Assembly (NCBI RefSeq): GCF_000379025.1
Contig: NZ_KB900618.1
Span: 362,640 to 426,639 of the forward strand
Length of the DNA: 64,000 bases
Direction: 5' to 3'
DNA from: Orenia marismortui DSM 5156
GTDB taxonomy: Bacteria; Bacillota; Halanaerobiia; Halobacteroidales; Halobacteroidaceae
Every line of letters starts with the position of its first letter. Position 1 is the stretch's first letter. The notes beneath the pieces were generated by a model. That model searched no databases. It was not told the origin of the DNA and worked only from the letters and a program-made list of their open reading frames with translations. Made by a program: the position numbers and the translations under genes. This document shows positions 1 to 64,000 of this stretch, in pieces.

Positions 1-26
1 AATAAAAATATAGCCCTTTAATACTA

Positions 27-58
27 AAAAGATGTGTAGTTTTTTCTACACATCTTTT
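27..58 (-). terminator. Rho-independent terminator after the Bax-like gene
   Basis: A 13-bp inverted repeat (27-39 and 46-58) around a six-T loop sits just past the stop of the minus-strand gene ending at 66. It has A- and T-rich flanks on both sides and could work in both directions. Confidence 0.8.
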
Positions 59-65
59 CTTTTTT

Positions 66-998
66 CTATTTGATTTTTAATAATTTATCTATTTTCTTTA
101 AATTATTATATTCAATAATATCCTTAACCTGTTCAACATAATCCTCTCTACGCTCAGAATAATTAATCAATCCTGCTGCTAACTTTAGGCTATCTAAATT
201 CTGATTATTATTTCTTAAAGTAGATCTAATATCCCATAGTTTCTCATAAGCATAATGACTATTTAAATTATTTAGATAGCTAGCAATCGCTTCTTCAATA
301 GTATCAAATTTTCTAATCTTATAAGTAGCATTTGCCGGTCTTGCTTTAGGAACTACTCCCGCAACATTTTCACTAAAAGTCCACTCACCAAAAATATTAT
401 TGGCCACCTTTGTAAAACGAGATGTTCCCCAGCCAGATTCACAAGCTGCTTGTGATAACACGAGGGATAAAGGAATAATATCTACTTTATAAAGCAATTC
501 ATCTAATTCATCTTTCACCGAATTGGCCTCTACATTATACTTATCAATCATCAGATTTAGCCATTGATTATCTTCTTTTTGCAATTTGCGATCAATATTA
601 TACTGTTTGACCAAAGAATTCAATTTAGCTCTATCCTTTAATATCTCTTGATTAGCATGATATGCTCCAATTAACATAATACTTAAAAATAACTCTTTTC
701 GCTTTTTAGCATCTCTAATCTGATTAATATCTTCAGGAAACTTTTTTACTGCTATCTGTGGAACATCGATAATATCTTTATTTAAATCATAATCATATTC
801 TAAAAATATCTTCTCCCAGTCCTTATAGCTTTTATAAGATATACTCTTAAATTCATTATTGCTACCACTAGCAGAAATACTTCCTTCTGTAAAATTATTT
901 TCACTTTGATGCTCTCTAATAATATAAACTTCTAAACCAACAAGAGTAAGCAATATAAATAATATAAGTATTTTAAAAAACTTTCTTTTATTTATCAT
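66..998 (-). CDS. Bax-like glucosaminidase domain membrane protein
   Basis: 310 residues. A single hydrophobic segment (about 7-25) at the N-terminus should anchor the protein with the rest outside the cell. Residues about 165-290 match the Bax/GH73 endo-beta-N-acetylglucosaminidase family, with the catalytic glutamate in the CESGWG motif (186-191) followed by NNIFGEW. Members of this family cut the glycan backbone of peptidoglycan. Residues 30-160 are a helical stretch I cannot assign. The gene is monocistronic, with a terminator directly behind it and an insertion sequence ahead of it. The family call is firm; the exact bond cut and cellular role (growth, division or spore cortex) cannot be told from the sequence. 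Confidence 0.85.
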   Translation of the reverse strand: MINKRKFFKILILFILLTLVGLEVYIIREHQSENNFTEGSISASGSNNEFKSISYKSYKDWEKIFLEYDYDLNKDIIDVPQIAVKKFPEDINQIRDAKKRKELFLSIMLIGAYHANQEILKDRAKLNSLVKQYNIDRKLQKEDNQWLNLMIDKYNVEANSVKDELDELLYKVDIIPLSLVLSQAACESGWGTSRFTKVANNIFGEWTFSENVAGVVPKARPANATYKIRKFDTIEEAIASYLNNLNSHYAYEKLWDIRSTLRNNNQNLDSLKLAAGLINYSERREDYVEQVKDIIEYNNLKKIDKLLKIK

Positions 999-1106
999 AC
1001 TTTATCTACTCCTTGCTTTAAATAATCTAGAATAATTACTCAACTACTTATTAGTAACTATTCTAAATTAATTATACCATAGCCATCAAGCATTTTAAAC
1101 TTATTA

Positions 1107-1115
1107 TCTAGCTAG
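1107..1115. repeat. Target-site duplication, left copy
   Basis: The nine bases TCTAGCTAG here are repeated exactly at 2669-2677 on the other side of the insertion sequence. Nine bases is the usual duplication length for ISLre2 elements. Confidence 0.8.
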
Positions 1116-1165
1116 GATAGTGTCAAGTTTCTGTAGGTAAAAGTTTAAAACTCCTCTTTTGATAA

Positions 1166-2485
1166 TTAAAGCAATGACTTTACTGCTTTAAACAGTCTAG
1201 TTCTTACTCCTTTATTTATACTTGGGATATTATTGCTTGGTTCAGCAAATTTCTTTTTCAAATTATTTTTCACTACTTTTGATTCTATTTCCACTATTTT
1301 TTCTTCTTTTTGCTCTTTTCTTGCTTTCTCTAGAATAATTTCTTTTAATTCGTATTCTGTTCCTCCATTAAATTTAAAAGACCTTAATCTTGCCATCTGA
1401 TCTACTCCTACTTCAGACCAACCCATTGGTCTTGAACTTAATCTATCTGATAATATATGACTAACATGACCTTCAGCACTACAACCAATAGCATTTTCAT
1501 CTTTATAATAGTTTACTATTCCAGCCCAGTTATTATAAATATAGCTTCTACTTTGTCTTATCGCTTTCTTCTTAGATTCCTTTTCAGCTTGAGATATCAA
1601 TTCACTAAATATCTCTTTTATCTGTACTTTATCTAAATTATTTATTCCTTGCCAAAGATCAAATCTAAGCTTTTGGGCATGTCCTGTAGCCTTTAAAACA
1701 TACTTATTTAAATGATATCTATCTAGTATCTGCTTACTTTTAGGCAACCACTTTAAACCCTCTTTAATCCAAAGTGCCCCATCTCCTGCAATATAAATCT
1801 GCTTTATGCTATCAAAGTCGTAATTATCCTCTATATAGTCCATAATTTCTAGCCACAAGTCTTCCGACTTGTTATACATACCTGAAAAGGAATAACTGTT
1901 CTTTAACTTATTTCTACCATTTTCTTTAATAATTCCTTCATGAACATAAACTAATCTTGGTACAGCATTCTTCCCGTTTTGCAAAGAAACATGGTCTTCA
2001 TCAGCTTCTATATATAAATAATCAATCTTTCTTTTTGCTTTCGGATTACTTAATTTATCGTTTTCTATTTTACCTAATTTTCTTATTTTATTCATAACTG
2101 TTTGACCTGTTATAGTTAAATTATTCACTACTTCCTCTCCTACTTTGGCGTAAGATTTATCAATTGATAAATCTACTATCTTTGCTTCTAAGCCAGTATC
2201 TATCCTTTGATACTTATCTATACCTAATTTTTTATCTGCTAAATGTTCATACTCTTTATTGAACTTAGATTTATAATACCTTCTCTCAAATTCAACTTCA
2301 CCAAACTCTGTTATCAATTTTCTCTTCTTTTTTCTTACTATCTTCCAATTCTTTTTACGCTCAGGACTTTCCTTAATTACTTCATCTATTACTTCTATAA
2401 TATACTTACACAATTCTTTACCTAATTCATCAAAGTCTTTTCTTAGAGTATTTATAAAGTCTGAAATATCTTCTTTATCACTCAA
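1166..2485 (-). CDS. ISLre2-family (UPF0236) transposase, N-terminus frameshifted
   Basis: 439 residues of an ISLre2-type transposase (FGEVEFERRYY, YLYIEADEDHV, YIAGDGALWI and LDRYHLNKY motifs). This reading opens at a TTG with no good ribosome site. A better start, ATG at 2558 behind AGGAGG (2566-2571, 7-nt spacing), lies upstream in another frame. From it MDTIIQQFGEKIKDNSEEFL is read, typical of the family N-terminus, until an A7 run near 2495. Removing one A would join the two frames into a protein of about 463 residues. So this copy carries a homopolymer frameshift, or relies on slippage in the A7 run. The C-terminal catalytic part looks intact. Confidence 0.85.
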   Translation of the reverse strand: MSDKEDISDFINTLRKDFDELGKELCKYIIEVIDEVIKESPERKKNWKIVRKKKRKLITEFGEVEFERRYYKSKFNKEYEHLADKKLGIDKYQRIDTGLEAKIVDLSIDKSYAKVGEEVVNNLTITGQTVMNKIRKLGKIENDKLSNPKAKRKIDYLYIEADEDHVSLQNGKNAVPRLVYVHEGIIKENGRNKLKNSYSFSGMYNKSEDLWLEIMDYIEDNYDFDSIKQIYIAGDGALWIKEGLKWLPKSKQILDRYHLNKYVLKATGHAQKLRFDLWQGINNLDKVQIKEIFSELISQAEKESKKKAIRQSRSYIYNNWAGIVNYYKDENAIGCSAEGHVSHILSDRLSSRPMGWSEVGVDQMARLRSFKFNGGTEYELKEIILEKARKEQKEEKIVEIESKVVKNNLKKKFAEPSNNIPSINKGVRTRLFKAVKSLL

Positions 2486-2559
2486 TAGAATATTTTTTTA
2501 AAAATTCTTCTGAATTATCCTTAATTTTTTCTCCAAACTGCTGTATAATTGTATCCATA

Positions 2560-2620
2560 GGGACTCCTCCTTTTTGTGTTTGGTTTGGGTTACTTAACAC
2601 TTTATCAAAAGAGGAGTCCC
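2560..2620 (-). promoter_or_regulatory. Hairpin that would hide the transposase ribosome binding site
   Basis: GGGACTCCTC at 2560-2569 is the exact reverse complement of GAGGAGTCCC at 2611-2620. In RNA read from outside the element both arms are present and the AGGAGG before the ATG at 2558 is paired. A transcript starting between the arms would leave it free. This is a known way for insertion sequences to avoid transposase translation from read-through RNA; its use here is inferred. Confidence 0.65.
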
Positions 2621-2734
2621 TTTTTCTAATTTTTTGATTAAATTTACCTACACTTATTTTACACTAAGTCTAGCTAGCAGTAATAATCAATTACTTCCAT
2701 TGCGCTTGAATATACAATACCACTGCAATATTAA

Positions 2735-2790
2735 GAAATGACAAGTTACTTTATTTACTCGTTACTCATCACTTATTACTAAAGTATATC
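2735..2790. repeat. GTTAC-word intergenic repeat
   Basis: A run of related words (ACAAGTTACT, ACTCGTTACTCATCACTT, ATTACT) of the same type that fills gaps in the his operon at 54.1, 55.8 and 57.2 kb. Confidence 0.55.
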
Positions 2791-2865
2791 ATTATATAAT
2801 TAAATATTTTTTCTGCAATAACAAAGGGATTGCTTAAAGCTCTCCCTTGCTAAAAAAATTAAGTT

Positions 2866-3183
2866 TTAAAGGCTTGGAGTCTTAACATTCAATACAACAA
2901 ATTCTTCTTCTTGATCGGCTTTAAGAGACATCTTAGTATTTGGTGGACAGATAATAATATCTTTAGCTTCAACTACTGACTCTTCATCACCAATCTGTAA
3001 TGTACCCTTTCCTTCTACAATATAGAAAAATACATCAACTGGCACAGAATGTTCTGGAACTACATCTCCAGGACTTAACACCAAATTCATTATTTGAGCA
3101 TTATCATGCTTTAGTAACTTCTTAGCTACTACACCTCTTTTATTCTTACTTCCTTCAACCTGATCCATCTTAATAATTTCCAT
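2866..3183 (-). CDS. Small cupin-domain protein
   Basis: 105 residues forming one cupin fold. The metal-binding signature is partly visible: PGDVVPEHSVPVDVFFYIVEG corresponds to the first cupin motif region, here with a single histidine plus the usual glutamate, and ICPPNTKMS to the second, without its histidine. Metal binding is therefore uncertain. A strong AAGGAGGAG precedes the ATG. It stands upstream of an OsmC remnant and the permease pair, all on the minus strand, and could belong to a redox or detoxification group. Substrate unknown. Confidence 0.8.
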   Translation of the reverse strand: MEIIKMDQVEGSKNKRGVVAKKLLKHDNAQIMNLVLSPGDVVPEHSVPVDVFFYIVEGKGTLQIGDEESVVEAKDIIICPPNTKMSLKADQEEEFVVLNVKTPSL

Positions 3184-3214
3184 TACAATCTCCTCCTTAA
3201 TTTGTTGTTAATCA

Positions 3215-3352
3215 TTAGTTATTTATCTCAAAAGTAGTCTCAATCTCGATATCAGGATTTAAGGTATTCATCACAAAACATCTACGATGAGACTCTTTTA
3301 AAGCCTCTTCTAATTTATCTTCCTCAACATCTGCTTTAATCTCATAATACAT
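3215..3352 (-). pseudogene. C-terminal remnant of an OsmC-family protein
   Basis: A 45-codon reading (starts MYYEIKADVEED) resembles the last third of OsmC/Ohr-type proteins, including the region around the second peroxidatic cysteine (ESHRRCFVMNTL). The N-terminal two-thirds, with the first catalytic cysteine, are absent. The homology stops at the TAGC-type repeat at 3358-3402, so the repeat or a deletion linked to it appears to have truncated the gene. No clear ribosome binding site precedes it. Confidence 0.6.
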
Positions 3353-3357
3353 AGTAT

Positions 3358-3402
3358 ATTAGCTAACAGCTAGTAGCTACTAGCTATTAGCCAATAACTA
3401 GT
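3358..3402. repeat. TAGC-word intergenic repeat
   Basis: A run of TAGCTANNAGC-like words. It begins inside the permease gene (its stop TAG belongs to the repeat) and ends where the OsmC remnant begins. Related copies lie at 5050 and 63590. Confidence 0.7.
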
Positions 3403-3919
3403 TTGCTCCAGCTTGAATCTCATAATTCTTATCATTTAAATATCTTTCCAATCCAATACTACTAATAATTATCAAAGGAATAGATACTATCAGTCTAATC
3501 ATAGAAAATTTAAGGCCTAAAAAAGAAATTTCAAATAAGGTCATAGGCACTCTTGCAACAGCTGCTGCACCTAAATAAGTAAAGATTATTGCTAACCTAG
3601 CCCCTTTATTATATAGACTATAAGCAACTGGAAAAGCTACATATAATCCGCCGACAGCAGTACCTGACAATAAAATTGCCCAAATAAAAGCCAAAACCCC
3701 TGACTCTTGACCTAAATGTCGTTCAATAGTTTCTCTATCAACCCATACTTCAAACAATCCTATTAATAAAAATACTAGAGGGACAAATTTAATCATTGTT
3801 AAGGCAAAATCAGCAAAATTATTATAAATTTCTATACCTGTATTATAATTAAATTTAAAACTAAATAGAATAAAAATACTAAATAATATTAGTAGCCAAT
3901 ATTTCTTAATTACCTTCAT
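3398..3919 (-). CDS. Permease, half-size, YraQ/ArsP_1-like (second gene of pair)
   Basis: 173 residues with about five hydrophobic segments. It looks like one half of the YraQ/ArsP_1 permease fold (PF03773), with LSGTAVGGLYVAFPVAYSLY and AAAVARVPMTLFE. Full-length members carry both halves in about 300-350 residues; here they are separate genes overlapping by four bases (3916-3919), so the products probably pair in the membrane. Related proteins export organoarsenicals or unknown small solutes; the substrate here is not known. The stop codon falls in a TAGC-type repeat, so the last residues may not be ancestral. A TetR gene upstream likely controls the pair. Confidence 0.7.
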   Translation of the reverse strand: MKVIKKYWLLILFSIFILFSFKFNYNTGIEIYNNFADFALTMIKFVPLVFLLIGLFEVWVDRETIERHLGQESGVLAFIWAILLSGTAVGGLYVAFPVAYSLYNKGARLAIIFTYLGAAAVARVPMTLFEISFLGLKFSMIRLIVSIPLIIISSIGLERYLNDKNYEIQAGAN

Positions 3920-4398
3920 ATTAACTTCACCTCTCCATATACCATAGCTACTATTGCTGAAACAATCAAAGCTATTACCAGACCAACTAAATTTCTAGTA
4001 ATTGCTACCTTATGACCAAAAAACTCCTTTTCAATTGGATAAGTTAAAATTCCTACCATCATCATTGTAGTTGTAAAAGAAGCCAAAACTGTATAACTGA
4101 CCCCTTTATCCAATAAAACCCCTGCCAAAGGGAAAGCTATAAACCCTGGCATAAAAGATATACTACCCACTAAAATAGCAAAGACTAAACTCAATAAATA
4201 ATTACCATTTCCTAAATAATTAATAATTAATTCATCAGAAATAAAATAAAGCGAGATAGCTACCAAGATTATCATATTTAAAAAAACTGCCAAATTCTTT
4301 GTTAATTTTTTGAAACCCAACTTCAACCCCTTAATGGTCTTATCTCTATCAAGCAAAAACAAGATAGCTATTATAAAGATAGATATTTGATATAACAT
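3916..4398 (-). CDS. Permease, half-size, YraQ/ArsP_1-like (first gene of pair)
   Basis: 160 residues with about five membrane segments and the conserved SISFMPGFIAFPLAGVLLDKG region of the YraQ/ArsP_1 family, the counterpart of the GTAVGG region in the next gene. The ATG has AAGGTGGTG before it. It lies 15 bases after the TetR-type regulator and overlaps the second permease gene by ATGA, so the three genes should be one transcript and the two half-permeases translationally coupled. Transported substrate unknown. Confidence 0.72.
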   Translation of the reverse strand: MLYQISIFIIAILFLLDRDKTIKGLKLGFKKLTKNLAVFLNMIILVAISLYFISDELIINYLGNGNYLLSLVFAILVGSISFMPGFIAFPLAGVLLDKGVSYTVLASFTTTMMMVGILTYPIEKEFFGHKVAITRNLVGLVIALIVSAIVAMVYGEVKLI

Positions 4399-4413
4399 TT
4401 TAACACCACCTTA

Positions 4414-4977
4414 TTAATTTTTAACTCCACACCATAGTAAATTCATTAATTCCTCTTTTGTTTGATCAAAATTATAGTTTTCATTAAGTACAACCTTGCT
4501 AGCCATACCTCGAATAGTATAGAAGATTGCATTTGCTATCAAACTAGAATTTACATCTCTAATCTCTTTCTTCTTTTTAGCACTTTCAATCATTTCAGCC
4601 AATAATTCTGGTAGCTCATTGATAAAGTCATCAACTGCTTTTAAGCTATGCTTCCTGGGCAGTTGACTTTCCTGAACCAAAACTGAAGTTGTAGCAGGAT
4701 TAGTCTCTAATTCTTGAAAATGTTCTTCTAAAAAAAGATTTAATTTCTCTTTAAAAGAAATGGCTTCAACTTTTAATCTCTTTAAAATATCCAACCTTTT
4801 ATCAAATTCAACTTTAAAAATATAATTTAATATCTCCTCTTTATTAGAAAAATAATTATATACAGTACCTACAGCTATCTCTGCTTGCTCAGCAATTATT
4901 TGTACTTTAGTATTGTAATAGCCTTCTTCTGCAATAATTTCAATAGCAGTTCTTCTAATTAATTCTCTTTTATTCAT
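4414..4977 (-). CDS. TetR/AcrR-family transcriptional regulator
   Basis: 187 residues from the ATG chosen here; a GTG three codons earlier lies in the Shine-Dalgarno GAGGTG and is unlikely. The N-terminal helix-turn-helix is typical (AEQAEIAVGTVYNYFSNKEEIL, about 28-49), followed by an all-helical ligand domain resembling the fatty-acid regulator FadR group. It heads the operon with two half-permease genes and likely represses it in the absence of a ligand. A TetR-type operator at 5225-5259 upstream is the probable target. Ligand unknown. Confidence 0.85.
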   Translation of the reverse strand: MNKRELIRRTAIEIIAEEGYYNTKVQIIAEQAEIAVGTVYNYFSNKEEILNYIFKVEFDKRLDILKRLKVEAISFKEKLNLFLEEHFQELETNPATTSVLVQESQLPRKHSLKAVDDFINELPELLAEMIESAKKKKEIRDVNSSLIANAIFYTIRGMASKVVLNENYNFDQTKEELMNLLWCGVKN

Positions 4978-5049
4978 TCTTATCACCTCAATTTAAGTAT
5001 TATCTAATAATAGATCTCCAATTCTAAAATGAAACTTAATGAGTATAGT

Positions 5050-5152
5050 GCAAGATTTTGGCCGCCAGCTACTAGCTTTTAGCCTCTAGCTGTTAGTATT
5101 ATTTTTATAAGCTTTAAGCAGCAGCTAATAGCCAATAGCCAGTAGTTAAATT
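5050..5152. repeat. TAGC-word intergenic repeat, inverted arms
   Basis: Two clusters of AGCTACTAGCTTTTAGCC and AGCTAATAGCCAATAGCC words face each other around a short AT-rich centre, so the RNA could fold as a long imperfect hairpin. Same word family as 3358-3402 and 63590-63710. Confidence 0.65.
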
Positions 5153-5171
5153 TATTGTGATATTTCTCCTA

Positions 5172-5217
5172 TAATAACAGACTTAAATATAGATATCTAT
5201 ATTTAAGTCTGTTATTA
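5172..5217. repeat. Perfect 46-bp palindrome without loop
   Basis: Bases 5172-5194 are the exact reverse complement of 5195-5217 (centre AGAT/ATCT). There is no T-tract, and no gene ends within 500 bp on its plus-strand side, so it does not look like a terminator. It lies upstream of the TetR gene next to a TetR-type operator. Confidence 0.9.
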
Positions 5218-5224
5218 CCAATCA

Positions 5225-5259
5225 AAGCAGAATGAATGAACGATCATTCACTTCGCTTT
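5225..5259. promoter_or_regulatory. TetR-type operator
   Basis: The core TGAATGAACGATCATTCA (5233-5250) has 7-bp arms around four bases, extended outward by AAAGC/GCTTT. It is close to the FadR-type consensus TGAATGAMTANTCATTCA known from Bacillus. It lies about 250 bp upstream of the TetR-family start at 4977, so autoregulation is likely but not shown. Confidence 0.65.
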
Positions 5260-5274
5260 AAATAATATCACTCT

Positions 5275-5318
5275 TATCAACTAATTTCTGTGACTTTTAT
5301 CACAGAAATTAGTTGATA
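5275..5318. repeat. Perfect 19-bp inverted repeat, 6-base loop
   Basis: Arms 5275-5293 and 5300-5318 match exactly. No T-run follows on either strand, although it lies about 40 bp beyond the end of the DUF134 gene and could weakly terminate it. Confidence 0.85.
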
Positions 5319-5356
5319 AATTATATTAATCTATACTAAAACTTAATTCTTGATTC

Positions 5357-5743
5357 TTATTCTCTACAATCGGGACATTCTTCCTGACTTAATCTCTTCC
5401 TTCTTCTATGACCTGGCGAGAACTTCTTCCCACATTTACCACAACTATATTTGGCTAAACGATAATCTCCACCTTCAAATTTGATAGCTTTTCCTTCAAT
5501 TAAAGCCTCAGCTACTTTAGAACGAGCTGTAGTTAAAACACGCTGAAAGGTAGGACGAGAAACCTCCATTCTTTCTGCAGCTTCACTTTGATTTAGTCCT
5601 TCTAAATCTTTTAAGCGAATTGCTTCCACCTCTTCAATAGTTAAAGTAACTTTAATCAAGTCCCTTTTAGGAACACCAGCTGGTTTAAAAAAGTTAATTT
5701 TTGGGATATATTCTACTCTTCTTTCTTTAGTTGGTCTAACCAT
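5357..5743 (-). CDS. UPF0251/DUF134 family DNA-binding protein
   Basis: 128 residues. It starts with the family signature MVRPTKERRVEYIPKINFFK, then a sigma-70 region 4-like helix-turn-helix (LEGLNQSEAAERMEVSRPTF, about 50-70) and a C-terminal zinc ribbon with two CxxC pairs (CGKCGKKF... and CPDC). The ATG follows GAGGTG; a GTG three codons upstream is inside that site. DUF134 genes commonly sit with DUF5320, NifX-like and Mrp/MinD genes, as here, and are thought to regulate them. It is a candidate, besides the Fur protein at 14.9 kb, for binding the CATATG operators. Confidence 0.88.
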   Translation of the reverse strand: MVRPTKERRVEYIPKINFFKPAGVPKRDLIKVTLTIEEVEAIRLKDLEGLNQSEAAERMEVSRPTFQRVLTTARSKVAEALIEGKAIKFEGGDYRLAKYSCGKCGKKFSPGHRRRKRLSQEECPDCRE

Positions 5744-5848
5744 ATTTATCACCTCAACGTTTAGAATAATATACTTTAAATAAAGATAAAATTTAATTCT
5801 ATCAATCTTATTATATATAATATCAAGCCCAGTGTAAAAAATATATTA

Positions 5849-5880
5849 AAAAGGGCTATCATAAAAGATAGCCCTTTTTT
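5849..5880 (-). terminator. Rho-independent terminator after the DUF5320 gene
   Basis: AAAGGGCTATC (5850-5860) pairs with GATAGCCCTTT (5867-5877) over a six-base loop, with T- and A-runs on both sides, directly behind the stop at 5883. Confidence 0.85.
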
Positions 5881-5882
5881 GA

Positions 5883-6182
5883 TTAATCTTCCTTTAAACT
5901 TTTAAGATTATCTTCAATAATTTTTAATTCTTCCTTTAAAGCTTTTGCTTCTGCTTCTAAATAATTAATCTCATCTTCTCCTCTAACTACTCTCATTCTT
6001 CTACCTTCAGGATATCCTCTACCAAATCTTGTAGATCTACCTCCTCTAAAACCATAAGCTCTATTTCTACCTAAGAATCCCTGATTAGCACACCCATGAC
6101 GATCATAACCAACACAATAACCAAGACCTCTACCAGTCATTGATCCTAAACCTTCAGGACCGCTTCCATCTCCTCTAGGCAT
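5883..6182 (-). CDS. DUF5320 family protein
   Basis: 99 residues. The N-terminus MPRGDGSGPEGLGSMTGRG is the hallmark of DUF5320, followed by GLGYCVGYDRHGC with two cysteines, a Gly/Arg-rich low-complexity stretch (45-65) and a C-terminal coiled coil (about 70-99). Function unknown; these proteins nearly always travel with NifX-like (dinitrogenase iron-molybdenum cofactor family) proteins and ferredoxin-MinD ATPases, which lie 6-9 kb away. It shares a CATATG operator with one of those genes and with the Fur gene, which links them as one regulon. Confidence 0.85.
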   Translation of the reverse strand: MPRGDGSGPEGLGSMTGRGLGYCVGYDRHGCANQGFLGRNRAYGFRGGRSTRFGRGYPEGRRMRVVRGEDEINYLEAEAKALKEELKIIEDNLKSLKED

Positions 6183-6206
6183 TTACATCAACTCCTTTTT
6201 TATTTT

Positions 6207-6262
6207 TGAACATATGCTCATTACACTTATATTATATTCTTTTTATGAACATATGTCAATAA
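6207..6262 (-). promoter_or_regulatory. Sigma-A promoter with two CATATG operators
   Basis: On the minus strand TTGACA (6254-6259), 17 bases, TATAAT (6231-6236) is a perfect promoter for the DUF5320 gene. One operator-like GACATATGTTCAT overlaps the -35 box and spacer; a second, TGAGCATATGTTCA (6207-6220), lies just past the expected start site. This arrangement suits repression. Confidence 0.8.
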
Positions 6263-6286
6263 CAAAACTATGTTTTTTAATAATTT

Positions 6287-7471
6287 CTATTTTTTATTTG
6301 CTAACTTTAAAATCACAGGTATAGAAATTAATAATAATAAGGGCATAATTCTATACATTGTATTCAGTCCATATAAATCAGCCCCTTGTCCAATAATTAA
6401 AGTAGCTAAAGCTGTACTTATAAAACTAATTGTCTTATAAAATCCATTGATAATTACTATCGGTTTTGAGTCGGCCTCTTGAACTAATGTAAGTATTACA
6501 GGATTAATTGAATAAATAAAGAATCCCAAAATAACAAGAAATATAAAGAGATATATTCCAGATGATAAAGTAAACCCTAACATAGCAATTGAAGTACAGA
6601 TTAAAGAAATCAAAATCATCTTCGAACGTCCAATTTTATCAGATATTGATCCCCCTAGATAAGTACCTATTGCTCCAGAGATTTGTACAATAGTTAATGC
6701 CCCACCTGCTAACCACAAGGATACCCCTTTAGTAGCCTTTAAATAAGTAGGTAAAAACAATGTTAAGGATATCTTAATTAAACTCCAAAAAAACCTGATA
6801 ATGCCTATCTTTAGGATAAAAGAAAAATGCCCTTCTATAAGTGAAAATAATGATGATTTATCTTCTTCCCCTTCTTCTTTGTTGAATATATTATCTAGCT
6901 TAATATTTTTAATCTTGCTATAAAAAAACAAAGCACAAACTAATCCTACAGAAATTAACCTATAACTTCCCTCTAATCCCCAAACTGATATAACACTTAG
7001 TATTACTAAAGGTCCCAAAGAACGAGCAGCCTCTCCTCCTAATTGATAAATACTTATGCCCCTACCTACTTTATCTCCACTCAACTCTTTAATTATTGGT
7101 GGAGTAAAAATGTGAAAGATTGCTGAAGTAATGCCAGTAATAAAAAGTAAAAATAATAACATCATATATGAAGAAAGTACACCTAATAAACTCATTAAAA
7201 TAATCATAGTCATAGGAGCTACTATAATAAGATAATTTATATATCTTCTATCAATGTTATTAATAAATGAAGCAATAACTAAACTAAATATAGAAGGTAA
7301 CTTCCTAATAATATTTAGTAAGCTAACTTGAAAATAACTCAAATCAAAGCGATCTATCAGTAAAGGTAATACTGGTGATAAAAATGACCCAAATATATCA
7401 TGTAATAAATGAAGCAAAGCAACCGTAATAACCTCTCTTAAATAAAACCTTTCAACTTTATTATTTTTCAT
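6287..7471 (-). CDS. MFS transporter
   Basis: 394 residues with about twelve membrane segments in two halves. A loop with basic and acidic residues (about 190-215) separates the halves, and GGSISDKIGRSKM is the typical cytoplasmic loop motif after segment 8. The N-terminal part (LLHDIFGSFLSPVLPLLIDRF) resembles fosmidomycin-resistance-type and sugar-phosphate/antibiotic exporters. The ATG is preceded by AAGGAG; the upstream TTG overlaps that site. No neighbour explains its substrate, and the gene seems to be alone. Confidence 0.82.
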   Translation of the reverse strand: MKNNKVERFYLREVITVALLHLLHDIFGSFLSPVLPLLIDRFDLSYFQVSLLNIIRKLPSIFSLVIASFINNIDRRYINYLIIVAPMTMIILMSLLGVLSSYMMLLFLLFITGITSAIFHIFTPPIIKELSGDKVGRGISIYQLGGEAARSLGPLVILSVISVWGLEGSYRLISVGLVCALFFYSKIKNIKLDNIFNKEEGEEDKSSLFSLIEGHFSFILKIGIIRFFWSLIKISLTLFLPTYLKATKGVSLWLAGGALTIVQISGAIGTYLGGSISDKIGRSKMILISLICTSIAMLGFTLSSGIYLFIFLVILGFFIYSINPVILTLVQEADSKPIVIINGFYKTISFISTALATLIIGQGADLYGLNTMYRIMPLLLLISIPVILKLANKK

Positions 7472-7549
7472 TAAATAAATCTCCTTCTCCAATATACTCA
7501 GATAAAATTAAAACTTCTCTACTTGAATAGAGAAGCTTGCTAATTCCAG

Positions 7550-7700
7550 TGTCATGAAATTCAACTATAAATTTAAATCTGATGCTATATGGGTATATTG
7601 CGATACTTTTAGGTGATAGGTCATAGGGGTTGGGCGTTAGTTTTTCCTAATACCTATCGCCTATCTCCTAGCGCCGAAACTGTCGCAATATCTATCTTAA
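7550..7700. repeat. MITE-like intergenic element with GCGAT/GTCGC ends
   Basis: The outer words ATATTGCGATAC (about 7597) and CTGTCGCAATAT (about 7678) face each other, enclosing inverted clusters of GGTGATAGG and CCTATCGCC words. The element at 63585-63715 has the same kind of ends (TACGACAG and GTGTCGCTATA) but TAGC words inside. Confidence 0.6.
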
Positions 7701-7744
7701 GTTTCACTTTAAATTAACAGATCTATCTTCACCTTTAAATACTA

Positions 7745-8236
7745 TTATAACAATTTAATTTTAGACAAATCTACTTTCCTTTCATCATCAAACAATTCTT
7801 CAGCTACATGAACCCTCTCCACTTTGCCAATAAACATTTCATGAGATCCAGTCAAGATAGAATCTACTACTCTACATTCAATATTAACAGGAAAATCAAC
7901 TAAAAGTGGAACATTAACCTCTATTCCATCTTTCACTTCTAAATTCAAATTTTTAATTTTATTCTCATCTCTACCACTATGACTACCTAGATAATAATAT
8001 TCTTTTTCTAACTCTTTGGGAACCAAATTAACTACAAAAACTCCTGTTTCCTTAACTATACTATAAGAGTAACGGGAAGGAACAATCCCCACCATAAGCA
8101 TTGGTGGATCATAACTACAATTACCTGCATATGCTACAGCTAAAGCATTATCTTTTCCTTTTTGATCACGACAAGATACTATTAAATTAGGTCTAGGCTG
8201 TATACAATTCTTCAAAGTTTCTAACTCTTTTTTCAT
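7745..8236 (-). CDS. Flavin reductase-like domain protein
   Basis: 163 residues of the flavin reductase-like FMN-binding family (PF01613). PRPNLIVSCRDQKGKDNALAV, PPMLMVGI and SYSIVKETGVFVVNLVP follow the family pattern that binds FMN at the dimer interface. Enzymes of this group reduce flavins or act as small flavoredoxins in anaerobes. The ATG follows GGAGG. It lies 18 bp after the MBL-fold gene and forms an operon DUF89 - MBL - flavin protein. The electron partner is unknown. Confidence 0.82.
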   Translation of the reverse strand: MKKELETLKNCIQPRPNLIVSCRDQKGKDNALAVAYAGNCSYDPPMLMVGIVPSRYSYSIVKETGVFVVNLVPKELEKEYYYLGSHSGRDENKIKNLNLEVKDGIEVNVPLLVDFPVNIECRVVDSILTGSHEMFIGKVERVHVAEELFDDERKVDLSKIKLL

Positions 8237-8254
8237 TATTTCTCCTCCAATATA

Positions 8255-9079
8255 TTAAAAGATAAATTCTTTCCCAACTTGTCCTACTTTCACTTTATCC
8301 CTAAACTTCTCAGTCATTGCCTTCATAGCTTTAAATCCAGTACAATGTAAAGGTACAATCAATTCAAAATCTAAGTGATCTAAATAGTCAACAATCTCAT
8401 TAATTCGCTTTTGACTAACATTAATTAAATGCATCCCACCAAGAATAGCATGAATCTTTTGACCATTAGTAACTCTTTTAATCTGCTCTAAAGTATTAAT
8501 TACTCCAGCATGGGTACAAGCTAATAAAACTACTAAACCCCGATCAGTTTCAATAAATACTGCCTGCTCATCACTAAAGTCATCCTGTTCAACCTTTCCT
8601 AAGAACTCTTTTCTAAAACTTTTAGAAATTATTTCTCTATTATTTCTTCTTTTAATCTCACCAGTTAACCATAATCCTTCAACAATCTCTGTAGCCTCTT
8701 CAATAGAATTAAAATTTTTAATCTCTTCTCTGTTTATATTTAAACCTCGTAAGACTAAATCATCTCCCTTTTTGGAGTATTTAACCCTAAATGATTCTGG
8801 ATGAGCATAAACTTCAAGTTCAGGATTTAAAGTTAAAATATCTTTTAATCCATTTCCATGATCATAATGACCATGACTTAATATAACCCCATCTATATCA
8901 GAAACTTCAATACCTAAAGCCTTGATGTTATGCATTAAAGCTAAACCTTGACCTGTATCAAATAAATAATTTTTCCCTTGATAACTAATTAAAAAGGAAA
9001 GTCCGTGTTCAGCTAATAAATTCTCTTTTGCTACCCTATTCTCTACTAAAATCTTAACCTTGATACTCTCTGAACTCAA
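8255..9079 (-). CDS. MBL-fold metallo-hydrolase, MptA/beta-RFAP-synthase-like group
   Basis: 274 residues with the metallo-beta-lactamase motif LSHGHYDHGNGL (about 67-78), the later ACTHAG, and a C-terminal HCTG. This subgroup is annotated as similar to 7,8-dihydropterin-6-methyl-4-(ribofuranosyl)aminobenzene 5-phosphate synthase, but bacterial members have no proven role in that pathway. A TTG start behind GGAG overlaps the stop of the preceding DUF89 gene by four bases, so the two are translationally coupled. Substrate unknown; likely a metal-dependent hydrolase. Confidence 0.85.
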   Translation of the reverse strand: MSSESIKVKILVENRVAKENLLAEHGLSFLISYQGKNYLFDTGQGLALMHNIKALGIEVSDIDGVILSHGHYDHGNGLKDILTLNPELEVYAHPESFRVKYSKKGDDLVLRGLNINREEIKNFNSIEEATEIVEGLWLTGEIKRRNNREIISKSFRKEFLGKVEQDDFSDEQAVFIETDRGLVVLLACTHAGVINTLEQIKRVTNGQKIHAILGGMHLINVSQKRINEIVDYLDHLDFELIVPLHCTGFKAMKAMTEKFRDKVKVGQVGKEFIF

Positions 9080-9945
9080 TCTAATCGCTCCTTTTGCTTT
9101 TTAAATCTAAATACTAAATCCCCTTCATTAACATCTAGTATTCGAGCAACCAAATTACATTTTGCTTTTAATAAGAAGAAGATAGGTGCTGAAACTGATG
9201 ATAATCCTTCTAAATTTCCTTGACCTTTACTAATTATTATATCTGCTTGTTGATAAGCTAACCTAAATTCTTGAGTAGTATTATTAAGTATTGTACCTGG
9301 TGTTTTACAACCACTAGATATTAATTTACTTATCTGATCAAGACCAATCTCTTTGGCTTCTTTAATGCTTACATCATTTAAAACAGGTACTTCTCGAGTA
9401 GCATAAGTAATCTCAACCCCAAACTTATTTAACTCCTTTATTAATAATTTATCAAAGATAGCTTCCCCAGCATTATCGCCAATAATTAAGACCTTAGCCT
9501 CAGACTTTAATTTTTCTTTGAATAATTCAAAATCACTTTGAACAAATCCATTTTCTAAGGCATCTTCAATCTGATCTTTGATATTAACCTTAGAAAAAAG
9601 CCCAGCATCAATAGAATTACCTGTAGCAGCCATAATTAAAGCTCCTTGCAAAGAATCTGTAGCATCTTTAATTATTTTCTTTACTTTAGGATATAAGTTT
9701 AAAGCTAGTTTCATATGTTCTTCTTTAAATTTCTGATATGGATCAGCTACCCCAGTCTTCTCCTTAATAATCTGATGTACCTTCCCCACAATAGCAGGTG
9801 CTTTCTCCTTAGAATCAAGCTTAGGTATTAGTTGGGCATATTCATTCAAAATTTCTCTAATTAGAGCTTCATCTTCTGTTGCCATTCTACTTCCTTCTAA
9901 GGTTTGTCTAAAAATACAAGGTAAGCAATCCAATCTTAACTCCAT
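9076..9945 (-). CDS. DUF89/ARMT1-like damage-control phosphatase family protein
   Basis: 289 residues. The N-terminal RLDCLPCIFRQTLE motif with CxxC is the mark of subfamily I DUF89 proteins, and the metal/phosphate site is seen as IIGDNAGEAIFD (about 153-164) with ISKGQGN later. The family hydrolyses damaged or surplus sugar phosphates and related metabolites with Mn or Co. It is the first gene of a coupled operon with an MBL hydrolase and a flavin reductase-like protein; a substrate cannot be named. Confidence 0.85.
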   Translation of the reverse strand: MELRLDCLPCIFRQTLEGSRMATEDEALIREILNEYAQLIPKLDSKEKAPAIVGKVHQIIKEKTGVADPYQKFKEEHMKLALNLYPKVKKIIKDATDSLQGALIMAATGNSIDAGLFSKVNIKDQIEDALENGFVQSDFELFKEKLKSEAKVLIIGDNAGEAIFDKLLIKELNKFGVEITYATREVPVLNDVSIKEAKEIGLDQISKLISSGCKTPGTILNNTTQEFRLAYQQADIIISKGQGNLEGLSSVSAPIFFLLKAKCNLVARILDVNEGDLVFRFKKQKERLD

Positions 9946-9964
9946 AATTTACTCCTCTCAAAAT

Positions 9965-10403
9965 TTAAATTACTCTATCAATAAATAAAACCCCTTTAAG
10001 ATGATCAATCTCATGTTGAAAAGCTCGGGATAACAAGCCTTTACCTTCTAATTCAATTTTTTCTCCAAACCTATTTAAAGCTCTTACCTTAACTTTATAA
10101 TTTCTCTCTACTTTTCCGGTTTGATTAGGGATACTTAAACAACCTTCTTGATCTATAAAAGTCTTCTTTGATTTCTCAATAATTTTAGGATTGATTAATT
10201 CAATTATTCCTTGCCCAATATCAATAACAACTATTTGCTTACTAATTCCCACCTGAGGAGCAGCTAATCCTACTCCATCTGCTTGATACATTTTTTGCCA
10301 TTCTATATAATAAATCTCTAATCTTGCCGTTAACCTCTATTATCTCTTTAGCTTCAGTTCTTAAAACTGGATCTCCTAATTTTCTGATTTTCAAAGATAT
10401 CAT
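9965..10403 (-). pseudogene. def: Peptide deformylase with one-base frameshift
   Basis: Peptide deformylase removes the formyl group from new proteins. All three family motifs are here: [15 protein letters not shown] and QHEIDH. The reading that carries them (9965-10291) begins only at MYQADGVG. The missing N-terminus lies upstream in another frame: ATG at 10403 behind GAGGAGGG gives MISLKIRKLGDPVLRTEA and runs to LLYRMAKN, then shifts at an A6 run near 10285-10297. A one-base change in that run restores an ordinary protein of about 146 residues. It is either a true pseudogene, which would need another def copy because the enzyme is essential, or an assembly error in the homopolymer. Confidence 0.8.
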
Positions 10404-10423
10404 TTTTAATAACCCTCCTCATT

Positions 10424-10828
10424 TTATTCATTAGATATCATTTTCCAAATTTGTGGCTTTTCTCGCTGTAAAGAAAAAGGTTTAAAATCTTTATTAACAA
10501 AAGACTGTTTAGTACTTCCTGCCACTAATAATTCTTCACCTTTTTTAATTTCATAAGCAAAAGTAATTGTAACTCTCCTTAATTCTTTAATAAAAACCTT
10601 AATAAGAACTAAGTCATCATAATAAGTCCTTTGCCTATAAGAACAATTAACATCTATAACTGGTAATAAAACCCCAAGTTCCTCTAATTCTTGACAACTA
10701 ATACCTTGCTTTCGTAAATACTCGTTTCTTGCTGATTCAAACCATTTGATATAATTAGAATGATGAACTATTCCCATTTGATCAGTTTCATAATACTGTA
10801 CCCTATGCTGATATTGATAAGATTTCAT
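10424..10828 (-). CDS. Acyl-CoA thioesterase, YbgC/4HBT family
   Basis: 134 residues from the ATG that follows GGAGG; an upstream in-frame ATG at 10870 would add 14 residues without a good ribosome site. The hot-dog fold signature YYETDQMGIVHHSNYIKWFE carries the catalytic aspartate of 4-hydroxybenzoyl-CoA thioesterases. The enzyme hydrolyses acyl-CoA thioesters; short-chain or aromatic substrates are possible. It lies just upstream of the deformylase gene (21 bp) and shares its direction. Confidence 0.85.
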   Translation of the reverse strand: MKSYQYQHRVQYYETDQMGIVHHSNYIKWFESARNEYLRKQGISCQELEELGVLLPVIDVNCSYRQRTYYDDLVLIKVFIKELRRVTITFAYEIKKGEELLVAGSTKQSFVNKDFKPFSLQREKPQIWKMISNE

Positions 10829-10903
10829 AATAAACCTCCTATCCTCTTTCTTACTAAAAACTAAAATCATCTCCTTTATTAATCCTATATTAAAGATAAA
10901 AAT

Positions 10904-10937
10904 AAAAATAATGGCGTAAATTTACGCCATTATTTTT
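10904..10937 (-). terminator. Loopless palindromic terminator after mrp
   Basis: A perfect 34-bp palindrome with a GC-rich core (GGCGTAAATTTACGCC) and A/T tails on both sides. It overlaps the mrp stop codon. Confidence 0.8.
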
Positions 10938-11733
10938 ATTTAACAATCTGTCTAGCTATCTTCTTAAACTCTTGACTAACTTTAGATTCAGGCTCTGTTA
11001 AAATTATTGAAGATCCCTGATCACTGCCTTCCCTGATTTTAGGAAGTAATGGTAATTCTCCTAACAACTTTGTACCTAAGTTATCAGCTATTCTTCCTCC
11101 CCCATTTTTACCAAAAATATATTCTTTCTTCCCACACTCTAAACACTCATAGTAAGACATATTTTCTATAACACCAATAATATTAGTATCAAGTTGTTTA
11201 GCCATATTCCCTACCCTAACCGCTACATTAGCTGCCGCCGCTTGAGGAGTAGTCACTACCATAACATCAGCATCAGATATTTGTTGCATTATATTTAAAG
11301 TCATATCACCAGTTCCTGGAGGTAAATCAAATAATAGATAATCTAGTTCACCCCATATTACCTCTTGCATAAATTGCTTTAATACTCCTAATAACATAGG
11401 CCCACGCCAAATAATTGCTTTATCTTCTGTTACCATAGAACCCATGGACATAACCTTAATCCCTTCAACTTGAGGAGGAATTATCTCTTCCTCATTTCTT
11501 CCCCGAGGTTTCTCTTTTAAACCCATAATTCTAGGTATACTAAAACCATAAATATCAGCATCTATTACTCCAACCTTTTTACCTAATTTATTCAAAGCAA
11601 AAGCAAGATTAGCAGTAACTGTAGATTTCCCTACTCCACCTTTACCACTTGTAATCGCTATCATCTTTTCTTGAATTAGACCATGTTCAAGTTCAAACCA
11701 GCCTTTTTCCTTTGATTTATATAATTTATCCAT
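10936..11733 (-). CDS. mrp: Mrp/NBP35-type iron-sulfur carrier ATPase
   Basis: 265 residues. A deviant Walker A loop (TSGKGGVGKST, about 28-38), LLFDLPPGTGDM and the C-terminal pair CLECGKK define the ApbC/Mrp branch of the MinD superfamily, which carries a bridging 4Fe-4S cluster between two subunits and hands clusters to target enzymes. The first 20 residues are a short extension without the usual DUF59 domain. Its neighbours are a NifX-like protein with a His-rich tail and two ferredoxin-MinD ATPases, so it belongs to an iron-sulfur assembly or metallocofactor group. Confidence 0.9.
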   Translation of the reverse strand: MDKLYKSKEKGWFELEHGLIQEKMIAITSGKGGVGKSTVTANLAFALNKLGKKVGVIDADIYGFSIPRIMGLKEKPRGRNEEEIIPPQVEGIKVMSMGSMVTEDKAIIWRGPMLLGVLKQFMQEVIWGELDYLLFDLPPGTGDMTLNIMQQISDADVMVVTTPQAAAANVAVRVGNMAKQLDTNIIGVIENMSYYECLECGKKEYIFGKNGGGRIADNLGTKLLGELPLLPKIREGSDQGSSIILTEPESKVSQEFKKIARQIVK

Positions 11734-11799
11734 TATATCCCTCTCTCTACTTTATTATAGAAATTATGCACAGTTAGCAAAAAATCAGAAGTATCACTT

Positions 11800-12015
11800 A
11801 ATGGAGATATTAAGACAGTAGGTAGATAGTAAGCAATAACTAGTGACAGGTAACAAATTAATTAATTTACTTACTACTTACTGATTATTTGTTACTTGTT
11901 GCTTGTTACTAAATTATCCTAATATCCCCTTATCTCTATGTCTTCACAAAAAAGTTATAGAACTATGTTTTTCTCTTTAAATTATAAACTGTACACTGTC
12001 AATTGTTAATTATTC
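11800..12015. repeat. GTTAC-word and ACTGT-word intergenic repeats
   Basis: This gap between mrp and the NifX-like gene has facing runs of AACTAGTGACAGGTAACAA and TTGTTACTTGTTGCTTGTTAC-like words (about 11825-11915) and an ACTGTACACTGTCAATTG run next to the stop at 12020. No gene seen. Confidence 0.6.
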
Positions 12016-12019
12016 TTTA

Positions 12020-12382
12020 TTAATGATCACAATCATGGTCTTCATGGTCATGCTCACAAATATCTTCTTCAGTATCTAAACTATCTTTAAGATATAGATT
12101 TATTACATCATCTATTAATCCACTAGCTCCACTAACTACTTCAATATTATTAGCATCAAAAATATCTTTAGCTCTTCTTCCCATACCTCCTGCTAAAATC
12201 ACATCTACATTATGCTCTTGATTAAGAAATCTTGGCAAAAATCCAGGTTCATGACCTGGGTTATCTATCTTTTCTTTAGCTTTAATCTCTCCACCTTCAC
12301 TTTTAACAATGGTAAATTGACTACATCTCCCAAAATGAGCAGAAACCTGATCTCCCTCTGTAGGTATTGCTAATATTTTCAT
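12020..12382 (-). CDS. NifX/NifB-type (dinitrogenase Fe-Mo cofactor family) protein with His-rich tail
   Basis: 120 residues. The PF02579 fold is clear (MKILAIPTEG, AHFGRCSQFTIV, VILAGGMGRRAKDIF). This domain binds metal clusters in NifX, NafY and VnfX; stand-alone forms occur in many anaerobes without nitrogenase. The C-terminus ends in a metal-binding tail, CEHDHEDHDCDH, with five His and two Cys in 12 residues, which may bind iron, zinc or nickel. The ATG follows GGAGAG. It stands between mrp and two ferredoxin-MinD genes and probably works with them. Confidence 0.87.
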   Translation of the reverse strand: MKILAIPTEGDQVSAHFGRCSQFTIVKSEGGEIKAKEKIDNPGHEPGFLPRFLNQEHNVDVILAGGMGRRAKDIFDANNIEVVSGASGLIDDVINLYLKDSLDTEEDICEHDHEDHDCDH

Positions 12383-12391
12383 AATTAACAC

Positions 12392-12711
12392 TCTCCTTTA
12401 GTTAATAATATTTGAACTATCTCAATGAAACATTTTGAAACAAAGATACTTTTAGCCACGCACCCTGAAGGAAGAGGTTTTCCTCTTGAGGAAGTAGTCC
12501 AGAGCTGAATTAACACTGATAAAAACAGATAAATTATAGACTAATCTAGACTTTAAGAACTATATTTTATAGCTATTAATTTCTACTTGCTTTTATCTTC
12601 AAGTTGCTTTAATTTAAATCCCCATAAATTTTTGATTCGTGGCTATTAGTGTTAATTCGTGATTAAATCTGATTTTAAATCACTTGAATTTATTACTTGA
12701 AAGTAATATTT
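12392..12711. repeat. Gene-free gap with TTCGTGG-type and GAAGTAGTC-type repeat pieces
   Basis: 320 bp without a gene. GAATTAACACTGATA (about 12511) faces TATTAGTGTTAATTC (about 12645) as a near-perfect inverted repeat flanked by TTCGTGG words, like those at 53.1 kb. The piece GAGGAAGTAGTCCAGAGCTGAA near 12490 resembles one at 42270. Confidence 0.6.
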
Positions 12712-13578
12712 TTAATTATCAATTATAAATTCTAAATTATCCATTATATTTCCAATTGCAGCACTAACGGGACTCTTAGCAGCATACTCTACTATTAATT
12801 TTCCTTGTCTCATTGCATCTACAATTTTAGGGGAAAAGGGAATTTTTCCGATTACAGATATATCTTTTCTCCTGCAATATTCTTCTATTTCAGCAGTCAA
12901 AGCTAAATTCAAATCATATTTATTAATTGCTACCATAGCTGCTATCTTAAAATGCTTAACTACTTTTAGTACTCGCTTTAAATCAGCAAGACCAGATTTA
13001 GTAGGTTCAGTAACAATTAATACATAATCAACACCATTAATTGAAGCAATTACTGGACATCCTACCCCTGGTGATCCATCAATTAAGAGCAACTCTTTAT
13101 TCTCAACTTTTGCTATCTCTTCTGCATTCTCTTTTACTTTACTTACTAACTTACCCGAATTTTCAGCTCCTACCTTTAGCTTAGCATGAGTCATTGGAGC
13201 AAATTTAGTTTTAGACCTATATAAATCCCCAGTCTCTTCTAGCTTTAGTTCAAAAGCCTGAGTAGGGCATTTAGCTACACACAACCCACATCCTTCACAA
13301 CGCATTTCATCTACTTCAAACTTAGATGTTATAGCTTTAAAATTACATAATTCTTTACATAAACCACAATCAACACATTTATCATTATCTTTAACAGCTA
13401 CTTTTGCCCCTTTAAAAATATCTGCTTTAATCACTTCAGGCTTCATTAACAGATGCATATTAGGAGCATCTACATCACAATCAGCTAAGACTAAATTAGA
13501 AGCTAAAGCTGCTAAATTAGCAGTTACTGTCGTCTTACCTGTCCCACCTTTTCCACTGATAACTGTTAATTTTTTCAT
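12712..13578 (-). CDS. MinD/ParA-superfamily ATPase with inserted 2x[4Fe-4S] ferredoxin domain (first)
   Basis: 288 residues. Walker A is ISGKGGTGKTT at the N-terminus. Residues about 60-115 are an inserted bacterial ferredoxin domain with two CxxCxxCxxxC sets (CVDCGLCKELC and CEGCGLCVAKC). Then come LLIDGSPGVGCP and VLIVTEPTKSGLADL. Such proteins always occur in pairs next to NifX-like genes; they may load or insert metal clusters with ATP. It overlaps the next MinD gene by ATGA. Target unknown. Confidence 0.88.
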   Translation of the reverse strand: MKKLTVISGKGGTGKTTVTANLAALASNLVLADCDVDAPNMHLLMKPEVIKADIFKGAKVAVKDNDKCVDCGLCKELCNFKAITSKFEVDEMRCEGCGLCVAKCPTQAFELKLEETGDLYRSKTKFAPMTHAKLKVGAENSGKLVSKVKENAEEIAKVENKELLLIDGSPGVGCPVIASINGVDYVLIVTEPTKSGLADLKRVLKVVKHFKIAAMVAINKYDLNLALTAEIEEYCRRKDISVIGKIPFSPKIVDAMRQGKLIVEYAAKSPVSAAIGNIMDNLEFIIDN

Positions 13579-14417
13579 TTAATCACCTGCTCAATTTGAG
13601 CAAAAACTTCTTTAAATTTCTCTTTCCATTCAGGCATCTCTTCTACAAAAGAAATTCCTTCTGAATATAGTTCAGCAATTTCTCGCTTAAAAGGAATCTT
13701 AAGTAAAATATCACTATTCTCATCAATAGCATATTCTTCAATTAACTTATCAGCTTCCTCTTCTGAACGATTAATTATAATTCCATAAGGTTTAGCTAAT
13801 TCTTTAACGACTTCTACTGCCATTTTTAAATCATGTAACCCAAAAGGTGTTGGTTCTGTTACTAAAATACAATAGTCAGCATCAGTAATTGCTGCTATTG
13901 TCGGGCAAGTAGTTCCTGGAGGAGCATCCATAATTACAGTTTTGTTTTGAGAAATATTTTGATTTAAAGCCTCAATTACAGGTACTGCTGAAGCTTCACC
14001 AATATTTAGCTCCCCTTGCCAAAACTCCATTCCATTAACTGATTTATCAACTTTAATTTTACCTGCTTCTTTATCCTTTTCGCTAATTGCATCTTCAGGA
14101 CAAATATACTTACATCCTCCACAACTATGGCACATCTCTTCAATAACAAGAACTTCTTCTGACAATAATACTAAAGCATTGTATTCACAAAAATCAACAC
14201 ATTTGCGACAGGCAGTACATCTATTTTGCTCAACTATTGGTACTTTTCTTAATACTTGTTGATAATCTCGCCCAAAATCAGGCTTAATAAAGATATACGA
14301 ATTAGGTTCTTCTACATCTGCATCAAAAAATTGAACATTATCTAATGATAAAGCTAAATTAGTAGAAACAGTAGTTTTACCTGTACCACCTTTTCCACTC
14401 AATACAGTAAGCTTCAT
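13575..14417 (-). CDS. MinD/ParA-superfamily ATPase with inserted 2x[4Fe-4S] ferredoxin domain (second)
   Basis: 280 residues from ATG; a GTG three codons upstream immediately follows the stop of the NifX-like gene. Layout as in its paralogue: LSGKGGTGKTT, ferredoxin insert about 65-115 (CTACRKCVDFC, CHSCGGCKYIC), then MDAPPGTTCPTI and ILVTEPTPFGLHDL. The two share overall plan but are clearly diverged, so they likely form a heterodimer. The order NifX-like, MinD, MinD in one transcript with overlapping ends indicates fixed stoichiometry and a shared task in metallocluster handling. Confidence 0.88.
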   Translation of the reverse strand: MKLTVLSGKGGTGKTTVSTNLALSLDNVQFFDADVEEPNSYIFIKPDFGRDYQQVLRKVPIVEQNRCTACRKCVDFCEYNALVLLSEEVLVIEEMCHSCGGCKYICPEDAISEKDKEAGKIKVDKSVNGMEFWQGELNIGEASAVPVIEALNQNISQNKTVIMDAPPGTTCPTIAAITDADYCILVTEPTPFGLHDLKMAVEVVKELAKPYGIIINRSEEEADKLIEEYAIDENSDILLKIPFKREIAELYSEGISFVEEMPEWKEKFKEVFAQIEQVIK

Positions 14418-14426
14418 TTTATTCAC

Positions 14427-14792
14427 CTACATTCCATGATGTCCTGCATTAGTAGGCGCAGCTACCTCTTTTAATTCTTTATTTTTATATTTAATAATTG
14501 CTTCTTCAATTGTTTTTTCTTTAATAGGGTATACTTTAATACTAGCCTTATCTAAAACATCAAAGGCTTTTGGTCCAACATTAGCAGTAATTATCCCTTC
14601 AACACCTTGATCTACTATGGTTTGAGCAGCTTGAATGCCTGCCCCTCCAGAAGCATTTTTAGCTACATTATCAATAAAATCAACTTTATCATGATTTAAA
14701 TCAATTATTGCAAAATAAGGTGCTCTTCCAAATCTAGGATCAACTTTAACACTTAAAGCACTATTATTACTAGCTGTTACTGCAATCTTCAT
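14427..14792 (-). CDS. NifX/NifB-type (dinitrogenase Fe-Mo cofactor family) protein
   Basis: 121 residues of PF02579 (MKIAVTASNN, DPRFGRAPYFAIID, GIQAAQTIVDQGVEGIITANVGPKAFDVL). It lacks the long metal tail of its relative at 12.0 kb but ends with NAGHHGM. It is the first gene of the operon with the two ferredoxin-MinD ATPases and has its own perfect promoter with CATATG operators at 14845-14893. No nitrogenase gene is in this window. Confidence 0.88.
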   Translation of the reverse strand: MKIAVTASNNSALSVKVDPRFGRAPYFAIIDLNHDKVDFIDNVAKNASGGAGIQAAQTIVDQGVEGIITANVGPKAFDVLDKASIKVYPIKEKTIEEAIIKYKNKELKEVAAPTNAGHHGM

Positions 14793-14844
14793 TTAAGTTC
14801 CTCCCCTTTATTTTTAACATTAGTTCATAACTTGATTTATAATT

Positions 14845-14893
14845 ATTATATCTTCATTTCGAACATATGTCAATAACTTTTTGGTCATATGTC
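14845..14893 (-). promoter_or_regulatory. Sigma-A promoter with CATATG operators before the NifX-MinD operon
   Basis: TTGACA (14868-14873), 17 bases, TATAAT (14845-14850) on the minus strand. GAACATATGTC (14861-14871) overlaps the -35 box and a second GGTCATATGTC (14883-14893) lies just upstream. Confidence 0.8.
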
Positions 14894-14924
14894 TATTTCT
14901 TACATCTTCCCCACTTACTAAAAG

Positions 14925-15365
14925 TTATTCATTCTCAGAACATTTTGCACAATAACCTTTGATAGATACATAAGAATCAAAACATTCAAAACCCTTGTCT
15001 ATTCTTAATTTTTGACTGAGATTGTCTACTAGTAAACCTTGAACATCTATAATTGCTCCACATTTTTTACAGATCAGATGATGATGCTTTTCTTTCTCCT
15101 GAAAAATAAATTCATATTTAAATATATCACCTATGTTTATTTTAGAAATAACTCCATTATTTTTAAACAAATCCAAACTACGATAGACTGTTGCAATTCC
15201 TATACTCTCATAATCACTTTTTACTAAATTATATATATCCTCTGCTGATAAATGTTTGTCTCTATTTTTAATTAGTACCGCTAAAATATGTTTTCTCTGA
15301 ACTGTTAAAGTATTATTCAGCTCTTGAGCTATTGAATTAATTAATTCTTCCACATAATTACTCAT
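14925..15365 (-). CDS. Fur-family metalloregulator
   Basis: 146 residues. Winged-helix N-terminus (SAEDIYNLVK, GIATVYRSLDLFKNNGVI, about 42-75), then the regulatory metal region EKHHHLICKKCG and the structural zinc pairs CKKC and CAKC. The place where PerR has its metal-sensing aspartate reads KYEF, which is more Fur-like than PerR-like, so iron sensing is the first guess. It is transcribed from its own promoter containing the CATATG operator, consistent with autoregulation and control of the NifX-MinD and DUF5320 genes. Confidence 0.88.
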   Translation of the reverse strand: MSNYVEELINSIAQELNNTLTVQRKHILAVLIKNRDKHLSAEDIYNLVKSDYESIGIATVYRSLDLFKNNGVISKINIGDIFKYEFIFQEKEKHHHLICKKCGAIIDVQGLLVDNLSQKLRIDKGFECFDSYVSIKGYCAKCSENE

Positions 15366-15395
15366 AAGCAATTCACCACCTTATTTTATATGATT

Positions 15396-15424
15396 ATTAT
15401 AACTATATTATGAGCATATGTCAA
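15396..15424 (-). promoter_or_regulatory. Sigma-A promoter with CATATG operator before the Fur-family gene
   Basis: TTGACA (15419-15424), 17 bases, TATAAT (15396-15401) on the minus strand, with TGAGCATATGTCAATAA (15411-15427) covering the -35 box, the same word as at 6246 and 14861. Confidence 0.82.
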
Positions 15425-15525
15425 TAACTATTTTGCTGATATCTCCTTTTGAAATTTTTTACTAATATTGGAGAAATAAAAAATATTAGTAGATCTTAAT
15501 AATTATTATAAGTAATATAAAACAA

Positions 15526-15553
15526 AGGCTTACAACCTTAAGGTTGTAAGCCT
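15526..15553 (-). terminator. Loopless palindromic terminator after the acid phosphatase gene
   Basis: AGGCTTACAACCTT followed directly by its exact reverse complement, then T-rich sequence on the minus strand, 65 bp past the stop at 15618. Confidence 0.7.
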
Positions 15554-15617
15554 AAATAAAATAATTATATTGTAAAAAAGAAGACTAGATACAAATTATA
15601 TACTTACTAAAAATATT

Positions 15618-16472
15618 CTACTCATTATTCTTCCATTGCTTTAAATTCTCCTTACGTGCTTTACTCTTAGCTTCTGGGCTTCTATCCCAATTATAATCAT
15701 AAACTGCTCCTTCCCATTCGCCATACATTGGATTTGGGAGCAAAATGAATTCTCCTCCAAATTTACTCTTATATTGATCTACAACATCAAAGCGCTCTTG
15801 TATCCTTTTATCTGCAAAAGCATTTTTAAAATCATTTAAATTATCGCCCATCAAGAGAATAATACGATGATTTTGATCTACTACCTTCCTTCTAGGCTCT
15901 TTATCTGATGTATCTGTTCTAGTCAATACATGTTCTGAATCTGCCTGAGGAAATTTCAAGTCTTTCAAATTCTTAACAGTAGCCTCTTCTAAGTGAGACT
16001 TACGATTAGTTATATAAAATACATCCCCTCCATTATCAACTACATAATTCAAGAAATCTATTGCTCCAGGCAATGCCTTTGCTTGAGCAGAATTAACCCA
16101 GTCATCCCAACCTTTAGGGTAAGATATATTCTTTCCTACCAAATATGCTTCATAGGGACTGTTATCTAATACTGTCTCATCAACATCAACAATAACTGCT
16201 CTCTTCTCCCTGGAAGTATTATTTTTTAAATCATTATCAAATATCAATTTAGCCATATTAAAGGCTTGATAAGACAAAGCTCTCATCTCTGCTGCTGTCT
16301 GATACCAGAGAGTTCCCATAACTAACTGTTCATTTAAGTCTTTAAGCTTATATTCTGCTGGATTATTCTCCTTTGGAATTTCTTCTTGCTGTTGAGTACA
16401 TCCACCAAAAACAGCTATAGTTATTCCTACTAAGAATAAAATTAAGTATTTGCTAGTAAATCTTCTTTTCAT
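15618..16472 (-). CDS. Lipoprotein 5'-nucleotidase/acid phosphatase, e(P4) family
   Basis: 284 residues. The N-terminal signal ends in a lipobox, FGGC (cysteine about 24), so the protein is anchored outside the membrane. The HAD-type phosphatase signature is DVDETVLDN (about 96-104), with LMGDNLNDF as the C-terminal acidic motif and YITNRKS between. This matches the e(P4)/class B/C acid phosphatases that strip phosphate from nucleotides such as NMN so that the nucleoside can be imported. Monocistronic, with its own terminator. Confidence 0.88.
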   Translation of the reverse strand: MKRRFTSKYLILFLVGITIAVFGGCTQQQEEIPKENNPAEYKLKDLNEQLVMGTLWYQTAAEMRALSYQAFNMAKLIFDNDLKNNTSREKRAVIVDVDETVLDNSPYEAYLVGKNISYPKGWDDWVNSAQAKALPGAIDFLNYVVDNGGDVFYITNRKSHLEEATVKNLKDLKFPQADSEHVLTRTDTSDKEPRRKVVDQNHRIILLMGDNLNDFKNAFADKRIQERFDVVDQYKSKFGGEFILLPNPMYGEWEGAVYDYNWDRSPEAKSKARKENLKQWKNNE

Positions 16473-16600
16473 AATCTCCTCCTTTTTTTAAACTAAAATT
16501 AATAATAGTATGTGATTATATTTCATAAATAATACAATAGCAAAAATCTATATTAATAATTAAAAATATCTTAGCTCAATTGTTTTATCCCCTACAAATA

Positions 16601-16634
16601 TTAAGACCTCTTCACTATAGTGAAGAGGTCTTAA
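16601..16634 (-). terminator. Loopless palindrome, probable terminator of the chemoreceptor gene
   Basis: A perfect 34-bp palindrome (AAGACCTCTTCACTA and its complement) 33 bp past the stop at 16668. The T-tract on the minus strand is short, so termination strength is uncertain. Confidence 0.65.
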
Positions 16635-16667
16635 TTTATAAACTTACAATCTAAGTACTTATTCTAT

Positions 16668-18281
16668 TTATTCATCTTCTATCATCTTTATATGTTTAGC
16701 CAACTTTTGGTCTTCCCTTTTAATATGCTCTATTAACCAACCAGTAACCATCTTATTTAATTTCATTAATGAGCTAGTATTCATAGTTTCATTATAATTA
16801 TCTATAACATCTTGAACTGCTTTTTCAAAGTTATGATGTATTCGCTTATGATTTTCATAGTCAGGATAATTATATTTCCGTTGAATTTCTTCTTCATCTC
16901 TAAAGTGCTTGTCAATATAATCAACTAAAAAGTCTAATACTTCTTTAATCTCGCCTTCTCCATTTTGATTTTTATATGCCTCTAATAAGTAATTTGCTTT
17001 CTCAAAAATACCTTGATGCTGTGTATCTATCTTCTCAACTCCAACTTCATATTTCCTGTTCCATTTAGTTCCATTATTTTCACCTTGACTCTGTTCAATA
17101 TTAAAATCATCAACAATTGACTTTAAATCTACAGCTTTCTCTTCTAAATCTTGAGAAGAATTGTTTATTTCTTCTGACATATCTTCTATATCATTTGATG
17201 CAGACATTAAATCTTCACTGCTTTTCACTAAATCTTGTGCAGCATAAGCTATCTGCTCAATCTGAGCAGCTGTCTCTTCACTTGCTTCTTCTATTAAACT
17301 AAAGACTTGATTTGTCTCTTCAGTAATTTTTTGACCTTCAGCAGTCTTCTCTTCTACCTCTTTAATAGATTTAATAACTTTTTTAGAATTATCTCTAGTA
17401 TTTTCGATTAAATCCTTAACATTAGAAGTAGCTTTAGCTGTCTCCTCAGCCAATTCTCTAATCTCATCTGCTACCACTGTAAAACCATGTCCATGTTCTC
17501 CAGCTCGAGCTGCTTCAATTGCTGCATTTAAAGCTAATAAATTTGTCTGATCAGCAATATTATTGATTAACTCTGCTATTTGTCCAATTTCTTGTGTATT
17601 TTCATTTAAATCTTCAATCAAAGTAACTGCTCCTTGAACCTCTTGACTAATACTTCTCATCTTATCTACAGTTTCTAACATATTTTCTCTACCAATATTA
17701 GCCTGTGAAGTAGATTCATCGGCAAAGCTTGTCACTTCTTCACTACTAGCTGAAACTTCTTCAATACTAGCTGATATATCTTCAATTAATCTATTAGTTG
17801 TTTCTATAGCAGCATTTCCTTCTTCAGTACTAGCAGATAATATCTCACTATATAATAATAGGTTTTCTGAATCCTCTGATACTCTAGTGATTAAATTATT
17901 TTGTTGCTGGACTAAGTTATTCAGAGCTTCAAAGATTCCACTAAATTCACCTTTAACATCTAGAGGTAATCTTATAGATAAGTCTCCTCCAGTCACCTTA
18001 ACAAGTGCTGAATTGACTTTTTCTAAATTTACTCTAATCTGCCTAACTATCCCCAACATAAAAATACCAATAATTAATATCGCAACTACTATAAAAATAG
18101 AAGAAAAGGTTAATAAGCTTCCTTTTAATTGAATTAAGTTAGAACTATTTATCTCCCCGGCTTGAAATTTAGTAAATTTCAAATTTATTAACATATTAAT
18201 ACTAAGCAAAGCAATAACTAAGCCCAAAACTAATGTCAGCAAAACCTTATTTCTGAGATTAATCTTATTAATTAGCTTCAT
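16668..18281 (-). CDS. Methyl-accepting chemotaxis protein with C-terminal bacteriohemerythrin
   Basis: 537 residues. Two membrane segments (about 13-34 and 51-76) are separated by only about 16 residues, so there is no external sensor domain. A HAMP region (77-130) and the signalling domain follow, with hairpin tip [20 protein letters not shown]. The last 130 residues are a hemerythrin: [29 protein letters not shown] and HIKREDQ supply the usual di-iron ligands. Cytoplasmic hemerythrin should bind oxygen, so this is likely an oxygen-avoidance receptor that feeds the CheA/CheW system at 48-51 kb. Confidence 0.92.
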
Positions 18282-18898
18282 CTTATCCCTCCCATAATTA
18301 ACTCAATGTAACAATTAACATACTTTATAAATTACTAATTAAAAATCTAAGCTTTAAGTATATTTGATATTCTAATTAGCTATCATCTCCTTATCATCAT
18401 AATCTGAAAAGATTTTTACTTTATGAAATTTTCTTATAACTCTACTAGAATAATTCATTAAATTAAAATAATCATTATTATAACTAAAATCCCTGCTTCC
18501 CAGAAAAATTAGGTGCTGATAGATAAAATAAGTTCATACAACAAATTGATATTAGAAATAAATAAATCTCCTATCTTTGAATAGTTGGGTTATTATATTT
18601 TTCTATAACTTTAGACAATTTTCCTCTTTTTAATAGACAATAATATTTAAATTGACCATAATTAAAAAGATAAAACTATTTTTAGAAATATCCAATCTTA
18701 GAATTAAATCTAAATCTATCGTTATAAACAAAAAAAGTGATAGTTTAGAAATCAGGAGATAGGTAAATCCTAAAGCCTACCTCTTAAACCTAATACCAAA
18801 AAATAGTAATAAGAAATTCAAAAATATCTTTTACTTATCAACTGAGCTAATATATAATTTAATAAACTATAAACCAGAATAAGAAGGGGAGATTAAAA
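18282..18898. other. 617-bp gene-free region
   Basis: AT-rich, with stop codons in all frames. It should hold the divergent promoters of the chemoreceptor and the FTCD-like gene. I see no riboswitch, RNA gene or repeat that I can name. Confidence 0.5.
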
Positions 18899-19429
18899 AT
18901 TATTATAGATAAATCAATTAAAGAATTTAGTCAACTCATCAGTAGTACAAAAAATCCTGTTCCAGCAGGAGGATCAACAATTGCTACCACAGCTTTATTG
19001 GGAGCTGCTTTACTTAAACTTGCTTATCAGGTCAGCAATATAGCAACTATAGAAGAAGAAAGATTAAACAAGATAGAAGAAAATCTTCTCAATTATATTG
19101 ATAAAGATGTTATCGCCTTTAAAATTAATCAAAATAAAAAATTCAAAGATCCTGAATCTCTTAAAGAAATAATAGATATACCTTTACATATAGCTCAAGA
19201 CTCTAAAATAGCTCTTAGTATGGGCCTTGCAATAAGAGAAGAAATAAAAGAGAGTGTAAAAGCAGATTATCATATCTCTATCTTAAACCTAAAGACCAGT
19301 ATTAAAGGAGCAATAAAGATTATTGAATCCAATTATCAATTCTTTGACAATAATAACTATCTACATCAAGTACAAAATAAGATTAAAAATATCAAAAAAT
19401 TTATTACAACTGAAAATTTAAAAATTTAA
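18899..19429 (+). CDS. Formiminotransferase-cyclodeaminase-like (FTCD_C) protein, apparent ATT start
   Basis: 176 residues of the cyclodeaminase-like helical fold (PF04961), with the conserved NPVPAGGSTIATTALLGAAL near the N-terminus. The family enzyme releases ammonia from 5-formimino-tetrahydrofolate; stand-alone forms may do this or an unknown reaction. The frame has no ATG, GTG or TTG between the stop at 18863 and the TTG at 18998, and starting at 18998 would cut off the PAGG motif. An ATT at 18899 sits exactly 7 bases after AGGGGAG (18885-18891) and gives the N-terminus typical of the family (IIDKSIKEF). The start is therefore probably ATT. Confidence 0.75.
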   Translation: MIIDKSIKEFSQLISSTKNPVPAGGSTIATTALLGAALLKLAYQVSNIATIEEERLNKIEENLLNYIDKDVIAFKINQNKKFKDPESLKEIIDIPLHIAQDSKIALSMGLAIREEIKESVKADYHISILNLKTSIKGAIKIIESNYQFFDNNNYLHQVQNKIKNIKKFITTENLKI

Positions 19430-19581
19430 GAATCTATAATATTTTAATTTAGATATTATATCCACAATAATATTTTATAAACAATTTTAGGTGATTGAAT
19501 TATTTTATATAAAACTTAACTTGTATCAATTTAATTTTAAGAGAAATAATAGTAATATAAAATAAAAGAGGAGGTGAAAAA

Positions 19582-19818
19582 TTGTCTATTAGAAGCAATA
19601 GTAATAGATTGCTTAACCCAATGGCTAAACAAGCTTTAGATAAGTTTAAATTAGAAGTGGCTGAAAACCTTAATATATCTGATGATTATAAATCTGGCTA
19701 TTGGGGAAATTTAACTTCTCGCGAATGTGGATCTGTTGGTGGTGAAATGGTTAAGCGTATGATAAATAAATATGAGAATAATACGACTAATGGGCAAAAG
19801 ATTACCTCAGCTAAATAA
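19582..19818 (+). CDS. Small acid-soluble spore protein, alpha/beta type (first copy)
   Basis: 78 residues; TTG start behind a strong GAGGAGGTG. Conserved parts are KLEVAENLNI, which spans the germination protease site, and LTSRECGSVGGEMVKRMI, the DNA-binding signature. These proteins coat spore DNA in the forespore and protect it from UV and heat, and are degraded at germination. The C-terminal tail NNTTNGQKITSAK differs from the second copy. Expression under the forespore sigma factor G is expected from family knowledge. Confidence 0.93.
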   Translation: MSIRSNSNRLLNPMAKQALDKFKLEVAENLNISDDYKSGYWGNLTSRECGSVGGEMVKRMINKYENNTTNGQKITSAK

Positions 19819-19915
19819 AAAAATCCCCAACTGTTAGAATGCTTCCAAACTATCATCTGCTAATGATTAAGTTATTACTATTAACTAAAATAGATATTTA
19901 AAGGAGGAATTTAAA

Positions 19916-20134
19916 ATGTCTATCAGAAACAATAGTAATAAATTATTAAATCCCATGGCCAAACAGGCTTTAGACAAGTTTAAATTAGAAGTGGCTGAAA
20001 ACCTTAATATCTCTGATGATTATAAATCTGGCTATTGGGGAAATTTAACTTCTCGCGAATGTGGATCTGTTGGTGGTGAAATGGTTAAGCGTATGATAAA
20101 TGAATATGAGAATAATCTAGCGAATAAACAATAA
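19916..20134 (+). CDS. Small acid-soluble spore protein, alpha/beta type (second copy)
   Basis: 72 residues; ATG behind AAAGGAGGA. It is nearly identical to the first copy in protein. In DNA, the part from about codon 20 to codon 64 differs at only a few bases, while the first 20 codons differ at many silent positions. That uneven pattern suggests gene conversion between the two. A long hairpin terminator follows directly. Confidence 0.93.
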   Translation: MSIRNNSNKLLNPMAKQALDKFKLEVAENLNISDDYKSGYWGNLTSRECGSVGGEMVKRMINEYENNLANKQ

Positions 20135-20183
20135 ATTAAATAATAAAAACCCTAGCATTGCTAGGGTTTTTATTATTTAATTT
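20133..20183. terminator. Bidirectional terminator between converging genes
   Basis: 24-bp perfect arms (20133-20156, 20160-20183) with a 3-base loop and CCCTAGC core; T-runs on both strands. It serves the spore protein gene on the plus strand and the gene ending at 20187 on the minus strand. Confidence 0.92.
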
Positions 20184-20186
20184 ATC

Positions 20187-20477
20187 CTAATTCTGTGGCT
20201 CTCTTTCTAAAAAGTCAACGATAAATTTAATAACAGGGAAGCTTTTAATTTTATCTTCTAAATTATTATTATCAATACTCTCTTTTATCTCCGAAATTTT
20301 TCCTTTATCAACTAAGCTTTCAGCTTTATCTTTAATTTCATAACTTTCAGAAGAAACATTCTTTAAAGCTTCTAAATAAAAAGATTTAATCTCTATTTTA
20401 TCCTCATCTTTTTCTTTGATTATTTCGGTATTATATAGAATCTCTAAACTAGAAATAAAATTTCTTTTATTGCCCAT
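20187..20477 (-). CDS. Hypothetical protein
   Basis: 96 residues from the ATG (MGNKRNFIS) that follows GGAGGGAGG; a longer reading to 20540 would put that ribosome site inside the gene. The protein is charged, mostly helical and soluble, without cysteines or membrane segments. It faces the spore protein gene across a shared terminator. I recognise no family. Confidence 0.6.
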   Translation of the reverse strand: MGNKRNFISSLEILYNTEIIKEKDEDKIEIKSFYLEALKNVSSESYEIKDKAESLVDKGKISEIKESIDNNNLEDKIKSFPVIKFIVDFLEREPQN

Positions 20478-20599
20478 CTTTTCTAGCCTCCCTCCTAGTA
20501 TAGCTATAAATATTTTATCAACATATATAATTCTTCGCAAAAGAAATTAATGGGATTGAAATTAATATCTAATTTAATAAAAATCAAAACTCTAAGTTT

Positions 20600-20962
20600 T
20601 TATAAAATATTCAATTTAGAAGCAATTAACTTTTTCAATAAGTCATTATTAGCAGCTAAGTGATTAGTTGAAGTAAATTTAATTTTAGAATATCTTTCTT
20701 CAGCTTTAGAAATTAAATTAGGAATATCTTTTTTTACATGTTTTCCTGCAAATATAAATAAAGGTATAATAATTATCTCTTTAACTTCTAAACTTATTAA
20801 CTCATCTACAGCTTTCCAAAAATCTGGCTTTGAAAATTGTAGATTTGCACCCTTTACAGGAATATCTAAACTCTCTTCTAATTGACTACTTAAATCAACT
20901 AGTTCCTGATTAGCTGTAGGTGATTTACTACCATGACTCAATAATACTATTCCTTTTTTCAT
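20600..20962 (-). CDS. cbiX: Sirohydrochlorin cobalto-/ferrochelatase, short CbiX type
   Basis: 120 residues, one domain, about half the size of SirB or full CbiX, so it likely works as a homodimer. The first motif is GIVLLSHGSK with the metal-binding histidine, the second FAGKHVKKDIP with the other. It inserts Co or Fe into sirohydrochlorin, giving the entry to cobalamin or siroheme. It follows the uroporphyrinogen/precorrin-2 genes on the same strand and completes the path to a metallated product. The ATG follows AAAGGTGG. Confidence 0.87.
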   Translation of the reverse strand: MKKGIVLLSHGSKSPTANQELVDLSSQLEESLDIPVKGANLQFSKPDFWKAVDELISLEVKEIIIIPLFIFAGKHVKKDIPNLISKAEERYSKIKFTSTNHLAANNDLLKKLIASKLNIL

Positions 20963-21120
20963 TTTAAGCAACCACCTTTCTTTGTAATAATAATACTTTA
21001 TAATTTAATTATAGATTAATATAAAGAAACTAGAAATCAATAAAATTCAAACATAAGTCATTTCTATCAACTTATAATAAGCACTCTATTAAAAAACTTT
21101 CAGTACAAATGACAATAAGG

Positions 21121-22416
21121 TTATTTTAAAATATTTTCCTTAACTTCCTTTAGTGCTTTATAATTTGCTGCTATAGTCTTATCCAAATCCCTATCATTAT
21201 GAGCTAAAGAAATAAAATTAGCTTCAAATTGAGAAGGGGGTAGATAAATTCCTTCTTCTAACATCCTATTAAAATAAATAGCAAAAGCATCTGTGTTGGA
21301 ACTTTGGGCGCTCTTATAGTCTTTTACTTGACCTGGTCCAAAAAATATAGTAAACATTGATCCTACTCTAGAAAAAGTAGCATCTATATTCAATTCCTTT
21401 ATATTAGCTTTAAACCCTTCTTCTAAAATTTCTGCTTTCTGTTCTAAATAATCATAAGTATTAGCCCTTTGTAATAATCTCAAGGTAGTAATTCCTGCTG
21501 TCATAGCTAAAGGATTACCTGATAAAGTACCAGCTTGATAAACTCCTCCTTCTGGAGCAACGCAATTCATAATCTCTGCTTTTCCTCCATAAGCACCTAC
21601 TGGCAATCCACCACCAATAATCTTACCTAAAGTAGTTAAATCAGGCTCTACACCATAAATTTCTTGGACCCCACCATAAGCCAATCTAAATCCAGTCATT
21701 ACCTCATCAAAAATCAACAAAGATCCATACTTATCTGTTACCTCTCTTAGCCTCTCTAGATAACCTACTTTAGGAGCAATAACTCCCATATTACCTGTAA
21801 CAGGCTCTAAAATAACAGCAGCTATCTCATCACCATAATTTTCAAAAACCTTCTCAAGAATATCTAAATCATTATAAGGAACTACTATAGTTTCATTAGC
21901 AATCTGATCAGGTATTCCTGGACTACCTGCAATTCCTAAGGTAGTCAGCCCAGAACCAGCCTCCACTAATAGGCTGTCACCATGGCCATGGTAACAACCT
22001 TCCATTTTTACTATCTTATCTCTACCAGTATATCCTCTAGCCAAACGCAAAGCACTCATAGTAGCTTCTGTTCCTGAATTAACCATCCTTACTTTATCAA
22101 TGGAATCGATAGCATCTACCACCATAGCTGCCAAGGTAGTTTCTAATTCAGTTGGTGCTCCAAAACTAGTACCTTTCATTAATTGTCGTTGCAAAGCTTC
22201 AATTACTATTGGATCATTATAACCTAAGATCATTGGCCCCCAAGATCCAACATAATCTATATATTCATTACCATCTACATCATAAATTAAAGAACCTTTT
22301 CCTCTCTCAATAAAGATAGGATCATTATTAACAGCCTTAAAAGCTCTAGCTGGACTATTAACCCCACCTGGAATAAATTTTTTCGCTTCTGAAAAAAGAT
22401 CTACAGACTTTGACAT
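21121..22416 (-). CDS. hemL: Glutamate-1-semialdehyde 2,1-aminomutase
   Basis: 431 residues, full length. Fold type I PLP enzyme: [17 protein letters not shown], the gatekeeping region [18 protein letters not shown] and the PLP-lysine motif [14 protein letters not shown]. It converts glutamate-1-semialdehyde to 5-aminolevulinate, step two of the C5 pathway. The start [24 protein letters not shown] matches the family. It is followed 0.15 kb later by cbiX and preceded by hemB. Confidence 0.95.
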
Positions 22417-22590
22417 ACTATACCTCCAAATTTTAAAAATAATCTATCATTCTTCTTAGAAACTCATTCATCTTCTGCAAAACATTTCAGGCCTGTCTTT
22501 TTTTTAATTCTTCTATACTATATAAAGTAATGTTATCTATTAAGAGCTTTTATTATTAAATTTAATAATAAAACATCACTATTCTAACTC

Positions 22591-23565
22591 TTAATAATCA
22601 TTTATCCACTTGGCTGCATCTTTGGCCCAGTATGTAATTATAATCTCTGCTCCTGCTCGTTTAATACTAGTTAACATCTCTAAAACTATTGCCTTTTCAT
22701 TAACCCAATCCTTCTCAGCAGCAGCCTTAATCATTGCATACTCCCCACTAACATTATAAGCGGCAATAGGAGTAATAAAGTTATCCTTAGCCCTTCTAAT
22801 GATATCTAGATAAGCTAAAGCTGGTTTGACCATTATAATATCGGCACTTTCATCTAAATCTAACTTCATTTCACGTAAAGCTTCATCACTATTAGCAGGA
22901 TCCATCTGATAAGATTTACGATCTCCTTGTTTAGGTGCCGAATGAGCTGCATCACGAAATGGTCCATAAAAAGCCGAAGCATATTTAGCAGAATAAGACA
23001 TAATTGCTACATCATCATAGCAAGCTTGATCTAATTTCTCTCTAATAGCAATAACTCGCCCATCCATCATATCTGAAGGTGCTACCATATCTGCTCCTGC
23101 CTTAGCATGGGATAAAGCCACTTTAGCTAAATTTTCAAGAGTTGGATCATTTAATAAACAACCATCTTCAAGAGTTCCACAATGTCCATGGCTAGTATAT
23201 TGGCATAAACAAACATCTGTGATCAACAATAGTTCTGGATATTCCTCTTTAATCTTACGGCATGCTTGTTGTACAATTCCACCTTCTGACCAAGCACTAG
23301 AACCTATCTCATCTTTATGGTCTGGAATCCCAAATAATAATATACCTCCAATGCCCAATTTTACAACCTCTTCTACCTCTATCATTAACTGATCTAGAGA
23401 AAAATGATAATTCCCTGGCATAGAAGGTATCTCTTCTTTAATATCTTCTCCTCCAATTACAAAAAGTGGATAGATAAAATCTTCTTTATTTAATTTTGTT
23501 TCTCGTACTAAATTTCTAATTCCTGCTGTAGTTCTTAATCGACGTGGTCTATGTATTAAATCCAT
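22591..23565 (-). CDS. hemB: Porphobilinogen synthase (5-aminolevulinate dehydratase)
   Basis: 324 residues. It joins two 5-aminolevulinates into porphobilinogen. The zinc-type cysteine cluster is [14 protein letters not shown] (about 117-130), with active-site lysines in [18 protein letters not shown] and [10 protein letters not shown]. Start behind GGAGG. It is placed between the small unknown gene at 23.6 kb and hemL within the tetrapyrrole operon. Confidence 0.95.
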
Positions 23566-23622
23566 ATCTTTACCTCCTTAATCATCTTTCACTACTTACT
23601 AACCTTCCTATCTCTTTATCTG

Positions 23623-23772
23623 TCAAATAGCAGGCTGGATCATATGCCCAAAATTATCATGAGCAGATTCAGCCTGTGGCCTAAAATCCCCATATTGATT
23701 AGCATCTTGATGATAACCTAATCTATCACCATAAAAATCCCCAATACCCAATAATTTAGAAAGTTCTATCAT
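23623..23772 (-). CDS. Hypothetical 49-residue protein inside the tetrapyrrole operon
   Basis: An ATG at 23772 follows AAAGGCGGT, one base from the ideal AAAGGAGGT, with good spacing. The product is polar and aromatic, with GIGDFYGDRLGYHQDA and four histidines, no membrane segment and no cysteine. It fills part of the 287-bp gap between cobA-hemD and hemB. It could be a small accessory protein or the tail of a decayed gene. I do not recognise it. Confidence 0.4.
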   Translation of the reverse strand: MIELSKLLGIGDFYGDRLGYHQDANQYGDFRPQAESAHDNFGHMIQPAI

Positions 23773-23852
23773 AATAGTTACCGCCTTTAGCCATTAATAA
23801 TTAATGATAAATCCAGGTAATAATTAAATAGGGATTTCAAAATTTCTATATA

Positions 23853-25382
23853 TCAATTATCAAACTTGTGCTTTTTAGAATAATAAGTTTTTATTGCAGC
23901 TAACAATCCTTCTATTGTATATTCTTTAGCAATGATCTCAATATTTAAATTATATTCTCTAGCTGTCTGAGTTGTAACCGGACCAATACAGGCTACTTTG
24001 ACATCTGAGACTAACTCTTCATAGTCTTCTCCTAAATATTTAATGAAGTTATGTACTGTTGAGGAACTGGTAAAGGTCAACAGATCAACTTCACCCTCTG
24101 ATAATCTTCTTGTTAAATTCTCATTTCCTGAACCTGGAATAGTACGGTAAGCTACAACATTATTAACTTTTGCACCTAAATCTTTCAACCCCTCTATTAG
24201 TACCTCTCTGGCAATATCTGCTCTAGGCAATAAGAAGCGTTTATTACTTAGATCTTCTCCTTCAAATCCAGATAAGATGCTCTCACTTACATAAGAATCA
24301 GGAATATAATCTACTCGCAAACCATAAGACTCTACTTCAGCTGCAGTCTTAGGTCCTATAGCAGAAATCTTGACACCTGCTAAAGCCCTAACATCTTTTC
24401 CTAACTCAAACAAACGTTTCATAACCGCTTTAACCCCATTAATACTAGTAAAAATAATCCAATCATAAGTTGAAAGTTGCTCTAAACTATGATCTAGATT
24501 TGTATAATCAACCGGTGGAGCTATCTCAATTGCTGGTGCTTTTATTACTTCTGCTCCTTCTTTTAATAAAGCTTGATAAAATCCTTTGGCCTGCTTAGTT
24601 GGTCTAGTTACTACAATTTTTTTAGAAAATAAAGCTTTATTCTCAAACCAATTTAAGTCTTCTCTTAGATTTACCACCTCTCCTACAACTATAATTGCTG
24701 GTGGTTTAAAGTTATCATTCTCTACTTTCTCAACTATATTCTCCAAAGTTCCAACTAAAGTCTTTTGTTCAGGCCTTGTCCCCCACCTTATTAGTGCAAC
24801 TGGAGTTTTAGGATTACGCCCACCTGCAATCAGTTCAGGAACAATTTTGGACAAATTCCCCACGCCCATCAATATTACCAAATTACCTACACTTGTAGCT
24901 AATTGCTGCCAATCAACACTAGGCTCATCCTTATTAGGATCTTCATGCCCAGTAACAAAAGCTACTGAAGAGTTATAATCTCGATGAGTTAAAGGGATCC
25001 CAGCATAAGCCGGTACAGCTATTGGCGAAGTAATTCCAGGTACTACTTCAAAATCTACCCCTGCCTTAACTAATTCTTCTCCCTCTTCTCCACCCCGCCC
25101 ATAAATAAAGGGGTCTCCTCCTTTTAAGCGAGTAACTATCTTTCCTTTTTTAGCTTCTTCAATTAATAATTGATTAATTTGATCCTGAGTTTTATAGTGG
25201 TGTTTGGCTTTTTTTCCTACATAAAATAATTCAGCTGATTCTTGTCTATACTCTAATAAGCTTGGGTTGGCTAATCTATCATATAAGATTACATCGGCTT
25301 CTTTTATTGCTTCCAACCCTTTAACCGTAATCAACCCTTCATCCCCAGGTCCTGCTCCAACTAAAAATACTTTTCCTGACAT
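23853..25382 (-). CDS. cobA-hemD: Uroporphyrinogen-III C-methyltransferase / uroporphyrinogen-III synthase fusion
   Basis: 509 residues. Residues 1-245 are the SAM-dependent methyltransferase that makes precorrin-2 (VFLVGAGPGDEGLITVKGLE, VTRLKGGDPFIYGRGGEE, VPGITS). Residues about 250-505 are HemD, which closes and inverts ring D of hydroxymethylbilane (VVTRPTKQA, FTSINGVKAVMKRL, FTSSSTVHNF). This fusion is common in clostridia and couples uroporphyrinogen III formation to its methylation. Its ATG overlaps the hemC stop by one base (TAATG). Confidence 0.95.
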   Translation of the reverse strand: MSGKVFLVGAGPGDEGLITVKGLEAIKEADVILYDRLANPSLLEYRQESAELFYVGKKAKHHYKTQDQINQLLIEEAKKGKIVTRLKGGDPFIYGRGGEEGEELVKAGVDFEVVPGITSPIAVPAYAGIPLTHRDYNSSVAFVTGHEDPNKDEPSVDWQQLATSVGNLVILMGVGNLSKIVPELIAGGRNPKTPVALIRWGTRPEQKTLVGTLENIVEKVENDNFKPPAIIVVGEVVNLREDLNWFENKALFSKKIVVTRPTKQAKGFYQALLKEGAEVIKAPAIEIAPPVDYTNLDHSLEQLSTYDWIIFTSINGVKAVMKRLFELGKDVRALAGVKISAIGPKTAAEVESYGLRVDYIPDSYVSESILSGFEGEDLSNKRFLLPRADIAREVLIEGLKDLGAKVNNVVAYRTIPGSGNENLTRRLSEGEVDLLTFTSSSTVHNFIKYLGEDYEELVSDVKVACIGPVTTQTAREYNLNIEIIAKEYTIEGLLAAIKTYYSKKHKFDN

Positions 25383-26305
25383 TATCCTGCCCCCTTAATC
25401 TCGGCTAAAATCTCTGAAGCTCCCTGTTCAACCAACTCTTTTGCTAATTTAACTCCTAATTCTTTGGCTTCACTTCTTAAACCTCTAACTTTAGCTCTAA
25501 GTAATCTACTTCCATCTACACTTGCTACCATACCATCTACTACTAGACTATCACCTTCAAGATCTGCATAAGCTCCTATTGGCACCTTGCAACTGCCTTC
25601 TAAATAACCTAAAAAAGCCCGTTCAGCTCTAATAGCATCAAAAGTATCTCTATCATTTATCTTCTTAATAACCTCCTTAATACTGTAATTATCCCTCTTA
25701 ACTTCCAAAGCTAAAGCCCCCTGTCCAACTGCAGGTAAAGATATTTCCGGATCTAAGTATTGGGTGATTTTATCCTCCCAACCCATTCTCTCTAAACCAG
25801 CAGCAGCTAAAATAATCCCATCTAAATCTTCACTAGATAACTTCTTAATCCTAGTATCAATATTTCCTCTAATCGCTACCACTTCTAAATCAGGTCGATA
25901 ATTCAACAGTTGTGCTCTTCTTCTTAAACTCCCTGTCCCAATTTTAGCTCCTTTTGCCAATTGATCTAAAGTCTGATCTTCCTTTGAGATTAAAACATCC
26001 AAGGGATTAGCTCGCTTAGGAGTAGCTACAATCTCAAACTGATCTGCTATCTGACTTGGAACATCCTTTAAACTATGTATGGCTAAATCAATATTTCCTT
26101 TCAATAAAGCTAACTCTATTTCTTTAATAAATAATCCTTTGCCACCAATATCTATTAATGCTCTGTCGGTAATTCTATCACCTTTGGTACTCATCTTCTT
26201 TAAATTAAATTGATAATCGGGGAAATTATTTTTCAATTCATCTGCTACAAGTTGGCTTTGGGCTATAGCCAATTGGCTCTTTCTAGTACCTATACTTATT
26301 TCCAA
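25382..26305 (-). CDS. hemC: Porphobilinogen deaminase (hydroxymethylbilane synthase)
   Basis: 307 residues. The dipyrromethane cofactor cysteine lies in EGSCKVPIGAYA; the N-terminal GTRKSQLAIAQS and LKDVPS motifs are typical. It polymerises four porphobilinogens into hydroxymethylbilane, the substrate of the HemD half of the next protein, to which it is translationally coupled. Confidence 0.95.
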   Translation of the reverse strand: MEISIGTRKSQLAIAQSQLVADELKNNFPDYQFNLKKMSTKGDRITDRALIDIGGKGLFIKEIELALLKGNIDLAIHSLKDVPSQIADQFEIVATPKRANPLDVLISKEDQTLDQLAKGAKIGTGSLRRRAQLLNYRPDLEVVAIRGNIDTRIKKLSSEDLDGIILAAAGLERMGWEDKITQYLDPEISLPAVGQGALALEVKRDNYSIKEVIKKINDRDTFDAIRAERAFLGYLEGSCKVPIGAYADLEGDSLVVDGMVASVDGSRLLRAKVRGLRSEAKELGVKLAKELVEQGASEILAEIKGAG

Positions 26306-26618
26306 AATCTATTCCTCCTTATTAAAATCATATCCAACTACATAAAATAAAATCTATCTTATCTATATCAGTTTCTCTGAAGTTATTAATTATTATCCTA
26401 TAAAATCATTCTATAACTTAAAGACTAATTTCTCAAATAAAATATATAAATTCATCCTTGAGAATATTAAAATCCAAGTATTGAAGCATAGTATTCTGAT
26501 CATTTTACTCTGTTTTATAGTATAAATTAATTATTTGCTATTATATTAAGCAGCCTTTAAAATATAATAATTCTTCTTTCTCACTAAAATATACTAATAT
26601 AAACCCTAGCTATTAATC
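26306..26618. other. 313-bp gene-free gap inside the tetrapyrrole cluster
   Basis: AT-rich sequence between the precorrin-2 dehydrogenase and hemC genes without an open reading frame, hairpin or repeat I can name. A promoter for hemC may lie here. Confidence 0.5.
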
Positions 26619-27272
26619 TCAATCTAAAAATAGCTTTTTAGCGATATTATCACCTAAGATAGATTTAACTTCATCTAAAGCAGCTTCTTTATCTTGAGTG
26701 AATTGTTCTATTAATCTTAAATCAGCTAAACTTCTAAAAATCTTTCTTCTTTCTTCTTTATCATCAATCTCTTTTAAGATTATAGGCCTAATTCTTTTCA
26801 ACATAGCTAAAAAAGTGCTATATTCTAAACCAAATTCCTCTTCTAAGTTTCTTCTAATCTCTTTTGATAAAGCAGGTAAACTTCCTCCAGTAGAAATAGT
26901 TAATAATAAATCTCCCCGCTTGATTATAGAAGGCAAAGTGAAAGTGGATTCTTCTAAACTATCTGCTACATTAATTAAAATATTATTTTCATCTGCTAAC
27001 TGATAAATTCTATTATTGACCCTTCTATTATCTGTTAAAGCAAAAACTAAAAATACTCCTCTTAAATCTTCATCTTTAAAATTTCTTGAATAATAAGTTA
27101 TACTATAATCATTAATCATAGCCTCTAATTCAGGTGTTAACTCAGGGCTAACTATAGTAATTTCTGATCCTGTTCTAACTAACCTTCTAATCTTTCGACA
27201 AGCGACTTGCCCCCCACCAATAACTAATACTTTCTTTCCTATTAATTTTAAATTTATCGGATAAGTATTCAT
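26619..27272 (-). CDS. Precorrin-2 dehydrogenase / sirohydrochlorin ferrochelatase-like (CysG-N, Met8)
   Basis: 217 residues. The Rossmann motif is VIGGGQVACRKIRRLV (about 16-31); the central TDNRRVNNRIYQLA and STGGSLPALSKEIRRNLE are conserved in the Met8/SirC family. It oxidises precorrin-2 to sirohydrochlorin with NAD. Whether it also chelates metal is unclear; a separate CbiX is present. It stands 28 bp after hemA. Confidence 0.92.
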   Translation of the reverse strand: MNTYPINLKLIGKKVLVIGGGQVACRKIRRLVRTGSEITIVSPELTPELEAMINDYSITYYSRNFKDEDLRGVFLVFALTDNRRVNNRIYQLADENNILINVADSLEESTFTLPSIIKRGDLLLTISTGGSLPALSKEIRRNLEEEFGLEYSTFLAMLKRIRPIILKEIDDKEERRKIFRSLADLRLIEQFTQDKEAALDEVKSILGDNIAKKLFLD

Positions 27273-27300
27273 TGCTCACCCTTCTTTGATATAATTTTAT

Positions 27301-28545
27301 TTATTCAAAAAGCTTTTGGATAATACTTAACTTCTCTTTACTATTTTCATTTTGAGCCAATTCTTTAATTTTAATAGTTGGTAAATGTAATAGCTTATTA
27401 GTTAAGCGATTAGCTAATTCTTCAACAACTAATCTTTCATCACTACTCTCTAATTTATGTAGAGCTCTGCTTAACTCTTCTTCCTTGATAGTATCAGCTC
27501 TTCTTCTCAAGTCTTTGATTAATGGAATAGCTTGCTGTTGATTTATCCACTCTTCTAAGCTAGCTATTTCATTTTTTATTATAGCCTCTACTTTCTTTAA
27601 TTCTTCTTTGCGTTTGGCTAAATTATCCTCTACCACTTCTTCTAAATCATCTATATCATAAAGATGAACCCCAGGTATTTTGGCTACTCTAGGATCAATA
27701 TCCCTAGGCAGAGCAATATCAATTAAAAATAATGGGCCTCTTTTAGTATCCATTACTTGCTTAACTAAATTATAATGTAAAACATAATGAGGAGCAGCTG
27801 TAGAAGCAATAATAATATCCACCTTATTAACCCATTCATCTAATTGATTCCATCTAACAACCTTAGCACAGAATTTGTTAGCTAACTCTTCTCCACGACT
27901 ATAAGTTCTATTAGCTACCATAACACCTGTAACTCCATTATCAACCAAAGATTTTAAAGCTAATTCACTCATCTTCCCTGCTCCTAAAATTAATACAGTT
28001 TCTCCAGATAATGAGCCAAATATCTTTTTGGTTAACTCTACAGCTACATAACTTATTGAAGTAGCACCATAACTTATCTTAGTCTCTGTTCTTACTTGCT
28101 TTGCAACTCTAAAAGCATCGGTAAATATTTTATATAAATAACTATCTATTAAACCTAAATCTCTAGATCTGTAAAATGCTCTTTTTACCTGCCCTAATAT
28201 CTGAACCTCACCTATTACTAAAGAATCAATTCCACTAGCTACTCTATACAGGTGTGTTATTGCTTCTATTTCATTATAAATATATATATAGTTCTTTAAA
28301 GTCTCTACACTCAAATTAGAAATCAAATTAAATATTTCAAAAGCTATCTTATTATCTGCTGAATTTTCAACTTCAAGATAAAGTTCTGTTCTATTACAGG
28401 TAGATAGCACTATTGCCCCTTCTACCTTGGGACTAAGTTTTATTCTTTCTAGAATTTCTTGCTGTTGCTTCTTAGTTAAAGATAACTTCTCTCTAAGCTC
28501 CAAAGGAGCAGTTCTATAATTCAAGCCAATAACTATTAAGTCCAC
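27301..28545 (-). CDS. hemA: Glutamyl-tRNA reductase
   Basis: 414 residues from the GTG chosen here; the ATG at 28563 overlaps the GGGAGG ribosome site. The nucleophilic cysteine lies in LSTCNRTELY, followed by GEVQILGQVKRA, the NADPH fold VLILGAGKMSELA and the C-terminal dimerisation helix. It reduces Glu-tRNA to glutamate-1-semialdehyde, the first and usually controlled step of tetrapyrrole synthesis, and heads the operon. Confidence 0.95.
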   Translation of the reverse strand: MDLIVIGLNYRTAPLELREKLSLTKKQQQEILERIKLSPKVEGAIVLSTCNRTELYLEVENSADNKIAFEIFNLISNLSVETLKNYIYIYNEIEAITHLYRVASGIDSLVIGEVQILGQVKRAFYRSRDLGLIDSYLYKIFTDAFRVAKQVRTETKISYGATSISYVAVELTKKIFGSLSGETVLILGAGKMSELALKSLVDNGVTGVMVANRTYSRGEELANKFCAKVVRWNQLDEWVNKVDIIIASTAAPHYVLHYNLVKQVMDTKRGPLFLIDIALPRDIDPRVAKIPGVHLYDIDDLEEVVEDNLAKRKEELKKVEAIIKNEIASLEEWINQQQAIPLIKDLRRRADTIKEEELSRALHKLESSDERLVVEELANRLTNKLLHLPTIKIKELAQNENSKEKLSIIQKLFE

Positions 28546-28711
28546 AACACTTCCTCCCACCATTAAAGCATTGTTAATAATTTTATCAATTTAAGATGCT
28601 CTAATTACTAAATAAATATTCTGCTTATTTAAAAATACTAATAACTTTCTTATTCTTGAATAATTTATAAAATCCTTGATTATTATATAATTATTCATCA
28701 AATTTATTCTT

Positions 28712-28761
28712 AATATCATAAAAACCTCTAATGTTTAAACATTAGAGGTTTTTATGATATT
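28712..28761 (-). terminator. 50-bp perfect palindrome, terminator after ptsH
   Basis: 25-bp arms without loop, core ACCTCTAATGTTT. T-rich tails flank both strands. It lies 20 bp past the HPr stop at 28782. Confidence 0.88.
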
Positions 28762-28781
28762 GCCTATTTAAAAGCTATTAA

Positions 28782-29045
28782 TTATTCTCCAAAGCCACTT
28801 TCAATTAATTCTACTATAGCATCTACTGCAGCTTGTTCATCACTACCATCAGCCTTGATTGTAACTTCTGAGCTCTTACTAATTCCTAAACTCATAATCC
28901 CCATAATACTTTTAGCATTAACTTCTTGACCATCTTTAATAATATTTACATCAGATTCAAATTTACTAGCATTTTGTACAATCATTGAAGCTGGTCTTGC
29001 ATGAATACCAGTTTCATTTTTAATAACAACAGACTTTTCTACCAT
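28782..29045 (-). CDS. ptsH: Phosphocarrier protein HPr
   Basis: 87 residues. His15 in GIHARPAS takes the phosphate from enzyme I and passes it to EIIA. Ser46 in KSIMG is the HPr kinase site, so CcpA-type carbon control through HPr-Ser-P is possible. Placed behind an EIIA gene; enzyme I is not in this window. Confidence 0.95.
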   Translation of the reverse strand: MVEKSVVIKNETGIHARPASMIVQNASKFESDVNIIKDGQEVNAKSIMGIMSLGISKSSEVTIKADGSDEQAAVDAIVELIESGFGE

Positions 29046-29096
29046 AATTAACCCTCCTATGTATTAACTATTATTAATTAAATTTTCAAACATACC

Positions 29097-29138
29097 ATAC
29101 TGCCTGGATAGGTTAAAATAGACCTATTCAAGCAGTAT
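29097..29138 (-). terminator. Imperfect hairpin between EIIA and HPr genes
   Basis: Arms of 17 bases (29097-29113 and 29122-29138) with two mismatches, directly behind the EIIA stop at 29144. The T-tract on the minus strand is weak, so partial read-through into ptsH is likely. Confidence 0.55.
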
Positions 29139-29143
29139 CTTAT

Positions 29144-29629
29144 TTACTTAACCTCTACTGATAAAATCTTATCTTCTCCTGAAGTAACATTTTGATTATC
29201 TAATATTTTTAATTCTTTAATATCATCCATATTAGTAATAAGAACTGGAGTAATAGTTGAAGTTGCATTTTCTTTAATATAATCCAAATCAACTTTAATA
29301 ATTTCATCTCCAACCTTTACTTTATCTCCTTCTTCAGCTAATTTCTCAAACCCTTCACCCTGAAGTTCTACAGTATTGATACCAATATGAATTAAAATTT
29401 CAGCACCTTCTTTAGTTTCGATACCTACAGCATGTTTAGTAGGAAATATCTGTTTAATCACTCCATCTACTGGAGATACTAAAACTCCCTCAGTTGGTTC
29501 TATAGCTAATCCATCTCCAACCATTTTCTGAGAAAATACTTCATCTGGAACCTCAGCCAATTTAACTACCTTTCCAGTTAATGGGGCTGCTAATTCAACA
29601 CTTTTTTTCTTTTTAAAAATACCAAACAT
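29144..29629 (-). CDS. crr: Free-standing PTS EIIA, glucose family (first copy)
   Basis: 161 residues from the ATG behind AAGGAGTG. Active-site region VGIETKEGAEILIHIGINTVEL with the phosphorylated histidine and its partner in FPTKHAVG. It carries phosphate from HPr to the EIIB domain of the EIICB at 31.5-33 kb. About three-quarters identical to the second copy at 30.9 kb by eye. Both begin MFGLFKK/MFGIFKK. Confidence 0.92.
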   Translation of the reverse strand: MFGIFKKKKSVELAAPLTGKVVKLAEVPDEVFSQKMVGDGLAIEPTEGVLVSPVDGVIKQIFPTKHAVGIETKEGAEILIHIGINTVELQGEGFEKLAEEGDKVKVGDEIIKVDLDYIKENATSTITPVLITNMDDIKELKILDNQNVTSGEDKILSVEVK

Positions 29630-29710
29630 TGAAAACACTCCTTTTTATATACTTATAAGCTTATTTTACCTTAGAATTAAATAATATATTATTTAATTCT
29701 AATATTAAAA

Positions 29711-30586
29711 TTATATTAAATTCTTTTTTAGTCTTTCCAAATGCATAGCTAAATAACCCTTTTCATCTTCAGGTACTTTTAATTCTAGTTCTTCATAAAT
29801 CATCAAAGATAATTTATCTGCCACCTGATAAGAAAAATTCAAATCATTCTTTATTTTTTCTAATAGAGGGTTCTGATTAGTTTTATTCTCTTCTATTCTT
29901 TCTAAAGCAAATCTTAAGTGAGTAACAAGTCGAGCGTAATTTAAACTCTCACTAGTCAATTCAATATCTAACTCTTTTTCAATAACATTAATCATCTTTT
30001 TAATCAATGAAGTATATTTAACTGCTCTAGACCTACCCCTATTACTTCTTGCTCCATGTATATGAAAAGTAATAAATCCAACCTCACTTTCAGGTATTGG
30101 AACTCCTGAACGTTCTTCAATCATCTTAGCTGCTCTCTTAGCTAAATTATATTCTTTATAATATAAAGTTTTGGTTTCTGGTAAAAAAGGATTGACAATA
30201 TCCATTCCTTCTTTAATACGCTTTAAAGCAAAAGCAATATGATCAGCCAAAGCTATATGAATATGTTTATCCAACTCCTCATTTAACTCATTACTTACCA
30301 TAGCTATTATCTCTGTGGTCAAACCAATTATCTCTTCATTAACATTTTCTACTAACTGTTGATACTGCTCTTTCTTTTCTTCATTAACAGGAATAAATTC
30401 TTTCTCTATATTACATTTATCAGAAGATAGAATATCTCCTTGGTTTTTAGCAAATCCTAAGCCTTTTCCCAACAGAATAACTTCATTAGTTTGATTATAA
30501 TTATTTTTTTTGATTGCCAATACAACATTATTATTAAAAACTTTCTTTATCTCATAAATTTGATTAGAACCTTCTTTTAAAGTCAC
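29711..30586 (-). CDS. glcT: BglG/LicT-family transcriptional antiterminator, GlcT-like
   Basis: 291 residues. RNA-binding CAT domain at 1-55 (YEIKKVFNNNVVLA, KGLGFAKNQGD), then PRD1 (about 66-170, IALADHIAFALKRI) and PRD2 (about 171-291, FITFHIHGARSN and LVTHLRFALERI), with the phosphorylatable histidines. When dephosphorylated it binds a RAT hairpin and stops terminator formation. The RAT visible at 33421-33453 before ptsG makes that gene its probable target. GTG start behind GGGGGAAG. Confidence 0.9.
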   Translation of the reverse strand: MTLKEGSNQIYEIKKVFNNNVVLAIKKNNYNQTNEVILLGKGLGFAKNQGDILSSDKCNIEKEFIPVNEEKKEQYQQLVENVNEEIIGLTTEIIAMVSNELNEELDKHIHIALADHIAFALKRIKEGMDIVNPFLPETKTLYYKEYNLAKRAAKMIEERSGVPIPESEVGFITFHIHGARSNRGRSRAVKYTSLIKKMINVIEKELDIELTSESLNYARLVTHLRFALERIEENKTNQNPLLEKIKNDLNFSYQVADKLSLMIYEELELKVPEDEKGYLAMHLERLKKNLI

Positions 30587-30947
30587 TATTTAACTTCCCC
30601 CTATTTAATAGGAATCTGAGATAACAAAATTAATTTGTTATTTCAGAGATAAACATTATAAAACTTTATTATAAATATATGTAGATTTTTCAAAAATCAT
30701 ATTAAATTTATTATTACACTAGAAGAATAAATTTATAACTTAATCAGAAAAAGATATAACTTCCCGACAGATATTATAAAAATATAGAGATTTATATCTC
30801 TTTCTAAAAAATACTTATTCACAAACAGCTATACTTATAATACAAAAATAGCATAAAATAAATTTATAAATCTAATAACATTGTATATTCTTAACTAAAA
30901 GTTGTCAAACTATCATTTATAAAATGAATTTAAACAAAATATTTTTA
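30587..30947. other. 361-bp gap with a 13-bp inverted repeat
   Basis: CTGAGATAACAAA (30616-30628) and TTTGTTATTTCAG (30634-30646) form a stem just upstream of the antiterminator gene. There is no T-run, so I do not call it a terminator. The rest is AT-rich and unassigned. Confidence 0.5.
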
Positions 30948-31430
30948 TTATAACTTAACTTTTAATAATTCATTTTCCCCTAATTTAACTTCCCCATCAC
31001 TAAGTCTGTCAATCCCTTTTATATCATCCATATTAGTAATCAAAATAGGAGTAATAATTGAAGTTGCATTTTCTTCAATATAATCTAAATCAAATTTAAT
31101 CAATTTATCGCCAACTTTTACTTTACTACCTACTTCCGCTAATTTTTCAAAACCTTCTCCACTTAATTCCACAGTATTAATACCTATATGCATTAAGATT
31201 TCAACACCTTCATCAGTTTCAATACCTACAGCATGCTTGGTTGGAAAAATTTGTTTAATAGTTCCCTTTACAGGAGATACTAAAACACCATCAGTTGGTT
31301 CTATAGCTACTCCATCTCCAACCATCTTATTAGAAAAAACTTCATCTGGTACTTTACTTAAATCTAAAACCTTCCCAGTTAATGGAGAAGTTAAAGTAAC
31401 AGCTTTATCTTTTTTGAAGAGTCCAAACAT
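30948..31430 (-). CDS. Free-standing PTS EIIA, glucose family (second copy)
   Basis: 160 residues, same family and same active histidines (FPTKHAVG, EILMHIGINTVEL) as the copy at 29.1 kb. Two near-identical EIIA genes flanking the antiterminator look like a local duplication. This one follows ptsG but is separated from it by a terminator, so it should have its own expression. ATG behind AAAGGAGTG. Confidence 0.9.
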   Translation of the reverse strand: MFGLFKKDKAVTLTSPLTGKVLDLSKVPDEVFSNKMVGDGVAIEPTDGVLVSPVKGTIKQIFPTKHAVGIETDEGVEILMHIGINTVELSGEGFEKLAEVGSKVKVGDKLIKFDLDYIEENATSIITPILITNMDDIKGIDRLSDGEVKLGENELLKVKL

Positions 31431-31490
31431 ATATAACACTCCTTTTTATTTTAAAGTTTACATTATTAAACAGATTAAATTTAAAATAAT

Positions 31491-31523
31491 AAGAAGCTAT
31501 TGGTCTTAGACCAATAACTTCTT
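31491..31523 (-). terminator. Terminator after ptsG
   Basis: AAGAAGCTATTGGTC and GACCAATAACTTCTT face each other over TTA, followed by TATTATTTTAAATTT on the minus strand, 24 bp past the ptsG stop. Confidence 0.8.
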
Positions 31524-31546
31524 AAATAAAAATCAAAGCATCAATT

Positions 31547-33007
31547 TTAAAGTAACTTTTTAATTTGATCCTTGATTCCTTCAGATTTTGGACCAAAGAT
31601 AGCTTGAACTGCACCGCCACCTGGTTTCATAACACCAGAAGCACCTAGTTCTTTTAATCTATTATCATCAACTTTAGAAGGATCAACAGTTGATACTCTT
31701 AAACGAGTAATACATGCATCAATTTCTTCAACATTTTCCGCTCCACCTAAAGCTTCTAAAATAGCTTCAGCTCTTGAATCTGCTTCTAGCTCTTCAGTTT
31801 CAGTTTCTTCATCTCCTCTACCTGGTGTAGCTAAGTCCCATTTTCTAATAGCAAAACGGAATCCAAAGTAGTAAATAACTGCGAAAACTAATCCAACTAG
31901 AATAGCTATCCACCATGGTGTCATTCCTGGTAATACACCAAAGGAAATAAAGTCAATAAGTCCACCAGAGAAAGTCATACCAATTCTAACACCTAGCATA
32001 TTCATTAACATAAATGAAAATCCTGCAAATATTACATGAATACCATATAATATTGGTGCCACAAATAAGAATGAAAATTCAATTGGTTCTGTAATACCTG
32101 TTAAGAAAGATGTTAACGCTGCTGAGAATAAAATACCTCCAACAACTTTTCTTCTAGAAGGTTTAGCTTCATGATACATTGCTAATGCTGCAGCTGGTAA
32201 TCCAAACATCATGAATGGGAACTTACCAGTCATAAATTTACCTGCACCTTGATAAGTGTCTGAACTAAAGTTAGCAACACCATCTTTTAACATAGCAAAC
32301 CAAATTGCTTGGTCTCCTCTTACAACTTCTCCTGCTTTATTCACATATTCACCAAATTCAAACCAGAATGGTGAATAGAAAATATGATGTAATCCAAATG
32401 GAATTAATGCTCTTTCGATAACTCCAAAAATGAATGTTGAAACATTTGTATTAGTTTCATTTGCTAAATGAGATAATTGGAATAAACCTTCTTGAATTGG
32501 ACTCCAAATAGTTGGTAAAATTAATCCTACTACAAAAGAAACTGCTGCTGTTGCAATAGGAACGAATCTTTTACCTGCAAAGAAACCCAAAAAGTCTGGC
32601 AATTCAATATCAAAGAACTTATTGTACATAATTGCTGCGATTATACCAGCAATAAGACCTCCAAATACCCCTGTTTGCATTGTAGGAATACCTACTACAT
32701 TTGCAAAACCTGGATTATTAGCTACCATTTCTGGAGTTACTCCAGCAACAATACCCATAGTTTTATTAAGTATCAAGAAAGAAACAACAGCTGCTAATGC
32801 TGCAACACCATCACCACCAGCAAGTCCAATAGCAGAACCTACTGCAAATAATAATGCTAAGTTACTAAAAATTACTCCACCTGCATCAGACATCAATGGA
32901 ATACCTAAACTTGTACCAAATGCCAATAACAATCCAGCTGCTGGCAAGATTGCCACAGGTGTCATTAAAGCCTTACCGATTTTTTGCAATTGTTTGAATG
33001 CTTTCAT
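31547..33007 (-). CDS. ptsG: Glucose-specific PTS enzyme EIICB
   Basis: 486 residues. The membrane EIIC part (about 1-390) has ten or so segments with [34 protein letters not shown] and [13 protein letters not shown]. The glucose-type insert [13 protein letters not shown] favours glucose over N-acetylglucosamine. The C-terminal EIIB (about 410-486) has the phosphocysteine in [13 protein letters not shown] is supplied by separate genes. Its leader has a RAT/terminator pair, so transcription should be released by the GlcT-like protein when glucose is present. Confidence 0.93.
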
Positions 33008-33353
33008 TCTTAAGAATCCCCCTTTTGTTGTTTAAAAATTAATTAAAATCATTTATAATATAAATGATTTTTAAACCTAACAAAGGATTCTTATTAAACT
33101 TATTTTCTTATGCCTTTTTAGATCATACTAAATAATGAGAAAAACTAATAATTCATGTTAGCTAACACTTTAGTCTTATAAGATAATATTTAATTAAATT
33201 TGCTCCTTCTAGCTTGATTTTTAAAACCAAACAATCAACTTATTCATTTTATATAATGTGTTAATTTCACATCTTTAATTATAATTTGTTGGTTTTAATT
33301 CAAAAATACTACATTGCAATGTGTATTATTTGTTATTAAATCTTAAAATAAAC

Positions 33354-33453
33354 AAAAAAGCTAGAAAGAAATATAAATTTCTATTATACAAAAAATAGTA
33401 TAGAAACCCACATTTCTTCCTAGCTAATGCCTGCTAATGTCAGTTACACGCTA
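33354..33453 (-). promoter_or_regulatory. RAT antiterminator overlapping a terminator in the ptsG leader
   Basis: On the minus strand GTGTAACTGACATTAGCAGG (33431-33450), within a stem TAGCGTG...TAGCTA (33421-33453), follows the BglG/LicT/GlcT RAT pattern. Its 3' arm overlaps the AGCTAGGAAGAAAT arm of a long terminator whose other arm, ATTTCTTTCTAGCT, is followed by six T (33354-33425). The two folds exclude each other. Confidence 0.85.
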
Positions 33454-33479
33454 GATTGTATTATCTTCGGTTCAATTAA

Positions 33480-33508
33480 ATTATATACTTTTATATATAA
33501 GTTGTCAA
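33480..33508 (-). promoter_or_regulatory. Sigma-A promoter of ptsG
   Basis: TTGACA (33503-33508), 17 bases, TATAAT (33480-33485) on the minus strand, about 20 bp before the RAT. The untranslated leader to the ptsG ATG is about 465 bases; the 340 bases after the terminator are unexplained. Confidence 0.85.
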
Positions 33509-33579
33509 TTATTTTTTGAAATTTGTATAATATATGCTTATTCTATTATTAATTCAAACTATAATAAACTATAATATTG

Positions 33580-33622
33580 ATTATAAATAAGTAAGCGCAT
33601 TATGCGCTTACTTATTTATAAT
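33580..33622. terminator. Terminator overlapping the spoVT stop codon
   Basis: 21-bp exact arms with a single-base loop and a GTAAGCGCAT core. The spoVT stop at 33616-33618 lies inside the right arm. Confidence 0.85.
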
Positions 33623-34155
33623 CCTAATTTTTTACTAATAACTTTAGCTGTGATTTCACTAACTTTAGTTTCAAAATCACCTAGTTTTTTATCTTTTGAT
33701 GATAAAATAACAGCACCTAAAATATCACCTTGCTTAATAATTGGTGAAATAAGTACTGACCCTAATTTATCATCTTTGCTTCTAAAATTCGTACAAATAT
33801 CTTCATCTTTAGCTTCTTCTATAATTATAGACTTTCTAGACTTCATAGCTTCTTTAACCTTATTACCTACAATTTTATCAGTATACTCATTAAAATGTGA
33901 TGAGCTATCTATAATTCTATCTGTATCTGATATCATAACATTACAGTTGGTTGTTTCTACCAAAGTATCTATATATCCTTCTAAATTTCTTAATTCTCTT
34001 ACTGGACTATACTTCTTTAATATAACTGTATCATTCTGATCAACATAAATCTCTAAGGTGTTCCCATTATCAATCTTCATTTCAGTTCTAATTTCTTTTG
34101 GGATTACTACTCTACCTAAATTATCGATTTTACGGACTATTCCTGTTGCTCTCAT
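33616..34155 (-). CDS. spoVT: Stage V sporulation protein T
   Basis: 179 residues. N-terminal AbrB-type swapped-hairpin DNA-binding domain (RATGIVRKIDNLGRVVIPKE) and a C-terminal GAF-like domain (about 55-178, EAKDEDICTNFRSKDDKLGSVL and SPIIKQGDILGAVI). SpoVT adjusts sigma-G-dependent forespore genes, including spore protein genes like those at 19.6 kb. ATG behind GGAGGTG. Confidence 0.95.
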   Translation of the reverse strand: MRATGIVRKIDNLGRVVIPKEIRTEMKIDNGNTLEIYVDQNDTVILKKYSPVRELRNLEGYIDTLVETTNCNVMISDTDRIIDSSSHFNEYTDKIVGNKVKEAMKSRKSIIIEEAKDEDICTNFRSKDDKLGSVLISPIIKQGDILGAVILSSKDKKLGDFETKVSEITAKVISKKLGL

Positions 34156-34784
34156 TGGTATTACACCTCCTAGTGTTTTATCATACTATTAGTATATTGC
34201 TCTTATTTCAATAATATGCTAATCATGATATATTTATTAAAAGACACCAAACTTAATCAAACAAAGCAGCTAATAAATTTAATATACTATATCACAGTAT
34301 AAAACTGCCAATAAGTAAATTTCATAAAGAAAATCAGATATATAATTTCAAACAATTTATTGTAGCCATTAATAGAAACTATGATATCTATAAAGAAAAA
34401 TATGAAATTTACTCAAGTTATAATAGTTAAGGATTAATAGTTTTTAGGCTAATAAATTATTATTCCCCTAATTCTTATCTGTACTAAGTCTTAAATTTCT
34501 ATAGTCTTACTAATTTAATAAAGTTATTTTTACTTTGCTAGATCTCCTCCTTTAATTATTACCGCTTTGAATTCAGTAATAATAGATTGAACTCAAATTA
34601 TTATTAATTTTTCTAAACTTTAATTTATTACTTTATTTATATAATCTCCTTATTGACTAATCTTATTCAAAATTAACTTAATTATTCAATTCTATTTTAA
34701 ATACAGGTAAGCATTGCTAGTATTTTATAGAACAAAATAAAGAATAATAAATAATAATTACTTTTTAAGGAGCTGATATAAATA
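34156..34784. other. 629-bp gene-free region
   Basis: Very AT-rich, with no reading frame, repeat or strong hairpin that I can support. It should contain the spoVT promoter on one side and that of the small gene at 34785 on the other. Confidence 0.5.
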
Positions 34785-34895
34785 ATGAAAAATAACAGTA
34801 ATAATAATTTAATTCATGAACTTATTCAACAAAAAATAAATACACAGGAATATATTAGAGCATTATTTGATCAGCTAAAAAATATTAATGAATAA
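34785..34895 (+). CDS. Hypothetical 36-residue protein
   Basis: ATG behind AAGGAG; the product starts MKNNSNNNLIHELIQQ and is predicted helical, polar and soluble. A hairpin terminator follows within 25 bp. It looks like a real small gene because of start signal plus terminator, but I recognise no family. Confidence 0.5.
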   Translation: MKNNSNNNLIHELIQQKINTQEYIRALFDQLKNINE

Positions 34896-34916
34896 CTTTT
34901 ATCATTATCAAAGTAT

Positions 34917-34942
34917 AAGAAGCCCTTTTTAGGGGGCTTCTT
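34917..34942. terminator. Bidirectional terminator
   Basis: AAGAAGCCC and GGGCTTCTT arms around CTTTTTAGG, between the 36-residue gene (plus) and the gene ending at 34951 (minus). Confidence 0.75.
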
Positions 34943-34950
34943 AATAAAAA

Positions 34951-35184
34951 TTAAATTCTTCTATTCTCTTCTACTTGTGCATCCAACAACTCTTGGTCAA
35001 TAGTACTAAATTCAGGTTTAAGATCTATATATCCTTTCTCAACTAAAATATCACTTAATTCTGCTATACTCTCTTTCTTTTCTGGGGGCAGACTATTAAT
35101 AAACCTCCAAATTTCTCTCTCAGAAGCCTTATATTCAAACTTTACTCCTCCGTATTTTAAAAAATGTTCAACATTATCAGCCAT
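34951..35184 (-). CDS. Hypothetical protein
   Basis: 77 residues, acidic and helical, with no cysteine or membrane segment (motif LPPEKKESIAELSDILVEKG in the middle). ATG behind AAGGAGAG. It lies near the 82-residue unknown gene on the same strand; both may be sporulation-related given the spoVT neighbour, but that is a guess. Family not recognised. Confidence 0.65.
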   Translation of the reverse strand: MADNVEHFLKYGGVKFEYKASEREIWRFINSLPPEKKESIAELSDILVEKGYIDLKPEFSTIDQELLDAQVEENRRI

Positions 35185-35281
35185 CTTATCTCTCCTTTAA
35201 TATTGATGCTTTAATTTATTGGTCATACTCTATATTATTGTAACCAAAATAAATTTTTTTATTGAAAGCTTTGTTAGAAGA

Positions 35282-35530
35282 TTAGAGGTCACTCTCACCC
35301 ATTTCTTTTTCATATTCAATATAATATTGGAGATTTCTCAAAATAGAATCTATTAATTGCTCATCCTCTAACTCCTCTAAGGTAAAATCTTCATTTGGAT
35401 CATTCACATAACTAATCTGCTGCTCTGAAATTAAATTATCAACCTTATCTACCATTGTTTCCACCCTAATCTCATTAAAAATATCTGGGTGTGTTTTGAT
35501 TCTTTTTATCAATTCCTGCTTAAAATCCAT
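35282..35530 (-). CDS. Hypothetical protein
   Basis: 82 residues, strongly acidic and helical (VDNLISEQQISYVNDPNEDF in the centre). ATG behind AAAGGAGGTTG. It stands 98 bp before the 77-residue unknown gene, same strand. Family not recognised. Confidence 0.65.
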   Translation of the reverse strand: MDFKQELIKRIKTHPDIFNEIRVETMVDKVDNLISEQQISYVNDPNEDFTLEELEDEQLIDSILRNLQYYIEYEKEMGESDL

Positions 35531-35686
35531 CTAAACAACCTCCTTTATGTATTAGATAATCTAGTACGAGAAATTCACTATATAAAGTTAATAATATTAT
35601 TACTATCTTTCTTATAGAATATGTATTTTACTTTTAATTTTTCTATATTCTATATAATGAATTTAACCAAAACATAATCCCAAAAT

Positions 35687-35716
35687 AAAAAGCCTACTCA
35701 GTTGAGTAGACTTTTT
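35687..35716 (-). terminator. Terminator after the lipoprotein gene
   Basis: AAAAAGCCTACTCA and TGAGTAGACTTTTT pair with one mismatch over two bases, 17 bp behind the stop at 35733. Confidence 0.8.
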
Positions 35717-35732
35717 AGTAACTTTTTAGTAT

Positions 35733-37547
35733 TTATTTTTTCTTTTTAATTAAAACAATTCCTAGTTTTCCACTTCCATCAATTCTAGATAAGTCAAGAT
35801 TTAATGAAGAGTTTGAATCTAACTTAATATAGTATATTCCTTTTGGATTAATTTTTTGCTTTGCAAATTTAGGCATTCTCTGCAATTCAAAAGAATTATA
35901 CTTATAAAGCTTATTATCTATCTCATTTATGGTATCAGTTATGTTTGTTGTCATCCAATTCATATAAATTTTACTAAATTCTTGATCAGTATAGTCTTCA
36001 ATTACTGCTATAGGATCTTTTGAACTATTCATAATTCTATCTAAAAGTTCAGTTCCATATTGTTCTAGAACATAACTAGCAAATAATGAAGATGCCCCAG
36101 AAAAAGCTAAACTACCATCATGAGTTAATAAATCTACTTTTTGAGTATTGTTCAAATAACCATAGTCTTTATCATACACCCACCCATTACCTTTTTCAGT
36201 AGACCATCCTTCTTTCTCATAATCAATATAACCGCAAACTCTTGGAGCTAATTGTGCTAAACCTTGATCAATCCAAGCATCATTAAATATTCGACCTACC
36301 TTTGCTTTATCTGTAAAGAACAACAAATGTTGATATTGATGTGCAGCAGCAGTTAATAATGTATTGATGCTTCTATCAGAGTTTAGATAAAACATTCTCT
36401 CTTCGTTACCTTGATCATGATATAAATCAGCTGGATTAAAGTATCCTGTTACTGGTACGTCTTTAAAATCAGTTAACAATACTACAACTTTAGATTGAGC
36501 AATATCTTTGGTTAACTTAGGATAGATAACATTATCAAATTCTGCTACTAATTGTTCTACCTTTTCAGTAGCAACAGTCTTATTATTATCAACAAAAACA
36601 TAAATATGTTGACCAACTGCTTCCAAAGTAGCATTTACATTAGCTTTTTTAAGGTCTTTAGAAACTACAAATTCTTTTTCATCTCCCAAAGTATATACCT
36701 TATTAGCAATCAATTCATCTCCATATTCCTTAACAAGATCAATACCTCTAGCTCTAGCATCATATTCAATCTTAGCTAATCTATCTAACTCATTATTTAA
36801 ATTAAACTCTGGAGTTTCACTTGAGAAATCTAAATAAGAAAGTGCTAAAATTAATTCTTCATCAGCTTTTATATTTTTAATAGCTGCTTTTACTTTTCCA
36901 ATATCATTCTGCTTATCTACAAACAGCTGTTTAATTTGTCCACCTAAAATATATAATGGGACCTCTACTCCATCTTCTTTTAAAGATATATCTTTTACTA
37001 ACTTCTGATATCCTTCTCTAATAACTTCAACTTTATAATCTCCAGTATTTAAATCTTCAAAACTTAACTTTTGTCCTTCTTTTCTAGCTATTACTTTATC
37101 TTCTTTCTTTAATATAACTTTAGCCTTTAATGGATTATTATTAACATCAAATAAACTCAACTCCAAATCTGCTTTAATTACTTCAACTTTCTCTTGAGAA
37201 TCTTTTGCTTGATCCTTTTCTTCAGTAGCTTCTTCTTTAACAACTGGAATTTTATCTAATTTGATCTCTTTAATCTCATTACTTGATTTTAGTACAATAG
37301 ACTCTGTATAATCCTTATACCCTTCTGCAGTAGCTCTTAATTCATATTCCCCAGTAGGCAATTCTGTAAATTGAAGATTTTCACCTACTAATGTTTTACT
37401 CTCACCACTTCTAGAAATTGTTACTTCTGCTTTAACATTAGACTTAACAGTTAATGTTGATAGTTCATCTTCTTTACACCCTACCAAAATAAATAAGAGA
37501 GATAAGACTACACTTAACAACACTATTCTTTTTCTTAAAAAATTCAT
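35733..37547 (-). CDS. Lipoprotein with two PEGA-like domains and a degenerate gluzincin peptidase domain
   Basis: 604 residues. Signal peptide with lipobox LVGC (Cys24). Residues about 30-98 and 122-200 are PEGA-like beta domains (LPTGEYELRATAEGYKDY; LNTGDYKVEVIREGYQKL). A charged linker separates them. The later part (about 330-560) follows the MA/M30-like metallopeptidase plan, but where HExxH is expected it reads HQYQH (403-407), and the third-ligand motif NEGLA reads DQGLA (427-431). Both glutamates are glutamine, so zinc peptidase activity is unlikely. It may bind peptides or wall material outside the cell. Monocistronic. Confidence 0.75.
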   Translation of the reverse strand: MNFLRKRIVLLSVVLSLLFILVGCKEDELSTLTVKSNVKAEVTISRSGESKTLVGENLQFTELPTGEYELRATAEGYKDYTESIVLKSSNEIKEIKLDKIPVVKEEATEEKDQAKDSQEKVEVIKADLELSLFDVNNNPLKAKVILKKEDKVIARKEGQKLSFEDLNTGDYKVEVIREGYQKLVKDISLKEDGVEVPLYILGGQIKQLFVDKQNDIGKVKAAIKNIKADEELILALSYLDFSSETPEFNLNNELDRLAKIEYDARARGIDLVKEYGDELIANKVYTLGDEKEFVVSKDLKKANVNATLEAVGQHIYVFVDNNKTVATEKVEQLVAEFDNVIYPKLTKDIAQSKVVVLLTDFKDVPVTGYFNPADLYHDQGNEERMFYLNSDRSINTLLTAAAHQYQHLLFFTDKAKVGRIFNDAWIDQGLAQLAPRVCGYIDYEKEGWSTEKGNGWVYDKDYGYLNNTQKVDLLTHDGSLAFSGASSLFASYVLEQYGTELLDRIMNSSKDPIAVIEDYTDQEFSKIYMNWMTTNITDTINEIDNKLYKYNSFELQRMPKFAKQKINPKGIYYIKLDSNSSLNLDLSRIDGSGKLGIVLIKKKK

Positions 37548-38046
37548 TGATTTTCCCCCTTTATAATTTTAATTTATTGTAAAGATTAGTAACCTAAATA
37601 CCTTTTAATTAACTACTCTGGTACTTATTTGATACTAATACTTTTATATTCTTTATTGCTATAATTAATCCCTTCATAATTTAGTATAACTTAATAGATT
37701 TAGGATGGCAAATAAAAAATTCAAACTACAATTATATGTAGTTTTGAATCGCTTTGAGTATGAAACAACATTTTTAGGTACTAGAAATTAGGTTATAGAT
37801 ATTAGGTCATAAGTAACAAGAGTTTGCTTATAAGTTGATAGTGATTAATAACATCTAATGGTTGATAACTAAAATGTCTTACCATCTATACAATCCAGCA
37901 TTTTTGACTATAGAAAAATTAACTTTACTGTTACTTATATATGTTACTGCCGATAAAAAAATATTTACTTTAATAAATTATAATAGAAAATTTAAAATTA
38001 TAGCTTAAATTTATATTTGAGGGAGGAGCAGGAGCAAAAGCCCCTC
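37548..38046. other. 499-bp gene-free region with weak repeat words
   Basis: A hairpin made of ATTCAAACTACA and TGTAGTTTTGAAT (about 37718-37751) is followed by loose AGGTTATAGATATTAGGTCA and TAAGTAACAAGAG words (37775-37870), like the element at 7.6 kb but decayed. No gene seen. Confidence 0.5.
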
Positions 38047-38352
38047 TTAATGACTTTTATCTAAGAAATCAAACAGACTAACAACATTATCATTAGAATT
38101 TCTTAAAGATAAATCAATATCTTCTTTTGATAAAAAGTTAATCACCTGATTTCTTCCTTCTTTATACCTTGATTTAATTGTATTTTCAAAAAGATCGTCA
38201 AAGACACTCTTAATCATAAGCATCTCTAAGCTATTAAAACCTTTATTATCTTCTTCTTCTTTTTGAAATATATCAATCATATCATGAGCAATTTGAAGAC
38301 AATAATCAGCATCAATTAATCCCTGAGCTCTTTGATCTTGACTGAGTCTCAT
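38047..38352 (-). CDS. Hypothetical protein
   Basis: 101 residues, helical and acidic, without cysteine or membrane segment. It begins MRLSQDQRAQGLIDADYCLQ, behind GAGGGGGG. No terminator is obvious behind it. I recognise no family. Confidence 0.65.
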   Translation of the reverse strand: MRLSQDQRAQGLIDADYCLQIAHDMIDIFQKEEEDNKGFNSLEMLMIKSVFDDLFENTIKSRYKEGRNQVINFLSKEDIDLSLRNSNDNVVSLFDFLDKSH

Positions 38353-38620
38353 TATATTAATTCCCCCCTCAATATTATTATCTCTAAATCTTATCTTTTT
38401 TATTTTCTATATAACAATATATTAAATATTTATAGTTCAATAATTTTAATCTATTTTTACTCAAATGGCTAATGTAAATATTTTACTTTAACATTTTCTT
38501 CTTTATTGTATATTATGTATTGAAAAAGCAAGAAAAGATAAATGAATTTTATTTTTTGCTTTGTACCTAATTTTCAAATTAACTCTAGTGCTTATATTAA
38601 ATTTGAAGGAGGGATATATA

Positions 38621-38710
38621 ATGGGAATGTATGATGATAATGCTATGCTTTTCATCTTCTTAATTCTTATCTTGTTACTTTTTAGTGGCGATATGGGAAT
38701 AAAATACTAA
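38621..38710 (+). CDS. Tandem membrane microprotein, copy 1 (29 residues)
   Basis: MGMYDDNAMLFIFLILILLL followed by FSGDMGIKY: a short acidic head, one hydrophobic helix of about 14 residues and a polar tail. ATG behind GAAGGAGGG. First of three nearly identical genes plus a diverged fourth. The layout resembles the very short YjcZ/spore-coat type membrane peptides of spore formers, but no family can be named. Confidence 0.7.
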   Translation: MGMYDDNAMLFIFLILILLLFSGDMGIKY

Positions 38711-38746
38711 CTAAATTTTTAACTTATCTAAAAGGAGGTATTTAAG

Positions 38747-38836
38747 ATGGGTATGTATGAGGACAATACTATGCTTTTTATCTTCTTAATTCTTATCTTA
38801 TTACTTTTTAGTGGTGATATGGGAGTAAAATACTAA
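38747..38836 (+). CDS. Tandem membrane microprotein, copy 2 (29 residues)
   Basis: Differs from copy 1 by D5E, A8T and I27V; the hydrophobic helix is unchanged. ATG behind AAAGGAGGT. Repeat unit length, start to start, is 126 bp. Confidence 0.7.
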   Translation: MGMYEDNTMLFIFLILILLLFSGDMGVKY

Positions 38837-38866
38837 TTAAATTATCTTAATAAGGAGGAATACATA

Positions 38867-38956
38867 ATGGGTATGTATGATGATAATGCTATGCTTTTTA
38901 TCTTCTTAATTCTTATCTTGTTACTTTTTAGTGGTGATATGGGAGTAAAGTACTAA
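38867..38956 (+). CDS. Tandem membrane microprotein, copy 3 (29 residues)
   Basis: Identical to copy 1 except I27V. ATG behind AAGGAGG. Start-to-start spacing from copy 2 is 120 bp. The spacers differ in sequence while the coding parts are conserved, which argues for selection on the proteins. Confidence 0.7.
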   Translation: MGMYDDNAMLFIFLILILLLFSGDMGVKY

Positions 38957-38984
38957 ATTAAAATTTAATAAGGGAGGAAATCAA

Positions 38985-39101
38985 ATGGGATTATATGGTG
39001 GTGGTAATTTGCTTTGGCTTATTATATTAATTATTTTACCATTATTATTTGGTGGTACAACAGAACTTAAACCTGGATTAAAACCAGGTATCAAATATTA
39101 A
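38985..39101 (+). CDS. Diverged membrane microprotein of the same array (38 residues)
   Basis: MGLYGGGNLLWLIILIILPL then LFGGTTELKPGLKPGIKY. It has the same head-helix-tail plan and the same final KY as the 29-residue copies, but a Gly-rich head and a longer tail. ATG behind AGGGAGG. It closes the array and is followed by a strong terminator. Confidence 0.68.
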   Translation: MGLYGGGNLLWLIILIILPLLFGGTTELKPGLKPGIKY

Positions 39102-39104
39102 GAT

Positions 39105-39133
39105 AAAAAGCTGGTCCGCTGACCAGCTTTTTT
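39105..39133. terminator. Bidirectional terminator between microprotein array and rubredoxin
   Basis: AAAAAGCTGGTC and GACCAGCTTTTT around CGCT, with T-run on the plus strand and A-run before it. Confidence 0.9.
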
Positions 39134-39139
39134 ACATTA

Positions 39140-39304
39140 TTAGTCTTCTATTTTTTCAAACATATCTTTGCTTACACCACATAATGGACATTCCCAATCC
39201 TCTGGAATATCTTCAAAAGCAGTACCTGCTTCAATGCCACTATCTGGATCTCCTTTTTCAGGATCATAAACATAACCACATACTGTACATTCATATTTAG
39301 CCAT
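39140..39304 (-). CDS. Rubredoxin
   Basis: 54 residues with both iron-binding pairs, CTVCGY and CPLCGV, and the family core [20 protein letters not shown]. It carries single electrons, often to superoxide reductase, rubrerythrin or flavodiiron proteins that detoxify oxygen in anaerobes. ATG behind AAGGAGGAG. It has its own perfect promoter (39459-39487). Confidence 0.95.
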
Positions 39305-39458
39305 AAAATAATCTCCTCCTTAATATTTATCTTACACTTTTATTGTAATCATTTCCTTGAGATTTTATAAGTGAATTTTTATTTATCTTATTTATGTAAA
39401 ATAATGATATAAGTTTTACAAAATCAATCTATTAGAAATGATTACTAATAGTAGTTAT

Positions 39459-39487
39459 ATTATAACTCATATGCTTGTTAATGTCAA
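39459..39487 (-). promoter_or_regulatory. Sigma-A promoter of the rubredoxin gene with a CATATG core
   Basis: TTGACA (39482-39487), 17 bases, TATAAT (39459-39464). AAGCATATGAGT lies in the spacer; it shares the CATATG core with the Fur-linked promoters but not the full flanks, so common control is only possible. Confidence 0.7.
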
Positions 39488-39541
39488 CAGTAATTGCTGC
39501 TTCTATATCATTCGATATTTTCCTTAATAGAAATCATATAT

Positions 39542-39925
39542 CTATATTTCACCATCATAGATTTCATCAATTGCAGTATTTACAATTTTTAAAGCATCTT
39601 TAAAAGAGCTTTTATATTTTATCTTCATTTTCTCAAAATGAGTAGCACCTTTTTCAGTTATACGATAATAACGAATCGACCTTTTATCAGGTTCATCCCA
39701 CCAAGCCTCTAAGTAACCTTCATCTTCCATTTCACGCAATAATGGATAAACCATACCCCGAGATGGCTTCCAGCGAGTTCCCATTTGTTCATTGATAGTA
39801 TCGAGAATCTTCTGACCATACATCCTCCCATGTTTTTCCACTAAATGTAAAATGTAAATAGATGTAAAAGCAGTTGTACTTATTTTAGCAGGAAACTGAC
39901 GATTCAATTTTCCTTTATAGTCCAA
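39542..39925 (-). CDS. PadR-family transcriptional regulator
   Basis: 127 residues. Winged helix-turn-helix of the PadR group (TSIYILHLVEKHGRMYGQKI, MVYPLLREMEDEGYL, RYYRITEKG) and a short C-terminal dimerisation helix. Such proteins repress stress or drug-response genes. It is divergent from the gene at 40112, a possible target, with 190 bp between them. Effector unknown. Confidence 0.85.
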   Translation of the reverse strand: MDYKGKLNRQFPAKISTTAFTSIYILHLVEKHGRMYGQKILDTINEQMGTRWKPSRGMVYPLLREMEDEGYLEAWWDEPDKRSIRYYRITEKGATHFEKMKIKYKSSFKDALKIVNTAIDEIYDGEI

Positions 39926-40111
39926 TTTTTCTCCCCCTTTTTTAGCTTATTATATTCATAATTGACTTATTTATAAATGACTTATATTATTATTTAGGTA
40001 ATTTTTACTTGAATTCCTGCAAAAATTTTATATAGGCATTTGATTTTTAATAAATTTTTTTATAAAATTAATACTGTTGCTATAAAAAGAGAATACATAA
40101 GGAGGATTTAT

Positions 40112-40378
40112 ATGTGGGTTAAAAGAAGAATTTCAAGTTATCGGTTCTCTAAAATAAATAATTATGCTGATGCGCTTGAAAAAACAGTTAATATACTAAA
40201 GAAGAAATTTGGTGATAACAAAGTTTTTTTATCAGAGGAGAACGACAAATCAGGTAAAAAGCATATCTTTATCAAGGCTAATTTGAAAAAAGAAGAAAGC
40301 AATAAGTTCAATACAATTTATGATGATATTACTACCATGTTCTTCGCTGGAAAAAGCAACCAGAAGTTCGATTTTTAA
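40112..40378 (+). CDS. Hypothetical protein
   Basis: 88 residues from the ATG (MWVKRRISSYR) that follows AAGGAGG; an upstream in-frame ATG at 40040 lacks a ribosome site. The protein is basic at the N-terminus and has the pattern of a small alpha/beta domain (ADALEKTVNILKKKFGDNKV, KKHIFIKANLKKEE). A strong terminator follows. It is divergent from padR. Family not recognised. Confidence 0.65.
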   Translation: MWVKRRISSYRFSKINNYADALEKTVNILKKKFGDNKVFLSEENDKSGKKHIFIKANLKKEESNKFNTIYDDITTMFFAGKSNQKFDF

Positions 40379-40381
40379 GAG

Positions 40382-40410
40382 AATCCCTTTCATTTTTGAA
40401 AGGGATTTTT
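40382..40410 (+). terminator. Rho-independent terminator
   Basis: AATCCCTTTCA and TGAAAGGGATT over four T, followed by TTTTTATT. Confidence 0.92.
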
Positions 40411-40526
40411 TATTATCTGAAATTAAATTGCTATTGCTATTAAAGTTTATTATGTTATTTTTTACTTATTATAAAGCTACTAGTTCAAGGTAAGACTATA
40501 AAAAAGAGTAAAGGAGGTTAAATAAA

Positions 40527-40790
40527 TTGGCCCAAGGACCAAAAGAAAAGTCTTATAATCATGAAGCTAGTGATAATCCCGGCAGTCCAGGTAATTCTTT
40601 TGTCCATGAACCTAATATATTAGAACAAGAGTTAGGTTCAACTCAAGATCCTAGAGAAATTCCTCAAGGTTATGCAGGTACTCATAGTATGCCAGCACTT
40701 TTTGGCTGGATAAGTCAAGAATATCAAAGACAAATTGCTGATGAATTAGTTGATATAGGAAAAAATAAAACACCTAAGAAGATAAAATAA
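40527..40790 (+). CDS. Hypothetical protein
   Basis: 87 residues; TTG start behind AAAGGAGG. The first half is polar and disordered-looking (SDNPGSPGNSF), the second has PALFGWISQEYQRQIADELV. No cysteine or membrane segment. Small proteins of this kind occur among spore components, but I cannot assign it. A terminator shared with the facing YetF gene follows. Confidence 0.6.
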   Translation: MAQGPKEKSYNHEASDNPGSPGNSFVHEPNILEQELGSTQDPREIPQGYAGTHSMPALFGWISQEYQRQIADELVDIGKNKTPKKIK

Positions 40791-40799
40791 TAGTTCCCT

Positions 40800-40827
40800 A
40801 AAGAATAGGTCTTCTGACCTATTCTTT
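40800..40827. terminator. Bidirectional terminator
   Basis: AAAGAATAGGTC and GACCTATTCTTT around TTCT, between converging genes; it overlaps the stop of the minus-strand gene at 40819. Confidence 0.85.
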
Positions 40828-41547
40828 ATTATCACTAATATCCACAGTATCTTTACCTAAATTATCATTCCTCAAATCAAAATATATACTATTATCGATT
40901 GGATTATAACTAGCAAATAGTACATTTTCTATTTTAAAAATATTATTTTTTCTCAAATTATCCTCTAACCATTCTCTAGTAAGTCCATGTTGCTTTAAAT
41001 TTGGCTCTATTAATTCTCCATCAGCAATCAACTCTGTACATATACTCTCTTCTTGACCGTCTAAATTTAAATCTTGAGGGGTCAGTGATTTTTTATTAGC
41101 ATTAGGAAGTACACTTAATTTACCATCAGTTTCTAAAATAGCAAAATGTGCATCTCTAATATCAAAAATATTATTCTTTCTTAATTCTGAAAGAAGGTCT
41201 TCTAAGTTAAACCTTGTCTTTCTAAGATTATCTTCTAAAATCTTGCCTTGATGAATTAAAATCGTTGCTTCACCTTCTATTACCTTTCTAACTTTTCTAT
41301 TTTTTAATGCAATATATTGCATTAAAAAGGTTAAAGCTGCAAATAAGAACAAACCAATAAAATGCTGCCAAGTTCTCTGATCTAAATCACTAGCCATATT
41401 ACCAGCTATGGATCCAAAGGTAATACCATTAATATAATCATAAAAGGTTAATTCACCAATCTGTTTCTTGCCTATTATTCTAGCAAAAAAGAAAGTAGCA
41501 TAAAACGCTACTAATGTTTGTATAATAATTTCTATTATTACCCTCAT
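40819..41547 (-). CDS. YetF/DUF421 family membrane protein
   Basis: 242 residues. Three membrane segments in the first 85 residues (IQTLVAFYATFFFARIIGKK, GLFLFAALTFLMQYIAL), with the family motif GKKQIGELTFYDYINGITFGS. Then comes a cytoplasmic part with two related alpha/beta halves (KTRFNLEDLLSELRKNNIFD and GLTREWLEDNLRKNNIFKIE). Spore formers use such proteins (YetF, YrbG, SpoVA-linked YhcN partners), but their job is unclear. ATG behind AGGGAGGG. Confidence 0.85.
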   Translation of the reverse strand: MRVIIEIIIQTLVAFYATFFFARIIGKKQIGELTFYDYINGITFGSIAGNMASDLDQRTWQHFIGLFLFAALTFLMQYIALKNRKVRKVIEGEATILIHQGKILEDNLRKTRFNLEDLLSELRKNNIFDIRDAHFAILETDGKLSVLPNANKKSLTPQDLNLDGQEESICTELIADGELIEPNLKQHGLTREWLEDNLRKNNIFKIENVLFASYNPIDNSIYFDLRNDNLGKDTVDISDNKE

Positions 41548-41627
41548 TTTTAACCCTCCCTAAGTATCTCAAGCTCACAATTAGGGTAGACTAAAATAAA
41601 AATATTTATTATTATAAAGGAGATTTT

Positions 41628-41720
41628 ATGTCTTTATCTATTCAAGTTATATTAACAATATTGTTTATTGTTGTTGGTTTTGCAATTCTTTATTATCTGT
41701 CTAAAAAAGAAATGTTATAA
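41628..41720 (+). CDS. Hypothetical 30-residue membrane microprotein
   Basis: ATG behind AAAGGAG; one hydrophobic helix (about residues 5-24, VILTILFIVVGFAILYYL) and a KKEML tail. A perfect terminator starts right after the stop. The start signal plus terminator support a real gene; function unknown. Confidence 0.6.
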   Translation: MSLSIQVILTILFIVVGFAILYYLSKKEML

Positions 41721-41721
41721 C

Positions 41722-41756
41722 AAATAAGCGGGTGTATAAATACACCCGCTTATTTT
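41722..41756 (+). terminator. Rho-independent terminator
   Basis: AAATAAGCGGGTGTAT and its exact complement over AA, followed by T-rich sequence. Confidence 0.92.
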
Positions 41757-42382
41757 AACTTTTGAACAATCAAAAAATTTAACTTGCTATCAAATTTATT
41801 AGTATGTCATTTTTGTAATAGAATTACAACTGCTAGTGATAAGTTTCAACCCCTTAAAGTAGAGAATATTTTTCAGTTGACATACTTCATTTAAAATAAT
41901 TTATTATATTTTAATCTTTTCAAGAAACATAATCGATAGATATTTGATTCCCCACTAAAATTTGAAAGTAACTTCTATCTTATCGATTAATATAGTAATT
42001 ACAATATATAATCCTAGCGTGTTTCTCAATCTTTTGACCTTAACTGAAAAAATTACTGTTTAAACGAAGAAAACAATAATAAGCATTTACAACATGGCAG
42101 ATACTTTTTTATAAAACTATTAATTCAAGATCCACAATTAATATTTCTTATTTCTGAGTAAGTTTAATTTTTTCTTGACCTTTTTGCTTGCTTTTTTGTC
42201 AATGACGCCCCGCAGGAGAACATTAAAAATTAAAATTTCACGAAGGGTTATCTGTTCAAACCCGAAGAAGTAGTCTTGGGCTGAAAAAGTAAATCGCCCT
42301 TAGGCAAAACCTACAGCAGAATATCTAGATTAAAATATAAAGCAAAATATCATCTACTAAACTCAACACTCAAAAATATATA
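41757..42382. repeat. Gene-free region with a CACGAAGGGTT-type repeat piece
   Basis: 626 bp without a gene. Near 42235-42285 the words TTCACGAAGGGTTA, AAACCCGAAG and GAAGTAGTCTTGGGCTGA resemble pieces at 63650-63682 (CACGAAGGGTTT, GAACCCG) and 12490. Nothing else assignable. Confidence 0.5.
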
Positions 42383-42412
42383 AAAAAAAGCAGCCCACAA
42401 CTGTGGACTACT
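42383..42412 (-). terminator. Terminator after the topoisomerase B-subunit gene
   Basis: AGTAGTCCACA pairs with TGTGGGCTGCT (two G-T pairs) and is followed by eight T on the minus strand. Confidence 0.9.
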
Positions 42413-42418
42413 TCCCCT

Positions 42419-44675
<2,257 letters not shown>

Positions 44676-44703
44676 TTTACAAATTAAGATTTAATGATAT
44701 AAT
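44676..44703 (+). promoter_or_regulatory. Candidate sigma-A promoter of the A-subunit gene
   Basis: TTTACA (44676-44681), 16 bases, TATAAT (44698-44703), about 45 bases before the ATG at 44751. Confidence 0.5.
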
Positions 44704-44750
44704 AAATACTGTCAATCTCAATTGTAATAATTGAAAGGAGTAGATAAAAA

Positions 44751-47150
44751 ATGAAAGATAAAAATATTATGCCCGTAGCTATTGAAGATAAAATGCGTAA
44801 TTCATATTTAAATTATTCATTAAGTGTTATTATTGACCGTGCTTTACCTGATGTTAGAGATGGGTTAAAACCTGTACATAGAAGAATTTTATATGCTACT
44901 AAGAAATTAGGCTTATTACCAAATAAACCACATAAAAAATCAGCTCGTATTGTTGGTGAAGTTTTAGGTAAGTATCACCCTCATGGTGATAGCGCTGTAT
45001 ATAATGCAATGGTTAGAATGGCTCAAGATTTTAGTCAAAGATATCAATTAATTGATGGTCATGGAAACTTTGGTTCAATTGATGGTGATAGTGCAGCGGC
45101 TATGCGTTATACAGAAGCTAGATTAGCTACTATCTCCGAAGAACTACTTCAAGACATTGAAGAAGAGACTGTTGATTTCACTGACAACTTTGATGGTAGT
45201 CTACAAGAACCAACTGTATTACCATCTAGAGTACCTAACCTATTAATCAATGGTTCTAGTGGAATTGCTGTCGGAATGAGTACAAATATTCCACCTCATA
45301 ATTTAGTAGAAGTTATCGATGGATTAATTAAACTACTAGCAGACAATGATATTACTATTGAAGAGCTAATGAATACTATTCCAGGTCCTGATTTTCCTAC
45401 AGGAGGGGTTATTGTTGGAAATGATGGCATTAAAAGTGCTTACAAAACTGGAAAAGGAAAGATAACATTACGTGGTAAGAGTGAAATTGAAGATCGTGGT
45501 CGTGGTAGAGAACGTATAGTTATTACTGAAATACCTTACCAACTAAGCAAGTCTAAGTTAATAGAAGAGATTGCTGATACAGTTAAAAAAGGTAAGATAG
45601 ACAATATTAGTGATGTTCGTGATGAATCTGATCGTGATGGACTAAGAATTGTGATCGATTTAAAGAAGAAAGCCAACCCTACCATAATCTTAAATCGTTT
45701 ATATAAATACACCTCTTTACAATCTAATATGAGAATTAATATGTTAGCCTTAGTTAAGCAACAGCCAAAAGTAATGAACATTAAAAAGATACTTGAATCT
45801 TTCTTAGACTTTAGAAGAGAAGTTATTACTAGAAGGACAAGATATAAATTAAATACGGCTAAAGATAAAGAACATCTACTAATAGGCCTTAAAAAGGCAA
45901 CAGATCAGTTAGATAAAGTAATTCAGATTATCAGAAGTTCTAAATCTCCAAAAGATGCTAGAAAGAATCTACAACGAAAATTAGAAGTTACTAAAAAACA
46001 GTCAGAAGCTATTTTGAATATTAGATTACAAAAATTAGTTAGTCTAGAAATCCAAAAATTAGAGGATGATTTAAAAGAAATTCGAGCAACCATTAAACAT
46101 TTAGAATCCATCTTAAATAGTAGTGAAATACTTAATAATATTGTTAGAGATGAATTAATTGAAATCAAAGAAAATTATGGTGATAAGCGTAAAACCAAGA
46201 TTTTGGCTGATGACTCTAAAGCTGAAATAGAAAAAGAAGATCTTATTAAAGATAAAGAAGTAGTTATCTCCTTATCTTATCGTAATTATATCAAACGTGC
46301 TGATAGCTTAGAAAATGTTAGATCTGGCAAGAATGACTTTATTACTCATATTTCTAAAGGAAGAAGCCTTGACCAAATCTTATTCTTTACCAATACTGGG
46401 CAGAGCTATAGTATAACAGCACATGAATTACCTGAACATCATGGATTATCTAATGGAGATCCACTAACTCAATTCTTAAAACTACCTATGAATGAAAAGA
46501 TTGTAGCTATGATTGTATTAACTGAGCAGGTAAAAGATAATTATATTACTATCGCTACAAAAGATGGACAAGTTAAGAAGACCAAAGGTGAAGAATATGA
46601 AAGTACTATCTCTTCAATTAAAGCAATTAACCTAAATGATGGTGATGAAGTAGTTGGGGTTAAAGTTACTACTGGTAATAATCAAATACTACTAGGTACA
46701 AAAGAAGGCTATACTATCCACTTTAAAGAAGATGAAATTAATGATACTGGTCGGAATACTAAGGGAAGTAAAGGAATTAACCTAAATAATAATGATAAAG
46801 TAATCAGCTTCAATATAGTAAAAGATGACAAAATAGTTGTATCATTAACCAAAGAAGGTCGTGGAAAAGCAAGCCCAATTGATGATTATACTCTACAGAA
46901 GAGAAATGGAAAAGGGCTACAAACCATGTCAAATAATAAGTATAAGCTTTTAGATATATTAACTGCTCACAAGAATGATAAAATCGCCTTAGTCAGTGAT
47001 AGTGGAGAAATCTTTGAAAAAGAAGTAAATGACATTACATCAACTAAGCGTTTGGGGAGCATGTACACCCAGGTTAAGCTAACAGATGATGAATTAATTG
47101 AAATTCATAGATTACCTAGACTAAGTTCTACTACTAAAGATAATGACTAA
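44751..47150 (+). CDS. parC: Type II DNA topoisomerase A subunit (ParC-like)
   Basis: 799 residues. The catalytic tyrosine is Tyr120 in [11 protein letters not shown]; the quinolone region reads [17 protein letters not shown] (76-92). The C-terminal beta-pinwheel (about 490-790) has degenerate repeats. Where GyrA has the box QRRGGKG, this protein reads RSGKNDF, so DNA wrapping and true gyrase activity are doubtful and a topoisomerase IV-like decatenase is more likely. Position Asn85 matches Asp87 of E. coli GyrA. ATG behind AAAGGAG. Confidence 0.85.
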
Positions 47151-47195
47151 TCAAAAATTAGTATAATTAAGCAAAAATATATTTTCAAAAAGTAA

Positions 47196-47220
47196 GAGGA
47201 TGGCATTTGCCATCCTCATT
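47196..47220. terminator. Bidirectional terminator between parC and cheB
   Basis: GAGGATGGCA and TGCCATCCTC around TT, followed by ATTATTATTAAATT. Confidence 0.85.
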
Positions 47221-47233
47221 ATTATTAAATTAA

Positions 47234-48346
47234 TTATGAATTAACTCTTCTAACAATTTCAACTGCAATATCATCAATAGACTTAACTACATCTACTGCT
47301 CCTAATTCATAAGCTGCCTTAGGCATACCATAGACTACACAACTTTCTTCATCTTGAGCAATAGTTTGTCCACCAGCATCTCTAATTAATTTCAAACCTT
47401 CTGCACCATCTTTGCCCATCCCAGTCAACAAGACCCCTACTATATTATTTCCGTATTCGGCAATAACAGATTCCATAGTTATATCTACTGCAGGCCTGAC
47501 ATTATGAACCTTATCACTTTGAGACAAGCTCACTTTTCCTCTTTCAATTACCATATGATAGTCCCCAGGAGCTAAGAGAGCAAGACCTTTCTCTAGTCTA
47601 TCACCTTCTTGAGCTTCTTTAACCTTAATTTTAGATAATTTATTCAACCTCTCTGCTAAAGAAGTTGTAAAACCAGGAGGCATATGCTGAATAATCAAAA
47701 TCTCTGCATTTAAATCCTCTGGCAATAAAGTCACTACCTCTTTTAAAGCACGAGGTCCACCAGTAGATGCACCGATTACTACTAATTTTTTATTTGAAGC
47801 AGGCCTTTGCCCTTGACTTAAATTCTTCTTATTTCTGTTGATTCTTTTTAACTTTCTCTTCTTTAAAGAGAGAGAAGTATTAGATAAGCTAGGTGCTTTA
47901 TCTAATTTAACTTTAGCCTTTGCTGCTAATCTTACCTTCTCAATCAACTTTTCTTGTACTTTATTAATATCTAATGAAATACTCCCAGAAGGTTTAGCAA
48001 CAAAATCAACAGCTCCTAATTCTAAAGCTTTAATAGTTGTTTTGCTCTGTTTAGTTGTCAAACTACTTAGCATCACAACTGGAATAGATTTTCCTGTTAC
48101 TTGGACCAACTTTTCTAAAAATTGTAGCCCATCCATCTTTGGCATCTCTACATCTAAAGTAATTACATCAGGATTACACTTCTCTAGTTTACGTAAAGCA
48201 TCTATTCCATTCCTTGCCCGATCAATAACTTCTATATTATCTGCTTCTTCTAACATTTCACTGATTACTTTTCTCATAAAAGCAGAATCATCTACTACTA
48301 ATACTTTGATTGTTCGCGATTTTTCCAACTGAGAAGTCAATTCCAC
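47234..48346 (-). CDS. cheB: Chemotaxis response regulator protein-glutamate methylesterase
   Basis: 370 residues. Receiver domain 13-135 (VVDDSAFMRK, phosphoacceptor in TLDVEMPKMDG), a basic linker (about 150-185) and the CheB esterase domain with its catalytic triad in GASTGGPRAL, QHMPPGFT and TGMGKDGAEG. It removes methyl groups from receptors such as the hemerythrin chemoreceptor at 16.7 kb. The GTG at 48346 is close to the GGAGG site; a TTG two codons later has better spacing. No cheR is seen in the window. Confidence 0.94.
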   Translation of the reverse strand: MELTSQLEKSRTIKVLVVDDSAFMRKVISEMLEEADNIEVIDRARNGIDALRKLEKCNPDVITLDVEMPKMDGLQFLEKLVQVTGKSIPVVMLSSLTTKQSKTTIKALELGAVDFVAKPSGSISLDINKVQEKLIEKVRLAAKAKVKLDKAPSLSNTSLSLKKRKLKRINRNKKNLSQGQRPASNKKLVVIGASTGGPRALKEVVTLLPEDLNAEILIIQHMPPGFTTSLAERLNKLSKIKVKEAQEGDRLEKGLALLAPGDYHMVIERGKVSLSQSDKVHNVRPAVDITMESVIAEYGNNIVGVLLTGMGKDGAEGLKLIRDAGGQTIAQDEESCVVYGMPKAAYELGAVDVVKSIDDIAVEIVRRVNS

Positions 48347-48359
48347 ACCTCCATTAACA

Positions 48360-48458
48360 TCAACCCAAAATATTACTAAAAGCGTCTTAAACTTTATTTG
48401 GGTTGATTGGTTTTACTATAAAATCCTTCTTACAGGTTTCAAGGAAGGCTTTGGTAAT
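48360..48458 (-). pseudogene. Decayed 3' end of a duplicated cheY
   Basis: Read on the minus strand, this gap gives KKDFIVKPINPNKV, stop, DAFSNILG, stop. The intact cheY just upstream ends AKDFIVKPIKPNKVKDALKNILG. Aligned codons differ mostly at silent third positions and one lysine codon has become TAA. Weaker similarity continues upstream (LETC against LKAG). The rest of the second cheY is gone. Confidence 0.8.
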
Positions 48459-48469
48459 TTCCAGATAAG

Positions 48470-48832
48470 TTAACCTAGAATATTCTTCAAAGCATCCTTT
48501 ACTTTATTAGGCTTAATAGGTTTTACTATAAAGTCTTTCGCTCCAGCCTTTAGCGACTCTACAACCATAGGTTTTTGCCCCATAGCACTACACATAACCA
48601 CCTTAGCTTCAGAATCATAAGCTATAATCTGTTTAGTAGCTTCTACACCATCCATTTTAGGCATTGTTATATCCATAGTTACTAAATCAGGAGATAAATC
48701 CATATACTTTTGTATTGCTTCTTCTCCATTAATAGCTTGTCCAGCTACTTCATAACCATTCTCTTCAATCAATTTACCCAACATTGTTCTCATAAATTGT
48801 GCATCATCAACAATTAATACAGACTTCGACAA
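48470..48832 (-). CDS. cheY: Chemotaxis response regulator CheY
   Basis: 120 residues, single receiver domain: VDDAQFMRTM, phosphoacceptor Asp in TMDITMPKMDG, Thr/Ser switch in VVMCSAMGQ and the lysine in FIVKPI. It carries the signal from CheA to the flagellar switch. It follows cheA by 14 bp. Confidence 0.94.
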   Translation of the reverse strand: MSKSVLIVDDAQFMRTMLGKLIEENGYEVAGQAINGEEAIQKYMDLSPDLVTMDITMPKMDGVEATKQIIAYDSEAKVVMCSAMGQKPMVVESLKAGAKDFIVKPIKPNKVKDALKNILG

Positions 48833-48846
48833 GACAGTTCCCCCCC

Positions 48847-50835
48847 CTAAGCAGTTGTAATTTCTTCTACATTAACAATTAAAGCTATACTACCATCTCC
48901 TAAGATAGCTCCACCGGCAATCTTTTGAAGGTTCTCTGATAAATCATTAATTCTTTTAATTACTACTTCCTGCTGTCCAATAATAGAATCAACCATTAAA
49001 CCATAGTTATCATTTCCTACTTCTACAATAACTGTAGGGATCTCTAATCTCTCTTCTTCTAGTGGTTCCTTCTTTAACTTTTGGCGTAAAGAAATCAACG
49101 GAATTACAGAACCACGTCGATGAATAACTCTTTCCTGTCTAATAGTTTGAATTTCTTCAGGATTTACATCAACAATCTCTTGGATTGATTCTAAAGGTAT
49201 TACATACTCTTGGTTTGCAACCTTTGTTAAGAATCCTTGAATAATAGATAATGTCAATGGTAATTTAATAGTAAAGATAGAACCTTTTCCAACTTCAGAA
49301 CTAATATCTACCGAACCACTTAAAGATTCAATTTTAGTCTTAACAACATCCATACCTACTCCTCTACCTGATACATCACTAACCTCTTCATTAGTACTAA
49401 ATCCAGGAGCAAATATTAAATTAATAACTTCATCATCGGTCATATTAGCTAACTCTTCTGTAGTTACAACTCCTTTTTCTACAGCTTTATTTCTAATAAA
49501 CTCAGGGTTAATACCTTTCCCATCATCTTGAATCTGAATTACAACATTGTTACCTTCATGGAAAGCAGATAATTTAACTAATCCCTGTCTACTCTTTCCT
49601 ATTTTTTCTCTTTCATCAGGATTTTCAACTCCATGATCAATAGAATTTCTTATCATATGAACTAAAGGATCACCGATTTCATCAATAATTGTTCGATCTA
49701 ATTCAGTCTCTTCACCTTCAATTACTAAATTAATATCTTTATTTAAATCCTGAGCTAAATCACGTACTAACCTAGGAAAACGATTAAAGACTATACTAAT
49801 TGGAACCATTCTCATTTCCATAACAGCATTCTGCAACTCTGTAGTTACCTTACTTAATGGTTTTAATTTTTTATTTAGCTCATCTAAGTTATAACTTGTA
49901 CCAACTGATTCAACTTGAGTACGTTTAATAACCAGTTCTGCCACTAAATTCATTAATGAATCTAAACGTTCTACATCGACTCGAATAGTATTATTAGACT
50001 TCAATCTTTTTGATAATGAAGTAGCTTTTCTTTTCTTCTTAGAACTGTTCTTCTTAGAAGATTGTTTAGTCTTTTCTTCTTTTTTATCTTCTTTCTCTAA
50101 CAAAGAATTAATATCTTCAACAACTTTAATCTCTATTTCTTCAACCTCAGAGATAGTATTGATAGAATTATAGATAATCTCTTCTTCATCCCTACTTAAA
50201 AATAAGACATGAAAAATATCATTTAACTCTTCATTTTTAATCTTTTCAATCTCTGGGTTAGATTTAATTAATTCCCCATATTCTTCCAACGCTTCAAAGA
50301 TCATATCGGCTCTAAGTGATTTAAATACACAGTCTGCTTCTAATTTAACTTTAATAATCATTGGATTACCCTCATTTTGGGTAATCAATTCTAACTCTTC
50401 TTTGCTTAAACTAAATTCTGATTCTCCACCACTTTTAACAACAGTTTCATTATTATTAACAACTGTATCATCTTGAGAATAAGACTTCAATTCACTAATT
50501 AATTCATCCATTCCCTCTACTTCATCGGGGTTGTTACTTAATAATTCCAACATATCTACGGCTCTAAATAGTAAATTAACAACCTCCGTATTTACAACTA
50601 ATTTTTCATCTCTTAGTAAGTCTAGTACATTTTCCATAGCATGGGCTAATTCACTAACATTATCAAAGCCCATAGTACCAGCCATACCTTTTAAAGTATG
50701 AGCTGCTCTAAAAGATTCATTTATCATTTCCATATCTTCAGGATTATTCTCCAAAGTTAATAATGAATCATTTAAGATGTCCAAATGCTCTCTAGATTCA
50801 CTAGCATACAACTCTTGAAAATCATTCATATCCAT
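48847..50835 (-). CDS. cheA: Chemotaxis histidine kinase CheA
   Basis: 662 residues. HPt domain with His46 in AAHTLKGMAG, a CheY-binding-like P2 region (about 140-245), a Lys/Ser-rich linker (about 250-275), P3 dimer helices, the ATPase with GDPLVHMIRNSIDHG, GKGINPEFIRNKA and GRGVGMDVVK, and a C-terminal CheW-like P5. It phosphorylates CheY and CheB in the receptor array. Follows cheW by 17 bp. Confidence 0.95.
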   Translation of the reverse strand: MDMNDFQELYASESREHLDILNDSLLTLENNPEDMEMINESFRAAHTLKGMAGTMGFDNVSELAHAMENVLDLLRDEKLVVNTEVVNLLFRAVDMLELLSNNPDEVEGMDELISELKSYSQDDTVVNNNETVVKSGGESEFSLSKEELELITQNEGNPMIIKVKLEADCVFKSLRADMIFEALEEYGELIKSNPEIEKIKNEELNDIFHVLFLSRDEEEIIYNSINTISEVEEIEIKVVEDINSLLEKEDKKEEKTKQSSKKNSSKKKRKATSLSKRLKSNNTIRVDVERLDSLMNLVAELVIKRTQVESVGTSYNLDELNKKLKPLSKVTTELQNAVMEMRMVPISIVFNRFPRLVRDLAQDLNKDINLVIEGEETELDRTIIDEIGDPLVHMIRNSIDHGVENPDEREKIGKSRQGLVKLSAFHEGNNVVIQIQDDGKGINPEFIRNKAVEKGVVTTEELANMTDDEVINLIFAPGFSTNEEVSDVSGRGVGMDVVKTKIESLSGSVDISSEVGKGSIFTIKLPLTLSIIQGFLTKVANQEYVIPLESIQEIVDVNPEEIQTIRQERVIHRRGSVIPLISLRQKLKKEPLEEERLEIPTVIVEVGNDNYGLMVDSIIGQQEVVIKRINDLSENLQKIAGGAILGDGSIALIVNVEEITTA

Positions 50836-50852
50836 AATACAATTCCCCCTTC

Positions 50853-51329
50853 CTAAACTCCTTTATCTACCTTTACATCATTATCTAATTCAATCTTTTC
50901 TTTAGATTTTAATAAATTATCCAATTCTAAAAGAACCACTATGTCTTCATTTATTTTAATAATACCTCTGATATAATCATTTTTAATCCCAGACATACTC
51001 TTAGGCGGTGTGTCAATATTATTTTCATCAATATGTAAAACCTCAGATACTGCATCTACTATTAAACCTACATTCTGTCCTTCAAACTCTACTACAATTA
51101 TTCTAGTATCATCTGTCTTTTTTATATCTTTAAGAGCAAATCTCTTCCTTAAATCAATAACTGAAATAATATCTCCCCTTAAGTTAATAATTCCCGCTAT
51201 ATAAGAAGAATCAATCGGAAGTTCAGTTATTTCTTTCATACGAATAATTTCATGTACCTCTGTAATCTTAACTCCAAATTTTTCAGTACCTATATCAAAA
51301 ACAATTATTTGTCCTGTTTCATTGGCCAT
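50853..51329 (-). CDS. cheW: Chemotaxis coupling protein CheW
   Basis: 158 residues from the ATG that follows GGGGG; an upstream ATG at 51347 lies ahead of that site. Single CheW fold (IIVFDIGTEKFGVKITEVHE, GIINLRGDIISVIDLRKRF, VGLIVDAVSEVL). It links receptors to CheA and is the first gene of the chemotaxis operon. Confidence 0.94.
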   Translation of the reverse strand: MANETGQIIVFDIGTEKFGVKITEVHEIIRMKEITELPIDSSYIAGIINLRGDIISVIDLRKRFALKDIKKTDDTRIIVVEFEGQNVGLIVDAVSEVLHIDENNIDTPPKSMSGIKNDYIRGIIKINEDIVVLLELDNLLKSKEKIELDNDVKVDKGV

Positions 51330-51508
51330 TAAAATTCCCCCTTTCATAGGATAAGTTAGTAAAAATAAAATTTTTACTAAAATTTTATTTTATATTCAAT
51401 GATTTTATATACTAAATCCTTAAATTAATAATTCGTGATTTTGTTTATTAATTCCTTCTTAATTAATTAAAAAAATCTCTCCGATCTAAATATTTCTAAA
51501 TAATACAA

Positions 51509-51537
51509 AAAAAGATACCTATCAAAGGTATCTTTTT
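51509..51537 (-). terminator. Terminator of the histidine operon
   Basis: AAAAAGATACCT and AGGTATCTTTTT around ATCAA, with A- and T-runs; it touches the hisIE stop. Confidence 0.9.
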
Positions 51538-52186
51538 ATCTTCTACTCTCTAATTCTTTAAAAATATCTTTTAAGCTTACATCATAGTAAACCATCATGA
51601 CTAATAAATGATAGAACAGATCAGCTACTTCATAAATAATTTCTCCAGAGTCATTCTCCTTAGCAGCCATAACAACTTCAGTAGCTTCTTCTCCAATCTT
51701 CTTTAAGAAGGCATTTTCACCTTTGTTATACAAAGATGAAGTATAGGACCCTTCCTTTGGATTATTTCTTCTATCTTTGATAACATCATACAATTCATCT
51801 AAAATATCGCAATCTAAAGCTTTTTTATAAACCTCTTCAGGATCAAAAACCTTTTCTGCTTCCTTCTCACGTTTTATTCCACGATAAAAACAAGATTTAT
51901 GTCCTGTATGACAAGCCCCACCAGTTTGCTTTACTTTTAATAATAATGTATCTCCATCACAGTCATAATCTATCTCTTCAACCTCTTGGATATTTCCAGA
52001 ACTTTCACCTTTCCACCATAATTCTTGGCGGCTTCTACTCCAAAAACATGTTCTACCTGTACGAATAGTATTTCTCAGAGACTCTTCATTCATATATGCC
52101 ATCATTAGAACCTCTTTAGTTTCTGCATCTTGAATGATAGCTGGAATTAATCCTTTTTCATCAAACTTCAAATTACTTATAGACAT
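51536..52186 (-). CDS. hisIE: Bifunctional phosphoribosyl-AMP cyclohydrolase / phosphoribosyl-ATP pyrophosphatase
   Basis: 216 residues. HisI part (1-110): [34 protein letters not shown], metal residues in DCDGDTLL and the cysteine region [13 protein letters not shown]. HisE part (about 122-216): [21 protein letters not shown] and [13 protein letters not shown]. It performs steps two and three of histidine synthesis. Its start overlaps the end of hisF by 10 bases. Confidence 0.95.
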
Positions 52187-52935
52187 CTGACATTCACACC
52201 CTCTTTCTTTAAATATTCTTTACTTTCTTTAATAGTATACTCTTTAAAATGAAAAATGGATGCAGCTAAAGCAGCATCAGCTTTACCTATAGTAAATGCT
52301 TCTTTAATATGTTCTAAATTTCCTGCACCACCAGAAGCAATTACAGGAATATTTACCGCTTTAGAAACTGCATTATTTAATTCATTATCATAACCATCTT
52401 TGGTTCCATCTCCGTCCATACTGGTTAGAAGAATCTCTCCTCCACCTAAATCTTCTATTCTTTTAGCCCAGTCAACTACATCAATTCCTGTAGCCTTTCT
52501 CCCACCATGGATAAAGACTTCCCAGGAGTCTTCTTTCCTCTTTGCATCTATTGCTACAACTATACATTGACTACCAAACTTTTGAGCACCTTCCCTAATT
52601 AATTCAGGATTCTTAACTGCTGCCGAATTAATAGATACCTTATCTGCTCCTGCCTTTAATAATTCTCTCATATCCTCAGTAGTTCTAATTCCTCCACCAA
52701 TTGTAAAAGGAATAAATACTTTCTCTGCTGTACGTTTTACTACATCAACCATAGTCTTTCGTTTATCACTGGAAGCTGTAATATCTAAAAATATCAATTC
52801 ATCAGCACCTTCACGATCATAAAACGCAGCCAACTCTACAGGATCTCCTGCATCACGAATATCGACAAAATTTACTCCTTTAACCACTCTACCTTTATCA
52901 ACATCAAGACAAGGTATAATCCGCTTTGCTAACAT
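52177..52935 (-). CDS. hisF: Imidazole glycerol phosphate synthase, cyclase subunit
   Basis: 252 residues from the ATG behind GAGGGGGG; the ATG at 52950 lies ahead of that site. TIM barrel with catalytic aspartates in [14 protein letters not shown] and [15 protein letters not shown], and phosphate motifs in [10 protein letters not shown] and VIASGGAGN. It uses ammonia made by HisH to form imidazole glycerol phosphate and AICAR. Confidence 0.95.
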
Positions 52936-52950
52936 TCTATCCCCCCTCAA

Positions 52951-53345
52951 ATCTAAAGTTACATCAAACTCAAAAGATATTTTTTTGCCATAGATCTACA
53001 CAGCTATTCACTAATTTAAATCTAATAACTTTTAATACTAACTCCATCAATTAAACCTTTACTCTTTATTCGTATTTCATTCGTGATCATCCGTGGTTAA
53101 ACAATCTTTTAATCTTTTCTTACCACAAATTAACACTAATTTACACGAATTTAATTCAAGACCTTTTTAAACAATAATTCTATAAATTAATCTTTTAATC
53201 TTTATTCGTGCTATATTTGTGACCATTCGTGGTTAATTAATCTTTTAATTATTTTTTACCACCAACTAACACTCATTTTCACGAATCAAATTCAAGATCA
53301 TCTTAAACCCTAATTTTATAAAAGAGTTAGAATTATATTATAATC
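52951..53345. repeat. Two TTCGTGG-type repeat units between hisA and hisF
   Basis: Two imperfect units of about 130 bp (about 53070-53165 and 53195-53300) each carry ATTCGTG, CATTCGTGGTTAA, AATCTTTTAAT, TTACCAC, AACACT and CACGAAT in that order, so each can fold on itself. The hisA end of the gap starts inside the repeat word GCTAATAGCTAA, which holds the hisA stop. Confidence 0.75.
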
Positions 53346-54071
53346 TTAGCTATTAGCTAATTCAATAGCCTCTTCTAAATCTAAGCTATCTGTATAAATT
53401 GCTTTTCCTGTTATTACTCCTACAATCCCATCCTCTTCTACTGCTTTTAAATTTTTAATATCCTCTATTTTGGATACTCCCCCTGAAGCAATAACCTTTA
53501 GCCCAGTCTCTTTAGCTAAGTTTTGAGTACTGTCTATATTTGGTCCTGTTAAAGTACCATCTTTACTAATATCGGTAAAGACAACCCACTCTACACCTTT
53601 AGTCTTCATCGCTTTACCTAAGTCAACAATCGTAGTATCAGAAGTCTCTAGCCATCCTTCAGTTGCTACATAATTATTCTTAGCATCAATACCTACTACA
53701 ATTCTATCAGAACCAAACTCTTTGATTCCTTCTACCACCAATTCTGGATTTTCGATAGCCGCTGTTCCAATAATTACTCTATCTACCCCTACCTCTAGAT
53801 AATTTCTAATAATCCCCATCGTTCTAATTCCACCACCAACCTGAACTGGAATCTCAACCTCTTCAACTATTTTAGAGATTAGCTCTAGATTTGTAGGTTT
53901 ACCATCTAAAGCTCCATCTAAGTCTACAATATGCAAACGACTAGCACCTTTACTTTCCCATAAACGAGCCATTTCAATTGGATCACCATAAACTGTTTCT
54001 TGATCAAAGTCCCCTTTATATAAACGAACACAATTTCCATTCCGTATATCTATCGCTGGTATAACTTCCAT
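53346..54071 (-). CDS. hisA: Phosphoribosylformimino-AICAR ribotide isomerase
   Basis: 241 residues. TIM barrel paralogous to HisF, with catalytic Asp in IPAIDIRNGNCVRLYKGDF and in FTDISKDGTLTGPN, phosphate motifs VQVGGGIR and VIASGGVS. Fourth step of the pathway. The final residues ANS and the stop (GCTAATAGCTAA) read as TAGC-type repeat. Confidence 0.95.
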   Translation of the reverse strand: MEVIPAIDIRNGNCVRLYKGDFDQETVYGDPIEMARLWESKGASRLHIVDLDGALDGKPTNLELISKIVEEVEIPVQVGGGIRTMGIIRNYLEVGVDRVIIGTAAIENPELVVEGIKEFGSDRIVVGIDAKNNYVATEGWLETSDTTIVDLGKAMKTKGVEWVVFTDISKDGTLTGPNIDSTQNLAKETGLKVIASGGVSKIEDIKNLKAVEEDGIVGVITGKAIYTDSLDLEEAIELANS

Positions 54072-54086
54072 GTTTAATCCTCCTTT

Positions 54087-54419
54087 AAATTCAGTGATAA
54101 GTGACAGAGCAATCAGTAACGAGTTAAGTTCAATCCTTAGGATAGTTCCAGAATTTTAGTAGAACTTTAAATTCTATGGTACAACACAACAGACTAAATC
54201 CTGTTGCTAATCATCTCTTAAAATTTCAAATAATTTTAACCCCTTTTAAGGAAAGTTAGATTATTTTTAAGATTAGCCACGGACTTTTAGCTGATAGGAT
54301 CATATGTAATCAAAGCTTATATAATAAAAACAATTTATAGAAAATTATAATTCTATTAGTACAAGACATTAAATTCTTATTACTTTATCTTTTACTCGTT
54401 ACTGGTCACTCCTTACTAA
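54087..54419. repeat. IR-bounded GTAAC-word element between hisH and hisA
   Basis: The left end CAGTGATAAGTGACAG (about 54091) and the right end CTCGTTACTGGTCACTCC (about 54392) are near-inverse runs of the same words. The element reaches from the hisH stop to about 15 bp before the hisA ATG, leaving only its AGGAGG site. Confidence 0.75.
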
Positions 54420-55037
54420 TTACTGCTCTTCAACTATTTTTCCGAAATTTTTAAGAATCTGTAAGCCTTTTTCACTACTCTTCTCTGGATGAAATTGAGC
54501 CCCATAAATATTATCTTTAGCAATACTTGATACAAACTCAATTCCATAATCAGTTGTGGCACCTATTACATCTTGATTTTCTGTCTCGACATAATAAGAA
54601 TGTACAAAATATTGAAACTCTCCATCGTCTAATCCTTCGTAAAGCTTATTATCTTGTTTGATATTTAATTGATTCCAACCTATATGTGGAATTTTAAGTC
54701 CTAAATTATTAGGAAACTTCTTTACTGAACCTGAGATAATATCTAAGCCTTTGCTATGTCCAAACTCTTCACTTTCGGTAAATAACAACTGAAATCCTAA
54801 ACAAACACCTAAAAAAGGCTTTCCTTCATTAATAACTTGATAGATAGGATCTATTAAATCTAAATCTTGAAGGTTCTTCATAGCATCCTTGAAAGCACCT
54901 ACCCCTGGTAGAACAATTCCATCAGCATTTAATATTTCATATTTATTACTGCTTATTTGCGCTTGATAACCAACCTTTTCAAAGCTCTTTTGTACACTCC
55001 TCAAATTGCCCATCCCATAATCTATAATCTTAATCAT
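54420..55037 (-). CDS. hisH: Imidazole glycerol phosphate synthase, glutamine amidotransferase subunit
   Basis: 205 residues. Class I amidotransferase with nucleophile in GVCLGFQLLF and the His-Glu pair in GAQFHPEKSSEKG; oxyanion region LPGVGAF. It frees ammonia from glutamine for HisF. The last residues EEQ and stop begin the repeat that follows. Confidence 0.95.
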   Translation of the reverse strand: MIKIIDYGMGNLRSVQKSFEKVGYQAQISSNKYEILNADGIVLPGVGAFKDAMKNLQDLDLIDPIYQVINEGKPFLGVCLGFQLLFTESEEFGHSKGLDIISGSVKKFPNNLGLKIPHIGWNQLNIKQDNKLYEGLDDGEFQYFVHSYYVETENQDVIGATTDYGIEFVSSIAKDNIYGAQFHPEKSSEKGLQILKNFGKIVEEQ

Positions 55038-55049
55038 CTTATCACCTCG

Positions 55050-55213
55050 CTTAAATTCAGTTTATAATTGAGAATGTAGAATTAAAAATTAATACATTAA
55101 CAATATAAAGCAAAGAAATTAATATTTTTATCATAGTTTATACTAAGATTAAATTATGAACTACTTTGCCTTTGAACTTTAATTTTCAATTATACATTTT
55201 AAATTCTCAATTC
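55050..55213. repeat. AATTGAGAATT-word element between hisB and hisH
   Basis: ATAATTGAGAATG with GAATTAAAAATTAAT (about 55060) faces TTTAATTTTCAATTATAC with AATTCTCAATTCTTAT (about 55175-55217). The right end touches the hisB stop, the left end lies just before the hisH ribosome site. Confidence 0.7.
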
Positions 55214-55798
55214 TTATAGCTTTCCTTTAGTTGACATTACCCCTGTAATTCTATCATTAATAGTAACTGCTTTAGATAATGATCTTCCAAAAGATTTAAA
55301 GATTCCTTCAATAATATGATGGGTATTATAGCCTGCTAACTTTCTAATATGTATATTCAACCCAGCATTAAAGGCAACCGCTCTAAAAAACTCTTCTACC
55401 AACTCAGTATCAAAATCTCCTACCTTCTCTTTAAGCTCTTCTACCTCAAAGTTCAAATAATATCTTCCACTTAAATCCAAGACTACATGTAATAAAGCAT
55501 CATCCATTGGAACAAACTCATTACCATAACGGTTAATTCCTGCTTTATCCCCAACAGCCTTCTTAATAGCTTGCCCTAATACAATCCCGATATCTTCAAC
55601 AGTATGATGATCATCAATCTCTACATCACCATTGGCCTCTATTTCTAAATCAAATAGTCCATGTCGAGTAAATAGATCTAGCATATGGTTTAAGAAAGGT
55701 ACTGGAGTATCTATATTAGACTTTCCATTGCCATCTAAGTTAATATTTAATCTAATCTCAGTTTCACTAGTCTGACGATCAATAGTTACTTGGCGCAT
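55214..55798 (-). CDS. hisB: Imidazoleglycerol-phosphate dehydratase
   Basis: 194 residues from ATG (MRQVTIDRQTSETEI) behind AGGAGG; an upstream ATG at 55828 precedes that site. Manganese-binding motifs FLNHMLDLFTRHG, DDHHTVEDIG and NTHHIIEG are in place. The monofunctional dehydratase, without the phosphatase half seen in enterobacteria, so a separate histidinol phosphatase is needed elsewhere. Confidence 0.95.
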   Translation of the reverse strand: MRQVTIDRQTSETEIRLNINLDGNGKSNIDTPVPFLNHMLDLFTRHGLFDLEIEANGDVEIDDHHTVEDIGIVLGQAIKKAVGDKAGINRYGNEFVPMDDALLHVVLDLSGRYYLNFEVEELKEKVGDFDTELVEEFFRAVAFNAGLNIHIRKLAGYNTHHIIEGIFKSFGRSLSKAVTINDRITGVMSTKGKL

Positions 55799-55811
55799 TT
55801 TAGACCTCCTT

Positions 55812-55885
55812 TTAAAATATAGTAACAAGTGACAGGGTGACGAGTAACAACTAACAAGTTAAGTGCTTACTCATCACTACTGCCC
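55812..55885. repeat. GTAAC-word element between hisD and hisB
   Basis: AGTAACAAGTGACAGGGTGA and CGAGTAAC run from about 55819, facing TTAAGTGCTTACTCATCACT at 55858-55877. The hisD stop and its last codons (SSDE) lie in the element. Confidence 0.7.
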
Positions 55886-57174
55886 TCAAACCTTACTTTA
55901 ATACTATTAGCATGAGCATCTAAGCCTTCTACTTCTGCTATTTTAATTGCATCATCTTTTACCTTCTCTAAGCCTGCTTTAGTATAATAAATGATACTTG
56001 ATTTTTTCATAAAGTCATCTATATTTAGTGGGGAATAGAATCTAGCTGAACCTCCAGTTGGTAAGACATGATTAGGTCCTGCTATATAATCTCCTACTGG
56101 TTCAGCAGCATATTCACCCATAAAGATTGCTCCTGCATTCTTGAGCTTACCTAAGATTGCAAAGGGATCATCTACTTTTACCTCTAAGTGCTCTGGAGCA
56201 AAGCGGTTAGTTAAGTCAATTGCTTCATCTAAATCTCTAGCAAGCAATATTGCCCCATAATTATTCAAAGACTCACTAGCAATTTCTTTTCTAGATAATT
56301 CTTCTAACTGCTTCTCTACCTCTTGATTGACCTTCTTTGCTAAGTCTAATGAAGTAGTTACCAAAATACTTGAAGCTATAGGATCATGCTCTGCCTGTGA
56401 CAATAAATCTGCTGCCACAAAACGAGTATTAGCACTTTCATCTGCTAATACTAATACTTCACTTGGCCCTGCTAACATATCTATGTCAACATATCCAAAA
56501 GCCATCTTTTTAGCTAAAGTTACATAAATGTTACCTGGCCCAACTATCTTATCAACCTTAGTTATAGTTTCAGTACCTAAGGCTAAACCTGCTACTGCCT
56601 GAGCACCACCTACTTTATAAATCTTATCTACCCCAACTTCTGCTGCTGTTACTAGGGTGTATGGATTAATTCCTCCATTCTTGGCTGGTGGAGTAACCAT
56701 AATAATCTCTTTAACTCCCGCTACCTTGGCTGGAGCACCATTCATTACTACTGAAGATACTAATGGAGCACTGCCACCTGGTACATAAATACCTACTCTC
56801 TCTAAAGCTTCAATCTTTTGCCCTAAAATTACTCCATCTTCTTTTACATCCATCCAACTTTCTTGTAGCTGTTTATTGTGAAATTCACTTACATTCTTAA
56901 TCGAAACTCTAATCGCTTTTAAAAATTCATCATCAACTTGCTTATAAGCCTCTTCTATCTCCTCTTGACTTACTTCTAAGCCCCTATCTTTTAAGTCTAC
57001 CTGATCAAAACGAGCTGTGTATTCAAAGATTGCTTCATCGCCTCTAGATTTGACATTATCCCAGATCTCTTGTACAGCCTGTACCTGAGCTTCATTATCA
57101 AAAGATGAACGATTTAAAACCTTATTTAACTCTGCTTCTATCCCTTTTTCACTGGTCTTTAATATCTTTAACAT
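55867..57174 (-). CDS. hisD: Histidinol dehydrogenase
   Basis: 435 residues. Zinc and catalytic regions are clear: YVPGGSAPLVSSVVMNGAPA, KVGGAQAVAGLALGT, IVGPGNIYVTLAK, DLLSQAEHDP and APEHLEV with GDYIAGPNHVLPTGG. It oxidises histidinol to histidine in two NAD steps. Unusual position near the front of the operon is common in Firmicutes. Confidence 0.95.
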   Translation of the reverse strand: MLKILKTSEKGIEAELNKVLNRSSFDNEAQVQAVQEIWDNVKSRGDEAIFEYTARFDQVDLKDRGLEVSQEEIEEAYKQVDDEFLKAIRVSIKNVSEFHNKQLQESWMDVKEDGVILGQKIEALERVGIYVPGGSAPLVSSVVMNGAPAKVAGVKEIIMVTPPAKNGGINPYTLVTAAEVGVDKIYKVGGAQAVAGLALGTETITKVDKIVGPGNIYVTLAKKMAFGYVDIDMLAGPSEVLVLADESANTRFVAADLLSQAEHDPIASSILVTTSLDLAKKVNQEVEKQLEELSRKEIASESLNNYGAILLARDLDEAIDLTNRFAPEHLEVKVDDPFAILGKLKNAGAIFMGEYAAEPVGDYIAGPNHVLPTGGSARFYSPLNIDDFMKKSSIIYYTKAGLEKVKDDAIKIAEVEGLDAHANSIKVRFEGSSDE

Positions 57175-57189
57175 CTTTAAACCTCCTTT

Positions 57190-57290
57190 TTTTAATTCAG
57201 TAACGGTGACTAGTAACTAGTGACAAGATAAGAGAAAAAACTTTAATGAGAATAATTATTCATTCTCTCTTTACTATCATCCATTACTTC
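57190..57290. repeat. GTAAC-word element between hisG and hisD
   Basis: CAGTAACGGTGACTAGTAAC at 57200 faces CATCCATTACTTCTTACTG near 57281-57297, with GAGAATAATTATTCATTCTC at the centre. The hisG stop and codons SSKK lie in the right end; the left end stops just before the AGGAGG of hisD. Confidence 0.75.
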
Positions 57291-57940
57291 TTACTGCTTT
57301 TCTCACTAATCACTCTCTTTATTCCCTCAACTATCTCTTTAATTCTACTATATTCAGCTTTATAACTCACTTGATTAACAATTACTCGTGCCGAAGACTT
57401 AGCTATTTCAGCAATCTCAATTAAATTATTCTCACGTAGCGTAGTTCCAGTTGAAGTTATATCTACAATCATATCAGACAATCCAATAATAGGTGCTAAC
57501 TCTATTGAACCATTCAACTTTACTACTTCAATTTGAATCCCTTGTTGATCAAAATATTTTTGGGCAACATTTATATATTTGGTAGCAACCCTTCCAGTTG
57601 GTGGAAGTTGACTTAAGTCAGTGATTCCTCTGTCTTCAGGTAAGGCTACAACCAACCTACAGCCCCCTATTCCTAAATCTAACATTTCACAAATATTTGC
57701 CTCTGCTTCTAATAAAATATCTTTTCCAGCAACCCCTATATCAGCAACTCCATTCTCTACATAAGTTTGTACATCAACAGCCTTTGATAAGATGATATCA
57801 ATCTGATTCTCTTCATCAGTTAAGACCAATTTTCTAGAATCATCACTAAAGTCTCTACTGACTATTCCAGCTTGCTGTAGGATATTAACTACTGGAGTAA
57901 ATAACCTACCTTTTGGTAAAGCAATAGTTAGTTTACTCAT
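57284..57940 (-). CDS. hisG: ATP phosphoribosyltransferase, short form
   Basis: 218 residues, the short HisG without a regulatory C-terminal domain, which needs HisZ. Motifs: TIALPKGRLF, GVADIGVAGKD, LNGSIELAPIIGLSDMIVDI. It catalyses the first, feedback-controlled step. The start overlaps the stop of hisZ. Confidence 0.95.
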   Translation of the reverse strand: MSKLTIALPKGRLFTPVVNILQQAGIVSRDFSDDSRKLVLTDEENQIDIILSKAVDVQTYVENGVADIGVAGKDILLEAEANICEMLDLGIGGCRLVVALPEDRGITDLSQLPPTGRVATKYINVAQKYFDQQGIQIEVVKLNGSIELAPIIGLSDMIVDITSTGTTLRENNLIEIAEIAKSSARVIVNQVSYKAEYSRIKEIVEGIKRVISEKSSKK

Positions 57941-59160
57941 TATTGCTCTCTCCTCTCAACTTTAATGTCTCTTAGTCTTTGCTTTAATTCTTCACTTCCT
58001 ACAACTTCTATGCTTAAATCTTTGCTATTTACATAATCTATAATCTCTTTTAATTCTCTACCTTCTATTTCAATCTCTACTGCTCTTCCTTCTTTACGTA
58101 ATTTATCTGCTAATTTGAAACCCTCTTCTTTATATTTAGCACCAATTAAAAGTAAAGTTCTATCTATTTCTTTAGCAAATTCATAACCTTGCTTTTCTAA
58201 TGACAATAATAATCTATCAGTTCCTATAGCAAAGCCTGTAGCAGGAATAGAATAGCCAAATTTACTTACCAAACTATCATAACGTCCTCCACCACAGATA
58301 GTATATCCTAAGTCTTTACTATAGCCTTCAAACACTATTCCTGTATAATAATCAAAACTTCTAACTACACTTAAATCTATACAGATATAATCATCTACAC
58401 CCATCATTTCTAAGTTCTTATATACTTCTTCCAAGTTAACTAAAGCTTCTAAAGATTCTTCATTATCTACCAAATCTTTTGCCTTGACTATAACTTCTAA
58501 TCCTCCACGAAATTCTTGAGCTGATAATATAGCCTCTTTCTGCCTCTTTGTAAGTTCTGTATCTAATAGCAATTCCTGTAACTTAACCGTATTTCTATCA
58601 GCTAAAGCAGTTCTAATCTTAGCTTGCAATCCTTCATCCAACTTAGCAGCCTTCATAATTCCACCAAAATAGTCTACATCTCCAATATCAATTTTAAAGT
58701 TCTTTAATCCTGATTCTGCTAATGATTTTGCTGCTATAGCAATAACTTCAGCATCTCCCATTGGACTTGATACTCCTAATAGTTCAATTCCAACTTGATA
58801 GAACTCCCTATACTGCCCTGCTCTTGGTGCTTCATATCTAAAAACATTACTTTGATAAGCTAACCTCAATGGTAAAGGCTCATCCTTTAGTTTAGTTGCT
58901 GCGACCCTCGCAATTGATGCAGTCATTTCAGGTCTTAAAGCTAAAATTTGGCCTTTGCGATCAAAAAATTTATACATCTTAGTCTGTAATCCCTCTGTTC
59001 CTGCTGATAATATATCATAAAATTCAAAGGTAGGTGTTATAATATCATCATAACCCCAGCTTTTAAATACCTTATCTAATCTTCCTTCTATATACCTCTT
59101 TTTAGTAGCCATCTCTGGCAAATAATCTCTAGTTCCTTCTGGCCTTTGTAATTTAATCAC
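57940..59160 (-). CDS. hisZ: ATP phosphoribosyltransferase regulatory subunit
   Basis: 406 residues, a class II aminoacyl-tRNA synthetase paralogue related to HisS: RPEGTRDYLPEMATKKRYIE, RPEMTASIARVAA, YQSNVFRYEAPRAGQYREFY, YDSLVSKFG, and GFAIGTDRLLLSL. With the short HisG it forms the octameric enzyme inhibited by histidine. It is the first gene of the operon, 45 bases after the predicted transcription start. Confidence 0.93.
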   Translation of the reverse strand: MIKLQRPEGTRDYLPEMATKKRYIEGRLDKVFKSWGYDDIITPTFEFYDILSAGTEGLQTKMYKFFDRKGQILALRPEMTASIARVAATKLKDEPLPLRLAYQSNVFRYEAPRAGQYREFYQVGIELLGVSSPMGDAEVIAIAAKSLAESGLKNFKIDIGDVDYFGGIMKAAKLDEGLQAKIRTALADRNTVKLQELLLDTELTKRQKEAILSAQEFRGGLEVIVKAKDLVDNEESLEALVNLEEVYKNLEMMGVDDYICIDLSVVRSFDYYTGIVFEGYSKDLGYTICGGGRYDSLVSKFGYSIPATGFAIGTDRLLLSLEKQGYEFAKEIDRTLLLIGAKYKEEGFKLADKLRKEGRAVEIEIEGRELKEIIDYVNSKDLSIEVVGSEELKQRLRDIKVERREQ

Positions 59161-59210
59161 TCGCTTACCCTCCTTTAATACTTTACTCCTTTAAAGTGAT
59201 GATTTCTTAA

Positions 59211-59239
59211 AATATAACATATATTTGCCATTCTGTCAA
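59211..59239 (-). promoter_or_regulatory. Sigma-A promoter of the histidine operon
   Basis: TTGACA (59234-59239), 17 bases, TATATT (59211-59216) on the minus strand. The leader of about 45 bases is too short for a T-box or peptide attenuator. Confidence 0.85.
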
Positions 59240-59454
59240 TATAATATCTAAATAATATTTTCAAATACTTAATCCTTTAATTCTAGTTTTATCAATTTCT
59301 ACCTTCCTAATATATATTTATCTTTTTAAGTGATATTATTCTGATTATTTTTGGTAGCAGATAAAGGAGATCTTAAACTTATCAATAACACACATTTAGT
59401 TGGCTTTAGGTAAGATTTTTTCTATTATTGAAATCAAAAATATATAAGCTATAA

Positions 59455-59492
59455 AAAAAGCCCTTTAAGCTTGAAAGCTTAAAGGGCTTTTT
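59455..59492 (-). terminator. Terminator after the YlbF-family gene
   Basis: 18-bp exact arms (AAAAAGCCCTTTAAGCTT) around GA, with A- and T-runs, 14 bp past the stop at 59506. Confidence 0.92.
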
Positions 59493-59505
59493 AATAAAGA
59501 TTAAC

Positions 59506-59877
59506 TTAGCAACATCCTCCACCACAATTACCTGAAGCACAATCTTCTTGCTCTCCAGATAATGCAGAAGTGATCACTTGATTAACTGTTTGCATTACTT
59601 TATTGAATTTATTTTGAGCATCCATGAAATTCTTGATATTTTCATTCTCTTGCATTTTAGCTTGTAAAGCTTCTAATTCATTTCTTGTCTCATCATTTAC
59701 TTCTTGTCCATTCATTTGCATCATTTGAAGCATTCTTTGCTTAGCTTGAAACTCTTGCAAAATTGCTTGAGCTGATTCATCAGCTTGCATAGTCTCCTCA
59801 GCAGTTTTCAATTCACTGTATTCTGTAGATTCTACTATTGATTCACCTAATTCTTGGGCTTTCTTCATAATTGACAT
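59506..59877 (-). CDS. YlbF/YmcA (Ric) family protein with cysteine-rich tail
   Basis: 123 residues. Helical YlbF/YmcA fold (AQELGESIVESTEYSELKTA, NFMDAQNKFNKVMQTVNQVI). In Bacillus, YmcA, YlbF and YaaT form the Fe-S-binding Y-complex that influences sporulation, competence, biofilm and mRNA cleavage by RNase Y. Here the C-terminus ends DCASGNCGGGCC, four cysteines that could bind a cluster. As in Bacillus (ymcB-ymcA), the gene follows miaB. It is nearer to YmcA by context, to a general YlbF by sequence. Confidence 0.85.
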   Translation of the reverse strand: MSIMKKAQELGESIVESTEYSELKTAEETMQADESAQAILQEFQAKQRMLQMMQMNGQEVNDETRNELEALQAKMQENENIKNFMDAQNKFNKVMQTVNQVITSALSGEQEDCASGNCGGGCC

Positions 59878-59917
59878 AATTTAAAATCCCCCTTAATATC
59901 TATGTACCTGCAAAGTC

Positions 59918-61246
59918 TTAATCAACTATTTTACCATATAACGTCCAACTCTGCACCTTGTTTATTTTAACATTAACTAGCTGACCTGTCAAATCACTAT
60001 CCCCTTCAAAGATAACTATCTTATTAGCAGTAGTTCTTCCAGTTAATGTATCTGGATTATTCTTACTTTCACCTTCAACCAATACTTCCACAGTTTTACC
60101 TTTATATGGTTTATTTTTCTCCATACTAATTCCCTTTTGTAATTCAATTAATCTTTGTAGACGATCCTTCTTTACCTCTTCTGGAACTTGATCTTCTTTT
60201 TGAGCAGCAGGAGTTCCTGTTCTTTTAGAATACATGAAATTATAAGCCATATCATATTTAACCTGTTCAAATAGATCTAAAGTATCCTGAAAATCCTCTT
60301 CTGTTTCTCCAGGGAATCCAACAATTACATCTGTACTGATAGATGCATCTGGATTTTTAGCTCTAACCTTTTCAATTAAAGAAATATATTCTTCCCGAGT
60401 ATAATTTCTATTCATATCCCTTAAAACTTTATTACTCCCTGCTTGTACTGGTAAATGAAAATGATTACATACCTTATCTAAATTAGCAACTGCATCAATT
60501 AATCTATCACTACAATCTTTAGGGTGAGAAGTCATAAATCTAATTCTTGCTAATCCTTTGATCTCATTTAAAGCAGTTAATAGATCAGCAAAATCAGTCT
60601 CTTGCTCAAAATCATTACCATATGAGTTTACATTTTGTCCTAATAATGTTACTTCTTTTACACCATCATTAGCTAACTTTTTAACCTCTCTAACTATATC
60701 ATCTAATGGACGGCTCTTCTCTCTACCACGTACATAAGGTACGATACAATAAGTACAGAAATTATTACATCCATAGATAATAGTTACCCAAGCTCGATGA
60801 TCATCAGTTCGTTGAACTGGCATATCTGGAATTAATTCTGTATTTTCATCCCAAACTTGGACTAATGGATTGTTTTGCTCTTTGGCTTGTGCTAATAGCT
60901 CTGGAAAATGATGAATATTATGTGTTCCAAAAACAATATCAACATGGCGATATTTCTGCTTAATCTCTTTTACAACTTCCTCTTGTTGCATCATACAACC
61001 ACAGATACCGATGATTAAATCTGGATTCTCTTCCTTCAACCTCTTAAGTTGACCAACCTTGCCATAAACCTTTAACTCTGCATTTTCACGCACACAACAT
61101 GTATTTAAAATAATCACATCAGCTTCTTCTAATTCTTCTGTAGCTTGATATCCTTCTCCTTCTAATACTCCTGCCAACTTCTCTGAGTCATGCTCATTCA
61201 TTTGACAACCATAAGTACGGATTAGATACCTCTTATCTTCTGCCAT
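59918..61246 (-). CDS. miaB: tRNA-2-methylthio-N6-dimethylallyladenosine synthase
   Basis: 442 residues. N-terminal UPF0004 domain with the three auxiliary-cluster cysteines ([30 protein letters not shown]), radical SAM motif [20 protein letters not shown] and a C-terminal TRAM domain (about 375-440). It adds a methylthio group at A37 of tRNAs reading UNN codons. Followed 41 bp later by the YlbF-family gene. Confidence 0.95.
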
Positions 61247-61399
61247 AATTATTCCTCCTTTTGATAATACATCTCAATTCGTAGACTATAACATTATATA
61301 TTATAACATAAATCGATAAATTTAAAAGGACTATTCAATTAGTGAACAATTTATCCACTAATCTTAATAAATTATAAAATATCTTGTAGAAACTAAATG

Positions 61400-61960
61400 T
61401 TAGCCAAGAAATTCTTCCCGTGTTAAACCAAATAAAATTTCATTCATATACTTACCATTAGTAAATACTGTTTCTCTTCTAATTCCTTCTTGAACACAAC
61501 CAAGTTTCTTCATCATTGTTGCTGAAGCAATATTTCCTTCAAGAACTGATACATTAAACTTATTTAACCTTCGTTCATTAAAGGCATAATTTAGTAAAAT
61601 TCTCATTGCTGCTGTACCATAACCTTGGCCACGATAATCTCTACCTACCTGAATTCCTATGCCAAAAGTTCCATTTTTCTCATCTATTCCACACAGATTT
61701 AAAGCACCTACTACCTCTCCGGCTAAAGATTCTATTGTAAACATTAATCTACCTGATTCAGGATCAAAATATGCAAATTTTTCAGTCATTGCTTTAGCAT
61801 CTTTAATAGTAGGTGGTAGTTCTAATTCATATTGTAATAATCGTCTAGCTTTACTATCAAAAAGATTATAGTAATGTTCTTCCCAATCTTCAGGGCGCAT
61901 AGCTCGTAGTCTTAATAAGTCATTCTGCCAATAATAATCCTTATATTTTATATCTTTCAC
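61400..61960 (-). CDS. GNAT-family N-acetyltransferase (RimJ/RimL-like)
   Basis: 186 residues with the GNAT acetyl-CoA loop GRDYRGQGYGTAAMRILLNY (about 119-138) and the RimJ/RimL-type LRAMRPEDWEEHYYNLF start, NKFNVSVLEGNIASATMMKKLG end. It transfers acetyl groups to an amine such as an N-terminus, amino acid or drug; the substrate cannot be told. It lies alone. Confidence 0.85.
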   Translation of the reverse strand: MKDIKYKDYYWQNDLLRLRAMRPEDWEEHYYNLFDSKARRLLQYELELPPTIKDAKAMTEKFAYFDPESGRLMFTIESLAGEVVGALNLCGIDEKNGTFGIGIQVGRDYRGQGYGTAAMRILLNYAFNERRLNKFNVSVLEGNIASATMMKKLGCVQEGIRRETVFTNGKYMNEILFGLTREEFLG

Positions 61961-62015
61961 ATTAACACTTCCACTTCATTATTTTTAATCAACTAAAGAT
62001 AAATTTGAAGCTAAA

Positions 62016-62261
62016 TTATTTACTAATTTTAGTTCCACTATATGTAAATTGATTTCTATTCATCTTAACATAATTTCTTTGGCCTCTAGATTTAATTTCT
62101 CCTATTAGATTGTTACAATCTCTACAAAACAAATTATTATCTTCAATTCTTCCATACAACTGTCTAATCTTATTCTCCCAACATCTTAAAACCCTTCCTT
62201 GCCCTATCTTCTTATATTTCATAAGTTTAGCTTTACATTTAGCACATTTAATAGTTAAAAT
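62016..62261 (-). CDS. Small zinc-ribbon protein, apparent ATT start
   Basis: 81 residues when read from an ATT at 62261, placed exactly 7 bases after AGGAGG (62269-62274). The longest frame with a standard start begins at 62222 (MKYKKIGQG) and would lose the first metal pair CAKC, leaving only CRDC. With the ATT start, the protein has CAKC and CRDC, a complete zinc ribbon, plus a basic tail. The frame contains no ATG, GTG or TTG between the stop of the radical SAM gene (62280) and the ATG at 62222. It lies 18 bases behind the radical SAM gene and is probably in its operon. Function unknown. Confidence 0.7.
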   Translation of the reverse strand: MLTIKCAKCKAKLMKYKKIGQGRVLRCWENKIRQLYGRIEDNNLFCRDCNNLIGEIKSRGQRNYVKMNRNQFTYSGTKISK

Positions 62262-62279
62262 TTTAGCCCCTCCTAAATA

Positions 62280-63467
62280 TCACTTTAACTTTAATTTAAT
62301 ATAATCAAAAGTTCTTCTTTCTAGCACAACCTCCTCAATAAACTTACTCATCTTCTTATTTTTAATTAACTTAATTAACTCTCCACTATAAATTAAAAAT
62401 AACAGTTTTTGTTCTAGAGCTGTATAATTTAAATTTCTCTTCCGATTAAAGGATTTCTTCTCTTTGATTAACCACTGACTATATCTTTTTAAACTATCTT
62501 CTAATGCTGAAATATCAATACCTCTTTTAGAATATAAATCCTGCATATGATTTAATAAGATATAAATTTCATCATATAGAGGGAACTGATTTCGATAAAG
62601 ATAATGGGGCAGGTGCAGAGAAATAGAAGACTGCATAAAGATTTCATCTATTTTTTCGTCCACTTGCTGGCGATAAGAATAAATAGGAATTCCTGATTGT
62701 CTATTCTCCCTATAAAGATTTTTGAATTTGCCCAATAGTTGAGGAAATTTATTCTTGATAATATCCATAAATATATCTTTCTGCTTGCCAGGTCTTAAAG
62801 TTAATGCTCCTGGAATAATAAAATCAACTCCAATCTCCTCTAACTTCTTTAATAAACTCATAAGATTCTTCTTAGTATCAGAAATATAAGGAATAAAGGG
62901 CATAGCAAGAACTCCAACATAGATTCCTCTTTCTTTAAATTTCTTTAACATCTCTAACCGTTCTTCTACTGAACTTGCTCCAGGTTCAAAAATTCCCCTT
63001 AAATTATCATTTATAAAAGTTAGAGATACCATTAAAGTAACTCCATTCTTAAGATTAATCTTCTCCCAGATATCAATATCACGCATAGCCAATGCTGATT
63101 TAGTCATAATATTAACAGGAAGATTGTATTTAGCTAAAACCTCTGCTGATTGTTGCATAAGCTTTTCTTCTGCTTCTATAGGCTGATAAGGGTCACTTAC
63201 CCCTGAACCTATTGATATAATCCCAAGCTCTCTTGTTCTGCTTAATTCTTCTTCTAATAATTCAGCTATATTCTCTCTAACTACAATATCCTTTTCAAAA
63301 TCTCCCTCTACATAATACTTTTCAGCCCTACCATCACAATATTTACAAGCATGCTGGCACGCAGAATAAGGAGAAAAACTATACTTACGAGGGAATAAAG
63401 GACCTACAAGACCTGTATTTTTGGAAATTGATTTCAGTTTAGTATAATGTTTATTGATATTACGCAT
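62280..63467 (-). CDS. SPL-like radical SAM protein
   Basis: 395 residues from the ATG (MRNINKHY) behind GGGGAG; a GTG at 63482 lies in the ribosome site. The radical SAM cysteines are CQHACKYCDG, followed by IGSGVSDPYQPIEAE and VNIMTKSALAMRDIDI. This group resembles the spore photoproduct lyase superfamily (SPL-like, Rv2578c-type) but is not clearly SplB. Repair of DNA or another radical reaction is possible. It is followed by the zinc-ribbon gene. Confidence 0.82.
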   Translation of the reverse strand: MRNINKHYTKLKSISKNTGLVGPLFPRKYSFSPYSACQHACKYCDGRAEKYYVEGDFEKDIVVRENIAELLEEELSRTRELGIISIGSGVSDPYQPIEAEEKLMQQSAEVLAKYNLPVNIMTKSALAMRDIDIWEKINLKNGVTLMVSLTFINDNLRGIFEPGASSVEERLEMLKKFKERGIYVGVLAMPFIPYISDTKKNLMSLLKKLEEIGVDFIIPGALTLRPGKQKDIFMDIIKNKFPQLLGKFKNLYRENRQSGIPIYSYRQQVDEKIDEIFMQSSISLHLPHYLYRNQFPLYDEIYILLNHMQDLYSKRGIDISALEDSLKRYSQWLIKEKKSFNRKRNLNYTALEQKLLFLIYSGELIKLIKNKKMSKFIEEVVLERRTFDYIKLKLK

Positions 63468-63579
63468 CCTTCCGCTCCCCACTAAGATTCTAGATATATT
63501 CCTTTTGCCTATTGATATATTCTATAATCATCCAATTTTAGAATGAAATTTAAATCTGGTGTTATAGATAGAGATTACG

Positions 63580-63720
63580 ACAGTTTTTATTAGCCACTAG
63601 CTGCTGGCTTCTAGCCTTTAGCTTATAAGGTCTTAGCTAATAGCAGATTTATCACGAAGGGTTTATGATTTTCGAACCCGTAGGAACAGCTAGAAGCTAG
63701 TAGCTAAAGTGTCGCTATAT
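63580..63720. repeat. MITE-like TAGC-word element with GTCGC ends
   Basis: Ends TACGACAGTTTTTATTAG (about 63588) and CTAAAGTGTCGCTATA (63704-63719) face each other, enclosing facing TAGC words and a hairpin piece CACGAAGGGTTT...GAACCCG (about 63652-63680). The right end supplies the C-terminus and stop of the DUF523 gene. Confidence 0.65.
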
Positions 63721-64000
63721 ACAATTATATCATTTTTAATTAATAAATCAGCAGTTAGGCCATTTCCTTTTATAAGCTCTCCACTAAAGTTTCCATCATA
63801 TATTAATCCATAACCACAAGAAGGACTTCTTGACTGCAATATTGCTACTTCAGCTCCAATAATCTGAGCAATCTCTAAGGTCTTCTCTGCCCCAACAATA
63901 AATTCTTTGCTAAAATCTCGCCCATCTTTGCTTATAACCCTTTTATTCTTACTTTCATCAATTATAATTTCACAAGAAGATCTAGGAGTCTTTAGACCTC
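63690..64000 (-). CDS. DUF523 family protein (partial, N-terminus beyond window)
   Basis: About 103 C-terminal residues are visible. RDFSKEFIVGAEKTLEIAQI, AILQSRSPSCGYGLIYDG and GNGLTADLLIKNDI are typical of DUF523, a small protein with conserved cysteines of unknown function. The reading ends SDTLATSF, and these last residues with the TAG stop come from the TAGC-type element, so the original C-terminus was altered when that element arrived. Confidence 0.8.
   Translation of the reverse strand, partial: GLKTPRSSCEIIIDESKNKRVISKDGRDFSKEFIVGAEKTLEIAQIIGAEVAILQSRSPSCGYGLIYDGNFSGELIKGNGLTADLLIKNDIIVYSDTLATSF

Follow-up and report, generated by a model that had tools for sequence, protein, structure and literature searches.

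Three 29-residue peptides encoded in tandem in Orenia marismortui DSM 5156, a halophilic spore-former, are part of a large, multi-copy microprotein family that is apparently undescribed and that, among the relatives sampled, was restricted to genomes carrying the sporulation marker SpoIVA. The motif found upstream of its arrays carries the signature of sigma-K. The explanation we favour, at a probability of roughly 0.6, is that these are single-pass hydrophobic microproteins made late in the mother cell under sigma-K, with a structural role in the spore envelope.

Layout and conservation of the array

In the window (the whole 64,000-nucleotide stretch analysed here), positions 38621-39101 of the forward strand contain three ORFs of 29 codons and one of 38, arranged as a single unit with a terminator at its end (Table 1). 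A strong Shine-Dalgarno of the AAGGAGG/GGGAGG type precedes each of the four ORFs and the spacers are 36, 30 and 28 bp long. Tandem Repeats Finder returned a unit of 120-126 bp in about 3 copies (85-86% match). Calculated peptide masses were 3345-3389 Da for the intact form, 3373-3417 Da when formylated and 3214-3258 Da once Met is removed. The genes, coordinates, Shine-Dalgarnos and terminator listed in a preliminary description of this DNA were confirmed by the ORF listing, the repeat analysis and the fold of the terminator. That description also held that an acidic head and a KY end were kept in all four peptides. The KY end was indeed present in 4/4, whereas the acidic head is confined to the three 29-mers, the head of the 38-codon peptide (MGLYGGGNLLW...) having no acidic residue. 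The terminator also faces a convergent rubredoxin-like gene (39140-39304, reverse strand).

Table 1 Features of the microprotein array and its flanks (window positions).
Feature	Position	Strand	Sequence	Remarks
Predicted sigma-K-type promoter, imperfect	38490..38518	+	TATATTATG (-10-like)	-35 AC at 38491-38492; N16
Microprotein copy 1, 29 aa	38621..38710	+	MGMYDDNAMLFIFLILILLLFSGDMGIKY	Strong Shine-Dalgarno; pN/pS 0.05-0.13 against other copies
Microprotein copy 2, 29 aa	38747..38836	+	MGMYEDNTMLFIFLILILLLFSGDMGVKY	Strong Shine-Dalgarno; pN/pS among copies, see text
Microprotein copy 3, 29 aa	38867..38956	+	MGMYDDNAMLFIFLILILLLFSGDMGVKY	Strong Shine-Dalgarno; pN/pS among copies, see text
Fourth gene, diverged, 38 aa	38985..39101	+	MGLYGGGNLLWLIILIILPLLFGGTTELKPGLKPGIKY	Orthologues of 41 aa at the same position in two Orenia genomes; pN/pS 0.08-0.14
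Intrinsic terminator	39105..39132	+	Stem GCTGGTC/GACCAGC	Preceded by an A-tract and followed by a T-tract; fold -16.4 kcal/mol, z -5.43; stem also kept in two other species

The same array, with its gene order kept, was found in two other Orenia genomes (G001 and G002), where two or three 28-29-mers are followed by the longer version of the last gene. In G001 the neighbours were also the same, namely a rubredoxin-like gene and a PadR gene to one side and a 101-aa and a PEGA-domain ORF to the other. Given these orthologous arrays, which share their order and end in a gene of 41 codons that corresponds to the 38-codon one, the array ORFs are not chance occurrences. Values of pN/pS were 0.05-0.15 among the copies and 0.03-0.31 when relatives were included, and the array genes are under purifying selection. 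Comparison with the two Orenia genomes upheld the earlier view that coding parts are kept while spacers diverge, and the proposed multi-copy, membrane-type peptides proved to be real microproteins under such selection; homologues were found and synonymous change exceeded non-synonymous change per site.

A multi-copy family with a near-invariant hydrophobic core

Searches of Pfam and NCBIfam with the 29-mers gave no family match and the YjcZ models were not matched (see below), in agreement with the initial statement that no described family fitted. A literature search with the core string returned no relevant paper. An alignment of 39 sequences (A1) was assembled from short, Shine-Dalgarno-preceded ORFs in related loci, and a broader set was built after it. 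Members consist of a variable Gly/Tyr/Asp-rich head, a near-invariant core (FLILILLxLG) and a short tail, and occur in many copies per genome. Across 82 anchored sequences, which were partly chosen by the core so that its conservation is somewhat overstated, this segment read F (0.99), L (1.0), I/V, L (1.0), I (1.0), L (0.99), L (1.0), x, L/F/M and G/S. The stretch preceding it was 9-33 residues long and net negative in 62/82 sequences, and an aromatic residue or Cys stood among the last three positions in 69/82.

Family members are clustered in tandem, with genome totals from several to a dozen or more, and a match at E <= 0.001 was obtained in 99 of the 398 genomes of a phylum sample. In O. 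marismortui itself they comprise the three 29-mers of the array and six members at G000:C2:95906-97391 that form a second array (L124:2907-4398; about 95906-97397), which has a 7-of-8 sigma-K-type site upstream. Some members elsewhere carry paired Cys in the head, e.g. GCGDSC (L072:2378-2473, L073:2723-2964, L074:2205-2922, L131:2118-2201), through which disulfide cross-linking could occur.

Placement of the 38-aa peptide is less firm. Its comparison with the family profile gave 71% (P 3.7e-5), which is weak against background as an unrelated helix pair reached P 1.1e-4, and profile-profile comparison cannot settle the homology of helices so short. Because unrelated helices score at this level, kinship is argued mainly from position, size and a peptide of genome G003, MDYSYEDHGGGNIMWIFLILILVLFTGGMEW, that looks intermediate between the 29-mers and the 38-aa peptide. 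TatA-like matches of the 38-aa peptide fell far below the cut-off and were taken as chance.

Co-occurrence with sporulation

SpoIVA (TIGR02836), used as the sporulation marker, was present in 107 of 151 relatives. With the broad profile, the microprotein family was detected in 44/107 SpoIVA+ versus 0/44 SpoIVA- relatives (Fisher test, p = 9e-9), and within the class in 19/27 versus 0/32 genomes (p = 1.6e-9); both p-values ignore relatedness, the genomes not being phylogenetically independent. An internal contrast was available in family f3, where copies numbered about ten in a SpoIVA+ genus (g18, genome G023) and none occurred in the SpoIVA- genera sampled. This restriction bears out the sporulation hunch of the preliminary description. 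As no member was detectable in 63/107 SpoIVA+ genomes (e.g. f2 and f4), the microprotein family is not essential to sporulation.

The sigK gene of O. marismortui was found in two pieces on two contigs (L150:3263-5011 on G000:C6 and L151:6185-6625 on G000:C7). A 486-aa large serine recombinase directly adjoins the N-terminal fragment, and the C-terminal one is on the other contig, which suggests that a skin-like element interrupts sigK in this genome.

Promoter motif upstream of the arrays

For each of 44 arrays, some of them from near relatives and so not all independent, we examined at most 160 bp of DNA ahead of the first gene. A perfect AC-N16..18-CATANNNTA was present upstream of 26/44 arrays, compared to 0.45 expected from dinucleotide shuffles, with a spacing of 17 strongly preferred; it was present upstream of 4/180 other genes in the same loci. 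A relaxed promoter of the type TT(A/C)ACA-N16/17-CATANNNTA was found for 41/44 arrays. Sigma-K and sigma-E promoters have a common -10 and differ in the -35, C versus T (PMC517825), and the sigma-E-like version of the motif (AT) occurred at 1/44 arrays. To tell sigma-K and sigma-A apart, we chose sites by AC-N18/19-TANNNT alone, a pattern present upstream of 41/44 arrays, and then read the positions not used in the choice. Directly before TANNNT these were A in 100% (41/41) and C in 73% (30/41) of sites, and after it A in 76%. In the -35, A or C preceded the AC, where sigma-A prefers G, and G was nearly absent (2%). On this reading of the DNA, the family motif bears the signature of a sigma-K-type (late mother-cell) promoter, not of a sigma-E or sigma-A one. 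Induction in the forespore or by general stress, as suggested earlier, was not borne out by a motif of this mother-cell type, and the mother cell would appear to fit the array better than the forespore. Genome-wide, AC-N17-CATANNNTA occurred 164 times versus 158 in the reversed control, so the motif is weak alone and telling only by its position upstream of arrays.

The array's own predicted site has TATATTATG instead of CATANNNTA (6 of 8 matches) and its -10 starts 112 nt before the first ATG, versus about 40 elsewhere in the family. Its core block is identical in the two other Orenia arrays, the site fits the relaxed family motif, and a weight matrix trained only on arrays outside the genus ranked it 4th of all window positions on both strands. 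The same bases are also readable as a sigma-70-type TTAACA-17-TATTAT, a reading that is possible for this locus alone.

Proposed role and competing explanations

Under the spore-envelope explanation, sigma-K RNA polymerase would transcribe the four-gene operon in the mother cell during late sporulation. The encoded peptides would insert in a membrane on the mother-cell side, i.e. the mother-cell membrane and/or the outer forespore membrane, or might alternatively form a packed hydrophobic component lying beneath the spore coat or inside it. The near-invariant FLILILLxLG segment may pack against itself or a partner, and copy number would buy dose of peptide. A broader and distinctly tentative proposal is that of an undescribed, sigma-K-driven superfamily that spans dozens of families of the phylum, with copy numbers per genome from several up to a dozen or more. 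In anaerobic Firmicutes it would form a bulk hydrophobic spore layer or scaffold, or else a pore for spore release, with FLILILLxLG as its packing motif, and would have been missed because its genes are mostly shorter than 40 codons. Should these microproteins act in the spore envelope, late sporulation in anaerobic Firmicutes would gain a large, apparently unnamed family beyond the Bacillus models, in which such peptides are known. The sigma-K motif together with spore proteomics offers a direct, testable link for genes that annotation mostly skips.

Timing and compartment would be the same if the peptides were holin-like, with sigma-K-driven copies forming pores in the mother-cell membrane and helping to free the spore. 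This is the main rival, and small, highly hydrophobic, multi-copy peptides would suit it. We nevertheless judge it unlikely: PHROGs gave only weak, unnamed matches, no lysis gene was present among the neighbours of the arrays inspected, and the sequence-specific core exceeds what a simple holin would be expected to need. The invariant L/I identities at fixed positions suggest a specific partner, and small membrane proteins often regulate or stabilise another protein, as some single-pass ones do with membrane enzymes. An accessory subunit acting in this way on one specific late-sporulation membrane protein would, however, be expected neither from the arrays inspected, which stood alone in varied contexts with no constant neighbour gene, nor from copy numbers that range from several to a dozen or more in a genome, which suit a bulk component better; this explanation also seems improbable.

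Type I toxins are small, hydrophobic and often tandem, and so resemble the array peptides in size, hydrophobicity and tandem copies. A type I toxin or vegetative stress peptide with a sigma-A promoter would also agree with the sigma-70-type reading of the local site. Unlike such toxins, the array family is confined to SpoIVA+ genomes and has sigma-K-type promoters, the G typical of a sigma-A -35 being at 2%. A search of 37500-39600 for an antitoxin RNA gave no described Rfam family at its gathering score, and PADLOC gave no match. None of the results pointed towards a toxin, and a toxin or stress peptide is quite improbable.

Comparison with YjcZ, SpoVM and a neighbouring microprotein

The YjcZ family of Bacillus (TIGR01732, tiny_TM_bacill; PF09680, YjcZ_2) is likewise tiny and multi-copy, with a Gly-rich variable head and a link to sporulation, and both families have one hydrophobic stretch with F, a closing Gly and an aromatic or Cys end. 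YjcZ is described as restricted to spore-formers, a pattern matched by the SpoIVA counts of the array family. The cores differ (FAL(I/L)VVLFILLIIVG in YjcZ versus FLILILLxLG), and the array family, unlike YjcZ, has an acidic/Tyr head and is organised in tandem operons, in Halanaerobiales as well as in other lineages of anaerobes. In B. subtilis, yjcZ is a member of the sigma-K regulon (PMC517825), and the literature search found the role of YjcZ itself not stated.

The 39 members of A1 had no match to TIGR01732 up to E 10 and none to PF09680, and neither had further members tested. True YjcZ peptides, obtained by scanning viral contigs for a pattern and confirmed by both models, scored 38-46 bits on TIGR01732, for which the curated cut-off is 21.35 bits. 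None of the 151 genomes had a TIGR01732 match over this cut-off, and a tblastn search of plasmids with a YjcZ-like consensus found nothing. Whilst the architecture is the same and hhalign aligned the two families without gaps at 28% probability, an unrelated helix scored higher against YjcZ (56%) and the models went unmatched by the tested members, so it is very improbable that the array peptides are YjcZ itself, too diverged for its models. By the tests run, the array family is not YjcZ and probably works like it in timing, build and copy number. It would provide a second family, beside YjcZ, for asking what tiny sigma-K-controlled membrane peptides do.

SpoVM is made in the mother cell under sigma-E during sporulation. 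It is a very small membrane peptide with an amphipathic, basic, surface-binding helix. The array peptides are likewise very small, sporulation-linked and of membrane type, with mother-cell origin predicted. Unlike SpoVM, they are hydrophobic throughout the core, and most of their heads are acidic.

Finally, window positions 41628-41720 (forward strand) encode a second conserved microprotein, MSLSIQVILTILFIVVGFAILYYLSKKEML, that is unrelated to the array family (hhalign 0.9%). It lies beside a DUF421/YetF gene and has relatives in G001 (L059:379-471) and G005 (L065:833-913).
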